Shown here: piece by piece, positions 1-49,262 of the stretch
Position numbering within the stretch: position 1 is the stretch's first letter
Layout of the letters: the number at the start of each line of letters is the position of its first letter
Assembly: GCA_021734505.1 (NCBI GenBank)
Contig: JAIPIT010000006.1
Coordinates: 1 to 49,262 of the forward strand
Direction: 5' to 3'
Origin: Fidelibacterota bacterium
Lineage (GTDB): Bacteria > Fidelibacterota > Fidelibacteria > Fidelibacterales > Fidelibacteraceae
Length of the DNA stretch: 49,262 nt
Notes under the pieces: generated by a model
Database searches by the model: none
The model's input: only the letters and a program-made list of their open reading frames with translations
What the model was told of the DNA's origin: nothing
Position numbers and translations under genes: made by a program

Positions 1-1527
1 AGACGTACGAGTACTGTCATAAGTCACCCAATCGGCATCGGGTCGCTGGAAAAGGTGAGAAGAGGATTGTTGGGTTTCGGAAATAGCTTCCGTTGAGCCC
101 TGAATATAAGATCCGATCGCACGGGCATCGATCTGCCATTTGTGATCGTTAAAGTATCGTCGAAGATCAAGACCGGCGGTATAGGCTTGTTTGTGGAGAA
201 AATCAAGATGTTCATCATTCAGTCTCCTGTTTACGGCGGTCACGATCCCGCCAATCTGTCCGTTGCCGTTCTTAAGATCCTGCCGCAATGCGGCGACGGC
301 ATAATTGGTCAGAGGCTCAACGGCCTCGCGTGATTCGACACCGTTTCGGGAAACATCGGCATATTCTTTTTGGGTGACAGCTTCCACAACGCCGATATTC
401 AATCCTTTTTCCGTCCGCCCGGTGATCTTGGCGGCGGCGATAATATCGGTGCCCTGAGGGACCTTTGCGTATTCATTGTCATCCAAATCGGGTTCATAAT
501 GAGGTGATCTTCCGATCCGGCGGGAGTGAAACAACTGTTCTTCACCGCCGTTCACATCGGTCGTAAAACTGGTAATATTGCTGCCCTCTATAAAGAAAGG
601 CCGGCGTTCTCCAAAAAAGGTTTCAAAGGCGGAAAGGTTTACCGTCGCGGGATCTGCCTCAACCTGGCCAAAGTCCGGGTTAATGGTAAAATCCATAGTA
701 AAATTATTGGTCAGTCCGATCTTTCCGTCAATACCGCCGTTGATCTTCATATCGCAACCATCCATATACGGGTTGCCTCCTTCGGCTTCATAGGTATTAA
801 GCGAGCCGACAGCATAGGGCATAATATCAAATACCTTATGTGCTTTGATATCATGAAGCCCCTTTAGAATACCAAACTGATGTACAAAGCCCTGATCGGC
901 GCGCTTATGTTCCATCCAGAAGCTTTCTTCGTTCATTCGCTGGACATCCCGCATCATGTCCAGTCCCCAGATCTGCTGGTCTTTATTAACAAAGCGCAAT
1001 TGAGAAAGCGGGATACGGTACTCAGCAGTCCATCCCTTGTCATCAATATTTGTTTTGGCCCACCAGATGGCATTCCAGCTTTCATCATTAATTTCGCCAT
1101 CTTTGGAAATGAACAAATCGCCCATTACTCCCGAAGCCGAGACAAAGAAACAATAGCAAGTGGATTTGTCATAATAGCTATCCAGGCACAGCGCAACGAA
1201 TTCCGAATTCACCTCATCCCGTCTTGTCACCTGTCTGAATATTTTATCCGGTTCGGGATCGTAAGCTCTGATAGCGACATAGAGATTGTTGTTATCATAA
1301 GCAATGCCGAACTCCGTATCAAACGATGCAGCCCTGTCGTCATGCGGCTGGTGCATGCGGAAATTTCCCGTCATGGGAACGGTTTCCCAACAGGCATCGT
1401 CCAGCATACCGTCGATCACAGGAGGATTGTTTGTTCGGGATGTTGTGTACTCGCGAGGATTTTCTGCAAATAAAAGTGCAGTACACGCAAGTAACATGAT
1501 GATCAGTTTGGGTTTAGATTTAGACAT
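1..1527 (-). CDS. DUF5916-type / CBM9-like outer-membrane-associated protein, N-terminal part; truncated by window edge
   Basis: Minus-strand frame open from ATG at 1527 to the window edge: MSKSKPKLIIMLLACTALLFAENPREYTTSRTNNPPVIDGMLDDACWETVPMTGNF...; signal peptide, then CBM9-like 'PPVIDGxLDDxxW' and 'VNLSAFETFFGERRPFFIEG' typical of DUF5916 proteins. Not in the ORF track because it lacks a stop in the window. Confidence 0.8.
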   Translation of the reverse strand, partial: MSKSKPKLIIMLLACTALLFAENPREYTTSRTNNPPVIDGMLDDACWETVPMTGNFRMHQPHDDRAASFDTEFGIAYDNNNLYVAIRAYDPEPDKIFRQVTRRDEVNSEFVALCLDSYYDKSTCYCFFVSASGVMGDLFISKDGEINDESWNAIWWAKTNIDDKGWTAEYRIPLSQLRFVNKDQQIWGLDMMRDVQRMNEESFWMEHKRADQGFVHQFGILKGLHDIKAHKVFDIMPYAVGSLNTYEAEGGNPYMDGCDMKINGGIDGKIGLTNNFTMDFTINPDFGQVEADPATVNLSAFETFFGERRPFFIEGSNITSFTTDVNGGEEQLFHSRRIGRSPHYEPDLDDNEYAKVPQGTDIIAAAKITGRTEKGLNIGVVEAVTQKEYADVSRNGVESREAVEPLTNYAVAALRQDLKNGNGQIGGIVTAVNRRLNDEHLDFLHKQAYTAGLDLRRYFNDHKWQIDARAIGSYIQGSTEAISETQQSSSHLFQRPDADWVTYDSTRTS

Positions 1528-1862
1528 TCACACTCGCTAATGTTGTGCCACACAGCATTCAAGTGCATTTATATAAGAATAATATGCTTTTTGCGAAGAT
1601 TCAAGGAAAAAATTAATGACGTGAAATGTAAGACCCCGACGAATGGAGGGGTATTATTAATTAAAACCCGGGGCAAAGCCCCGGGTATTGTATTATTTTA
1701 ATTCTCAACCCTGACTTTATGGAAGGGTTGACCCATTTGAATAAAGAGCATATAAATATGGGACAACCCCTCGACAGGCTCAGGTTTGATTAAATTTTAG
1801 AATAAATAAACCCGGCATTTCATACCGGGCTAAAATGCATTTGACTCCTCCATACGTCGGAG

Positions 1863-2306
1863 TTATTGTTTGTTGATATTTTTCCTCATCTCGAAGTGCG
1901 GGATCTCGATCTCATAAAACACATCACTACTCAAGACATATCCAAGCTTTTTATAAAAAGGAACAGCTACTTCCCGGGCATGAAGGATGACCTCGGAATA
2001 ACCAAGTTCAATAACGACTCGCTCAAATTCATTGACGATCGCCCTGCCGACTCCTTTGCTCTGATAGTCATTATCCACTGCCATCTGGCGCATTTGTACA
2101 CGTTTATTATCAAGCGGTGTTATGATCGCAGTGCCGATCAGTGTGGACTCATCGTAAGACGAAATGTAAATGTCCTTTTCCGGAAAATCAAAGTCGCGGC
2201 AATCTTCATGACGACCAACGGCTTCGATCAGGATACGATTGCGCAAGATGATGCTCTCTTCATAGAGCGGTGAATCATGAGTGAAGGATTTGAAAGTGAT
2301 GTTCAT
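1863..2306 (-). CDS. GNAT family N-acetyltransferase
   Basis: ORF 147 aa with 'RQMAVDNDYQSKGVGRAIVNEFERV' acetyl-CoA binding motif and 'VPFYKKLGY'. Confidence 0.9.
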   Translation of the reverse strand: MNITFKSFTHDSPLYEESIILRNRILIEAVGRHEDCRDFDFPEKDIYISSYDESTLIGTAIITPLDNKRVQMRQMAVDNDYQSKGVGRAIVNEFERVVIELGYSEVILHAREVAVPFYKKLGYVLSSDVFYEIEIPHFEMRKNINKQ

Positions 2307-2423
2307 GACTTAAATATACAATAAAAACGTCAATAATCTATCCACAGATTACGCTGATTTTCGCAGATTATTTTTTAAAGATATTTATCTGTGCGAATCT
2401 GAGAAATCTGCGGATAGTAAAAA

Positions 2424-2443
2424 GGCGAGTCCGAAGACTCGCC
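2424..2443 (-). terminator. Bidirectional Rho-independent terminator (UUCG tetraloop on the minus strand) of the efflux operon
   Basis: GGCGAGTC-CGAA-GACTCGCC perfect 8-bp stem flanked by A5 on the left and T8 on the right; minus strand reads GGCGAGTC-TTCG-GACTCGCC-TTTTT, downstream of the RND gene. Confidence 0.85.
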
Positions 2444-2492
2444 TTTTTTTTGGAACGGGCGGATTAAGAACCCGCCTGTAATTATATGTTGT

Positions 2493-5400
2493 TTATTTAA
2501 CTGTCACCGCTTCAACTGTTTCAACCACTTCCGCACAGGAATCACCCAGTTTCTTTTCCATGCGTTTGTGCTGGAAAGCGTCGAAGACGATAGGAATGAA
2601 ATAAAGGGTCAGTAATGTGGAAGCAAAAAGTCCGCCGATAATGGCGCGGGCCATCGGGCCCCAGAGTTCGGCACCGGCACCCAGTTCAAGCGCCAGCGGG
2701 ATCATCGACAAAATAGTCGTGAGCGCAGTCATCAGGATCGGACGCAAACGGGTTTGGCTACCCTGGAGTATAGCTTCCGTCACATGATGTTTGCCTTCGC
2801 GGATCAAACGGTTGATATAGTCGATAAGAACAATACCGTTGTTCACCACAATACCCACCAAGACCACAAGTCCGATCATGGAGGTCATATTCAGCGTTGT
2901 CCCCGTAAGAAAGAGCATAATGGACACGCCGATCAGCGCCAGCGGGATCGTGAATAGAATAATGAAAGGATCCAGCAAGGATTCGAATTGCGATGCCATC
3001 ACCATGTAAACAAGAAGGATGGCGATAAGGATCGCAAGCATGAACGACGATGCCGTTTCCTGCATATCTTCGGCCGAACCGGTGATCTGTATGCGGAAAT
3101 CAGATGGCATTGCCAATGTCTTGATCTCTTCATTGACATCAGCGGTAACCGAACCAAGGTCCCGGCCGGCAACGTTGGCATCCAGTGTAACCAAACGATT
3201 CTGGTCTTTTCTCAGGATCGATACGGGCGCTTCGGTCTTTGTGATCGATGCGATCGTGCTTAGCGGGATCTGCGAGCCGCTAGGCGTTTTAATAAAGATG
3301 CTTTTTAGGTCCTGCTCGGATTCGCGATATTCACGGTCGAGTTGAACATAAATATTATATTCCTCACCGTTCTCACGGTAGACGGATGCCGTTTGGCCCT
3401 TGACCGCTGTTTCAACGATCTGCGCCAACTGGGCAACATTCAGTCCCATCTTGCCGGCTTTTTCACGGTCGATCTCGATCGTGTATTCCGGTTGTGGGTC
3501 AGAGAAAGACAAGTTCAGATCCACAATGCCCGGGATGTTCTTGATCTTTCCTTTCAGTTCTTCTGCGATCTGTTCGCCGATGGCAAGATCATAACCGTAG
3601 ACCTCAATGGTCATATCCGAACCGCCACCCATCATGCCACCGCTTGAGAAGGTTGCATTGACACCGGGGATAGCGTTAAGCTTTTTACGAAGTTCATTCT
3701 GGATCTCGAATTTACTGCGCGACCGTTTGTCCTTATCTACAAGTGATACCGAAACGCGCCCGCTATTTGACGTGCCGCCAAAAATAGTGGCGAAGCCGGT
3801 GCGACTGCCGAAGTTGACATTGACATTTTCCAATTCCGGAACAGATGTAGAGATCAGCGATTCGATCTGTTTAAAATATATGTTCGTTGTCGGAAGGGCT
3901 GTTCCAACCGGCAACTCTACATCAAAGTCGATCTCACTGTCATCGGTTTTGGGCATGAACTCGAAACCGACCTGACCCAGTAAAATAATGGAGGCAATGA
4001 ATAAGGCAAAGATAGACAGGACAACCGTCTTCTTGTGCCCAAGCGACCATTTTAAGGATCTGCGGTAAGTACGACCCAGACCGTCAAAGAATTTGCCCAT
4101 TCCGTTATCGAATTTTCTCATTCCCTTGGTTTTGTGCTCTTGCTGTTTTTTGGACAGAAGTTTGGAAGAGAGCAGAGGAACGAGGGTTAATGAAACAAGC
4201 AGTGAAACGGTCAATGATACAATGATCGTTAAAGCAAGGTCCTTGACCATCATGCCGGCCATACCCCCAACGAATAACATGGGAATAAAAATAGATAAGG
4301 TTGTCAGCGTAGAGGCCATCACAGCGGTTCCAACTTCCGAAGCACCCTTGTCGGCAGCAATACAGATAGGTTCATTTTCTTCGCGGTTCCGCCTGAAAAT
4401 ATTTTCAAGCACAACCACCGAGTTATCTACAAGCATGCCGATGGCGATCGCCAGTCCCGCCATGGAAATAATATTCAGAGTTACACCCAGCAGGTTCATG
4501 ACAAAGAAAGTCACAACAATGGAAACCGGGACCGATACGGCGGTTGTGAGTGCTGAACTGAAACTGCGCAGGAAAATGAAGAGTACCAAGGCCGTTAGGA
4601 AAAATGCCAGGGTCGCTGTGGTTGCCAGATTGGTTGCCGATTCGGAAATGAACTCGGACTGGTCAAAGTGCACAAAGAGCTTGATGTCTTTACCCACTTC
4701 ATTTTCGATCTTGGCCAAGGCTTCATTGGCGGCTTTACATACTTGTACCGTATTGGCATCGGATTGTTTTTGAATATTGATATTGATCGTGTTGGTTCCG
4801 TTATCACGAACAATGGCCGTAATATCTTTATAACCATCAACCACACGGGCGACGTTTTTCAAAAAGATCGGATCACCGTAATCGGAATAACCGACAATGG
4901 TATTCTTGATATCTTCAACGCTTTGGAATTCCGAATTGGTCACCACGGAAAATTCCAGGTTACCCTCTTCGATCAAACCACCCGGGATGGGAAGATTGGC
5001 ATAGGTGAGCATGCTGACAACATTCAAAATGGAAATATTGTTCGCTGCCAGTTCGTAGGGATTGATATTGACCTGGATCTCCCGTTCAAGTCCACCGTTC
5101 ACGGTAGCCGAAGCCACACCGTCAATTCGCTCAAGGCGCGGTTGGACCTGATCTTCAACCAAACGACGCAGTTCCGCATTACCCAGCTGGTCCGATGCGA
5201 TCATCAGACGCATAATGGGCATCATGGAAGGGTCGAAGACCACGACCAGAGGATCGGAAGCGTCGGTGGGTAAATAGTCACGGACCATGTCAACGCGACG
5301 GCGGATATTGGTCTCCGCTTGATTCATGTCCGTGCCCCAGTCAAATTCCACCATGATCAGTGAGGATCCTTTGTTGGATGTTGAACTGATGTGCTTAATG

Positions 5401-5627
5401 CCTTCAACCGTACTTACCGAACTTTCAAGTGTTCTGGAGAGAGTGTTCTCAATATCTTCAGGACCCACGCCTTCATAGTTGGTGATCACGACCGCCATAG
5501 GAAATTCCATATCCGGATAAAGGTCCAATTTTAAATTGGACAAACCGAAGATACCGAACCCGATCGCGATCAGATAGACCATAAAAAAGGTAATGGGCCG
5601 CTTAATACTTAATGATGATAATTTCAT
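2493..5627 (-). CDS. RND family efflux transporter, AcrB/MexB/HAE1-like permease
   Basis: 1044 aa, starts 'MKLSSLSIKRPITFFMVYLIAIGFGIFGLSNLKLDLYPDMEFP', contains 'GMLVDNSVVVLENIFR' and 'GIVVNNGIVLIDYINRL'. Confidence 0.96.
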   Translation of the reverse strand: MKLSSLSIKRPITFFMVYLIAIGFGIFGLSNLKLDLYPDMEFPMAVVITNYEGVGPEDIENTLSRTLESSVSTVEGIKHISSTSNKGSSLIMVEFDWGTDMNQAETNIRRRVDMVRDYLPTDASDPLVVVFDPSMMPIMRLMIASDQLGNAELRRLVEDQVQPRLERIDGVASATVNGGLEREIQVNINPYELAANNISILNVVSMLTYANLPIPGGLIEEGNLEFSVVTNSEFQSVEDIKNTIVGYSDYGDPIFLKNVARVVDGYKDITAIVRDNGTNTININIQKQSDANTVQVCKAANEALAKIENEVGKDIKLFVHFDQSEFISESATNLATTATLAFFLTALVLFIFLRSFSSALTTAVSVPVSIVVTFFVMNLLGVTLNIISMAGLAIAIGMLVDNSVVVLENIFRRNREENEPICIAADKGASEVGTAVMASTLTTLSIFIPMLFVGGMAGMMVKDLALTIIVSLTVSLLVSLTLVPLLSSKLLSKKQQEHKTKGMRKFDNGMGKFFDGLGRTYRRSLKWSLGHKKTVVLSIFALFIASIILLGQVGFEFMPKTDDSEIDFDVELPVGTALPTTNIYFKQIESLISTSVPELENVNVNFGSRTGFATIFGGTSNSGRVSVSLVDKDKRSRSKFEIQNELRKKLNAIPGVNATFSSGGMMGGGSDMTIEVYGYDLAIGEQIAEELKGKIKNIPGIVDLNLSFSDPQPEYTIEIDREKAGKMGLNVAQLAQIVETAVKGQTASVYRENGEEYNIYVQLDREYRESEQDLKSIFIKTPSGSQIPLSTIASITKTEAPVSILRKDQNRLVTLDANVAGRDLGSVTADVNEEIKTLAMPSDFRIQITGSAEDMQETASSFMLAILIAILLVYMVMASQFESLLDPFIILFTIPLALIGVSIMLFLTGTTLNMTSMIGLVVLVGIVVNNGIVLIDYINRLIREGKHHVTEAILQGSQTRLRPILMTALTTILSMIPLALELGAGAELWGPMARAIIGGLFASTLLTLYFIPIVFDAFQHKRMEKKLGDSCAEVVETVEAVTVK

Positions 5628-5647
5628 ATAATAAACCTCTTTGGGGA

Positions 5648-6925
5648 TTATTCAACAATAGTGACCATTGTGGAATCGTTCAGATTATTTTGTCCCATGA
5701 CAACGATCAGGTCTCCAAGATCCAAACCACCGGTAACTTCATATTTTGTTTTAGACTCAATGCCGATCTCTAAGGCTGTTTCCAGGGCGACACCATCGCG
5801 AACGATAAAACAGGAATAGGTCTCAACCACTTTATCGTCACGGAAATTTGCACCGTTCCCTTTTAGGACCGTTTGTTTGAATGTTGAGGCTTTGTCAATA
5901 GTTAAGGCATTTTCACGTTCATGTGTAACGATATTGACGCGTGCGAACATACCGGGTTTTAAACGACCGTCTTCATTGTCGGCGAGGATCTCGATCCTGG
6001 CTGTTCTTGTCATCGGATCGATCACGGGAGAAACGGTTTTTACCACGCCCTCAAACAATTCACCGGGATAGGTGTTCACGCTGATCTCGGTGCGTTGGCC
6101 TTCTGCCACATATGCCAGATCGTATTCCGTAACATTGATATCAATTTTAACAGTTTCGGTTTGATGGACGATCAAAAAAGGTTTTTGCGGTGTGGACATA
6201 TCACCGATACGGTAAGCAAGATTTGATACAAATCCACTGATCGGTGCGGTGATGGTGGCATAACTTAATTGTGTGTCGGCCATATCCATCGCAGCTTTCG
6301 CTTGTTTTAACCCTGCTTCGGCAACGTCTTTTTGTGTGACGATCTGATCCCACTGACTATCGCTGATCGCTTTAGCGTCATAGAGTTTTTTCGTACGTTC
6401 ATATTCAACTTTGACATTGGCAACCTGACTTTTTGCGCTAAGATAAGCGGCTTCTGCCTGTGCTTTAGCGGCACGAACCGTTGCGTCGCTGATCTTGGCA
6501 AGCACAGCACCTTTCTTTACGTAATCGCCGTTTTTAACAAAAATGTCCATGACCGAATCAGTTAATTTGGGATAAACGACAACCGAAGGGTCACCGCTGA
6601 TATCGCCAAGATACTGAACTTTTTGGGCTATATATTCAGGGGATACCGTTTTAGTATAAACCGGGATTATAGTAAGGTCGTTGCCTTCTTTTTGCGCGAA
6701 TACCGGCTGTAGAAGTTTTTCCACTTTTGAAAGATAACGACGGGCTTCGGTTTCACTGACATCCCCTTGCAGGTCATTTGTCAGCACTTTAATGTCATTC
6801 ATGGTTTTTTTATAATCTATTTCAGCTGCCGGTTTAGCACCCGGAGCCCCGCAAGATATCAGCACAAAACTGATGATCATTAAAAAGGAAATTAATTTTA
6901 CAGTATTTTTCATCTTGTTCTCCAT
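5648..6925 (-). CDS. Efflux RND transporter periplasmic adaptor subunit (HlyD/MFP family), lipoprotein
   Basis: 425 aa; lipobox-like 'VLISCGAP', coiled-coil hairpin and 'ITAPISGFVSNLAYRIGD'; between RND and TolC genes. Confidence 0.95.
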   Translation of the reverse strand: MENKMKNTVKLISFLMIISFVLISCGAPGAKPAAEIDYKKTMNDIKVLTNDLQGDVSETEARRYLSKVEKLLQPVFAQKEGNDLTIIPVYTKTVSPEYIAQKVQYLGDISGDPSVVVYPKLTDSVMDIFVKNGDYVKKGAVLAKISDATVRAAKAQAEAAYLSAKSQVANVKVEYERTKKLYDAKAISDSQWDQIVTQKDVAEAGLKQAKAAMDMADTQLSYATITAPISGFVSNLAYRIGDMSTPQKPFLIVHQTETVKIDINVTEYDLAYVAEGQRTEISVNTYPGELFEGVVKTVSPVIDPMTRTARIEILADNEDGRLKPGMFARVNIVTHERENALTIDKASTFKQTVLKGNGANFRDDKVVETYSCFIVRDGVALETALEIGIESKTKYEVTGGLDLGDLIVVMGQNNLNDSTMVTIVE

Positions 6926-8241
6926 TATTTAGTAAGCAAATTGTTTAATGATTTTTTTAAGTCTTCTACAGCAATATTATACTGGAAGACAGAAGAAATA
7001 TAGTTGGATTTTGCACCAAGGTAACCGCCTTCGGCGCTCGTGAGTTCAAGCCGTGTTGCTGAACCGTTCTCATATAAGAGTTTTGAAAGTCGCAAAGCTT
7101 CTTCAGCTTGCTTGACCACATCTTCAGTGGCATAAATATTTGACTGCATTTCTTCTACTTTACGGTAAGCGGCGTCCACATCGGTGTAAACAAAATCTTC
7201 GATCTGTTCCATCTGGTATTGAGCTTCTTTCACACCAATATGGGCTTTTTGGATACTGGCTGCGTTTTTACCACCGGCAAAAAGAGGTAGCGAAACACCT
7301 AAATTGATATTTGATGAACGAAGATGATCCAGGTCGGCGAATACGTCATCATTGGCCTGCCACTGAACATTACCGCCCAGCTGAACTTTAGGCATTATTG
7401 AGCTCCAGGCGAGATTACGCTGATATTTGGCGATCTTTTGCTGTTCTTGAACCATTTTAAGTTCAAGGCGCTCGTTTTTTGTTAATTCCTGAAGGTCGGA
7501 AATCGTCATGCTCGCATAGGGATTGTCGATCTGTTCGAGTTTTCCAACAACAGAGATCGCATCCAAAGACGGATCATTGATGTATGTTTTCAGGTTTGCA
7601 AGCGCAGAGACCAATTGGTTCTTAAGAGACGCTAATTGCGGTTTGTAGGATTCGTAACGGACCTTGGTTTGAAGGACATCCAGTTGAGTGGCTTGTCCCA
7701 CAGCTTGCCGTTGAAGCGCCAGTTGATAACTTTCTTGTGAAGAGCTCAAACCCACTTCGGTCGCTTCGATCATGGAATTCAGCATCTGTGATTGATAATA
7801 AAGCAAGCGGATAGTGTAGATCACTGTGTTGACCTGATCTTGCAGAGAGAGTTCCGAAAGATTGACCGCAACAGAGGACATTAATTGACCGTTAATGATC
7901 GCGCCACCGGTAAAGATCGGGTAAGAAAGTTGAATGCCCGTGACAGAGCTGAATTTTTTCCCCATTTGTATTTCCATGGCAGGAGTGGGGCCGTCACCGT
8001 CAAAGTCTACGACCATGACAGATAATTCCAGATTATCTTGCAATTGGTAGAATGACGAAACCGTGGGAAAGAAGTTTGCCAGTGTTTCACGACTGGATAC
8101 TTTTGCCTTTTGAAGCGACGCTTCAGACATTTTGATCTGAAGGTTGTTTTTCAGTGCGAGCTTCTCAGCTTCTTCAAGTGAGATCTCACGTGCAGAAAGC
8201 GCAACGGTCAGGATCATTATGAGTGTTAAGATCTTTTTCAT
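6925..8241 (-). CDS. TolC family outer membrane efflux protein
   Basis: 438 aa, signal peptide, '[28 protein letters not shown]' TolC repeat; translationally coupled to neighbours. Confidence 0.94.
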
Positions 8242-8834
8242 TTTTTCTCAAATCCTCCTTGGATCAGTTTCATGAGTTCATTGGTATGACATGCCAGATC
8301 TAGGTCTATATTGTTCATTTCTTTCATCTTTGGACCGGTTGAGTGGTGGATCATACCCATCAAAGCGGCACGTAAAAGATTTGGAGAAATGTCATCACGC
8401 AACTCATTGTTCCGGATGCCATCATCAAATATTTTTTGGACTGCATCTTGTTGTCTTATGAAGAAATCTTCAATGATCTCAACGCCGAAAGATGCATTGA
8501 TCTCTTTGTTCATGATCTTTTTAAATAGAGTGAACAGGTGTGGGTTGACATCTGAAAAGTTGCACATTCTGTTGATCAGGGTTCTGATCTTGTTCCAGAC
8601 GGTATCGTCAGAATTGGCAATAGCCTCCATTCCTTCCAGAATACGCTCTACAGAATGATTGATACAAGCTTTGAATATTTCTTCTTTGCCCGGGAAATGG
8701 TAATACAGAGCTGCTTTTGTGATACTAAGTTCATCGGCGATCTCCCTCATGGAAACACCTGCGTAACCGCGTTCCGCGAAGGTTCTGATGGCAACCTCGA
8801 TGATCTTGTCATGTGTTGTTGTGTTTTCGGTCAT
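8238..8834 (-). CDS. TetR/AcrR family transcriptional regulator
   Basis: 198 aa; '[49 protein letters not shown]' TetR HTH; first gene of the efflux operon. Confidence 0.96.
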
Positions 8835-8852
8835 ATATTAGACTCCTTTAAA

Positions 8853-8918
8853 ACTTACTAAACGGAAGGTAAGTAACAAAGTTCCCGAAGTCAAGAAAAA
8901 AACTTACCGAGCGGTAAG
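8853..8918. promoter_or_regulatory. Putative TetR operators upstream of the efflux operon
   Basis: CTTACCG-AG-CGGTAAG (8903-8918, 7-bp perfect arms) and ACTTAC-N10-GTAAGT (8853-8874) immediately upstream of tetR. Confidence 0.7.
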
Positions 8919-9540
8919 CGGCGCCGATGGCGCCGAAATATTAAAGATAAAAGGCAAAAGATTAAAGAAAGATTTAAGAATGCTCGCGGGTCATCCTGAA
9001 CTTGCTCGTCATGGCGAATCCGCCAGTCCCGCAGGGACTCCTATGGAGCCGGCGGAGTAGCATGGATTCAGGATCGGAGTAATTGGAATTCTCGAATAAT
9101 GAAATGATTTATATTACGTTTAATGTTCAACCCCTCCCATCTACGCCAAGGCTTCGATGCGCAGGCGGCAAACTCGGGGTTGATATGAAAAGTCGATAAT
9201 ATTATTATATTCTTGAACCCCTAACGGGGTTCTATTTTAAAGGGAAAGTACTAGCTATATTCTTCTTGAACCCTTGCAGGGTTCTATTCACTAAAAAAAC
9301 ATGCTTATGGATAAAAAGAAAAGGATCCCGCAGGGATCCAAGAAGAATATAGCCAAGAATCAAAAACCAAAACAACTCCGTAGGAGTTGAAGAAATTATA
9401 CTTCGATTATTTAAATGTCTTCTCTTCAATGCTTTGTCGTGCTATAAAATGAGACCCCGGAAAAATTTCTATGATATTTTTCCGGGATGACAATATATAT
9501 ATTGTTAATCTGGAGACGCGATAAATCGCGTTTTTACATC

Positions 9541-10164
9541 TTATTCGGAAAGTTTTTTCTGAAAACTTTCCACAAATTTTGCAATGTGTTTTCCATCCAT
9601 CAAGGCATGGTGTGCGTGCACAGCAAGAGGCATGGTCTTTTTACCGTTTTCTTCGGTCATTTTTCCGAAGGTCAGAATGGGAATACCTTCCGTGGTGGGA
9701 AGGTCTAGCGGATGTTTTACCGAGGTGAACGTGATCCAGGGCATAATGGAGTAGTAGATGGTTTCGGGACAATCTTTTGAGGTGTCAAGATCAGGATAAG
9801 CCCTTACCCGTTCGATCTCTTTTTCTGCGTTGATCAAAAATGTCTTAAAAGCGGTATTGTATTCCAGCATGGCATAACCCAGTTCACCGTCATCGCGCAT
9901 GATGGTAGGGGAGCCGTTGACCGTATCGTAGATAACCGGTTTGCCATCTTTTATGCGACATCTGAATTCGGGGATCTCGTTGGCGGCTTGCAGTGATAAA
10001 TAAAAATAATACAGGAAAAATGATACGCCCAATTCTTTTGCACGAACATATGCTTCCGTGCAGTCAATATGTGTTGTGATACCAAAATAGGGATCACTGT
10101 ATTGAACGAAATGTTTGAAAGCCGAAGCGCGTGGCCAAGTTTTTAGATCGATAGACTGTTTCAT
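9541..10164 (-). CDS. Chloramphenicol O-acetyltransferase family (CatA-like)
   Basis: 207 aa; 'EFRCRIKDGKPVIYD', 'SIMPWITFTSVKHP', active-site 'HAHHALMDGKHIAKF' (CAT HHxxxDG). Confidence 0.88.
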   Translation of the reverse strand: MKQSIDLKTWPRASAFKHFVQYSDPYFGITTHIDCTEAYVRAKELGVSFFLYYFYLSLQAANEIPEFRCRIKDGKPVIYDTVNGSPTIMRDDGELGYAMLEYNTAFKTFLINAEKEIERVRAYPDLDTSKDCPETIYYSIMPWITFTSVKHPLDLPTTEGIPILTFGKMTEENGKKTMPLAVHAHHALMDGKHIAKFVESFQKKLSE

Positions 10165-10256
10165 GGTGTGAATTTACAGGGATTATTTAATTTATAAAAG
10201 AATTTAATAATAACCGCAGATATCATAGATAACACTTTTTAATTAAGATAGGTATG

Positions 10257-10287
10257 AACCACAGATGTCGCAGATGTCACAGATAAT
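10257..10287 (+). repeat. Family A palindrome arm (left), flanking the GxxExxY gene
   Basis: AACCACAGATGTCGCAGATGTCACAGATAAT; 25/31 identical to the reverse complement of 10752-10782. Confidence 0.85.
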
Positions 10288-10292
10288 AGGTA

Positions 10293-10739
10293 TTAATTAT
10301 AAACAAATCGTTTGAATTGGAGTTTTTCAGCACCGAAATTTATTAATAAGGCTTTGTGAAGCCCCGATGCTTTTAAGTAATTTATTACCTGTGCTTCATC
10401 AATTTTGGATAGTTGCTTAACGGATTTTAATTCTGCAATTAGATTATTAAAGCATATAAAATCAGCTTTATAAAATGTTTTCAGTTTTTGATCTTTATAA
10501 TAGATATTTAGTTTTTCTTCTCTTTCATGTGGAATTTGATTACTTAATAGTTCCAATTCAAAAGCTTCTTGATAGACCGGCTCAAGGAAACCCGGTCCAA
10601 TTGCATTGTGAACCTCCATTGCCAAACCAATAATATTATAAGTATAGGGATCATTTTCTGATGAAGTGTGGTTTCGTTTTTTATACCATTCTTTGTTGCC
10701 GGAGTAAATATCTTTTAAACTTATATTTTCATCATCCAT
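10293..10739 (-). CDS. GxxExxY protein (PDDEXK_3-like)
   Basis: 148 aa; 'AMEVHNAIGPGFLEPVYQEAFELEL' (GxxExxY), 'ADFICFNNLIAELKSV' resembling the D-...-ExK core. Confidence 0.9.
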   Translation of the reverse strand: MDDENISLKDIYSGNKEWYKKRNHTSSENDPYTYNIIGLAMEVHNAIGPGFLEPVYQEAFELELLSNQIPHEREEKLNIYYKDQKLKTFYKADFICFNNLIAELKSVKQLSKIDEAQVINYLKASGLHKALLINFGAEKLQFKRFVYN

Positions 10740-10751
10740 TAAACTGCCTTT

Positions 10752-10782
10752 ATTATCTGTGCAATCAGTGTAATCTGTGGTT
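10752..10782 (-). repeat. Family A palindrome arm (right), flanking the GxxExxY gene
   Basis: ATTATCTGTGCAATCAGTGTAATCTGTGGTT; inverted relative to 10257-10287. Confidence 0.85.
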
Positions 10783-10829
10783 TTCTTTTATAAAATAATA
10801 TTTTTGTTTATGGCGGGCAAATAACAATT

Positions 10830-12074
10830 TTACAAAGTGACGTGTGTCACAAGGTTCAAGAGAGAAGATTCAACTTTTTCCAATTCAAGTTCTTGTGTAT
10901 TGGATGGGTGTGATCTCAGTACACCGGCATCTTTTAAACCGGAACCGGTCAACATTATGACAACAGATTCGTTCTCTTTGATCTTAGCATTAGCCCTGAG
11001 TTTTTTTATGGCATATAGACTTGTAGCCGTTGCGGGTTCTACAAGGAAGCCCGATTCAGCCAGCATTTTTTGAGAAATCAGGATCTCTTCCTCGCTAACG
11101 TCCTCTGCCAGCCAGCCGTGTTTATATGCTTTATCAATGATCTCATCACCACCCGGAGGGTTGCCGGTCGTAATGGCCTCTGCGATGGTATGAAAATTCG
11201 AAAAGGGAATAACATGCTGTTTGCCCTGCTTGATCGCGCTAACGATCGGACTGTTATTCTTGGCTTGGACAACGATCATTTTAGGAAGTTTATTGATAAA
11301 TCCGGCCTGTTTAAGTTCAACAAATCCCTTGAAAACACCCCGGATGTGCCCACAGGCAGAAGTGGGTATTGCAATATAATCGGGAAGCTTTCCTTTGCTT
11401 TGTTCATATAGTTCAAACGCCTCCAATTTATAACCTTCTGTCCGGATGGGACCGTTCCCGGTCACGATCCGCAGTCCAAGCTTATTTGCCAATCCAAGGA
11501 CATGACGTTTCATGGATGAATAATCGGTTGCGAGAACCTTAATTATATGAGCTCCATGAACGGAAATAGCCGCGATCTTCTCATCGGGAATAAAATGAGG
11601 GACAAATACAATGACCTTCAATCCCGCTTTTGCACCATAAGCCGCCATGGAATGGCCCATGTTGCCTGTTGAAATGGTTGCCACGACTTTTTCACCCATT
11701 TCTTTTGCCATGGCTATACATGTCAATGATCCGCGATCTTTAAAACTCCATGTTGGATTTTGAGTTTCATTTTTTAAATAGAGATCATCCAAACCGCAAA
11801 AATCACGGAGTTTTTGGTTGGCAAAAAGCAGGGGTGTATTACCTTCTCCGAGAGAAATGTTTGGATCGATATCCCGGAAGGGCATAAAATCGACAAAGCG
11901 TTCCCATATGTGAGAACCCTCTTTTATCTTGGCATTTTCAATTCCGTCGATCCGAACTTCCAGTGATTCACCGTTATCGGCGAATTCTTCAATGCGTTCG
12001 AAAGGGTAGGAGATATTACTTTGGGTTGATATGAGTGAAATCTTTTTTTGCAGCATATTAAAGTTTAGTCCCAA
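10830..12074 (-). CDS. thrC: Threonine synthase (PLP-dependent)
   Basis: 414 aa; 'LGEGNTPLLFANQKL', 'NETQNPTWSFKDRGS' PLP lysine motif, 'STGNMGHSMAAYGAKAGL', 'TGSGLKDAGVL'. Confidence 0.88.
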   Translation of the reverse strand: MGLNFNMLQKKISLISTQSNISYPFERIEEFADNGESLEVRIDGIENAKIKEGSHIWERFVDFMPFRDIDPNISLGEGNTPLLFANQKLRDFCGLDDLYLKNETQNPTWSFKDRGSLTCIAMAKEMGEKVVATISTGNMGHSMAAYGAKAGLKVIVFVPHFIPDEKIAAISVHGAHIIKVLATDYSSMKRHVLGLANKLGLRIVTGNGPIRTEGYKLEAFELYEQSKGKLPDYIAIPTSACGHIRGVFKGFVELKQAGFINKLPKMIVVQAKNNSPIVSAIKQGKQHVIPFSNFHTIAEAITTGNPPGGDEIIDKAYKHGWLAEDVSEEEILISQKMLAESGFLVEPATATSLYAIKKLRANAKIKENESVVIMLTGSGLKDAGVLRSHPSNTQELELEKVESSLLNLVTHVTL

Positions 12075-12498
12075 ATTTATTTAAAACCATTACCATGAGA
12101 TAATATAATACGATCATAACAAGTGTTGAAATAAATAAAGCCAGCCAAAAGTTCAAGTTTTTCTTTAGAAGGATCGGTAATAGTATAAAAAGAGAAAGGG
12201 AAGGTAAAACCAGCCAAAAAATATTTTTTGATAACAAGGCAATATTTTCAGTATTTTTGGTTTCTATATAGATCCAGATAAATGACAGAAAAGAAATCAA
12301 TGGAATGGATGCCAACACACCACCAAGCAACGAACTTCTTTTTGATATTTCAGAAATAATAACGATTATGAAAGCGGTAAGAATTACTTTAACAACATAG
12401 TATAGCAAAATGACCTCCAAAAATTCAGTATAATAATCTAATGCGCTTATATGTTTTTTCCATGATAAATTTTGTTTTGGAATAGAGGAGAAACACAA
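12058..12498 (-). CDS. DUF3147-like small membrane protein
   Basis: 'VVKVILTAFIIVIISEISKRSSLLGGVLASIPLISFLSFIWIY' multi-TM; start codon uncertain. Confidence 0.65.
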   Translation of the reverse strand: MCFSSIPKQNLSWKKHISALDYYTEFLEVILLYYVVKVILTAFIIVIISEISKRSSLLGGVLASIPLISFLSFIWIYIETKNTENIALLSKNIFWLVLPSLSLFILLPILLKKNLNFWLALFISTLVMIVLYYLMVMVLNKFGTKL

Positions 12499-12678
12499 TT
12501 ACAGACAAAATATTTTCATAAAAGAAACAATCTGTGTGAATCTGCGTCTGCCGGGCGGTATCCACCAGCTGGCGGAGTAGGCTGGAAATCTGCGGATAGA
12601 ATTATCGAGGGTTTCTTCTTAAATTAAGGAAAGAATTTTATATTTTCAATTACTGAAAATTAGTTATGATGGTTGTCA

Positions 12679-14316
12679 CTAATACACAAAAGACGATCCG
12701 CCCAGAAATTCCTGTATAATGGACGTGGGTGGTATCAGCTCAGTGCTAAAGGGTACGAACAACTCCATGAGGTGGCAAAGTCGCTCGGCTTCAACTTTAA
12801 CGGGCGAATTGTCGGGAATGCCGGATAAGGTTTCGAGGAGGATTCCGGAGAAGACCGACCATTCATATTCCAATGCAGAGTTGAAATAAACGTCGGCATG
12901 CTCCTGATAAGGAAATATCCATTTGTCCTCACCGCAACGGACGGAGGGCCAACGTTTCAGGGTTTCTTCGGGAGAATGGCCTCTGAATTGAGAATCGCGA
13001 TACATTCTGCGCAACAGACGCGTATCGGATGTTGAAACACGATTATACAAATTGAAATTCAATTGGGTCAGGGCAGAAATATAAATTCTCAACTTGGTTT
13101 TATCCGGGATGGGATTCGCCAGTTCCGGGTTCAATCCGTGGATGCCCTCCAAAATGAGGATCTCGTCGTCATGTAGAAAGGTTTCGTTTTGTTCATATTC
13201 TTTATTACCTGCCTTAAAAAGAAAGTGCGGCAGATGAACGCCTTTGCCATTCATCAGCTCGATCAAATGCCGGTTTAGCAATTCGTGATCGATCGCATCA
13301 AAATGTTCAAAATCGTAATCGCCGTTTTCATCCACAGGGGTATACTCGCGATCGGCAAAATAATCATCGAGTGAAATAAGTTTCGGCTTTAGTCCGTTTA
13401 TGCGAAGCTGAAGAGACAAGCGCTTCATAAAGGTTGTTTTACCCGAAGCGGATGGTCCGGCAATAAACACAAAGCGCAACCCTTTTTCCCGGGTGATCAC
13501 ATCGGCGATCTCGGCAATCTTTTTTTCATGCAAAGCTTCATAAAGCTGGATCGCTTCCACTTCTTTTCCCTCAAGAGCACGCTCATTCAGATCGCTGACA
13601 TGACGAATGTCCAGCATGTTTCCGCGCATTTCAGATTCGCGGATGATCTTAAATAAATTGGGCGAAGGAATAAATGGCGGGATCATGTCCGGTGATGTGC
13701 GTATCGGGAATCCAAGCACAAAGCCTTTTTCATAAGGTGTTATTTTGAACTGCTTGATATAGCCGGCCGAGGGAACCAATGCGGACACAAACCAATGCGG
13801 AAATCCGCATAGATCATAAATACGCAATTGATGTTTGGGTGAGTTTTTTAATACATTGAATCTCTTAAGCTCGATCTGTTCCAATTCGGCATGAGTGATC
13901 ACGCGTTCCTCAAATTCATGATCGGATTGAACGTACTCAACCATTTTTGATTCGAGCAGATCGAGATAATTTTCAGGAAGTGTTTCAGGACTGACAGGCT
14001 CGCAGTAGAATCCCTTTCCCAGGGAATGTTCTACCGATATGCGTGTATCACGGAAGAGTCCTTCCGCCGCCATCAGCATAAGCGCGGTTGTACTAACGGC
14101 AAGACATTCTGAGCCGAGCGTATCATTGATATCATAAAAACAACAATGTGAAACGGTAGATGGAATTATATTATTTAAGCTCTGTAATTCAGTATCACAA
14201 GACATGCAGAGGATATGATCTGAATTATCAGGGAAATGTTCGCGGACAATATCTATTCCCCGAATATGATCGTTCTGCTCTATGGCGATTTGTTTGTTGT
14301 GGTATCTTATGATCAT
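12679..14316 (-). CDS. Nucleoside kinase (uridine kinase-like, with N-terminal TGS/ThrRS-like region)
   Basis: 545 aa; P-loop 'FIAGPSASGKTTFMKRLSLQL', 'ISLDDYFADREYTPVDENGDYDFEHFDAID', 'ILEGIHGLNPEL'. Confidence 0.88.
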   Translation of the reverse strand: MIIRYHNKQIAIEQNDHIRGIDIVREHFPDNSDHILCMSCDTELQSLNNIIPSTVSHCCFYDINDTLGSECLAVSTTALMLMAAEGLFRDTRISVEHSLGKGFYCEPVSPETLPENYLDLLESKMVEYVQSDHEFEERVITHAELEQIELKRFNVLKNSPKHQLRIYDLCGFPHWFVSALVPSAGYIKQFKITPYEKGFVLGFPIRTSPDMIPPFIPSPNLFKIIRESEMRGNMLDIRHVSDLNERALEGKEVEAIQLYEALHEKKIAEIADVITREKGLRFVFIAGPSASGKTTFMKRLSLQLRINGLKPKLISLDDYFADREYTPVDENGDYDFEHFDAIDHELLNRHLIELMNGKGVHLPHFLFKAGNKEYEQNETFLHDDEILILEGIHGLNPELANPIPDKTKLRIYISALTQLNFNLYNRVSTSDTRLLRRMYRDSQFRGHSPEETLKRWPSVRCGEDKWIFPYQEHADVYFNSALEYEWSVFSGILLETLSGIPDNSPVKVEAERLCHLMELFVPFSTELIPPTSIIQEFLGGSSFVY

Positions 14317-14469
14317 TGTGTTTATAATTCTACCTGCAGACTTCCAATCTTCTCCGCCGGCTGGCGGATTCGCCTCGGGGGAACGGATTTTCCCAGATTA
14401 ATACTTTATAACACAATCTATGTTAATCTGCGTAATCCGTGGATGTCTTTATCTATTGTATTTCATTAT

Positions 14470-15909
14470 TTACCAACGGACGTTGAGCTCCCGGTTAGCT
14501 TTCACTTCATCCAGTCGTTTGACGGGTGTTTCCTGCGGGGCGGATGTTACTATCCCGGGATTATTCTTACTTTCATCGGCGATTGCACGCATAATGCCAA
14601 TAAAGTGATCCAGAGATTCTTTACTTTCCGTTTCGGTCGGCTCGATCATCAACGCTTCATGCACGATCAAAGGAAAATAGATCGTCGGAGCATGTACTCC
14701 GTAATCCAGCATCCGCTTGGCAATATCTAAAGTACGTACACCGTGTTCCTTTTGACGATCTCCCGAAAACACACATTCGTGCATGGTCGGAGATTGAAAA
14801 GGCAGATCGTAAACATCCTTCAGGGAAGCCCTGATATAATTCGCATTGATAATTGCATATTTGGAGACATCTTTTAAGCCTTTTTCACCTAACATGCGGA
14901 TATAAACCCAAGTCCGAACGATCACGGAATAATTCCCCCAGAAGCCCATCATTTTACCGATGCTTTCGGATTGATCCCAATCGAGGAAATATGTATCGTT
15001 TTTTTTCTCAATGATCGGTACGGGTAAATAGGGAACTAATTTTTCAACCACACCGATAGGTCCGGAACCGGGACCGCCGCCACCGTGAGGCGTGGAGAAA
15101 GTTTTATGAAGATTTATGTGGGTGATGTCAAAATTCATAGCTTCTGTTTTAACAACACCAAGAAGCGCGTTCATGTTCGCACCGTCCATGTACATTAAAC
15201 CATCAACGCTATGAACAAGTTCAGAGATCTCCAGAACGTTTTTCTCAAAGATGCCAAGAGTATTGGGATTGGTCAGCATAAAACCGGCAACATCATCACT
15301 CAGTTTGGCTTTAAGATCGTCAAGATCTACAAGACCCTCTTGGGTGGATTTTACAGTAACGGCATTGTATCCGCCCAAATGGACGGAAGAAGGATTGGTA
15401 CCGTGAGCAGAGTCTGGAATTAGGACCGTGGTTTTATGATTACCTTTTGCCATATGATAAGCGCGCATGATCATCACGCCGCATAGTTCACCATGAGAGC
15501 CGGCTGCCGGCTGCAAGGTGAATCGTTTCATGCCGGTAATGGCACAGAGATATTGTTCAACATCGTGATAGATCTTTAAAGCGGATTGTATGGTGCTTTC
15601 TTCCTGGAAGGGATGAACTTCAGCCAGGCAGGGATTTCCCGCAACGGCGTCATTGATCTTGGGATTATATTTCATGGTACACGAACCCAATGGGTAGAAA
15701 TCCTTATCAACATGATGATTCAAAGTTGAAAGATTTACAAAATGCCGAACCACTTCCGGTTCGCTGATCTCAGGTAATCCACATTCTTGGGAACGCAGGA
15801 GGTTTTTTGGAATATAATTTTCTATGGGACGTTCCGGAACATCACAAGACGGAAGCACGAGGCTTTGTTTGCCTTCGGCGGAGCGCTCGATCAATAACTT
15901 TCTTTCCAT
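14470..15909 (-). CDS. gcvPB: Glycine dehydrogenase (decarboxylating) subunit 2
   Basis: Start trimmed to 'MERKLLIERSAEGKQ'; 'YPLGSCTMKYNPKIND', 'DGANMNALLGV', 'NLHKTFSTPHGGGGPGSGPIGV'. Confidence 0.95.
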   Translation of the reverse strand: MERKLLIERSAEGKQSLVLPSCDVPERPIENYIPKNLLRSQECGLPEISEPEVVRHFVNLSTLNHHVDKDFYPLGSCTMKYNPKINDAVAGNPCLAEVHPFQEESTIQSALKIYHDVEQYLCAITGMKRFTLQPAAGSHGELCGVMIMRAYHMAKGNHKTTVLIPDSAHGTNPSSVHLGGYNAVTVKSTQEGLVDLDDLKAKLSDDVAGFMLTNPNTLGIFEKNVLEISELVHSVDGLMYMDGANMNALLGVVKTEAMNFDITHINLHKTFSTPHGGGGPGSGPIGVVEKLVPYLPVPIIEKKNDTYFLDWDQSESIGKMMGFWGNYSVIVRTWVYIRMLGEKGLKDVSKYAIINANYIRASLKDVYDLPFQSPTMHECVFSGDRQKEHGVRTLDIAKRMLDYGVHAPTIYFPLIVHEALMIEPTETESKESLDHFIGIMRAIADESKNNPGIVTSAPQETPVKRLDEVKANRELNVRW

Positions 15910-16011
15910 ACGGTTCACATCCTTTTCTTTAACAATAGGCAAAAAGTTATTAAAATATTTTTCACTATCAAAATGCTTTCGTATTATATTAGTATAATTG
16001 GAGAACACTTA

Positions 16012-19000
16012 ATGAAAAAAACGATCATTTTATTTTTACTGCTATCCGTGTCTGTAAGCCTTTTTTCCGTTCCGGCAAGTCCCGAACCTGCTGTGATCAC
16101 CTATAAAGACGGGCGTTCCTTAACCGTTTATCTGCGTGGCGATGAAAGCCGTTTCTGGCATGAAACAAAAGACGGGCTTCGCGTTGAAAAAAACGCACAA
16201 GGTGTTTTTGAGTATGCCATGCCCCAAGTGTTGGGGAAAAGCACAAAATCGGGAGTTGTTGCTCACGATCAATATTTGAGAAATGATGAAGAAATTAATT
16301 TTATAAATTCAATTTCAAATGACGAGCAATTTCCGGTAACTGTTGCACAACCGGATATTCAGGTTAATCGAGTCTCAGCCCCGGGCCCTTCAAGTGACCC
16401 TTTTGAGCATACCGATTTCCCGACCTTGGGCACGAAGAAATTTTTACTTATTCTTGTTGAATTTGCGGATAATTCGTTTACTCACAGCGCGACTGATTTT
16501 GACAGCTTGATGAACGCCAAAAATTACACTTATAACAATGCAATTGGTTCTGTAAATGAATTTTATAAAGCGACATCATTTGATCGTTTCGATCCCCAAT
16601 TTGATATTGTGGGACCCGTTAAATTATCCCAAAACATGGAATATTATGGCAACAACTCAACCGGCAATGTACAGCAATTTGTCTATGAAGCGATTATGTT
16701 GGCAGATGGGCGGGTAAATTATGCCGATTATGATAACGATAATGATGGCTATGTTGATAATATTTATCTTATTTATGCCGGTTACGGGGAATGCTTTGGG
16801 GGTGCTGATCCAAATACAATATGGCCGCATCGTTCAGCTCTTTACTCTTATCACCCCCAACTGGATGGGAAATATTTTTATGACTATTCCACATCAATGG
16901 AATTCTATGGTATAAGCGGTACAACGCGGACCTCAATCGGTGTGGTATGCCATGAGTTTGGACATGTCTGCGGTTTGCCGGATTATTATGATACGGATTA
17001 TGAAGATAGTGGCGGTAATTGCGGCGGACTTGGTGGTTGGGATGCTATGGCCGGGGGATCCTGGAATTATTCCGGGCGCAGACCTCCCATATTCAATGCC
17101 TGGTCACGTATGTTCCTGAACTGGGCAGAACCGGTAGAGTTATCCAGTACAGAAGCCGTAACATTGAATCCGGCTTATATTGACAATGAAGTCCGCTATT
17201 TTATGTCTGCGACCAACGATGAGTTTTTCATGATGGAAAATCGCCAGCAAAGTGAATGGGATGCAGCTATCCCCGGTCACGGATTATTGATCTTTCATAT
17301 TGACAAGAATTCAAACAGGTGGAATGATAATTCATTAAATTGCAGTCCTACACGCCAGGCTTTTGACCTTGAAGAAGCTGACGGTCAAGGGAACATATCA
17401 GATTCATATATCAACGCAGGGGATCCATTTCCGGGAACAAGCAGGAAAACCTCTTTTCTCGATATAGGTTCTCCCAATGCGGTAGATTGGAACGGAAACC
17501 CCAGCCGCAGTCCGATCCGCAGTATTGCGGAAACAGATGGGATCATTACATTTAACTTCGGTGATATGAATATTGATATGCCCGATAATGTTGTTATAAC
17601 CGCTCAAAGTGAAGATTCTGTAACAGTCAGCTGGTCATTGAATGATGATGCGGATTCGGTTATGATACTTTGGTCTACCTCTTCGGGCATCGGTTATCCG
17701 GAAAGCTTACGCTCTTACGATCTTGGTGAAATGGTTTCAGGCGGTGAAGTCATATATAAAGGAATAGACACAGTTTTCTATCACACCGGTTTGGAATCGG
17801 GAACGATGCAGTATTATGCTATCTACTCTTTCGATGACAGTTCGTATACTTACTCGGATCAAGTCAGCGGTTCGGCAAAAACAGCATCTCCGCCATTTTA
17901 TAAAACCGACTTCTCAGAGGGTTTACCTGCAGGTTGGGTGATCTTTGATCGTTATGGCAACGGTACATTTTCCATGGATAATCCGGAAAATAGGACAATC
18001 GTGTCTACAACGGCAGAGAATGGTTTTATGGTCATAGATTCCGAACATGCCGGCGATCTGATGATTGATGCCGAATTGATCACTCAATCCTATAATTTTT
18101 CTCTCAGTCGCTCGGTGGTTGTGAGTTTTGAACATCGTCTTGAGGTTACCAGCATTACACTTGCCCGCTTGCTTTTCACTGTTAATAACGGATTTACCTG
18201 GTATGAGGCTGCCCGATGGACACAGAATACAACCAATCCTTTGCATACTGTCATTGATCTAAGTGTAGATGTAGGCGGTTCTCGTGATGTAAAATTTAAA
18301 TTTAATTATAAGGGCACCAATCAGAAATACTGGTGTATTGATGACTTTGAAATTTCCGCCGCTCAAGATACCGGACTTTCTGCAGGTTTCCATGCGGCAA
18401 CGGTATCCGGATCAAAACCGTTGACTGTTCACTTTTTGAATACGTCTGTTTCGAAGCCGGATACAATTGAGACTTATATCTGGGAGCTTGGTGATGCGTC
18501 CGATTTCTCTTATGAAAAAGAGCCGGTTCACACCTATACAATGTCAGGCATATATTCTGTTTTTCTTTCTGTGCAAAAAAATGGACAGATCTCAAACTGT
18601 ATTAAAAGCAATTACATTGAGGTTACCAACGATGCTCCGGTCGTGATCAACGAAGAAGATACATTGAACGTGCGTAAGAATATTGCCAACACTTATAACT
18701 TGAATCAGTTCTTTATGGATCCCAATGGCGATCCTTTAACGTATACCTGGTCCGGTAACTCGGCAAACCTTGATATTTCTTTACAAGATGATTCACTGAT
18801 CGTGCTGACGCCCGGTTCGGAGTATCTTGGCACAGAAACCATTACTTTTGTGGCTAAAGATAATGAAAATGACAGTACCTCACATTCAATTGATATTTGG
18901 GTCAGCGAAACCGGTATCGAGGGTGCAATTCCAGGTGATTTCATGGTCAGCCAGAATTACCCGAATCCTTTTAATCCTACAACGGCAATCAGTTATCAAC

Positions 19001-19197
19001 TGCCGGCTATCAGGAAGGTAGTACTAAATGTATATGATCTGAACGGACATAAGGTCAGAAGCCTGATAAATGGCATGCAGGACCCGGGTTATTATACGAT
19101 CAATTTCCATGCCGGTGATCTGCCATCTGGAGTTTATATCTATAGATTGAATGCAGGGAGTGACGTGCGAACGATGAAGATGATCCTCATGAAGTAA
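16012..19197 (+). CDS. M6 family metalloprotease with FN3/PKD-like regions and C-terminal T9SS sorting domain
   Basis: 'VCHEFGHVCGLPDYYD' zinc motif, PKD 'ETYIWELGDASDFSYEKEPVHTY', C-terminal 'NYPNPFNPTTAISYQLP...LPSGVYIYRLNAGSDVRTMKMILMK'; start chosen at MKKTIILFLL signal peptide. Confidence 0.93.
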   Translation: MKKTIILFLLLSVSVSLFSVPASPEPAVITYKDGRSLTVYLRGDESRFWHETKDGLRVEKNAQGVFEYAMPQVLGKSTKSGVVAHDQYLRNDEEINFINSISNDEQFPVTVAQPDIQVNRVSAPGPSSDPFEHTDFPTLGTKKFLLILVEFADNSFTHSATDFDSLMNAKNYTYNNAIGSVNEFYKATSFDRFDPQFDIVGPVKLSQNMEYYGNNSTGNVQQFVYEAIMLADGRVNYADYDNDNDGYVDNIYLIYAGYGECFGGADPNTIWPHRSALYSYHPQLDGKYFYDYSTSMEFYGISGTTRTSIGVVCHEFGHVCGLPDYYDTDYEDSGGNCGGLGGWDAMAGGSWNYSGRRPPIFNAWSRMFLNWAEPVELSSTEAVTLNPAYIDNEVRYFMSATNDEFFMMENRQQSEWDAAIPGHGLLIFHIDKNSNRWNDNSLNCSPTRQAFDLEEADGQGNISDSYINAGDPFPGTSRKTSFLDIGSPNAVDWNGNPSRSPIRSIAETDGIITFNFGDMNIDMPDNVVITAQSEDSVTVSWSLNDDADSVMILWSTSSGIGYPESLRSYDLGEMVSGGEVIYKGIDTVFYHTGLESGTMQYYAIYSFDDSSYTYSDQVSGSAKTASPPFYKTDFSEGLPAGWVIFDRYGNGTFSMDNPENRTIVSTTAENGFMVIDSEHAGDLMIDAELITQSYNFSLSRSVVVSFEHRLEVTSITLARLLFTVNNGFTWYEAARWTQNTTNPLHTVIDLSVDVGGSRDVKFKFNYKGTNQKYWCIDDFEISAAQDTGLSAGFHAATVSGSKPLTVHFLNTSVSKPDTIETYIWELGDASDFSYEKEPVHTYTMSGIYSVFLSVQKNGQISNCIKSNYIEVTNDAPVVINEEDTLNVRKNIANTYNLNQFFMDPNGDPLTYTWSGNSANLDISLQDDSLIVLTPGSEYLGTETITFVAKDNENDSTSHSIDIWVSETGIEGAIPGDFMVSQNYPNPFNPTTAISYQLPAIRKVVLNVYDLNGHKVRSLINGMQDPGYYTINFHAGDLPSGVYIYRLNAGSDVRTMKMILMK

Positions 19198-19238
19198 CTG
19201 GTGACTGGTAACTAGAGACCGGTAAAACTTAAATGTAG

Positions 19239-19258
19239 GGAACAGGCATGCCTGTTCC
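19239..19258. repeat. Palindrome GGAACAGGCATGCCTGTTCC (copy 1), possible terminator between convergent genes
   Basis: Perfect 20-bp palindrome followed by TTTTTT; identical core at 39669-39688. Confidence 0.85.
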
Positions 19259-19385
19259 TTTTTTATATACGACAATAATTATTGTGTTGGAGTTCGGAGA
19301 CGAAGAGACGTAAAACAAAAGGACGTATTGCAATACGCCACTACTATCATCTTTATCCTGTTATCCTGTCAGGAAAAAAATCCCG

Positions 19386-20384
19386 TCAATCAATGCCGAT
19401 CGCATTTCGTAGTCGTTTGACCGTTTCAGAAGCAATGGTACGGGCCTTTTCGGCACCTTCTTTTAAAATAGCGTCAATATGGGAAGGATCTTCCATGAGC
19501 ATGTCATATTTTTCTCTCATGGGTGTAAAATGGGCATCCATGATCTCGAACAGTTCCTGCTTCGCATGCCCCCAGCCCATTCCACCGGTCAGGTAACGCT
19601 CATGGGCAGATGCCTGTTCTTCTTCAGTGGCAAAGAGTTTGTACAGACTGAATATATGAGAGGTTTCAGGATTTTTGGGTTCTTCGATCTCCTGGGAGTT
19701 CGTGACGATCTTCATGACGATCTTGCGCAATTTTTTTGAAGGCAGGAACAAGGGAATAACATTGTCATAACTCTTGCTCATTTTACGTCCGTCTAGACCG
19801 ACGATGACCTGGGTCGTTTCGCTGATGACCGGTTCGGGGACCGTCAGGAGATCTTTGCCGTAAATATGGTTCAAAGACTGAGCCACATCCGCCGCGATCT
19901 CAACATGCTGTTTTTGATCTTTCCCAACAGGGACAATATTGGTATTGAACAAGAGAATGTCCGCTGCCATCAGAACAGGATAAGTGAAAAGTCCCATATT
20001 AATACCGGCGTCCGGATCGTTTCCCGCTAAAGTGTTCTCCTGAACGGACGCCTTATAAGCGTGAGCTCTGTTCATAAGTCCCTTGGAGGTAAAAGCCATC
20101 AAAATGGTTGTCAGTTCGAATGTTTCAGGTACGTCCGATTGGCGGTAAAACATCATCGTGTCCGGATCCAAACCGCATGCCATCCATGTCGCGGCCAGCT
20201 TGCGGGTCAATTCTTTTAATAATGCGGCATCTTTTATTGTATTTACCGCATGATAATCAGCAATAAAATAACGGGCATCGTAGTTCTTTGCGAGTTCAAT
20301 GGCCGGTTTGATCGCGCCAAAATAATTTCCAATATGAGGGATACCTGATGGCTTGATCCCTGTTAAACAAACTTTACGGCTCAT
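19386..20384 (-). CDS. trpS: Tryptophanyl-tRNA synthetase
   Basis: 332 aa; 'GIKPSGIPHIGNYFGAIKP' HIGH region and 'GRKMSKSYDN' KMSKS. Confidence 0.97.
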   Translation of the reverse strand: MSRKVCLTGIKPSGIPHIGNYFGAIKPAIELAKNYDARYFIADYHAVNTIKDAALLKELTRKLAATWMACGLDPDTMMFYRQSDVPETFELTTILMAFTSKGLMNRAHAYKASVQENTLAGNDPDAGINMGLFTYPVLMAADILLFNTNIVPVGKDQKQHVEIAADVAQSLNHIYGKDLLTVPEPVISETTQVIVGLDGRKMSKSYDNVIPLFLPSKKLRKIVMKIVTNSQEIEEPKNPETSHIFSLYKLFATEEEQASAHERYLTGGMGWGHAKQELFEIMDAHFTPMREKYDMLMEDPSHIDAILKEGAEKARTIASETVKRLRNAIGID

Positions 20385-21193
20385 GATCTTTCCTTTCCGA
20401 TAAGTTTATCGATTGAATAGATGCCTTCCAACATGCGATCCAGTTTTTCTGAATAATGTGGTGCTTTAGTATCAAAACTGTTAAGCTTTACTTCGCCGGA
20501 AGAATGAATAAATTCAGGTGAACGCCGCATAATCGCGACATGAGTGATGTTCCCATTTTCATTTTGGAAAAAAGCCAGATCACCGGGTTTTGCATTTTTC
20601 ATTTCTACGGGATATTTTTTCAATACTTTGATCTGTTGTGAAGCATCACGCGGAAGTTGTAAACCGGCAATAGTAAAGCACATTTGAGTAATACCGGAGC
20701 AGTCACAACCATTCTCGGTCTTACCACCCCAAAAATAAGAGCAACCCAATAATTTTCCTGCTGAACAGAGAATTATATCACGTGGATCTGTGACAGTTAA
20801 AGATTTTTGCTTGATATATCCTTTGGAACCATCCGGCATCAGGACTTCATAAATATCATCTTGTTTCTTTATGTAGGGGAAAGAAGCACCCATTGCAGCA
20901 ACGGCCTTACGGGGGTTCTTCATATCAGAATTTTCATAAATGGAGAGAAAGGGTGTGTGGATCATGAGCTTTGGCAAAGTTGAGATCATTTTTTCGAATT
21001 CGTCTTTCAAGTCCAGAGTGGAAAAATTTTGCGTCCATGCTTCATAACCATCCGGGGTGCGTAATTGGATCCAATCGCCTTTTTTTTCAAGGACATCTAC
21101 GATTTCCCACATAATTCCCTGTGTTACCAATTGGGAAGAAAAGCGGGCTTCTTCATACATGTTTGCGAAGGGAGTTTTAATGATCTTTTTCAC
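20381..21193 (-). CDS. C40 family peptidase (NlpC/P60) with SH3 domains
   Basis: 'LLGCSYFWGGKTENGCDCSGITQMCFTIAGLQLPRDASQQ', 'PGDLAFF...ITHVAIM'. Confidence 0.92.
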   Translation of the reverse strand: MKKIIKTPFANMYEEARFSSQLVTQGIMWEIVDVLEKKGDWIQLRTPDGYEAWTQNFSTLDLKDEFEKMISTLPKLMIHTPFLSIYENSDMKNPRKAVAAMGASFPYIKKQDDIYEVLMPDGSKGYIKQKSLTVTDPRDIILCSAGKLLGCSYFWGGKTENGCDCSGITQMCFTIAGLQLPRDASQQIKVLKKYPVEMKNAKPGDLAFFQNENGNITHVAIMRRSPEFIHSSGEVKLNSFDTKAPHYSEKLDRMLEGIYSIDKLIGKERS

Positions 21194-21202
21194 TTTAGCT
21201 CC

Positions 21203-22738
21203 TTAGAATAAAATTAGGTATGCAAGGCCACCCAAGAGTCCCCCCGCAACCGTATTGGATAAATTAACAATATCGTTTGTGATCATACGGTTTCCCCTGA
21301 CAAGAGGAATATTTACATTTTCACAATGATGTGTTTTTTCGGTTATCTTTTTACAGCTTGGGCATTGATATTGGGCCTGTATAGTTGCACCAAGAAAAGA
21401 ATCAACTAGTGCGCCGATCAAACCGACCCCGCTAATAACCCAAACGGCTGTCCAGGACATTTGAATTTCAGTAAAGTATTGCAATGAAATTTTTCCGGCT
21501 AGTGCTATCAGAAATGATCCCAAAAATGCGCCTGTTGTGCCAATGATTGTCAAGCCACCCGAAGTTCCCTGCGGGACATATTTCCATGTTAAAATACTTA
21601 CGGGCTTATGCGTACTGAAAGCGCCGATCTCCGTGCCCCAGGTATCTGCTGTTGCCGCGGCAATAGAACCCAGAAAGATCAAATACCAAAGGATCTCAAG
21701 ATTTGGCCAGGTCGTTGACAGGAAATGCCAGCACATAGTAGCGATCATCGCCACGCCACCGTTGGCAAACACCTGAAAAATATCGCGTTTTCCCGTTTTT
21801 TCAAAAACCGTCTCTAATTTCTTTTTGTGCTTTTTCCCTAACTTAGTCAGTAATGTTGAGCAGATAAAAAAGACAATGACTGGAATCATCCATTCCGTGC
21901 CCCCTAATCCGAAAACAACCGTTCCAAGCAGCCAGGCGCCCATCGCACCCGAAAGACTCAGGGCTTTGGCTTTATAAGCAATATAGGCTATCGCAACTGT
22001 AATGCCCATCCAGAGCATGAGATGTAACTGGAATTCAGGCACGCCATTGTATAAGGCATCTAGAATTATACCTGCACCAATTGGAACCATGAGGTTATCG
22101 GTCCCTTTATGAGAGATCGTTTCTGCGCCAGCCGAAAAGATAGCCGCAAAAAACCCAAAAGTAAGCGCCGTGATCCATGAAATAGGATCACTAAAAATGC
22201 CGCGGAATATTTTCATACTGATGACTGCGACCACAAATGAAACTAAGAACATGGCGATAGTGCCCTGCAGTGATTTTTTTTCTGTTAAGATAGTAAAAAG
22301 CAGGGGTTTTTTTCTTGATTCACCGACCCAACTGGCTACCGGATCCCCAAAGGCCATGATCAGCATTGCTGTTTGTAGGATAGCCGGGTCTTTATGCCAA
22401 AACCAACAAACCAAAATAAAGAAAGAAATTGGAAAATAAACCGTTCCATATGATATGCGATCTGTCTCATGAATGCCTTTTAACAAATTCATTTTTATGG
22501 CAATAAAATTCATTATCGTAAAGATCAATGCCACTAAAAGAACCGGATATTGTGAATCGAAAATGAAGGGAGCGACACAGACAAGACAGCCAACTAAAAT
22601 ATGAACCAATCTGCGTGTTGTATGCGGGTGAACATTAAGTTTTTTTAATAGAAAGTCTGCGAGACCAAGTATACCCACAATACCTATCGTAAAGACAAAG
22701 AATAATCCCCAATCCGTACTTAAAATAAAATCCATCAC
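21203..22738 (-). CDS. Two-part membrane protein: N-terminal phytol/dolichol-kinase-like (VTE5/SEC59-like), C-terminal DUF92 (VTE6-like)
   Basis: N-half 'TTRRLVHILVGCLVCVAPFIF', 'MAFGDPVASWVGE'; C-half 'LSLSGAMGAWLLGTVVFGLGG', 'AATADTWGTEIGAFS', 'GTSGGLTIIGTTGAFLGS' typical of DUF92. Confidence 0.82.
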   Translation of the reverse strand: MMDFILSTDWGLFFVFTIGIVGILGLADFLLKKLNVHPHTTRRLVHILVGCLVCVAPFIFDSQYPVLLVALIFTIMNFIAIKMNLLKGIHETDRISYGTVYFPISFFILVCWFWHKDPAILQTAMLIMAFGDPVASWVGESRKKPLLFTILTEKKSLQGTIAMFLVSFVVAVISMKIFRGIFSDPISWITALTFGFFAAIFSAGAETISHKGTDNLMVPIGAGIILDALYNGVPEFQLHLMLWMGITVAIAYIAYKAKALSLSGAMGAWLLGTVVFGLGGTEWMIPVIVFFICSTLLTKLGKKHKKKLETVFEKTGKRDIFQVFANGGVAMIATMCWHFLSTTWPNLEILWYLIFLGSIAAATADTWGTEIGAFSTHKPVSILTWKYVPQGTSGGLTIIGTTGAFLGSFLIALAGKISLQYFTEIQMSWTAVWVISGVGLIGALVDSFLGATIQAQYQCPSCKKITEKTHHCENVNIPLVRGNRMITNDIVNLSNTVAGGLLGGLAYLILF

Positions 22739-22940
22739 GTACCCCGAATTATGTGAGAAATATTACGAGAAAATCATCTTACTTGCAAGGCGAAATACAG
22801 AAGACATGACATATGGTCCGAAAGACACAACATATAATAGAGAATGGAGAGAAAGAAGAAAAGTGAAAGAAGCGGAGGAGTATTGCAAACATTATAAATT
22901 TGTGTGCATAAAAAAACAGAAATTTGAATTTTATCCCCAA

Positions 22941-22976
22941 CTTCCGACTTCCGACTTCCGACTCCCGACTTTCCGA
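22941..22976 (+). repeat. Heptameric tandem repeat (CTTCCGA)n
   Basis: CTTCCGA CTTCCGA CTTCCGA CTCCCGA CTTTCCG. Confidence 0.85.
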
Positions 22977-23040
22977 TATATTCCTTTGAATTGATGCAAT
23001 TTCTCGATAAAATTAAAAATATGACAGGGAGATTTTCTAA

Positions 23041-25161
23041 ATGGAAAAATCAATAATTATCGGACTAATTCAGAATATTGCAATTCTTTTATCTTTCACA
23101 TTAATCTATGATTTTTTCTGGGCCAAAGATGAAAATATAAAAAAAATATCCGGGAAAGTAATAGCAGGATTACTTATTGGTTTTATAGCCATTATTGTCA
23201 TGTATTTGCCATGGACATTAAAATCCGGTATTGTTTTTGATACCCGGTCAATACTATTATCCATTTCAGGGTTGTTCTTTGGGGCAATTCCAACCATTAT
23301 CGCGATGTCAATTGCATCAATTTTTAGATTTTCTTTAGGCGGAGACGGCATGTGGATGGGAATAGCCGTGATCATGACTTCCGGTTTTATCGGTTTGACA
23401 TGGCGCATATTTTTTCCACCAAGAAAGATCAAAAAACCTTATTATAATATCTTATTATTGGGACTTCTCGTCCATGCGGTCATGTTCCTTTGCACATTTT
23501 TGCTTCCTCACGACAGTATTCTCAGTACTATGAAATTCCTGATTTTACCACTGCTTTTTATTTATACTCCAGGTACAATGCTATTGGGAATGTTAATGTT
23601 AAAACGTTGGTCGGTCTGGCATCAGCAACGAGCTATGGAAAAAGAAGAATTACGCTATCGTACACTTTTTGAAAATGCCGGTGAAGCCATTTTAGTGTCA
23701 GAGGGAGGATATATTCGCTTTGCAAATAGGCGGCTTATGGATCTTCTTAACATTGGTTACGAGGAATTGCTATCAAAGAAATTCACTGCTTTTATTCATC
23801 CTGATGATCGTGAATTTGTTATGTCATATCATCTGAATCGCACACGAAACATTGATGTGCCAAATCGATATTCTTTCCGCGTAGTTACCGGATCGGGCGA
23901 GATCAGATGGGTAGATGTTAATTCAGTTCTCGTGGATTGGAATGATAAACCTGCCAGCTTAAGCTTTCTTAGCGATGTAACGGACAAACGAGAAGACGCG
24001 CGCCAATTGGTTATTGCAAAAAATAAAGCGGAAGAAAGTGATCGTCTTAAAACTATTTTTCTTACAAATATGAGTCATGAAGTCCGAACACCCATGAATG
24101 CAATTCTTGGTTTTTCCGATCTTCTGATTACCAGAGAATTAAATATGGAAAAACAAGAACATTATATAAATATGATTCAAACGGCAGGCAAACAGTTGTT
24201 AAGTATTATTAACGATATTGTAGATACCTCAAAATTGGAAGTGAATCAATTAAATATCAACAAGCAAGATTGTAAGTTATATGATATTTTCAATCACAGT
24301 GTTGAAGTTTTTTTAAATAATCCAATTTATCAAAATAAAAAGAATGTCAACCTAAAATTGAATTTTCCTAAAGACTACCAAAATATGATGGTTAATACGG
24401 ATTATTATCGTATTCAACAGGTAATAAGTAATTTTCTAACTAATGCAATTAAATATACGGACAGCGGGACAATAAATTTAAGCTGTGAAATTAAAGAAAG
24501 CAAAGGACATGTTAATATAATAACTCGTGTAAAAGATTCCGGTATTGGAATTCCAGATGATAAAAAACATATTGTTTTTGAACGTTTTCGTCAGGTGGAA
24601 GAAAATCAATACAGAGAAGGTGCAGGTTTGGGGTTAAGTATCTCGAAAGGCATTGTTGACTTGATGGGTGGCGAGATCGGGTTTGAATCTAAAGTGGGTA
24701 AAGGCTCAATGTTTTATTTCAAACTTAAATTAGATAAAGTAAAGGGGCATGGTATGAAAATACAAACCGAACATACAGAAACACCAAATTTTGAGAATTT
24801 ATATATAATAATCGCTGAAGACGATATGACATCTTACTATTTGTTCAAAGAGTATTTGAATGACACTAAAGCAAAAATAGCTCATGCTGCCGATGGGGAA
24901 TTATTAATGCAAATGATGGAAGAAAAAGTACCCGATCTTCTCCTCTTGGATATCAACATGCCAAAGAAAGACGGCTATACCTGTCTAAAGGAAATTCAAG
25001 AGAAGTCTTATAAGACAAAGATCATTGCTCAAACAGCCTATGCTATGGAGAATGAAAAGGAACATTGTTTAAGTTCCGGTTGTGACGGGTATGTTTCTAA
25101 GCCCATTGATCCTGAAATACTTTTTCTTGAAATTAAACAAGTGCTGAACAATAAAAAATAA
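23041..25161 (+). CDS. Hybrid sensor histidine kinase (5TM-LYT, PAS, HisKA, HATPase_c, REC)
   Basis: 'FLTNMSHEVRTPMNAILGFSDLL', 'GAGLGLSISKGIVDLMGGEIGFES', REC 'PDLLLLDINMPKKDGY'; N-terminal 5TM-LYT-like region. Confidence 0.94.
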   Translation: MEKSIIIGLIQNIAILLSFTLIYDFFWAKDENIKKISGKVIAGLLIGFIAIIVMYLPWTLKSGIVFDTRSILLSISGLFFGAIPTIIAMSIASIFRFSLGGDGMWMGIAVIMTSGFIGLTWRIFFPPRKIKKPYYNILLLGLLVHAVMFLCTFLLPHDSILSTMKFLILPLLFIYTPGTMLLGMLMLKRWSVWHQQRAMEKEELRYRTLFENAGEAILVSEGGYIRFANRRLMDLLNIGYEELLSKKFTAFIHPDDREFVMSYHLNRTRNIDVPNRYSFRVVTGSGEIRWVDVNSVLVDWNDKPASLSFLSDVTDKREDARQLVIAKNKAEESDRLKTIFLTNMSHEVRTPMNAILGFSDLLITRELNMEKQEHYINMIQTAGKQLLSIINDIVDTSKLEVNQLNINKQDCKLYDIFNHSVEVFLNNPIYQNKKNVNLKLNFPKDYQNMMVNTDYYRIQQVISNFLTNAIKYTDSGTINLSCEIKESKGHVNIITRVKDSGIGIPDDKKHIVFERFRQVEENQYREGAGLGLSISKGIVDLMGGEIGFESKVGKGSMFYFKLKLDKVKGHGMKIQTEHTETPNFENLYIIIAEDDMTSYYLFKEYLNDTKAKIAHAADGELLMQMMEEKVPDLLLLDINMPKKDGYTCLKEIQEKSYKTKIIAQTAYAMENEKEHCLSSGCDGYVSKPIDPEILFLEIKQVLNNKK

Positions 25162-25176
25162 TCGACAGGTCATAAA

Positions 25177-25464
25177 ATGAAAAAAGAGATAATCTCGGTT
25201 GATTCCAAACAAACGGCGAAAGTGATCGCAATCACAACAGCTCTATTTTCCCTGATATTTACCCTTGTGGGATTGGCTATGATCATTTTTGGGATTGTTA
25301 TGGATTCAGATGTAACAAAGTCCATGGGGTTGATCTATCTGCTCATGCCGCTATGGTATATCATTCTCGTTTATGTTTTTTCCCGTCTCCTGTATTGGGT
25401 CTATAACAAAGTAGCTGCGCGTTTTGGCGGTGTTGTGTTCGAACTTGAAGATAAAATGAACTAA
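25177..25464 (+). CDS. Small two-TM membrane protein (DUF3566-like, tentative)
   Basis: 95 aa with two TM helices, own start and tight spacing to neighbours. Confidence 0.6.
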   Translation: MKKEIISVDSKQTAKVIAITTALFSLIFTLVGLAMIIFGIVMDSDVTKSMGLIYLLMPLWYIILVYVFSRLLYWVYNKVAARFGGVVFELEDKMN

Positions 25465-25478
25465 AAATTGATATTGGA

Positions 25479-26474
25479 ATGAAAAAACAACAAGAGATCA
25501 TTTGGGCTGTGATCGGAGCAGGCAATGTCTGTGAAAAGAAAAGCATGCCTGCCATGAATTTGATACCTCACTCGCGAGTGAAAACCATAATGCGCCGAAA
25601 TGAGGAAGCATGCAGGGATTTTGCTTCTCGTCATAATATTCCCAATTGGACAATTGACAGTAATAATATATTTAACGACTCCGAGATCAATGCGGTTTAT
25701 ATTTCCACTCCACCGGATACCCATGCTTTTTATACGCTCAAAGCGGCACGGGCAGGTAAGGCCGTATATGTTGAAAAACCTATGGCTCGGGACCATTATG
25801 AATGTCTGAGCATGCTTACTGCCTGTGAAAAATCAAGTGTTCCGCTTTTTGTTGCCTACTATCGCCGTGCTCTACCGCATTTTTTGCGAATAAAGGAACT
25901 TTTAGATCAAGGAAAATTAGGATCTGTTAAATCGGTACAAATTAACTTTAATCGCAGCCCGGGAATTGACGATGTCAAAAATCCAGAAAAAATATGGAGA
26001 TTGCAACCGGGCATATCAGGGGGTGGATATTTTCATGATCTGGCTTCCCACCAACTAGACCTCATGGACTTTCTTCTTGGACCCATTATTAAAGCTGAAG
26101 GAAAAGCAAAAAACTTAGCAGGGCTTTACGAACCCGCGGATACCGTTTCAGCAGAATTTGCTTTTCAAAATGGCGTAAAGGGATCAGGTGTTTGGAATTT
26201 TGTGTCCCTGGAACAGGATGTAAAAGATGAGATTATTATTGCCGGAGATAGAGGCGAACTTCACTTTTCAACTTTCGCTCATGCCCGAATTGAAGGTGTC
26301 TTGACCGGCACGGGACTGATATCGGAAGAGATGCTACTACCGCAGCATATTCAGGAACCATTGATCAGAAAAATTGTGTCTGAATTGCGCGGTGAAGGGA
26401 AATGTCCAAGTACCGGAGAAAGTGCCGCCAGAACAAGCCGGGTAATGGATATAATCTGTTTTCATAAGAATTAA
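25479..26474 (+). CDS. Gfo/Idh/MocA family oxidoreductase
   Basis: 'WAVIGAGNVCEKKSMPAM', 'AVYISTPPDTHAFYTLKAARAGKAVYVEKPMA'. Confidence 0.93.
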   Translation: MKKQQEIIWAVIGAGNVCEKKSMPAMNLIPHSRVKTIMRRNEEACRDFASRHNIPNWTIDSNNIFNDSEINAVYISTPPDTHAFYTLKAARAGKAVYVEKPMARDHYECLSMLTACEKSSVPLFVAYYRRALPHFLRIKELLDQGKLGSVKSVQINFNRSPGIDDVKNPEKIWRLQPGISGGGYFHDLASHQLDLMDFLLGPIIKAEGKAKNLAGLYEPADTVSAEFAFQNGVKGSGVWNFVSLEQDVKDEIIIAGDRGELHFSTFAHARIEGVLTGTGLISEEMLLPQHIQEPLIRKIVSELRGEGKCPSTGESAARTSRVMDIICFHKN

Positions 26475-26504
26475 GTGAATTTCGAAGCATAAAGGAAATA
26501 AAAG

Positions 26505-27317
26505 ATGATGGAAAAACTTCTAACATATAATCCCATATTATTAGCCTTGCTTGGAACTATATTTACCTGGTTCATGACTGCCGCCGGTTCTTTTATGGTC
26601 ATATTCTTTAAGCAGATCAATCAAAAATTATTGAATTCCATGCTGGGCTTTGCGGCGGGAGTCATGATAGCAGCCTCATTTTGGTCGCTGTTGGCACCTG
26701 CCATTGATATGGCTGAAGCCAATGGGCAGAATCCATGGCTTGTAGCTGTTATCGGCTTCCTTTTGGGTGGAGCGAGTCTTTTGGGAATTGATAAATTGTT
26801 GCCCCACTTACATATGGGCTTACCAACCGAAAAAGCAGAGGGTATTAAAACATCCTGGGAACGCTCTATCCTTTTATTGCTGGCGATCACATTACACAAT
26901 ATTCCCGAAGGTCTTGCAGTGGGTGTCGCCTTTGGTGCCTTATCTCATAATCCCACTATTGGTGCATTAACCGGTGCGATCGCATTGGCCGTAGGTATTG
27001 GCTTGCAAAATTTCCCGGAAGGTGCGGCTGTATCCATCCCACTGCGGCGGGAGGGCATGTCAAGATGGAGAGCATTCAATTATGGACAATTATCAGGAGT
27101 TGTAGAACCCATTGCCGGAGTATTGGGAGCACTTTTGGTTCTAAAGGTTACATCTCTCCTTCCTTATGCACTGGCCTTTGCGGCCGGTGCAATGATCTTT
27201 GTGGTCGTGGAAGAATTAATTCCCGAGTCACAACGCGGAGATGAAACCGATTGGTCCACTATCGGCGCCATGTTAGGTTTTGCAACTATGATGTTGCTGG
27301 ATGTCGCTTTGGGGTAA
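26505..27317 (+). CDS. ZIP family metal transporter
   Basis: '[23 protein letters not shown]', '[19 protein letters not shown]'. Confidence 0.95.
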
Positions 27318-27328
27318 AGGAGAAAAAA

Positions 27329-27847
27329 ATGTCTAAAAAAGAACATCACAACCGACCGGACCTTATAGGCGAACATAGCTTTGGTGATGCCGGACAGTTA
27401 ATCTCATTTATTGTTTTTACGATCATATATATATTGGATGTTTTTATTCTTAAAATATCGACCTTCCCTAACGAAATCGTTCCATTATATGTCCGCATCC
27501 CTTTAGCTGTCATTGTTTTTGTGGTCTCAGCATATCTTGTTGTAAAAAGCATATCCATTATTTTTGGAGAAAAACGCGAAAAACCGGAAGTGGTTCGCAA
27601 AGAGATCTATGGCAGAATAAGGCACCCCATGTATGTTTCCGAAATACTTTTATACTTTGGTTTGCTTTGTTTAAATATTTCCCTTATAACTGTAGGAGTT
27701 TGGATACTGATCATTGTATTTCTCTACGCTATTTGTCGATACGAAGAAAAAATATTGATTGAATATTTTGGTAATGATTATATAGCTTACATGAAAGAAG
27801 TTCCCATGTGGATACCACGTTTAAGAAAGAAGAAAAATAATGCTTAA
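27329..27847 (+). CDS. Isoprenylcysteine carboxyl methyltransferase family protein
   Basis: 'VRKEIYGRIRHPMYVSEILLYFGLLCLN', 'YEEKILIEYFGNDYIAYMKEVPMWIPRL'. Confidence 0.87.
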   Translation: MSKKEHHNRPDLIGEHSFGDAGQLISFIVFTIIYILDVFILKISTFPNEIVPLYVRIPLAVIVFVVSAYLVVKSISIIFGEKREKPEVVRKEIYGRIRHPMYVSEILLYFGLLCLNISLITVGVWILIIVFLYAICRYEEKILIEYFGNDYIAYMKEVPMWIPRLRKKKNNA

Positions 27848-28499
27848 GATATCGATCATTTATGATAATACAACTTACCAAAAAAATCTGATAGCGGATT
27901 GGGGCTTTGCGGCCTATATCGAAACGGATGAAAAACATATTCTTTTTGATGCCGGTTCCGATGGCACTATTCTTTTGGAAAATATGAGAAAAATGGGGCT
28001 GGATCCCAAAAAAGTTGATACCGTATTTATTTCTCACCCTCATTTTGATCATACCGGCGGACTTGCCGCATTTTTGCATGAAAACCCCGATGTGGACGTT
28101 TATGTACCAGCATCGCTTCGCGGAGTAAGAAGAGCAAAAAAAGTCATTCATGTTGATGAAGCAATTGAACTGACGGATACGATATTTTCAACAGGTGAGT
28201 TACAGCAGATCGAACAATCCCTGATCATCAAAACGCCGCAAGATCTTGTGGTTCTTGCGGGATGTTCGCATCCCGGATTGGAAAACATCCTGAAAGTGGC
28301 ACGTGAACTCGGCAATATCCATATGACTATTGGCGGATTTCATGGCTTCGATCAATTTGATGTATTAAAGGATGTCGATCTTGTTTGTCCGACACATTGC
28401 ACCCAACATATTAAAAAGATCCATGACCTTTATCCCGAAAAATTTATTCAAGGTGGAGCCGGACGCCGAATAGAGATCCCCTATAAGGAAAATGAATGA
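27840..28499 (+). CDS. MBL fold metallo-hydrolase (dihydropterin-methyl-RFA-P synthase-like)
   Basis: 'DTVFISHPHFDHTGGLAAFLHENPDVDVYVP', 'VVLAGCSHPGLENILKVA', 'IGGFHGF', 'PTHCT'. Confidence 0.9.
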   Translation: MLKISIIYDNTTYQKNLIADWGFAAYIETDEKHILFDAGSDGTILLENMRKMGLDPKKVDTVFISHPHFDHTGGLAAFLHENPDVDVYVPASLRGVRRAKKVIHVDEAIELTDTIFSTGELQQIEQSLIIKTPQDLVVLAGCSHPGLENILKVARELGNIHMTIGGFHGFDQFDVLKDVDLVCPTHCTQHIKKIHDLYPEKFIQGGAGRRIEIPYKENE

Positions 28500-29356
28500 A
28501 AACCTATCTCCAGTGTATTCCCTGTTTTGTAAAACAAGCCCTCAGGGCAGGTTATCTGTCCACCAACAATGAGCATGAGATCAAGGCATTAATGGATCGT
28601 ATCGGATGCAGGATCAAAGATATTACCCTGGATCAAACACCACCGGAAATGGGATTGATCATTTATGACGAGATCCATAAGATCACGGGTATAGACGATC
28701 TTTACAAGAATGAAAAAAAAGCACACATCAAAGAAGCAAAGCGCTTATATCCCATGCTTAAGAAGAGATTGCAATCAGCCGATGATACGCTGTTGATGGC
28801 AGTGCGAATTGCAATTGCCGGTAATGTTATGGATCTTGGAATGGAGAAGAAATTCCATATAGAAAATGATCTTGAACATATTCTTGAAAGAGATTTTGCA
28901 ATCTGTGATTTGATGGATTTTAGGGAAAAATTGGATCAAGCGGAACATATACTTTATCTTGGTGATAATGCCGGCGAATCTGTATTTGACAAGATCCTGA
29001 TCGAGGCGATGGCAAAACCCGTGACCTATGTTGTGCGTGGCAGAGCCATTATCAATGATGTGACGGAAGAAGATGCCATTGATTCCGGACTGGATGAAGT
29101 TGCCGAGATCATTTCTTCCGGCTCACCGGCACCGGCTACGATATTAGATCTATGTAATGAGGATTTTTTAAAAAGATTTAAACAAGCGGATATGATCATC
29201 AGTAAAGGACAGGGTAATTATGAAGGTCTCTCCGAAACGGATCGTCCCGTATTTTTTCTTCTTAAAGCCAAATGCCCTGTGATAGCAGCTGATATTGGCG
29301 TAAAAGAAGATGATATCGTATTGCTATCGGTCCAAAAAACACCTATGGAGAAATAA
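28496..29356 (+). CDS. DUF89 / ARMT1-like metal-dependent phosphatase family protein
   Basis: 'CIPCFVKQALRAG', 'LGDNAGESVFDKILIEAM', 'MIISKGQGNYEGLSE'. Confidence 0.9.
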   Translation: MKTYLQCIPCFVKQALRAGYLSTNNEHEIKALMDRIGCRIKDITLDQTPPEMGLIIYDEIHKITGIDDLYKNEKKAHIKEAKRLYPMLKKRLQSADDTLLMAVRIAIAGNVMDLGMEKKFHIENDLEHILERDFAICDLMDFREKLDQAEHILYLGDNAGESVFDKILIEAMAKPVTYVVRGRAIINDVTEEDAIDSGLDEVAEIISSGSPAPATILDLCNEDFLKRFKQADMIISKGQGNYEGLSETDRPVFFLLKAKCPVIAADIGVKEDDIVLLSVQKTPMEK

Positions 29357-29360
29357 GCTT

Positions 29361-29807
29361 ATGAAAAAAACCAAAATTGGAATTATTATTTGTCACCGTT
29401 ATCATTCTTGTGCCGGAGGAAAATGCTTTAGAGCCTTACGTGAACGCGAAGGTGCCTTTAAACGTTATTCCAAAGTAGAAGATGTGGAAATTGTGGGATA
29501 TACTTCTTGTGGAGGATGCCCCGGAGGCAATGTTGAATATACACCCGAAGAAATGATCAAAAACGGAGCGGAGGTCATTCACCTTGCAACCGGACTGGTT
29601 GTGGGTTATCCGCCGTGTCCCCGGATCGATCAGTTTAAAAAATATATTGAAACGAGATATCATATTCCCGTTGTGATCGGCACGCACCCAATTCCCGAAA
29701 AATATCAATTGGTCCACGATGAATTGGGCACCTGGAAAAGCGATCATTGGCAAGAAATGCTGTCATCCCTTAAGGATCCCATAGAAATAAGAAAAGCATA
29801 CGATTAA
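29361..29807 (+). CDS. CGGC domain-containing protein
   Basis: 'IGIIICHRYHSCAGGKCFRAL', 'GYTSCGGCPGGNVEY'; start trimmed to ATG at 29361. Confidence 0.88.
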   Translation: MKKTKIGIIICHRYHSCAGGKCFRALREREGAFKRYSKVEDVEIVGYTSCGGCPGGNVEYTPEEMIKNGAEVIHLATGLVVGYPPCPRIDQFKKYIETRYHIPVVIGTHPIPEKYQLVHDELGTWKSDHWQEMLSSLKDPIEIRKAYD

Positions 29808-29812
29808 AAATT

Positions 29813-30763
29813 ATGGCCTATCAATATTTATTTGGTCCGGTGCCCTCGCGGCGTTTAGGTATTTCGCTGGGTGTGGACCTTATTCCACACAAAGTATGTA
29901 CACTGAATTGTGTCTATTGTGAATGCGGAGCAACCACGGATTTGACGATCAGTCGTCGGGAATATGTTCCTTATAAAGATGTTATAAAAGAATTAGATCA
30001 CTATCTTAAGCATAATCCCGCCCCGGATTATATTACGTTTTCGGGTTCCGGAGAACCTACGCTAAATCTATATATTGGGGAAGTAATTGCTTATATTAAA
30101 GAAAACCATTCCAAAATTAAATTGGCTGTTCTGACAAATGGGACATTATTCTTTGACCAGGAAGTGCGCAGATCTTTATTAAAGGCGGATGTAGTTCTGC
30201 CCTCGCTTGATGCAGCGACACGAGAAGCCTTTTTGCGCTTGAATCGTCCTTACCGTGATTTGGATCATTTAAGTCATATTGAGAATTTGATAGCATTCCG
30301 TAAAGAATTCAAAGCTAAGATTTGGCTGGAGGTGTTTATTCTTCATGATTATAATGATGATATGGATAATTTACTTGCTCTTAAATCAGCTATCGAACGT
30401 ATTGCACCCGACAGGATTCAATTGAACACGCTTGACAGACCGGGAGTATTAGAAGGGCTCCAGACTGTTTCAATGAATAAATTACTGGAAATAAAAAAGC
30501 TTTGGTCACTTCCTCAAACTGAGATTATTGCTGCGGTATTAGAACGTGAGAGGAAGGCATCGTTTCGGAAAGATATTGAAAACACCATTCTTGAAACTGT
30601 TTCCCGGCGACCGTGTACTTTAATGGATCTTTCGCAAATTCTAGATCTTCATGTAAACGAAATAAATAAATATTTATCAGTATTGGAAACTAAAAATAAA
30701 ATTGAAACACTCAACATGCAACGAGGTGTTTTTTATCAAATGAAACGATCAAAGAATTATTAG
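29813..30763 (+). CDS. Radical SAM protein with C-terminal winged-helix-like region
   Basis: 'FGPVPSRRLGISLGVDLIPHKVCTLNCVYCECG' CxxxCxxC, 'ITFSGSGEPTLN'; C-terminus 'TLMDLSQILDLHVNEINKYLSVLETKNKIETLNMQRGVFYQM'. Confidence 0.92.
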   Translation: MAYQYLFGPVPSRRLGISLGVDLIPHKVCTLNCVYCECGATTDLTISRREYVPYKDVIKELDHYLKHNPAPDYITFSGSGEPTLNLYIGEVIAYIKENHSKIKLAVLTNGTLFFDQEVRRSLLKADVVLPSLDAATREAFLRLNRPYRDLDHLSHIENLIAFRKEFKAKIWLEVFILHDYNDDMDNLLALKSAIERIAPDRIQLNTLDRPGVLEGLQTVSMNKLLEIKKLWSLPQTEIIAAVLERERKASFRKDIENTILETVSRRPCTLMDLSQILDLHVNEINKYLSVLETKNKIETLNMQRGVFYQMKRSKNY

Positions 30764-30799
30764 TATCTTTGTGATGTGGATCATTAAAAAGACTATTTA

Positions 30800-30831
30800 T
30801 TTGTGTAAAGATTGAAGTTTCTGTAATTTTG
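30800..30831 (+). promoter_or_regulatory. Bacteroidota-type promoter candidate TTTG-N20-TAATTTTG upstream of dtd
   Basis: TTTG at 30800-30803 and TAATTTTG (TAnnTTTG) at 30824-30831, 33 bp upstream of the dtd ATG. Confidence 0.5.
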
Positions 30832-30864
30832 CACTAAATTACTTATCTAAAACAGGACAGTTAG

Positions 30865-31311
30865 ATGATCGCCGTTATACAGCGCGTACACAGAGCAAAT
30901 GTCACCATTGAGGGCCTTACAAGAGCTTGTATCAACACGGGTCTTGTTATTTTGCTTGGTGTTACTGCCGGTGATATGGAGGCAGATGCCGATTTTCTGG
31001 TCGATAAGATAGGCGGATTGCGCATTTTTCCGGATGAAAAAGGAAAAATGAATATTTCCTTAAAAGATAGTGGTGGCGCCGCTTTGATTATTTCACAATT
31101 CACACTGTGCGGGGATTGGCGAAAAGGTCGTCGTCCCAGTTTTACGGGAGCAGCAAAACCGGATGAAGGTGAGCGACTATACGATTACTTCTGTGATCAT
31201 ATGCGACTGGCCGAGATCCCTGTTGAAACCGGTAAGTTTGGAGCCATGATGGATGTGTCCCTTGTAAACGATGGGCCTGTTACGTTTGTATTGGACAGTA
31301 AACAAAAATGA
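30865..31311 (+). CDS. dtd: D-aminoacyl-tRNA deacylase
   Basis: '[17 protein letters not shown]', '[26 protein letters not shown]', '[14 protein letters not shown]'. Confidence 0.95.
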
Positions 31312-31328
31312 TCGATAAAGAGGAAAAA

Positions 31329-31739
31329 ATGAAAAAGAAAATTCGTGTTGTTTTAGCAAAACCCGGACTGGACGGCCATGATCGCGGTGCAAAGGTTATC
31401 GCAAACGCTTTACGTGATGCCGGGATGGAAGTGATCTATCTTGGATTACGCCAAACCCCGGAAATGATCGTCAATGCCGCCATTCAAGAAGATGCGGATG
31501 TTATATCTCTGTCAATTCTGTCAGGCGCGCATATGACCATTTTCCCTAAAGTTCTGGAATTGTTAAAAAAGAACGAAATGAACGATGTCTTAGTGGTAGG
31601 CGGAGGTGTTATTCCGGAAGAAGATATGGATGAATTGAAGAAAATGGGAGTGGCGGAGCTTTTTGGACCGGGCACGCCAACCACAGAAACCGTAAATTAT
31701 ATAGAGAAGTGGTTCAAGGACAGTCCGCGTAACGCATAA
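31329..31739 (+). CDS. Stand-alone cobalamin B12-binding domain protein (methylmalonyl-CoA mutase small-domain-like)
   Basis: '[45 protein letters not shown]', '[16 protein letters not shown]'. Confidence 0.93.
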
Positions 31740-31754
31740 AATTTCGGGGGCGAA

Positions 31755-32450
31755 ATGGGGGCGACGAAAACGACTATGAAACAATGGCCGGTAGATGACC
31801 GGCCACGGGAAAAATGTATCCAGCAAGGTGCTGAAACCTTAAGTCATGCTGAGTTGCTGGCGATACTATTGCGATCCGGCACAAAGAAATTATCAGCTTT
31901 GGATATTGCAAAACAACTATTGGCTGAGAATGATGGTCTTTTGCAGATCGGTATGATGACAACAGGAGCTCTTTCAAAGTATCACGGAGTGGGTCCCGCA
32001 AAAGCGACCACACTGACGGCCGCCTTTCAATTGGGTGCACGTTTCCATGAAGTATTGCAAACGAACGAAACGCCGATCATCACAGGTCCGGAGAGTGTGG
32101 CAAATGCATATGGTGAACGCATGCGTCTTATGCAAAAGGAAGTTTGCAAAGTCATTCTGCTGAACCGGGCACATCGTGCTTATCGGGATATAAATATTTC
32201 CATCGGCAGTATCTCGGCATCCATCGTTCATCCGCGGGAGGTTTTTAAACCGGCAATCGATCATCTTGCTTCGGCGATCATCTTGATGCATAATCACCCA
32301 AGCGGAGAATTAAAAGCCAGTTGTCAGGATATTGAGATCACAAAGACCATTCATCAGGCAGGTGAGATATTGGATATTCCCCTCCTGGACCATATTATAA
32401 TTGGTCATTCAGGTTATTTGAGTTTGCGTGAAGAAGGACATATGGAGTAG
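31755..32450 (+). CDS. radC: RadC family DNA repair protein (JAB1/MPN-like)
   Basis: 'LSHAELLAILLRSGTK', 'AIILMHNHPSGELKAS', 'LLDHIIIGHSGYLSLREEG'. Confidence 0.95.
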   Translation: MGATKTTMKQWPVDDRPREKCIQQGAETLSHAELLAILLRSGTKKLSALDIAKQLLAENDGLLQIGMMTTGALSKYHGVGPAKATTLTAAFQLGARFHEVLQTNETPIITGPESVANAYGERMRLMQKEVCKVILLNRAHRAYRDINISIGSISASIVHPREVFKPAIDHLASAIILMHNHPSGELKASCQDIEITKTIHQAGEILDIPLLDHIIIGHSGYLSLREEGHME

Positions 32451-32453
32451 ATC

Positions 32454-33230
32454 ATGAAAAAAATAAATTATTATGAAGACAATCAATCTGTACTTGAACA
32501 TCTTGAAAAGAGCGAAACAAATGTTGCCCTGGAAAAGGCAAAATTATTATTGAATAATTATCCCAAAGATGCCTTGGTCTTGTTTTCTATGGGATTATGT
32601 TATTATCAAAAAGAAGATATTTTTCATGCCATTGAAAGTTTCACACGGGCATTGCGATATGATCCAAGTTTCATTTCAGCGGCAGAAATGTTGCTGAAGC
32701 TGAACAAAGACAATTACTCGCTTGGAGAGTTAAAATACATTTACTCTTTGATCATCGCTTACAAAGATGGCACGGATGAAATGTATAATTTCATTCGGAA
32801 ATTCGAAGACACAGCAATGAATTCAAATCTATCTATTCCAAATTTTGGACAAGATGCGCTGAAAACTGAAGGTTTGCCGGGTGTTGATGATAATGCGTAT
32901 ATTCAACATTTAATTACAGAAATGGACAAACCGGAGCGAAAAGAACAAACTGAAATCCCGAAGCGTAAAGAAATGTCCATTGTACCGGAACAGCAATTCA
33001 TACCGCCGCCAAAGAAAAAGATACCCGTTCAAAACAATAAGAACGATCAAAGTATTCGATATGGGATCGAAACTTTTACCATGGCAAAACTCTATATTCG
33101 CCAGGGTTTATTTGAACAAGCCATGAGTATTTTGTTGAAATTACAGCAACGGGATCCCGAATCGGAATTAATCAATACCGAGATCAATCATGTAAAACAA
33201 CTCATGCTGGATGAAAAAAAGGAATCATAA
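32454..33230 (+). CDS. Tetratricopeptide repeat protein
   Basis: 'ALVLFSMGLCYYQKEDIFHAIESFTRALRYDPSF' TPR. Confidence 0.75.
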   Translation: MKKINYYEDNQSVLEHLEKSETNVALEKAKLLLNNYPKDALVLFSMGLCYYQKEDIFHAIESFTRALRYDPSFISAAEMLLKLNKDNYSLGELKYIYSLIIAYKDGTDEMYNFIRKFEDTAMNSNLSIPNFGQDALKTEGLPGVDDNAYIQHLITEMDKPERKEQTEIPKRKEMSIVPEQQFIPPPKKKIPVQNNKNDQSIRYGIETFTMAKLYIRQGLFEQAMSILLKLQQRDPESELINTEINHVKQLMLDEKKES

Positions 33231-34303
33231 TGAACAGTATACGCCTCAAACGTTTACGCGAAGTAATGAAAATAAACAATCTGGATGCGATGTTTATCAG
33301 CTTTTCATCCAATCTTCGCTATATCTCCGGTTATTCAGGATCCAACGGCATCTGTTATATAACGCTGGATGATGCTTGGTTTTTTACCGATTTTCGCTAT
33401 AAAACACAAAGTGCCGCAGAAGTAAATAATATGAACATTGAGGTGCCTGTCGGGAAAGACCTTACACAAGCCATGAAAGAAAAGGGATGCGTTAAAAGCG
33501 GTGCTGTTATTGGTTTTGAGGGGGATCATCTTAGTTTTGAACAATATGATAAAATCAGATCGTTATTCCCGGATAATAAATTCATCAACAAAGCACTGCT
33601 GATGGAAGAGATCGCTTCGGTAAAAGAGGAAGTGGAAATTGAATATTTTCGCGAAGCGGCACGGATCACCGATGCGGCTTTTAAAGAATTAATAAAAGAG
33701 ATCAAACCGGGTATCAGCGAAAAAATGCTTGATGCAAAACTATCTTATATCATGAAAAGTCTGGGAGCGGACAAGGACAGTTTCGACACCATTATTGCTT
33801 CTGGCGTCAATGGCTCGCGGCCCCATCATTCTCCTACAGAAAAACCACTTGAAAAGGGTGAATTGGTAACTATTGATTTTGGTGCTATGTATAAAGGGTA
33901 TCACGGAGATGTAACGCGAACGGTCTGTCTCGGCAAGGCCGATGCCAAACAGCGGGAGATCTATGATATCGTTCTTCAAGCCCAACTGAAAGCGTTGGAT
34001 GGTATTCGCCCCGGCGTAACGGGCAAAGCTGTGGATGCCATAGCCCGTGATTATATTTCATCCAAAGGATATGGTGACTATTTTGGTCACGGATTGGGTC
34101 ATGGACTCAGTTTGGAGATCCACGCCGAACCGCGTTTGTCCCCAACATACGAAAAAGAATTATTGCTTAATCAAGTTGTTACTGTTGAGCCGGGTATCTA
34201 TATCCCCGGATGGAGTGGCGTTCGAATCGAAGATGATGTTATCATTACGAAAACCGGTCATGAAAACCTCACAAAAGCAACAAAAGAACTGCTTGAACTG
34301 TAA
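33230..34303 (+). CDS. Xaa-Pro aminopeptidase/dipeptidase (M24 family)
   Basis: 'VTIDFGAMYKGYHGDVTRTVCLG', 'GHGLGHGLSLEIHAEP', 'VVTVEPGIYIPGWSGVRIEDDVIIT'. Confidence 0.95.
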   Translation: MNSIRLKRLREVMKINNLDAMFISFSSNLRYISGYSGSNGICYITLDDAWFFTDFRYKTQSAAEVNNMNIEVPVGKDLTQAMKEKGCVKSGAVIGFEGDHLSFEQYDKIRSLFPDNKFINKALLMEEIASVKEEVEIEYFREAARITDAAFKELIKEIKPGISEKMLDAKLSYIMKSLGADKDSFDTIIASGVNGSRPHHSPTEKPLEKGELVTIDFGAMYKGYHGDVTRTVCLGKADAKQREIYDIVLQAQLKALDGIRPGVTGKAVDAIARDYISSKGYGDYFGHGLGHGLSLEIHAEPRLSPTYEKELLLNQVVTVEPGIYIPGWSGVRIEDDVIITKTGHENLTKATKELLEL

Positions 34304-34311
34304 TTCTTATC

Positions 34312-34911
34312 ATGCAAAAACAGCAAATAAAAAATATTATATTTGATCTCGGCAATATTCTGGTAGATGTGGATTATAAACGATTTACTGATGCCATGGA
34401 CTGGGATTATGATAAGTTCATGAGTTTTTTCAACTCGGAATTTTTTAGAGAATTTGAGATAGGGAAGCATTCTGAGGAAATGTTCTTTGTTGAGTTGAAC
34501 AAGCATATGCCGTTAAAAGAAGGTGATGAACAACGATATCGCGATAATATACATAAAACCTTTTCTCTTCGCCCGCGAACGTGGGCAAAAGTGCATTGGT
34601 TGAAAAAACATTATAAGATCATTCTTTTTTCCAATACTAATTCTTTGGATTATAATGCACTTGATAAAATCATTGATCTAAAACGCGTGATCAGATCTTC
34701 ATATGTATCACACGCTCAAGGTTATATTAAACCGGATCCTCGTTCATATCAATGTTTGGTTGAACTTTTCAATATCGAACCAGCAGAAAGCCTTTTTGTC
34801 GATGATCTAAAAGAAAATATAGACGGTGCCAAAAAGGCCGGATGGAATGCGGAGTTGATTGATTCCGAAGCGAGATTATTTGAAGTGTTGGAGAAATACC
34901 AAATCAATTGA
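34312..34911 (+). CDS. HAD-IA family hydrolase
   Basis: 'IKNIIFDLGNILVDVDYKRF', 'IILFSNTNSLDYNAL', 'KPDPRSYQCLVELFNIEPAESLFVDDLKENIDGAKKAGW'. Confidence 0.93.
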   Translation: MQKQQIKNIIFDLGNILVDVDYKRFTDAMDWDYDKFMSFFNSEFFREFEIGKHSEEMFFVELNKHMPLKEGDEQRYRDNIHKTFSLRPRTWAKVHWLKKHYKIILFSNTNSLDYNALDKIIDLKRVIRSSYVSHAQGYIKPDPRSYQCLVELFNIEPAESLFVDDLKENIDGAKKAGWNAELIDSEARLFEVLEKYQIN

Positions 34912-34937
34912 TCCTCCTTCGCTTAAGCTTCGGAGGA
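34912..34937. repeat. Family D palindrome (CCTTCGCTAAAGCTWCGG type)
   Basis: TCCTCC-TTC-GCTTAAGC-TTC-GGAGGA, directly after the HAD stop codon. Confidence 0.8.
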
Positions 34938-34951
34938 CAGGCAAAGGACAA

Positions 34952-35671
34952 ATGATCTTTATGAAAAGATTACTCATTATTTTTATAGCATGTTGGGCTT
35001 TTGTTCAGGCACAACAATTAAATGGAACAGAGTATTTCCGTTATGCAATTCCTGAAGTTGCTAAAACCTGGGAAGGTTATGTCATTCTCGGTTCGGGAGC
35101 GGCAATAGCCGGTTTGGCGACTTTTGCAGATAAACCGGTTCGCGAATTTATGATAAAAAAAGCTTATTTACCTTCATGGCTGGATTATGTGGCAGATAAA
35201 TATGTAGACCATTATTGGGCTTTTGGCGTTTCTGCACTCGGTGCAATTGGCAAAGGATATCAAACGGGAAATTATGCCGAACCGATCAGATATTGGGCGG
35301 CTTCCAATATAACGACAGTCGCTTTGACCTATGCTTTAAAGTATGGGGTCGGCAGAATGCGGCCGAACGAGAAAAACAATCATTCCTTCCCTTCGGGACA
35401 CGCCAGTGTTGCCTTTACCACAGCGACCATGTATCAGATGTGGTACGGCTGGACAGCCGGTGTACCGGCTTATGCCATTGCGGTGCTGACAGCCTTTCAG
35501 CGCGTGGACGATAATCAGCATTGGTTCAGCGATGTGATCATGGGTGCAGCTATTGGGATCGCGGTTCCTTATATGTTCTACAAGGGTGAAGAAAGAGCAA
35601 AAATTGACCAAGGAATGTTCATGCCGCCGCTATCAATTTCTTTTCCTTTTAATTTTCCTGCCGGGAAATAA
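34952..35671 (+). CDS. PAP2 family phosphatase, signal-peptide bearing
   Basis: 'MRPNEKNNHSFPSGHASVAFTTATMYQM', 'RVDDNQHWFSDVIMGAAIG'; start at 34952 or 34961 rather than 34859. Confidence 0.9.
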   Translation: MIFMKRLLIIFIACWAFVQAQQLNGTEYFRYAIPEVAKTWEGYVILGSGAAIAGLATFADKPVREFMIKKAYLPSWLDYVADKYVDHYWAFGVSALGAIGKGYQTGNYAEPIRYWAASNITTVALTYALKYGVGRMRPNEKNNHSFPSGHASVAFTTATMYQMWYGWTAGVPAYAIAVLTAFQRVDDNQHWFSDVIMGAAIGIAVPYMFYKGEERAKIDQGMFMPPLSISFPFNFPAGK

Positions 35672-36735
35672 TGAAAAATAACATCTCAAAAGATATGACC
35701 AATGCCCTAATGGTTTGGTTTGACAAGCATCACCGGGAAATGCCATGGCGCGGTTCGGATGATCCGTATCATATTTGGGTCAGTGAAATGATGCTCCAAC
35801 AAACACAAGTTTCAACGGTCGAAAAATATTATTCCCAATGGATAGAGCGTTTTCCGGATGTATTCACCCTGGCGGAAGCAAAGCTTGAAGAAGTGCTGAA
35901 AGTTTGGGAAGGACTGGGATACTATACCCGTGCCCGGAATTTCCATAAAGGGGCAAAATATATTGCAGAGAACGCCGTCTCAAAAGAATTTCCTTTTCCT
36001 GATAATTACGATGATTGGTTAAGAGTTCCCGGTGTCGGGCCCTATACCGCAGCAGCAGTTTCAAGTATTGCATTTAAATATCCGGCAGGCGTGGTGGACG
36101 GTAATGTAAAACGCGTGATGGCACGATTGTTTTGCATTGATACCAATATTGCAGCACAAACATATCATCGCCAAATATTTAAAATCATAAATGAAGGATT
36201 TTATGATCATCATCCCGGATGGGTGAACCAGGCCTGGATGGAACTGGGGTCTTTACAATGTACACAGCGACCCGATTGCTCAACTTGTCCGTTAAAAGAA
36301 CATTGTTGTGCTTTTAAAAAGGACAAAGTAAAAGATTTTCCTCTCAAGATAGAAAAAAAGAAAATACCAACCCGTTTTGGCGCGGCTTTTATCATTAAAC
36401 AGGGTGAAAAGTTTCTCATGGTAAAGCGCCCGGATGAAGGATTCCTGGGAGGCTTGTGGGAATATCCCGGTTTCACCCTTAAGGAGCCGGAGCACTCATA
36501 CCTTGAACGCTTTTGCCGAAAAAACAAGATCGAGATCATTAATGAACTTAAAGAACGCGCAAAACATACATATTCACACTTCCATCAGGAACTGACGATT
36601 TATAATGCCGAACTAAACGGTAAATGGGAGAACTCCGATTGGACGGAATATAAGCTTGTTGATGAAGTTGAAATGAACAAATTACCCAAATCAAAAATAA
36701 CGATCAACATATCTAAGAGCGACCATCATTCATAA
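35671..36735 (+). CDS. mutY: A/G-specific adenine glycosylase
   Basis: 'VSEMMLQQTQVSTVEKYYSQW', 'GVGPYTAAAVSSIAF', FeS 'CTQRPDCSTCPLKEHC', C-terminal NUDIX-like domain. Confidence 0.96.
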   Translation: MKNNISKDMTNALMVWFDKHHREMPWRGSDDPYHIWVSEMMLQQTQVSTVEKYYSQWIERFPDVFTLAEAKLEEVLKVWEGLGYYTRARNFHKGAKYIAENAVSKEFPFPDNYDDWLRVPGVGPYTAAAVSSIAFKYPAGVVDGNVKRVMARLFCIDTNIAAQTYHRQIFKIINEGFYDHHPGWVNQAWMELGSLQCTQRPDCSTCPLKEHCCAFKKDKVKDFPLKIEKKKIPTRFGAAFIIKQGEKFLMVKRPDEGFLGGLWEYPGFTLKEPEHSYLERFCRKNKIEIINELKERAKHTYSHFHQELTIYNAELNGKWENSDWTEYKLVDEVEMNKLPKSKITINISKSDHHS

Positions 36736-36792
36736 TCCATAATTAACAAATCACTTGCCTATGAATACAAATACCTTTAATATCACAACGCG

Positions 36793-37947
36793 ATGAATTT
36801 TAGCACACGTATACAACATCTGCAGGACCTGATCGGGTCCAGCGAACGTCTTCTCAGCGAAGCCATCCCCAAAGGACATATTGACTTGACATCCTCGGTG
36901 CCACCTTTTCCCGTACCGGGCGTTTTATTGAATGCTGCTCAGGAGATCATTCGATCGGAAAATTTAAATTATACGGAGACCTATGGCTTGCCCAAATTGC
37001 GTATGGCTTTAGCTGAAAGGCATGAGCTGAGTTGGGGCGCAGAAGGTGTAACGATCACTACGGGGACCACTGAAGCCTTGTTTTGTGTTTTGGCCTCGAT
37101 ACTGGATCCGGGTGATGAACTCTTGGTTCCCTCTCTAACACTGAGGGCCCACGAATCGGTCTCTTATTTTTTCTCCGGTACTGTCCGTGTATATCCGGTT
37201 TCCATGGATACACCTTATCCCATTAATGCAGAGGACTTGATCGGACTGATAACACCCCGTACAAAAGCCGTTTTACTCAATAATCCACTGATCGCAACGG
37301 GTCAGCTATTTGACATCAAAGAATTTGAGATATTATCTTCATATTGCGAAGAAAAAGGGATATTCATCCTCGTTGACGAATCTTTTTATGAGGTCCGTTA
37401 TGCGGGATTCGAAGCCCGTTCGTATGCCGGTTATGCCGACCATGTGATCACTTTCTCAAGTATGACAAAATTATTCAGTATTAGCGGTTTGCGTATTGGC
37501 TGGTTATTTGCAAAACCCGAGATTACCGAAGCTGTAAACTCTGTACGCTATATCTCTTCTACATGCGCCAATACTTTCTCACAACGATTTGCTTTACGCA
37601 TGGTCCAGGGATTAGGGAAAGAAACGAAAGAAAAGTTATTATCCATTTTGCAAAACAGACGAAAATTAATGCTGGAAACTTTACAACAGTACGGTTTTAA
37701 AAAATATGTTAGATCGCATGCGGGATACTTTGTTTTGGTGAATATTCAGCATGAACTAAAGAATGCTATGTCCGATATCGATTTCGTTCGCATCTTGAGA
37801 GAGCGACATGAGGTTATGGCAACCCCGGGTTCACATTTTGGACCGGCGGCAAATGGTTATATCAGGATTTCCTTTGCAACGGAAGAAACGGATATTCAAC
37901 GCGGTATTGCAGCCATACGGGAATGTGTTGACGCACAGAATCTATAA
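36793..37947 (+). CDS. Aminotransferase class I/II
   Basis: 'YGLPKLRMALAERHELSWG', 'FSSMTKLFSISGLRIGWLFA'. Confidence 0.93.
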   Translation: MNFSTRIQHLQDLIGSSERLLSEAIPKGHIDLTSSVPPFPVPGVLLNAAQEIIRSENLNYTETYGLPKLRMALAERHELSWGAEGVTITTGTTEALFCVLASILDPGDELLVPSLTLRAHESVSYFFSGTVRVYPVSMDTPYPINAEDLIGLITPRTKAVLLNNPLIATGQLFDIKEFEILSSYCEEKGIFILVDESFYEVRYAGFEARSYAGYADHVITFSSMTKLFSISGLRIGWLFAKPEITEAVNSVRYISSTCANTFSQRFALRMVQGLGKETKEKLLSILQNRRKLMLETLQQYGFKKYVRSHAGYFVLVNIQHELKNAMSDIDFVRILRERHEVMATPGSHFGPAANGYIRISFATEETDIQRGIAAIRECVDAQNL

Positions 37948-38108
37948 TTAAGAGAGTACGAGGATAGGCGGGTACGAAAGTGCGATATTCTCATCCTCAA
38001 AATTTCCAACGTCTATACGTCTAAATAAAATTACAGCTTTATCTCTTCGCCGAATATCTCTATATTTCTGTGCACGCAATTGTGAATAATAAAAACCGGG
38101 TTATATTA

Positions 38109-39125
38109 ATGAAAAAAAATGTATTGATATTTGTGTTGATACTATACTGTATCGCCGTCCTTTCAGCGGCACCGACATTGAAATTTGCCGAATTGGGGGA
38201 TGTAAAATTATTTAATGGCGAGGTTCTTGAAAATTGCCGTATGGGTTACCGTATTATGGGAGAACCCAACGCAGATGCTTCCAATTATGTGCTTTATCCA
38301 ACCTGGCATGCAGGTACGTCGGAGCATATTTATGGATTGATCCACAAATATAATTTTGTGGATACGAGCAGTTATTGCATTATTTTAGTTGATGCTCTGG
38401 GGAATGGTGTTTCAAGTTCTCCGTCTAATTCACGAACACAAGGCGGTGAGAATTTTCCTGAAGTCCGAGTCATTGATATGGCGCGCTGTTTAAAAGGCGT
38501 CCTTGACAACATTGGAGTAGATCATTTACATGCTATTGTGGGCGGATCAATGGGATCTATGCAGGGCTTTGAGTTTATATGTGAATATCCCGATATGGCA
38601 GATAAAGCTGTTCTTTACGTTTCCTCACCTCGTAATTCCGCTTACGATATTCTTCGTCGTCTGGAAGCCTTAGAGATCATTGAAATGGGAAGAAAATATG
38701 ATATTCCGGAGGAAGAATACATAAAAATCGTGAAGATCTCAGGCGGCATAAACGGAAAATCCCCGGAATTCTTTTCAAGGGAAATGTCTCATAAGGAAAT
38801 ACAGGATTATTTGGCTGGATATGAAAATTATACTCCGGGTATTTATCCCGCAGATAATTATTATTGCCAAACCAAGGCATTAATCACTCATGATATCAGC
38901 TGGAGAGATGATTATGATATGAAAAATACAGCCAAACGAATCAAGGCGGACGTGTTTATCATCGTAAATAAGCAAGACCACACTGTCTCTCCGTGGGAAG
39001 CACTGGATTTTGCGAAGATGATCAAAGCCAAGACACTGGTATTGAATAATAATCGCGGACATCTTGGGATATCTTATGAGATCGAACGAGTTCGCAAAGC
39101 CATGGACCGCTTCCTTAAAAAATAA
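38109..39125 (+). CDS. Secreted alpha/beta hydrolase, homoserine O-acetyltransferase (MetX)-like fold
   Basis: Signal peptide 'MKKNVLIFVLILYCIAVLSA', nucleophile elbow 'IVGGSMGSMQGFEF', C-terminal His 'NNRGHLGI'. Confidence 0.85.
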   Translation: MKKNVLIFVLILYCIAVLSAAPTLKFAELGDVKLFNGEVLENCRMGYRIMGEPNADASNYVLYPTWHAGTSEHIYGLIHKYNFVDTSSYCIILVDALGNGVSSSPSNSRTQGGENFPEVRVIDMARCLKGVLDNIGVDHLHAIVGGSMGSMQGFEFICEYPDMADKAVLYVSSPRNSAYDILRRLEALEIIEMGRKYDIPEEEYIKIVKISGGINGKSPEFFSREMSHKEIQDYLAGYENYTPGIYPADNYYCQTKALITHDISWRDDYDMKNTAKRIKADVFIIVNKQDHTVSPWEALDFAKMIKAKTLVLNNNRGHLGISYEIERVRKAMDRFLKK

Positions 39126-39180
39126 AATGAACTTTATTAGATGTTGCACGTAGATACATATTAAACAAAAAGGATCGACC

Positions 39181-39651
39181 ATGAATAAATTACAAATTAA
39201 CGATCTTGCTCCCGCTTTTAAACTTGAAGATGCGGACGGTAGATCATTTACTTTAGAACAATTTCGCGGAAAACGCGTGGTGCTATATTTTTACCCCAAA
39301 GATGATACTCCCGGTTGTACGAAAGAAGCCTGTGCGTTCAGGGATGATTATAAAGATTACACCGATAACGATATCGTGATCATTGGGGTTTCTGCCGATA
39401 ATGCAAAATCTCACAAAAAATTTGCCGAGAAATATGAGCTGCCTTTCATTCTTCTTTCCGATCCGGGAAGAGAAGTGCTTATCTCTTATAACGCATGGGG
39501 TGAAAAGAATTTATATGGGAAGATCACAATAGGACTGATCCGTAAGACTTTCCTTATTGATGAGGAAGGCAAGATCGTTAAGATCTATCCGAGGGTTCGT
39601 GTTGAAGGCCATTCGGAGGCGATCCTTAAAGAATTTGGAATAGAAAAATAA
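39181..39651 (+). CDS. bcp: Thioredoxin-dependent peroxiredoxin (Bcp/PrxQ-like)
   Basis: 'VVLYFYPKDDTPGCTKEACAFRDDY'. Confidence 0.95.
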   Translation: MNKLQINDLAPAFKLEDADGRSFTLEQFRGKRVVLYFYPKDDTPGCTKEACAFRDDYKDYTDNDIVIIGVSADNAKSHKKFAEKYELPFILLSDPGREVLISYNAWGEKNLYGKITIGLIRKTFLIDEEGKIVKIYPRVRVEGHSEAILKEFGIEK

Positions 39652-39663
39652 AGAAATATATAC

Positions 39664-39693
39664 AATACGGAACAGGCATGCCTGTTCCGTATT
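39664..39693. repeat. Palindrome AATACGGAACAGGCATGCCTGTTCCGTATT (copy 2)
   Basis: 30-nt perfect palindrome; 20-bp core identical to 19239-19258. Confidence 0.9.
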
Positions 39694-39720
39694 TATTTTA
39701 ATAATAATATTATTAACGGA

Positions 39721-41163
39721 TCAATCACCCTCAAATTCGATCTGCTGTGTTATGAGCGCCACTTCTTTCTTGAACGATTCATCAGCTCTTGTGCGCTTTC
39801 CGATCTCGCGAACACCATACATAACCGTAGTATGATCCCGGCCGCCTAAGCGCAGTCCAATGGTCTTCAATGAGGCGTTGCACATTTCTCGGCAAAGATA
39901 CATCATGACCTGGCGGGCCAAAGCTACTTCTTTTCGTCGTCCCTTGCCAATGATCTCATTTTCCGTAACCTTATAATATCGGGTTACTACTTTTTGGACG
40001 GTATCAATGGAAATAATTCGATCGCGTTTCACGCCTTTCATGTCCATAAGTACTGATTTTGCCAATCCCAGTGTAATATCAATGTGATTGAGAGACGAAC
40101 GAGCTAGCATGGTCGTTACCGTTCCTTCAAGCTCCCGAATGTTGGAAGAAATATTTTGCGCGATAAACTCTATGACTTCATAAGGAATATCGAGATTCTC
40201 GATCATGGTCTTATGTTGCAGTATGGCAATACGGGATTCAAAATCAGGTGCCTGGACATCCACCATCAAACCTGAAAGAAAACGGGACACAAGTCGTTCT
40301 TCCAAGCCCTCTAGCTCCTTCGGAGGCCTATCCGAAGTAATAACAATTTGTTTATCTCGCTGGAGCAAATCGTTAAATATATGGAAGAATTGTTCCTGTG
40401 TCCCTTCTCTTGATTTTAAAAATTGCACGTCATCAACAAGCAGGATATCCGCCTGTTTGTATAATAAAGAGAAATCATTTTTTTTGTTATTCTGAATGGC
40501 ATCAATAAAGTCACGCATAAATGTATCTATTGAAACATAAATGATCCGCGCATAAGGATTTCTGGCATATGCACGATTTCCGATAGCCTGTAATAGATGG
40601 GTTTTTCCCAATCCCGTACCGCCGTATATGAAAAGGGGATTATAAGACCGCCCCGGATTTTCAGAGACAGAAGAGGCGGCTACTTTGGCGAATTGATTGT
40701 GCGGACCTTCCACAAATTCTTCGAAAGTAAACCGGCTGTTGAATGTGGAATAAACATCCGGTTGAGGAGGCTTAGGCTGGACATTGGTCCGTGGCGCTGC
40801 AGGAACATCTTGTGTTAGTATATCGGCTGAGCCCGGCACACGAAGCGATTTTTCGGCTTGCGCCCGGGAGTTAATAATAAATTGTACTTTTCTATTAGCC
40901 GGAAAATGTCTGTCAATGATCGGGGATAAGGTATCCCAGTAGTTGAATTCAATAAACTCAATATGAAATTTATTCGGTGCCGCAAGAGTTAAAATATCAT
41001 TCTCATTGGAGCAGAATTGCAAAGGGGAGAACCACGATGAGAAACTTTGCTGGTTTAATGAAGCTTCAAGATCCTTTAAACAGGCATCCCACTGTGTTTC
41101 CTCAAGAGTATTGGTCGTATCAAGTCTTATGTTATCCACATCCAAATCCATAGTTATCCACAT
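39721..41163 (-). CDS. dnaA: Chromosomal replication initiator protein DnaA
   Basis: 'NPLFIYGGTGLGKTHLLQAIGN', 'ILLVDDVQFLKSREGTQEQFFH', domain IV 'LGGRDHTTVMYGVREI'; start trimmed to 41163 (MWITMDLD) with upstream AGGTG. Confidence 0.97.
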   Translation of the reverse strand: MWITMDLDVDNIRLDTTNTLEETQWDACLKDLEASLNQQSFSSWFSPLQFCSNENDILTLAAPNKFHIEFIEFNYWDTLSPIIDRHFPANRKVQFIINSRAQAEKSLRVPGSADILTQDVPAAPRTNVQPKPPQPDVYSTFNSRFTFEEFVEGPHNQFAKVAASSVSENPGRSYNPLFIYGGTGLGKTHLLQAIGNRAYARNPYARIIYVSIDTFMRDFIDAIQNNKKNDFSLLYKQADILLVDDVQFLKSREGTQEQFFHIFNDLLQRDKQIVITSDRPPKELEGLEERLVSRFLSGLMVDVQAPDFESRIAILQHKTMIENLDIPYEVIEFIAQNISSNIRELEGTVTTMLARSSLNHIDITLGLAKSVLMDMKGVKRDRIISIDTVQKVVTRYYKVTENEIIGKGRRKEVALARQVMMYLCREMCNASLKTIGLRLGGRDHTTVMYGVREIGKRTRADESFKKEVALITQQIEFEGD

Positions 41164-41305
41164 TATATCAACACCTTTTACACACTCACAATACACATAT
41201 TGATTATTAAAAAACAATATGTTACATCAATTATTATTTTGACAACGCAAAATAACAATAAGTAACTAAAGCGCTGATATTTCAATTATCCACATGTTAT
41301 ACACA
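41132..41305. promoter_or_regulatory. DnaA-box cluster; probable oriC region at the dnaA 5' end
   Basis: TTATCCACA at 41132-41140, 41154-41162 and 41286-41294; TTATACACA at 41297-41305. Confidence 0.75.
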
Positions 41306-41480
41306 TTAAATGCATGGTTCAAAATAAGTTAATCTTAAGAAAAAAACAAGAAAAAAAGAGTGAAAAATAAAAGAATTTAATGGTAGGTATATCATTTAGC
41401 TTTGTTGTTAAAAAATTACAGAACAAAGTTAATAAGCCCATAGGGGGGTGTTTCTTTATATTGGGGGGTGATAATAATTT

Positions 41481-41752
41481 CCCGTCTTCGCTAAAGCTAC
41501 GGAAACATGAATGATATGTAAGAATCAAAGATCCTCCTTCGCCAAGGCTACGGAGGCAAGTGTTATTTTTTTACGCTTTTATAATAGTAATTACCCGCCT
41601 TCGCTAAAGCTACGACGGGTATTATTTGAAAAATGAAACATTTTTCAAATAATAAAAAAACTTGCGGCTATTTGATGAACCCGTTTTACACGGTGGGTGC
41701 CTGCCGCTGGATTCAATCTTCCTTAACCCGCCGTAGCCTTGGCGAAGGTGGG
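41481..41752. repeat. Cluster of four family D palindromes between dnaA and the 6S-like RNA (the last one inside the RNA)
   Basis: CCCGTCTTCGCTAAAGCTACGGAAAC (41481), CCTCCTTCGCCAAGGCTACGGAGG (41533-41556), ACCCGCCTTCGCTAAAGCTACGACGGGT (41593-41620), CCCGCCGTAGCCTTGGCGAAGGTGGG (41727-41752). Confidence 0.85.
41620..41654. repeat. Perfect 16-bp-arm inverted repeat, 3-nt loop
   Basis: TATTATTTGAAAAATG-AAA-CATTTTTCAAATAATA. Confidence 0.9.
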
Positions 41753-41830
41753 AAGGCCTGATTTCCACCAACATTGAGCTGGGCTCCCTGTTAATCAATG
41801 TTGATTCAAAAAAATATATACCGCAAGTTT
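41658..41830 (-). ncRNA. ssrS: Probable 6S RNA
   Basis: Minus strand: AAACTTGCGG...(about 150 nt)...CCGCAAGTTTTTTT closing stem plus U-tract; GGGAGCC/GGCACCC stem, long imperfect apical arm, and 'GGCACCCACCGTGTAAAACGGGTTCATC' small hairpin reminiscent of the 6S 3' central-bubble strand. No ORF. Confidence 0.6.
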
Positions 41831-41924
41831 ATTTCAATTATCATGATCAAATTAAGTTCAAATTACCCCAATGGCAATGTTTTTTCTTTTTAAAGACTAA
41901 AAATTTATGTAGTATTTCGGTGAT

Positions 41925-42845
41925 ATGAAGCACATATGTAAACTTAAAAAAGACAGCATTATCAGAGAAGATAAACGCTTTGATTACAAGGCGTTAAAAG
42001 AGCATGTAATTGAAAATTCACCTAACACTTTACCCCTGCTATGGGGAGAGGACGGACGGTGGATACCTGTTTATGCAATAGATGAGATTTCTGAAAATAT
42101 ATCTGAAATTGATGCACTTACATACCGGGATGACAGCTCATATGAAGACGTACTTTGGGATGTCATAAAGAGAGATAATGTGAATATTTTTGATATCGCC
42201 AGAGTGATTATCCTATTGGAAGAGTATGCTCCGGCTTACGATAAAAAACTTTGGGCAAGAAGATTGAAGATAGGTGTAGACCAGTGGGATAATATCAGCG
42301 CATTAAATGATTTCGACATTGAATGGACATCATTTTTTCTTCATAAAAACGTACCATTAAAAAGAGTATTACATTTTTCAGACCATGAAGTGCGCATACT
42401 GCTAAAATCCATACTTACTTTAAATCCGGGTATCAATGTTTTGGAATCTATTGCCGATTTATTAAGTGAGGTCGCGCATAGGGATAAAGTTACTAAAAAA
42501 ACTATCTGGGAGAAATTAAAGATTCCCGCAATACTTGAAAACGCAGAATTACAATCAACGCTAAAACTTCAAAATATTAGAACAAAACTCTATGAAGTGC
42601 GTTTCCCGACAATCGCAAGATACCGTAAACACATGAATGAACTTTTGGACAATATACCAAAATCAGCCGGTATAGCTTTGCTTACCGATCAGGATTTTGA
42701 AACACCCGGTATGCGCCTTCAGGCGGATGTAAGATCCGGTGGAGATATCGAAAAATTACAATACTGGCTTGAAGAACAGAAAACTGATCTAGAAAAGATA
42801 ATTGAAATTCAGAAAGGAAAGGATGGGGATGAGCAAGAACAATAA
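41925..42845 (+). CDS. ParB/KorB-like helix-turn-helix protein (divergent)
   Basis: 'VNIFDIARVIILLEEYAPAYDKKLWARRLKIGVDQWDNISALNDFDIEWTSFFLHKNVPLKRVLHFSDHEVRILLKSI' follows the ParB HTH layout; no clear ParB nuclease/CTPase motif. Confidence 0.5.
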   Translation: MKHICKLKKDSIIREDKRFDYKALKEHVIENSPNTLPLLWGEDGRWIPVYAIDEISENISEIDALTYRDDSSYEDVLWDVIKRDNVNIFDIARVIILLEEYAPAYDKKLWARRLKIGVDQWDNISALNDFDIEWTSFFLHKNVPLKRVLHFSDHEVRILLKSILTLNPGINVLESIADLLSEVAHRDKVTKKTIWEKLKIPAILENAELQSTLKLQNIRTKLYEVRFPTIARYRKHMNELLDNIPKSAGIALLTDQDFETPGMRLQADVRSGGDIEKLQYWLEEQKTDLEKIIEIQKGKDGDEQEQ

Positions 42846-43788
42846 AAACTTCACGCTCGTGATCGGCGCTATAGCCGTTGGCGTTGCGGCTTTGCTTTGG
42901 AGTCTGGACGGCGTATTTATTCGTCCCCAATTTTATCATTTGCCGGCCGGACTGGTTGTATTTTTTGAACATGCTCTGGGTTTTCTTGTCTTAGTTCCCT
43001 TTATGTTTCGTGGTCGAAAAGAAATTCAACAACTCTCACCGGCGGGTTGGGGTTCACTAATTTGGGTTTCTCTTTGGGGTGGTTTGCTGGGCACGCTATT
43101 TATCACAAAGGCTTTCTTTGCAGCATTTGATCCGGAAGTTGAAACCACATTGGCGACCGTAGTTATCCTGCAAAAACTACAGCCTGTTTTCGCCCTCTTT
43201 CTGGCGCGTTTGATCCTGAAAGAAAAATTAAAAAAGGATTTTTACATTTGGGCAGGCCTGGCTATTGTAGCCGCATATTTTATGGCGTTCTCCCAACATG
43301 GTATGCAGCTTAAAGATATTCGTTTGATCGATCCTGCCGCGATCTATGCTTTATTGGCAGCCTTTGCTTTTGGTTCGTCCACTGTTTTTGGTAAGCGTAT
43401 TACAAATGAAGTAAAATTTGAGACAGCAACCGCTTTGCGTTTTGGAACAACGACCGTTATGGCTCTTATCTTTATTCTGATCGCAAAGCAAGTAACGATT
43501 ATTTCTGAAATGCAACCGCTTCACTGGAAGTTATTGGTTCTTATCGTCTTCTCCAGTGGCGCTCTTTCTATGTTTATCTATTATTTTGGATTAAAGCGTA
43601 TTCCGGCATCCGTGGCAACTATCTTTGAATTGGTTTGGCCGCTTTCTGCAGTCGCTTTAGATTTTATTATCAATAAAAACACCTTAAATGGCATACAATA
43701 TATAGCGTCCGCAGCGCTGTTACTGTCATTTTTTATGATCGTTCGTCGTAAAACAGTTAAAGAAAAAGCTATTAAAAGTGGAGAATAA
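42829..43788 (+). CDS. EamA/DMT family transporter
   Basis: Ten-TM EamA pattern; 'GLKRIPASVATIFELVWPLSAVALDFIINKN'; start trimmed to ATG at 42829 with AGGAAAGGA RBS. Confidence 0.92.
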   Translation: MSKNNKNFTLVIGAIAVGVAALLWSLDGVFIRPQFYHLPAGLVVFFEHALGFLVLVPFMFRGRKEIQQLSPAGWGSLIWVSLWGGLLGTLFITKAFFAAFDPEVETTLATVVILQKLQPVFALFLARLILKEKLKKDFYIWAGLAIVAAYFMAFSQHGMQLKDIRLIDPAAIYALLAAFAFGSSTVFGKRITNEVKFETATALRFGTTTVMALIFILIAKQVTIISEMQPLHWKLLVLIVFSSGALSMFIYYFGLKRIPASVATIFELVWPLSAVALDFIINKNTLNGIQYIASAALLLSFFMIVRRKTVKEKAIKSGE

Positions 43789-43789
43789 A

Positions 43790-44137
43790 GTGAGTATTTA
43801 TAAAGAAGAACGACCCTGGGGAAAATTTGAAGTCCTCTTGGATAGTGAAGCATGTAAAGTTAAAAAGATCACCGTTAATCCGGGGGGGCGTTTATCATTG
43901 CAATCTCACAAAAGACGCAGCGAACACTGGATCGTGACCGAAGGAAGTCTACGGATCACCATAGGTGAGAAAACGGCAGATTACGCCGTCGCCGAACATG
44001 TGTTCATTCCCCAGGAAGCCAGGCATCGCATGGAAAATACGGGTGATAAACCATCAGCTCTGATCGAAGTCCAATGCGGTGATTATTTTGGCGAAGACGA
44101 TATCACTCGTTTTGAAGATGATTACAACCGGATCTGA
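43790..44137 (+). CDS. Cupin, mannose-6-phosphate isomerase type II C-terminal-like
   Basis: 'ERPWGKFEVLLDSEACKVKKITVNPGGRLSLQSHKRRSEHWIVTEG'; GTG start at 43790 (alternative 43778). Confidence 0.88.
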   Translation: MSIYKEERPWGKFEVLLDSEACKVKKITVNPGGRLSLQSHKRRSEHWIVTEGSLRITIGEKTADYAVAEHVFIPQEARHRMENTGDKPSALIEVQCGDYFGEDDITRFEDDYNRI

Positions 44138-44139
44138 AA

Positions 44140-44592
44140 ATGAAACTGTCCCGCATTAAAAAAATGAATACCATTGATTTCTATACCGCTGATGGCGATT
44201 CAAAGTTGGACTTACCCTATGCAAAAAATATTTCTGCGGGTTTTCCTTCACCTGCCGACGATTATATGGATATGAGTCTTGATCTTAATAAAGAGCTTAT
44301 TAAAAATCCCAATGCGACTTTTTATGGTCGTGTAAAAGGCAATTCCATGCAGGATGTGGGGATATTTAACGGCGATGTCCTGGTGATCGATCGTTCGCTT
44401 GATCCCGTGAATGATGCCATTGCCGTCTGTTTTATTGACGGAGACTTCACTGTCAAACGTGTGCATGTGGAAGGGAAGACCTGCTTCCTTATCCCGGAGA
44501 ATGATGACTACGAACCCATACCTGTCGGCGAGGACAATAACTTCATGATCTGGGGTATCGTTACCTATGTGATCAAGAAGATGAAACCATGA
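44140..44592 (+). CDS. umuD: UmuD-like S24 family protein
   Basis: '[56 protein letters not shown]'. Confidence 0.93.
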
Positions 44593-45887
44593 TCGCTCTT
44601 GTTGATTGTAATAATTTTTACGCATCTTGTGAACGTGTATTTTCCCCCGGTCTGAACGGGAAACCCATTGTTGTATTATCCAATAATGACGGCTGTGTGA
44701 TCGCCCGATCAAATGAAGCCAAAGCTCTGGGTATTCCCATGGGCGCCCCTGTTTTTAAATATAAACAGCTGATAGAAGCAGAGAAAGTAAATGTCTTCTC
44801 AACAAATTTTACCCTGTACGGTGATCTGAGCCAAAGGGTTATGAATATTTTGAGTGAATATTCCCGGGATATTGAGGTGTACTCGATCGATGAAGCTTTT
44901 CTTGAATTTGAGAATGGCAGCGATCTTGCCATGCTTGAACAGGCAGTTGAAATACGCCGGATCGTACAAAAACATATTGGCATTCCCGTAAGTATTGGTG
45001 TGGCACCGACGAAAACCCTGGCAAAGATCGCGACTCATCTCGCGAAAAAAGATCCTGAAAAACAGGGTTGTTGTGTGCTATCCGATAAAAAGAAGATCGA
45101 ACAAGTCCTCCAGACATTTCCGGTCGGTGAAATATGGGGCATCGGACGAAGGACAACAAAGAAGCTTGCCATGATGGGTGTTGAAAGCGCCGCTGATCTG
45201 ATGGCACTACAAGATGAACTTATCCTGAGAGAATTGACCGTTGTCGGACTGCGTATCAAAAAAGAATTGATGGGTGAACCATCGGTGATCTTTGAATCAA
45301 CAGCAAAACCCAAGAAAGCTATTTGTACTGCCCGATCCTTTGGAGAAATGATCAGGGATTACGAATATCTTGAACAAGCGATCGTTTCGCATTGTGTCAC
45401 CTGCGCCGTTAAACTACGCAAACAGCATTCCTTTGCCTCATCCATGATGGTGTTTGTTCATACGAATTCTTTTCGTAAAGACCTTCCTCAATACAAGCGG
45501 AATATCGTCATGGAATTTCCGGCGACCCAAAATACCATTGCCTTGGTCCGGCAAGCCAAAGAAGCACTTCGCAAGATATATAAGCCCGGATATGATTATA
45601 AAAAAGCCGGTGTGATCCTCATGGATTTCCAACAACAGAATGCCCTTCAGGAAGATCTCTTTACGGTCAATACATTGGATGATAAAGACAACAGACTTGT
45701 TGAAGCGTTGGATCTGATCAATGATAAATACGGTCGCAACACCTTAAGGATCGCCGATCAGGGCCTGCACGACAAGCATGCTATGCGTCAAAATCAGAGG
45801 TCGAAGTCGTATACGACGAGATGGGATGAGATCCTTGAAGTAAAGATCCAAGAGACAAAATCCAAGAAACAAGAGCATGAGACGTAA
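44589..45887 (+). CDS. umuC: DNA polymerase V catalytic subunit, Y-family
   Basis: '[47 protein letters not shown]', '[10 protein letters not shown]'; ATGA overlap with umuD. Confidence 0.96.
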
Positions 45888-45943
45888 GACCGAAGCATTG
45901 GAACGAGAATGGATATATTCATAAAAAAGAGATTGATAATATT

Positions 45944-48900
45944 TTACTTCAATAACACCACTTTCTGAGTTTTAAAGAAATCATCAGCTTGTATACTGAC
46001 AATATAAATCCCCGAAGTGACATTGCGTGCATCCCAGTTAAAGTAATGAGCGCCGGCTCCAATATAACCGTTATGCAGTTGCGTTACCTGTTGTCCCAAT
46101 AAGTTATAGATATTGACTGCCAGTTCACAATCAGCGTTAACTTTGCAGCTAATTTTTGTTATTGGATTAAAGGGATTCGGATAAGCCTTTCTAACTATAA
46201 ACCCTTCTTCGGTCAGGACATTCGGTATCGTGATCGTTTTTTTAAGATTTTCGTGGCGGGTTACACCGTTTGCATAATCAATATCAGCCAGAACATAAGT
46301 GTAAGCTTTCCCCGGGATCACAGCATTGTCCAAGTAGACATATTCATTTGTTCCTGATGTGGTACCGGCTCCCTCTATTCTTGCGATGAGCTCATTATTT
46401 CTATAGACGAGGAAAGCCGCGTTGTTCGTTTCGCTTCCGGTTATCCATTTCAACTCAATATTACCCCCTTTTTGAAGGGCTGTAAATTCACTCAAAGTAA
46501 TCGGCAAAGGCACCTCTGCCGTGCTGCCCGTCAGCCAGGTCATTGATTTGCTGATCAGCGAATCACGATCTGCATCATCGGTCAGATCCCAGAAATTCGG
46601 GGTCATAAAGATAGTGCGATAGGCACCATCCCTGCGCTTGACGCCGACGCAATTCCCCGTACCATCTTCGGTCAGAATAGTATAATTGCTGTCTGATGTG
46701 GTTGCGTTGATATCATAAAGTGCTTTATCCGACGAAATGGAAAGAGAAAGTCCATTTGTAACGGGGTCCTGGGATACACCGCTGATACCATCTCCGCTGT
46801 GGGAGAAACTTGAGCTGATGGTTCCGGCAAACAAGTCCCGCGCAAAAGGTGAATTACCCGCATTACCGAGAGAAGAAATACCCATCGCCATAACATTATT
46901 ACGTTCGGATGCGGAACCGCTGCTTAGAAAGGTTCTGATCTTGCCCGTATCAAGATAAGTTGAATAATTACTTCCTGTGAACAAAAGCAGATTGTTATAG
47001 TTATCCAATTGCGCTCCGGTGGGAAAGGCGTTATTATCATCATCATAATGATCGTATTGAATGCCCAAATCGTCAAGACAGGACAAGATGGCTTCCTGCT
47101 TTGTGATGATCAGGGTGTTCCGGTAGGGCATACTGGTCAAGGTATCAGAGGCTGATGTAAGAGAACTGCTGCTTGCCTTGACCCGGAATTGTTCTCCGGC
47201 TGTTGGATAAGTCAAATTCATCCATATTCCCAATCCACCTGAAAATGTTTTAGTAAGACCTACTGTAGAGGCAAGCGATGAAGATGCAGGGCTTGTTCCG
47301 TCCAGTTGAACGGCAGATAATGTCACAGATTCAGTAAAATTTGATGCTGTTTCACCCTGATTGTTCATGGCGTAGATCGCAATGAACATACCGTTCCCAA
47401 GTGATTGACCGGCGAAGTCACTACCAAGGTAATAAAAATCAAAATGACTGTACAATTCATTCATGTATAAGGTATCCGATACGATGCTTGAAGAAGTTCG
47501 ATCCATCTGAGACCCACTTGATGCGACAAGTACATCGTTCAATCCGTTGATCTTGAATTGCAGTTTCTTTTCATTCACGCCACTGATCTCATCTTTTAGA
47601 ACACCTCGCAGAGTAAAGTTCAAAGAATCATTGCTCGGGACACTTTTCCAGGTGGCATCTTTTGTGCCGGCAAATACTTTGGAAGCATAAGTGGTACAAG
47701 CGGTCGTGCTGCCATCGGAACAATCGACTTGCAGGGTTCCGAAAATATCATTGAAACAGATATCGGTATCCATCGCCGGACCTTTTTGAAAAATGATCTG
47801 CTCAATATTGGTTGCGAGTCCATCTCCGGCAAGATCCTTGATAGAAAACTCCAATATATCCAAAGTGTCTGTAGAATTGGTGGTCACGGTATCGCTTGCA
47901 ACGCCTGCAGCCAGGCTTGTGCAAACGGAGGTGATATCATTTGATACACTTGCGCGCAACTCGTAGTCATCGGTGCTGGCAACGATCACACTGTCGTCAG
48001 GGTTGACGTATACGATATTCACCGTGCTTCGTTTCAGGTCCAAGGCAATCTTTCTTTCAACATAAGCGCTGCTCCGGTCATAAGGTACGGAACCGACATT
48101 TTCGGGGCTTGACCATGAACCGCTTATATTGTTAACATAGTAAAGTGATGTACCGCTTTTATAAACAATGTGGGCTTTGCCGTTCTCATCAATAACAACA
48201 TCCGGAAAATAACCGCTTGCTCCAATATGGGAAGGAGCGCTCCAGGATCCCGATGTGTTGTTCATATAATAGGTCCCCGTATCGGTATAAAAAGCAAGGT
48301 GCAAATTCCCATTTTGGTCTGAAAAAATCGAAGGATGTCCACCATCGGCCAGACTGTCCGGAGCAGACCAGCTTGTTCCATTATATTTGGAAAACCAAAG
48401 ATAGTCATGAGTTCCAAGAAAATAAAGCGTATCATTGGGGCCTATCGTTGTAGCATAAAACTGTGTTGAGACGGTATTTGCAATTCGGTTGCCGGGATCA
48501 AGTGTCTGATAATAAATATAGGAACCGGAGTTGTCCTCTTGGCCAAATACATGCAGATCATTCTCACTGTCTATTTGAACGGCACAGGCATGATAATGGC
48601 CGTCACCCATGCCCGCACTTTTTGTCCATGTCGCAGATATTCGTTCAATGTTATCGTAGGTGTAAATATTGTGACCGCTATATGGATTAAAGAATCGTGC
48701 GGCGATGGCTGTAAAACCGTATTCATTAACAGCCACGGTGGGGATATAAAACGACTCACTGGATCCCGAACAATGTGCAATGCGAACCTGTTCGCCCCAG
48801 CTTCCGCTTTGGTTCGTTGCATAGTAGAGATCCACGTCATTGATAACACTCGCAACATGCAGATATCCCATGGGGTCGGATGTGATCACAGGGCGGTCAG

Positions 48901-48997
48901 GAGAAGTTCCATAACCAACAGCCGTACGAGTCCATGTGGCAGCAGATAAAAGGAGGATACTTTGAAAGAAAATATACAGGAACTTGATCCGTTTCAT
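45944..48997 (-). CDS. Secreted beta-propeller-like (BNR-type repeats) protein with T9SS C-terminal sorting domain
   Basis: Signal peptide; repeats 'YYATNQSGSWGEQ', 'YYMNNTSGSWSAPSHIG', 'YYVNNISGSWSSPENVG'; C-term 'AYPNPFNPITKISCKVNADCELAVNIYNLLGQQV...GIYIVSIQADDFFKTQKVVLLK'. Confidence 0.88.
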   Translation of the reverse strand: MKRIKFLYIFFQSILLLSAATWTRTAVGYGTSPDRPVITSDPMGYLHVASVINDVDLYYATNQSGSWGEQVRIAHCSGSSESFYIPTVAVNEYGFTAIAARFFNPYSGHNIYTYDNIERISATWTKSAGMGDGHYHACAVQIDSENDLHVFGQEDNSGSYIYYQTLDPGNRIANTVSTQFYATTIGPNDTLYFLGTHDYLWFSKYNGTSWSAPDSLADGGHPSIFSDQNGNLHLAFYTDTGTYYMNNTSGSWSAPSHIGASGYFPDVVIDENGKAHIVYKSGTSLYYVNNISGSWSSPENVGSVPYDRSSAYVERKIALDLKRSTVNIVYVNPDDSVIVASTDDYELRASVSNDITSVCTSLAAGVASDTVTTNSTDTLDILEFSIKDLAGDGLATNIEQIIFQKGPAMDTDICFNDIFGTLQVDCSDGSTTACTTYASKVFAGTKDATWKSVPSNDSLNFTLRGVLKDEISGVNEKKLQFKINGLNDVLVASSGSQMDRTSSSIVSDTLYMNELYSHFDFYYLGSDFAGQSLGNGMFIAIYAMNNQGETASNFTESVTLSAVQLDGTSPASSSLASTVGLTKTFSGGLGIWMNLTYPTAGEQFRVKASSSSLTSASDTLTSMPYRNTLIITKQEAILSCLDDLGIQYDHYDDDNNAFPTGAQLDNYNNLLLFTGSNYSTYLDTGKIRTFLSSGSASERNNVMAMGISSLGNAGNSPFARDLFAGTISSSFSHSGDGISGVSQDPVTNGLSLSISSDKALYDINATTSDSNYTILTEDGTGNCVGVKRRDGAYRTIFMTPNFWDLTDDADRDSLISKSMTWLTGSTAEVPLPITLSEFTALQKGGNIELKWITGSETNNAAFLVYRNNELIARIEGAGTTSGTNEYVYLDNAVIPGKAYTYVLADIDYANGVTRHENLKKTITIPNVLTEEGFIVRKAYPNPFNPITKISCKVNADCELAVNIYNLLGQQVTQLHNGYIGAGAHYFNWDARNVTSGIYIVSIQADDFFKTQKVVLLK

Positions 48998-49070
48998 GGG
49001 GTCGTCTCCTGGGATGATTTAATATTTATTAATGTAAATATAAGAGATAAGTGGTTGATTTACAAGAAAA

Positions 49071-49105
49071 CGTAAGACGTGAGATGTAAGAAGTAAGAAG
49101 TAAGA
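49071..49105 (+). repeat. Heptameric tandem repeat (nGTAAGA)5
   Basis: CGTAAGA CGTGAGA TGTAAGA AGTAAGA AGTAAGA. Confidence 0.85.
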
Positions 49106-49123
49106 GAGGGGAGGAGAAGTGGA

Positions 49124-49262
49124 TGTACCTTCTAAACATGGGTAACACTTTACCTTCAAAACATAGGTAACACTTTTTGGTTAAAAGTTCCATTAAAAAG
49201 ATCAGATATTTTCATAGTTGACTCCAATTTGCATTGCTCTGTTATCAGGTAAAAATTGTTTA
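49124..49262 (-). mobile_element. Candidate insertion-sequence end (transposase body off the window edge)
   Basis: TGT terminus, two tandem 25-bp repeats TACCTTCtAAACATgGGTAACACTT / TACCTTCaAAACATaGGTAACACTT, followed on the minus strand by an open frame ending ...KQFLPDNRAMQIGVNYENI* (stop at 49202-49204). Confidence 0.5.

Follow-up and report, generated by a model that had tools for sequence, protein, structure and literature searches.

A 22-bp double hairpin at the centre of nested intergenic palindromes in a draft bacterial genome

An occupied palindrome and its empty copies

The intergenic site at positions 9013-9057 raises the question of how one palindrome came to lie exactly at the centre of another. 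The window, i.e. the whole stretch of DNA analysed here, comprises 49,262 bp and is one contig of a 1.98-Mb draft genome (G000) that is 78% complete. The site reads GGCGAATCCGCCAG, TCCCGCAGGGACTCCTATGGAG and CCGGCGGAG in succession. When the 22 bp at 9027-9048 are taken out, the remaining 23 bp are the exact reverse complement of 14352-14374, a match of joined flanks whose chance in a 49-kb window is estimated at about 1e-9. The sequence-only reading had given this sequence with its coordinates and pointed to the exact empty site, and all of these were confirmed. The inserted unit, named C, consists of two abutting hairpins of 11 bp, in which 4-bp stems close 3-nt loops. Its host, B, is enclosed by a third palindrome, A (8990-9075), and the site is thus triple-nested. 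Our best explanation, held with moderate confidence, is that C is a non-autonomous double-hairpin element of very small size that entered the pre-existing intergenic palindrome B, itself lying within A, at the dyad axis and without removing any target bases.

Table 1. Features of the nested palindromes in the window and the basis of each assignment.
Feature	Position	Strand	Basis
Element C, 22-bp double hairpin TCCCGCAGGGA CTCCTATGGAG	9027-9048	+	Two abutting perfect 4-3-4 hairpins; 3 other genome copies; removal restores empty B
C hairpin 1, TCCC-GCA-GGGA, GNA-type triloop on the + strand	9027-9037	+	Sequence; loop 1 statistics (135 fetched copies)
C hairpin 2, CTCC-TAT-GGAG, loop ATA on the other strand	9038-9048	+	Sequence; loop 2 mostly R-N-A on the other strand
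Host palindrome B, left arm GGCGAATCCGCCAG	9013-9026	+	Exact match to empty copy 14352-14374
Host palindrome B, right arm CCGGCGGAG	9049-9057	+	Exact match to empty copy 14352-14374
Outer palindrome A, left arm GTCATCCTGAACTTG; A encloses B	8990-9004	+	A without B in G003 and, as a variant, at G000:C88; G000:C93 has A+B but no C
Outer palindrome A, right arm ATTCAGGATC	9066-9075	+	Same as for the left arm of A
Empty copy of B	14352-14374	-	Exact reverse complement of 9013-9026 plus 9049-9057

A total of four copies of C were found in this genome, two of them inside B, one at the axis of another palindrome and one in a loop-like site. The sequence-only reading had made its case depend on further B copies carrying an insert. 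A second occupied B is present on contig C84, where the whole 45-mer of the window recurs with 3 mismatches (C84:9068) and C itself (C84:9080) lies inside B, at the same base as in the window. The copy at C56:1556, AGTCTCGCAGGGACTCCTATGGAG, sits at the exact axis of CTGTCAG^CTGACGG, within the imperfect outer palindrome GTCATCTTGAGCG...TCAAAAGATC, and the copy at C74:12857 lies within a loop of 11 nt that is closed by a short GACC/GGTC stem. The same-base insert on C84 and the axis insertion on C56 support the earlier proposal that a double-hairpin element sits in the middle of a palindrome family distinct from it. Two of the 11 B copies in this genome are occupied and at least nine are empty, seven of these at C36:2716, C72:53399, C86:52504, C93:3899, C100:14353 (in the window), C113:3828 and C113:6617, with further ones on C17 and C65 that differ by one mismatch. 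Such genome-wide counts come from pattern searches and fetched stretches; the material consists of draft genomes, mostly MAGs, and some sets were ascertained by the very motif searched for.

The sister species contain many more empty B copies and two occupied ones, G007:C112 and G001:C34, which may not be orthologous. In G007 the target, ATCCGCCAG^CCGGCGGA, is identical to that of the window and is occupied by a related double hairpin of 22 bp that points the other way, whereas G001 has a decayed 21-bp version in a CCGG^CTGG variant of B. These sites bear on the junctions. AG had been noticed at both ends of the insert and taken as the mark of a 20-bp insert with a 2-bp target duplication. The dinucleotide is indeed present at both junctions in 4/4 copies of this genome (CAG before the unit, GGAG at its end and C after it). 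At the G007 site, however, CCAG is followed by CTCCAAAGGAGTCCCTGTGGGA and then by CCGG, without a repeated dinucleotide; the identical target received a 22-bp unit that ends in GGGA directly before CCGG, and thus nothing was duplicated there. Moreover, the junctions of the hosts in G060, a genome from a distant genus, show chance repeats of 0-1 nt. The AG duplication was rejected on these two grounds, and C is better read as a blunt 22-bp insert (2 x 11), which fits all intact cases.

The same sites speak to an alternative history, in which C entered B once, recombination or duplication then dispersed the two together, and the remaining cases are unrelated. The window and C84 copies would agree with this, since both consist of the B core with C inserted in one and the same direction. 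However, the C56 and C74 copies lie in other host sequences, the identical G007 target is occupied in the opposite orientation, and B copies without C are common. A single insertion is already disfavoured by C56 and G007, and we regard it as very unlikely.

Nesting and hairpin tips as targets

The successive stages of the composite can each be found separately. A alone is present in G003 (L050, GTCATCCTGAACTTGTTTCAGGATC) and as a variant on C88 of this genome (L017), A with B and without C is found on C93 (L131) and, with shorter B cores, at two sites on C113 and one on C72, and A, B and C stand together in the window. Furthermore, on C86 (L134) the two arms of a further palindrome, GGAACAGGC^ATGCCTGTTCC, flank B; this palindrome has no insert at window positions 19236-19266 and 39666-39696, where it appears as GGAACAGGCATGCCTGTTCC. 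Because the three stages exist separately and B is also nested on C86, palindrome nesting is general in this genome. If the 22-bp unit moves, such nesting would represent a concrete route for the growth of complex intergenic palindromes.

Another palindrome family, CCTCCTTCGCTAAAGCTACGGAGG, is present in the window at 34910-34936, 41471-41618 and 41728-41751. A related palindrome occurs at G001:C25:7309 and G007:C65:3759, and its centre holds a hairpin of the GTCCC-NNN-GGG type.

The composite of the window lies in a TetR-CAT-like intergenic region (8835-9541), into which several hairpin families are packed. Here the region measures 706 bp, against 164-392 bp in the five sister species in which it could be delimited, and none of these five has A, B or C in the orthologous region. 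The composite therefore either arrived in this lineage or was kept only by it. The sister regions were rejected as a within-locus empty site: the whole composite is missing from them, so that they do not isolate the C step, and they show lineage-specificity instead.

This distribution also weighs on a functional reading, in which the nested hairpins are maintained as a three-way-junction RNA acting, for example, at transcript ends or in mRNA stability. The intergenic position would suit such a role, and the folds of L130 and L189 show an outer stem with two hairpins and have strongly negative z-scores, -3.8 and -8.0 (DNA parameters). Against it stand the absence of the A/B/C composite from this intergenic region in the sister species, the alternative fold predicted for the window copy, the lack of any Rfam family above the cut-off, and the variety of contexts, which favours insertion. 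We consider a maintained RNA highly improbable. Weak Rfam matches to plant microRNAs were taken as chance hits to A/T-rich hairpins.

Palindrome tips are occupied in other genomes as well. G060 and G172 are two close species of a distant genus in the same phylum, with orthologous stretches mostly ~92-98% identical. Six copies of the palindrome GTGCCACGCACTT-NNN-AAGTGCGTGGCAC in these genomes are empty, and six others carry a double hairpin in the tip (four of them in G060 and two in G172, of which one is near-intact and the other decayed). One orthologous pair differs in occupancy: G060:C65:46108 is empty, and G172:C51:14013 has a decayed 18-bp insert, with flanks ~94% identical; precise loss may explain this pair as an alternative to gain. 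Another orthologous place (G060:C38 and G172:C119) is occupied in both species. Most copies are common to both at orthologous places, and present-day movement in these species is therefore rare. At G060:C6:49491 a 22-bp double hairpin was found inside the triloop of another, and once it is excised the remainder is identical to the sequence at C6:58824. The loops of 10- and 11-bp stems hold the unit in MAGs titled Ignavibacteria and Ignavibacteriales (L039, L044).

Outer stems with a score of at least 8 surround 8 of the 135 copies, versus 0.1 expected from shuffled flanks or 0.33 from displaced positions, and about five of the eight remain once copies found via host arms are left out. In the cross-phylum set, 14 of 16 copies are without a recognisable palindrome host. 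Outside this genus the majority of copies lie elsewhere than in palindromes, and hairpin tips are therefore a preference rather than a rule, i.e. a favoured but not obligatory site. At L167 (G039:C26:7672) the double hairpin interrupts the repeat GTCATTGCGAGGAG...GACGAAG^CAATC in an arm and not in the loop.

Double hairpins beyond the genus and their possible origin

In G060 and G172 the second hairpin alone, CTCCNNNGGAGGA, was found in 42 and 40 copies, versus 0 and 2 for a reversed control pattern. It is usually directly preceded by another 4-3-4 hairpin, the stem of which varies among copies (GTCCC/GGGAC, GACCC/GGGTC, GCTCC/GGAGC and GTTCC/GGAAC). Abutting 4-3-4 hairpins number 70 in 403 kb and 0 in shuffled sequence, and every other spacing from 1 to 15 gives 0-7; these 403 kb were partly chosen for such motifs, and the contrast between spacings counts more than the absolute number. 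Of the 135 fetched copies, 100 have A as the last base of the first loop and 118 have G or A as its first base, so that this loop is mostly R-N-A. The second is mostly R-N-A when read on the opposite strand, and each strand therefore carries one GNA/ANA-type triloop hairpin. A core of NCCC-RNA-GGGN-CTCC-TNY-GGAG recurs across phyla. Two adjacent hairpins are thus dispersed as one short repeat, in the sense in which double-hairpin elements were named in fungal mitochondria.

These data allow an origin in situ to be weighed, in which template switching during replication at a hairpin tip makes additional hairpins and no element moves. Hairpin tips are hot spots of replication error, and an inverted duplication of an 11-mer would yield the double-hairpin structure. 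The stems are perfectly paired though their sequences differ widely among copies, which speaks for such an origin. The orthologous double-hairpin clusters L161 (G060:C22) and L218 (G172:C181) differ by a deletion between two copies, which also fits it and shows that double hairpins act as recombination points as well. Three observations run counter to an in situ origin, namely the near-identical 22-mer in three different hosts in this genome, the core shared across phyla, and the length fixed at 22 bp with zero spacing. We judge it quite unlikely.

If C moves, a transposase may be sought. The genome encodes four Y1_Tnp (RAYT/IS200-like) proteins, with several in most sister species, and C could be a REP-like element moved by these HUH enzymes. 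HUH enzymes act on single-stranded DNA hairpins, and REP elements inside palindromes have already been described (PMC3733652). In this genus the RAYT genes are flanked by single-hairpin REP-like repeats (e.g. GATCCCGAAGGGATCC and CAACCCCTTCGGGGTTG), and similar single hairpins are present at window positions 9205-9390. However, the C copies have neither a GTAG nor a CGTC tag, and the sole GTAG near B is 3' of the hairpin on that strand, the wrong side compared with GTAG-REPs. A double hairpin was found in one of the 24 loci around Y1_Tnp genes, and G100, a genome 95% complete, has one double-hairpin copy and no Y1_Tnp match. On the basis of the 24 loci and G100, a RAYT mechanism for C is possible but unsupported. 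RAYT was rejected as a demonstrated mover, the Y1_Tnp genes not being flanked by double hairpins, and C as a REP-like RAYT substrate seems to us unlikely. Around the Y1_Tnp genes, the loci covered with regard to a MITE or other IS-derived origin, no IS ends related to C were seen.

The hairpins at 9205-9390 are GAACCCCTAACGGGGTTC, GAACCCTTGCAGGGTTC, GGATCCCGCAGGGATCC and AACTCCGTAGGAGTT, two of which share a CTATATTCTTCTT-type flank. In sister species, RAYT genes have hairpins of the same kind beside them (e.g. L115 and L120).

At the level of sequence, the exact empty site, the repeated axis and loop insertions, the two orientations at one target, and the same architecture, built from other stem sequences, in other genera and phyla are established. 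The evidence for movement comes mainly from exact paralogous empty sites, together with the one orthologous pair with a decayed insert. We conclude that the double hairpin is a recurring and probably mobile element rather than an accident, and its copies appear to have spread by movement in trans. For insertion into B, the most likely step would be that the host palindrome extrudes a hairpin, either on single-stranded (lagging-strand) DNA or as a cruciform. The extruded tip might then be nicked or opened by a candidate nuclease of the HUH or SbcCD type, after which a copy of the double hairpin, single-stranded and folded, could be joined into the opened tip.

A broader reading, which we offer tentatively and at somewhat less than an even chance, is that such units constitute an undescribed class of bacterial mobile DNA, 22 bp long and present in several phyla. 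It would be defined by architecture and not by sequence, i.e. by two abutting hairpins with 4-bp stems and R-N-A triloops, one stable per strand. The class would prefer extruded hairpin tips, build nested palindromes, and owe its mobility to a host or transposon enzyme. If the unit does move, it would be among the smallest mobile DNA units known. The pairs of occupied and empty hairpins would then provide a testable system for the opening and joining of hairpin tips in bacterial chromosomes.

Comparison with known systems

The nearest analogues of C in form are the mitochondrial double-hairpin elements of Allomyces and the yeast GC clusters, which are very short GC-rich insertions of double or single hairpins whose mobility was judged from presence and absence (PMC4478555). 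They belong to organelle genomes and have no known sequence relation to C. A target duplication is reported for them, the yeast GC clusters being flanked by AG or ACT direct repeats (PMC4478555), whereas for C a short duplication of this type is unsupported given G007 and the G060 hosts.

Among bacterial repeats of similar size are the very small mobile repeated elements of cyanobacteria (Elhai et al. 2008, as cited in PMC2884548). According to the citing description, on which this comparison is based, they resemble C as ~20-bp dispersed repeats that are possibly mobile. No description of a bacterial 22-bp unit of two triloop hairpins was found in the literature searched, which did not take in the work of Elhai and colleagues, and any claim of novelty is therefore a cautious one.

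REP elements inserted within target palindromes were described by Di Nocera and colleagues for GTAG-15 of A. variabilis, GTAG-23 of T. roseum, for which hundreds of target palindromes were also found, and CGTC-1 of H. neapolitanus (PMC3733652). They share with C the position of a short palindromic repeat inside another palindrome. Those REPs have GTAG or CGTC tags and longer stems, whereas C is untagged, consists of exactly two 4-3-4 hairpins and occupies several unrelated host palindromes. REPs inside palindromes are thus known, and the double hairpin C may, with due caution, be called a new variant. Palindromic repeats are favoured targets also of IS1397, IS621 and ISKpn1, whose insertion sites are REP palindromes (PMC1525189); unlike C, these are full insertion sequences that encode a transposase.

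Follow-up and report, generated by a model that had tools for sequence, protein, structure and literature searches.

A GxxExxY gene between inverted tandem-unit arms: a candidate minimal mobile element encoding a predicted nuclease

Results and Discussion

A GxxExxY gene lies between two inverted arms

The window (the whole 49,262-nt stretch of DNA analyzed here) belongs to a 1.98-Mb draft genome with two PF13366 genes. One of these lies in the window as part of an intergenic element, flanked by an acetyltransferase-like and a threonine-synthase-like gene. The features discussed below are as follows.

10212..10236 (approximate), plus strand: additional partial arm, external to the left one, giving the layout >>G<
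10257..10287, plus strand: left arm, AAC and then units CACAGAT/CGCAGAT/CACAGAT spaced 9 nt apart
10293..10739, minus strand: GxxExxY gene, 148 aa, with a predicted PD-(D/E)XK (RecB/Cas4-like) fold
10752..10782, minus strand: right arm, matching the left one at 25/31 in inverted orientation
2338..2368, plus strand: solo palindrome without a gene, left arm; arm type as at the window gene
2387..2417, minus strand: right arm of that solo palindrome, partner of 2338..2368
14383..14399, plus strand: weak, degenerate arm belonging to a decayed solo palindrome
14425..14441, minus strand: other arm of that decayed palindrome, less degenerate

A preliminary description of this DNA had reported the two 31-nt arms, matching at 25/31 in inverted orientation, with gaps of 5 nt to the stop codon and 12 nt to the start codon of the 148-aa gene; all of this was recovered, as was the third, partial arm in plus orientation. 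The full 31-nt pattern was found nowhere else in the window (0 expected from 100 dinucleotide shuffles), and its 15-nt core occurred 12 times against 0.93 expected. Across the genome, the CACAGATT core was present 22 times, compared with once for its reversed control. Mismatches between the two window arms fall mostly at the spacer letters between units, a pattern which would be expected of protein-binding sites. Two gene-free copies had also been claimed. The one at 2338-2368/2387-2417 is clear (inverted-repeat [IR] score 13.5). The one at about 14383-14455 stood only in part: its minus-strand arm is the core with two mismatches, but the inverted pair aligns over just 7 nt, and we rejected it as a good solo copy on account of its decay.

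The second PF13366 gene of this genome, on contig C105, has arms of a different type, ACAGGAT. It is followed by about seven ACAGGAT-type repeats of ~32 nt in an array (L034:1-830), indicating that arms can expand into arrays. Another array, of ~97 nt, was seen at L072.

The window holds further repeats. A palindrome with TTGAACCCTTGCAGGGTTC occupies 9254-9353, and a related palindrome fills, in genome G016, the spacer that contains the solo ACAGATT palindrome in the window. A 55-nt inverted repeat (78%; 12551-12605 and 14324-14378) surrounds a uridine-kinase-like gene at 12679-14316. Two 90% identical GGAACAGGCATGCCTGTTCC palindromes with a T-rich tail, at 19236-19266 and 39666-39696, are probably terminators or another repeat family. 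Finally, a cluster of CTTCGCCAAGGCTACGG-type inverted repeats at 41471-41761 represents a further dispersed family.

The encoded protein is a predicted RecB/Cas4-like nuclease

Profile searches assigned the window protein to TIGR04256 (GxxExxY; 139 bits, cut-off 35) and PF13366 (PDDEXK_3; 129 bits, cut-off 22). These were the only matches above cut-off, with neither a tyrosine (HUH/Y1) nor a DDE transposase in the unit. The conserved residues of the family are present as G50, E53, Y56, D93, E103, K105, Q117, and Y121, the last five of which are near-universal (kept in 106 to 109 of 110 proteins). D, ExK, and QxxxY are motifs of the RecB family. The median dN/dS of GxxExxY proteins was 0.11, which indicates purifying selection; together with the near-universal D/ExK/QxxxY residues, this value suggests that enzymatic function is being maintained.

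The predicted structure (mean pLDDT 85) most closely matched Cas4 SSO0001 (4ic1; E = 5e-4), followed by lambda exonuclease and RecE, at a TM score of ~0.5 that implies a shared fold class and not close kinship. Weaker matches included a Holliday-junction resolvase and the catalytic domain of the homing nuclease I-Bth0305I. Fold and residues both point to a RecB/Cas4-like PD-(D/E)XK enzyme, and we treat the protein as a predicted nuclease of that kind. Genes for PF13366 proteins occur in 107 of 245 genomes from the phylum, with up to 17 copies per genome.

Inverted arms accompany GxxExxY genes in general

We collected GxxExxY loci from the phylum of the window and from Bacteroidetes, Verrucomicrobia, Chloroflexi, Ignavibacteria, and Hydrogenedentes, although most tests concern one phylum and draft MAGs. 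In a motif-free IR test, the 120-nt upstream flank of each gene was aligned with the reverse complement of its downstream flank. Scores of at least 13 were reached by 45% of 109 GxxExxY genes and by 3 to 4% of 345 to 413 neighboring ORFs; the true number of genes is slightly below 109, since a few of the retrieved loci overlap and cover one place (e.g. L095/L132, L096/L108, and L154/L190). At a score of at least 10, the proportions were 71% of the 109 genes, 9 to 10% of neighboring ORFs, and 6% of shuffled flanks. The two arms of an element also belong together: same-element pairs matched at a score of at least 12 in 50% of cases, compared with 5.5% for arms taken from different elements.

A typical arm reads AACC and then some three 7-nt units (CRCNRAK) spaced 8 to 9 nt apart. 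A motif scan with these units, whose regular expression (unlike the IR test) came from the same data, found arms on both sides of 62/105 GxxExxY loci and 8/221 control ORFs, and no recognizable unit arms at 23/105 of the genes. The enrichment over adjacent genes that the preliminary description had predicted was therefore present, and arms were not equally common around unrelated genes. The commonest layout was >G<, and the >>G< of the window locus recurred at 5/105 other loci. The last letter of the unit (T or G) was identical on both sides at 51/54 loci. At some loci, entire palindromes are directly repeated on both sides (P-gene-P), and L066 is a gene-containing tandem, P-gene-P-gene-P, with two near-identical gene copies.

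Two parts of the original description need qualification. ACAGATT arms are real, but they are one type among several (CACAGAT, CACAGAG, CACGAAG, CACGAAT, and ACAGGAT). The arms are indeed inverted, but their matching portions are the unit motifs and not a paired stem.

S23/IVP genes share the layout

The S23/IVP four-helix-bundle genes (PF05635) are unrelated to GxxExxY, yet they have a common arm-gene-arm layout: 26 of 29 were enclosed by inverted arms of ~7-nt units with an IR score of at least 10, compared with 9% of their neighbors. Their unit varies from locus to locus (e.g. GTGACGC, AGTTTGGA, and GAGTAAT; L154:3841-4224 and L167-L196), and the genome of the window has 12 such genes. Beside a leuB-like gene, one genus has an S23 gene (L184) and another has GxxExxY elements (L087, L120, and L140) at the same intergenic site, suggesting a shared insertion hotspot.

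This parallel raises the idea of an RNA-level element similar to 23S rRNA intervening sequences, in which base pairing between the transcribed arms would form a hairpin, cut by RNase III, with the gene in its loop. S23/IVP, which does have the matching layout, is a family encoded in rRNA intervening sequences (PMC4990558). A stem preserved in RNA is argued against by the arm mismatches, since G:U and A:C types on the gene strand were balanced for GxxExxY (43 vs. 46) and S23 (16 vs. 19) alike, and selection for an RNA hairpin was rejected on these counts. The elements also sit in intergenic DNA, and solo palindromes are scattered. We consider the RNA-level explanation highly improbable.

Arm type co-segregates with protein clade

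Mapping arm type (T, G, or ACAGGAT) onto the GxxExxY protein tree, which was built on few columns, required six changes. When labels were shuffled only within genera, the mean was 22.3 changes and the minimum 16 (300 shuffles). Arm type thus co-segregates with protein clade. This within-genus result rules out species phylogeny as the source of the clustering and shows that same-genus paralogues with unlike arms sit in different protein clades, which span genera.

Palindromes track the gene and its arm type across genomes

Genome-wide palindrome counts, which include the arms of the GxxExxY genes themselves, showed 2.87 CRCAGAG pairs per Mb in genomes with PF13366 and 0.14 in those without; for CACAGAT pairs, the densities were 1.24 and 0.24 per Mb. 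The association with PF13366 persisted under within-genus permutation (P = 0.0002), and overall, matching palindromes were 5 to 20 times denser in GxxExxY-bearing genomes. The totals are mostly gene-free copies, reaching 130 in a genome with four genes. The preliminary description had held that abundant solo copies in genomes lacking the gene would count against it; in fact, just 3 to 5 of 138 such genomes had at least three matches.

Density also followed arm type. CACAGAT sites reached their highest density in genomes with an identified GAT-armed gene (4.3 vs. 0.34 per Mb, P = 0.005), and CRCAGAG sites in those with an identified GAG-armed gene (2.3 vs. 1.1 per Mb, P = 0.0009), and the type-specific density ratio was significant (P = 0.001). 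Within the genus of the window, CACAGAT-type sites numbered 10 in the window's own genome (G000), 6 in G014, 3 in G015, and 9 in G016, and were near-absent (0 to 1) in G009 to G013 and G017. The ACAGGAT type occurs throughout this genus and is concentrated in it, and the genus carries the corresponding gene clade.

Nine genomes with GxxExxY and without S23 had few palindromes, so S23 or lineage may matter. S23 was rejected as the sole predictor, as GxxExxY still matters within genomes that have S23 and within those that do not.

These distributions bear on passive co-inheritance, in which separate MITE- or REP-like palindromes spread by other means, the GxxExxY gene is cargo or an old insertion, and the match in type results from linkage. 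Palindromes far outnumber genes in some genomes (130 CRCAGAG matches to 4 genes in G238), S23 genes are also armed, and G001, which is 65% complete, has 17 CACAGAT matches and no GxxExxY gene found, all of which would fit such an account. However, density is predicted by whether a genome has the gene and by the arm type of that gene, within genera too, and gene-free genomes with several matches are rare. Strong purifying selection acts on the gene, its active site is intact, and no gene besides S23 was repeatedly found enclosed. Passive co-inheritance is thus an unlikely, though not negligible, explanation.

The unit is gained, lost, and copied whole

Comparison of orthologous loci provided examples of gain and loss. 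The window site is filled with gene and arms in G000, G014, and G015. In four sister genomes (G009, G012, G013, and G017) it is empty, with the neighbors close together and neither gene nor arms between them. The comparison with gene-free orthologous loci, as first proposed, might have revealed a remaining palindrome or a clean junction; here, the arms are absent too. In G013, the corresponding spacer likewise lacks the solo palindrome at 2338-2417.

In genus g83, the site beside the leuB-like gene has a more layered history. It holds a GxxExxY gene with T-type arms in G228, G236, and G241; G-type arms beside a T-type remnant in G235 and G238; a decayed gene within G-type arms in G232; and a half-arm remnant in G231. 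The T- and G-armed genes at this site belong to different protein clades.

Duplicates delimit the unit. G221 has two copies at two loci that are 96.5% identical over 512 bp and whose similarity stops on the right where the terminal inverted repeat ends, and homology between two 91% identical copies in G084 spans arm to arm. Filled and empty sites and these duplicates together support the earlier suggestion that arm-gene-arm behaves as one unit.

Target-site duplications of at least 5 nt were found for 7% of elements and 4% of shuffled pairs, which is no clear signal. No clear transposition signature thus emerges, and an ordinary DDE transposon becomes less probable. Phage origin and plasmid-borne spread were considered and rejected: tblastn gave no match in 50,697 phage records, with two loci in IMG/VR, and only 8 of 72,556 plasmid records had the gene, all of them predicted to be non-mobilizable.

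The same observations weigh on the notion that the arms are regulatory binding sites of the host or of the gene itself (autoregulation or a regulon) and not mobile ends. Tandem units with free positions do resemble protein-binding arrays, and the solo palindromes examined were all intergenic. Nevertheless, empty sites lack arms, duplicates end at the arms, and a solo palindrome can be present or absent between related species. A purely regulatory role appears very doubtful.

Proposed mechanism and significance

Taken jointly, we consider it likely that arm-gene-arm' (~525 bp) forms an autonomous minimal mobile element whose candidate nuclease recognizes and spreads its own arms. The GxxExxY protein, probably dimeric when bound to the inverted arms, would recognize the tandem CRCNRAK units that characterize its own arm type, and may cut or resect DNA at palindromes or their cruciforms. 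Repair copying could then spread either the arms alone, producing solo palindromes, or the entire arm-gene-arm' unit, and new copies might often land at or beside existing palindromes. Because empty sites lack arms, the homing target, if any, would be other palindromes.

The preliminary description had regarded the palindrome as the substrate or target of a nuclease that mobilizes or homes it. Gain, loss, and copying of the unit as a block, the association of arms with the gene, and the tracking of gene and type by palindromes lend that idea partial support. The layout is not unique to GxxExxY, as S23/IVP demonstrates.

We lean, with some reserve, towards a broader interpretation: a widespread and previously undescribed class of elements built around a RecB/Cas4-like PD-(D/E)XK nuclease that recognizes and spreads tandem-unit inverted arms and co-evolves with them, filling genomes with palindromes, while the S23/IVP elements with 7-nt units form a parallel or cooperating class. 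The class is apparently undescribed. No link between GxxExxY and arms or repeats was found in the literature searched, which was mostly without subscription papers, making novelty provisional; the published mentions, PMC8934634 among them (GxxExxY in a survey of reverse transcriptases and in the genome of an algal virus, PF13366 in one paper), likewise contained no repeat link that we found.

These results offer a candidate function for a large family of predicted nucleases of unknown function, and a candidate driver for dispersed intergenic repeats of the CACAGAG, CACGAAG, CACAGATT, and ACAGGAT types. Co-specificity predicts that each GxxExxY clade binds its own arm type. The S23/IVP parallel also bears on the role of the rRNA intervening-sequence protein.

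Comparison with known systems

Cas4, lambda exonuclease, and RecB share the D, ExK, and QxxxY pattern with the GxxExxY protein and are its best PDB fold matches, but GxxExxY is a stand-alone protein of 120 to 150 aa, with no adjacent CRISPR or recombinase partner seen. I-Ssp6803I is a PD-(D/E)XK homing endonuclease. In such systems the nuclease gene likewise interrupts or borders its proposed target; GxxExxY differs in lying outside any intron or intein, and its proposed target is a multi-copy palindrome instead of a unique gene site (homing endonucleases are reviewed in PMC3943268). Unlike DDE insertion sequences and MITEs, the window unit involves no DDE transposase.

The S23/IVP ORF is encoded in 23S rRNA intervening sequences that are bordered by complementary ends (PMC4990558). 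The likeness lies in a small ORF between complementary ends, and the free-standing S23 copies found here are also between inverted arms. GxxExxY, however, is an unrelated protein under purifying selection, is not in rRNA, and shows no G:U bias.

TAACTGA heptamers are dispersed intergenic tandem direct repeats of 7-nt units, whose author weighs a repeat-binding protein as the mobile part and makes no mention of S23 or a four-helix protein (PMC4679880). The dispersed tandem 7-nt units are similar (compare the S23 arms), but they are direct and not inverted.

The closest parallel in layout is provided by RAYT genes, described as invariably lying between two inverted REPs, with dispersed copies in addition (PMC2817692). 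Both systems place a small gene between two inverted palindromic repeats in intergenic DNA, with many gene-free copies per genome and with repeats and proteins that group together in trees, and RAYTs are relatives of IS200/IS605, which lack larger target-site duplications. In contrast, RAYTs are tyrosine (HUH-type) enzymes, whereas the window protein is predicted to be PD-(D/E)XK, and each window arm is an array of tandem units, the two arms together making the palindrome. The GxxExxY elements would therefore extend the REP/RAYT principle, a palindrome with its own enzyme, to an unrelated enzyme fold.
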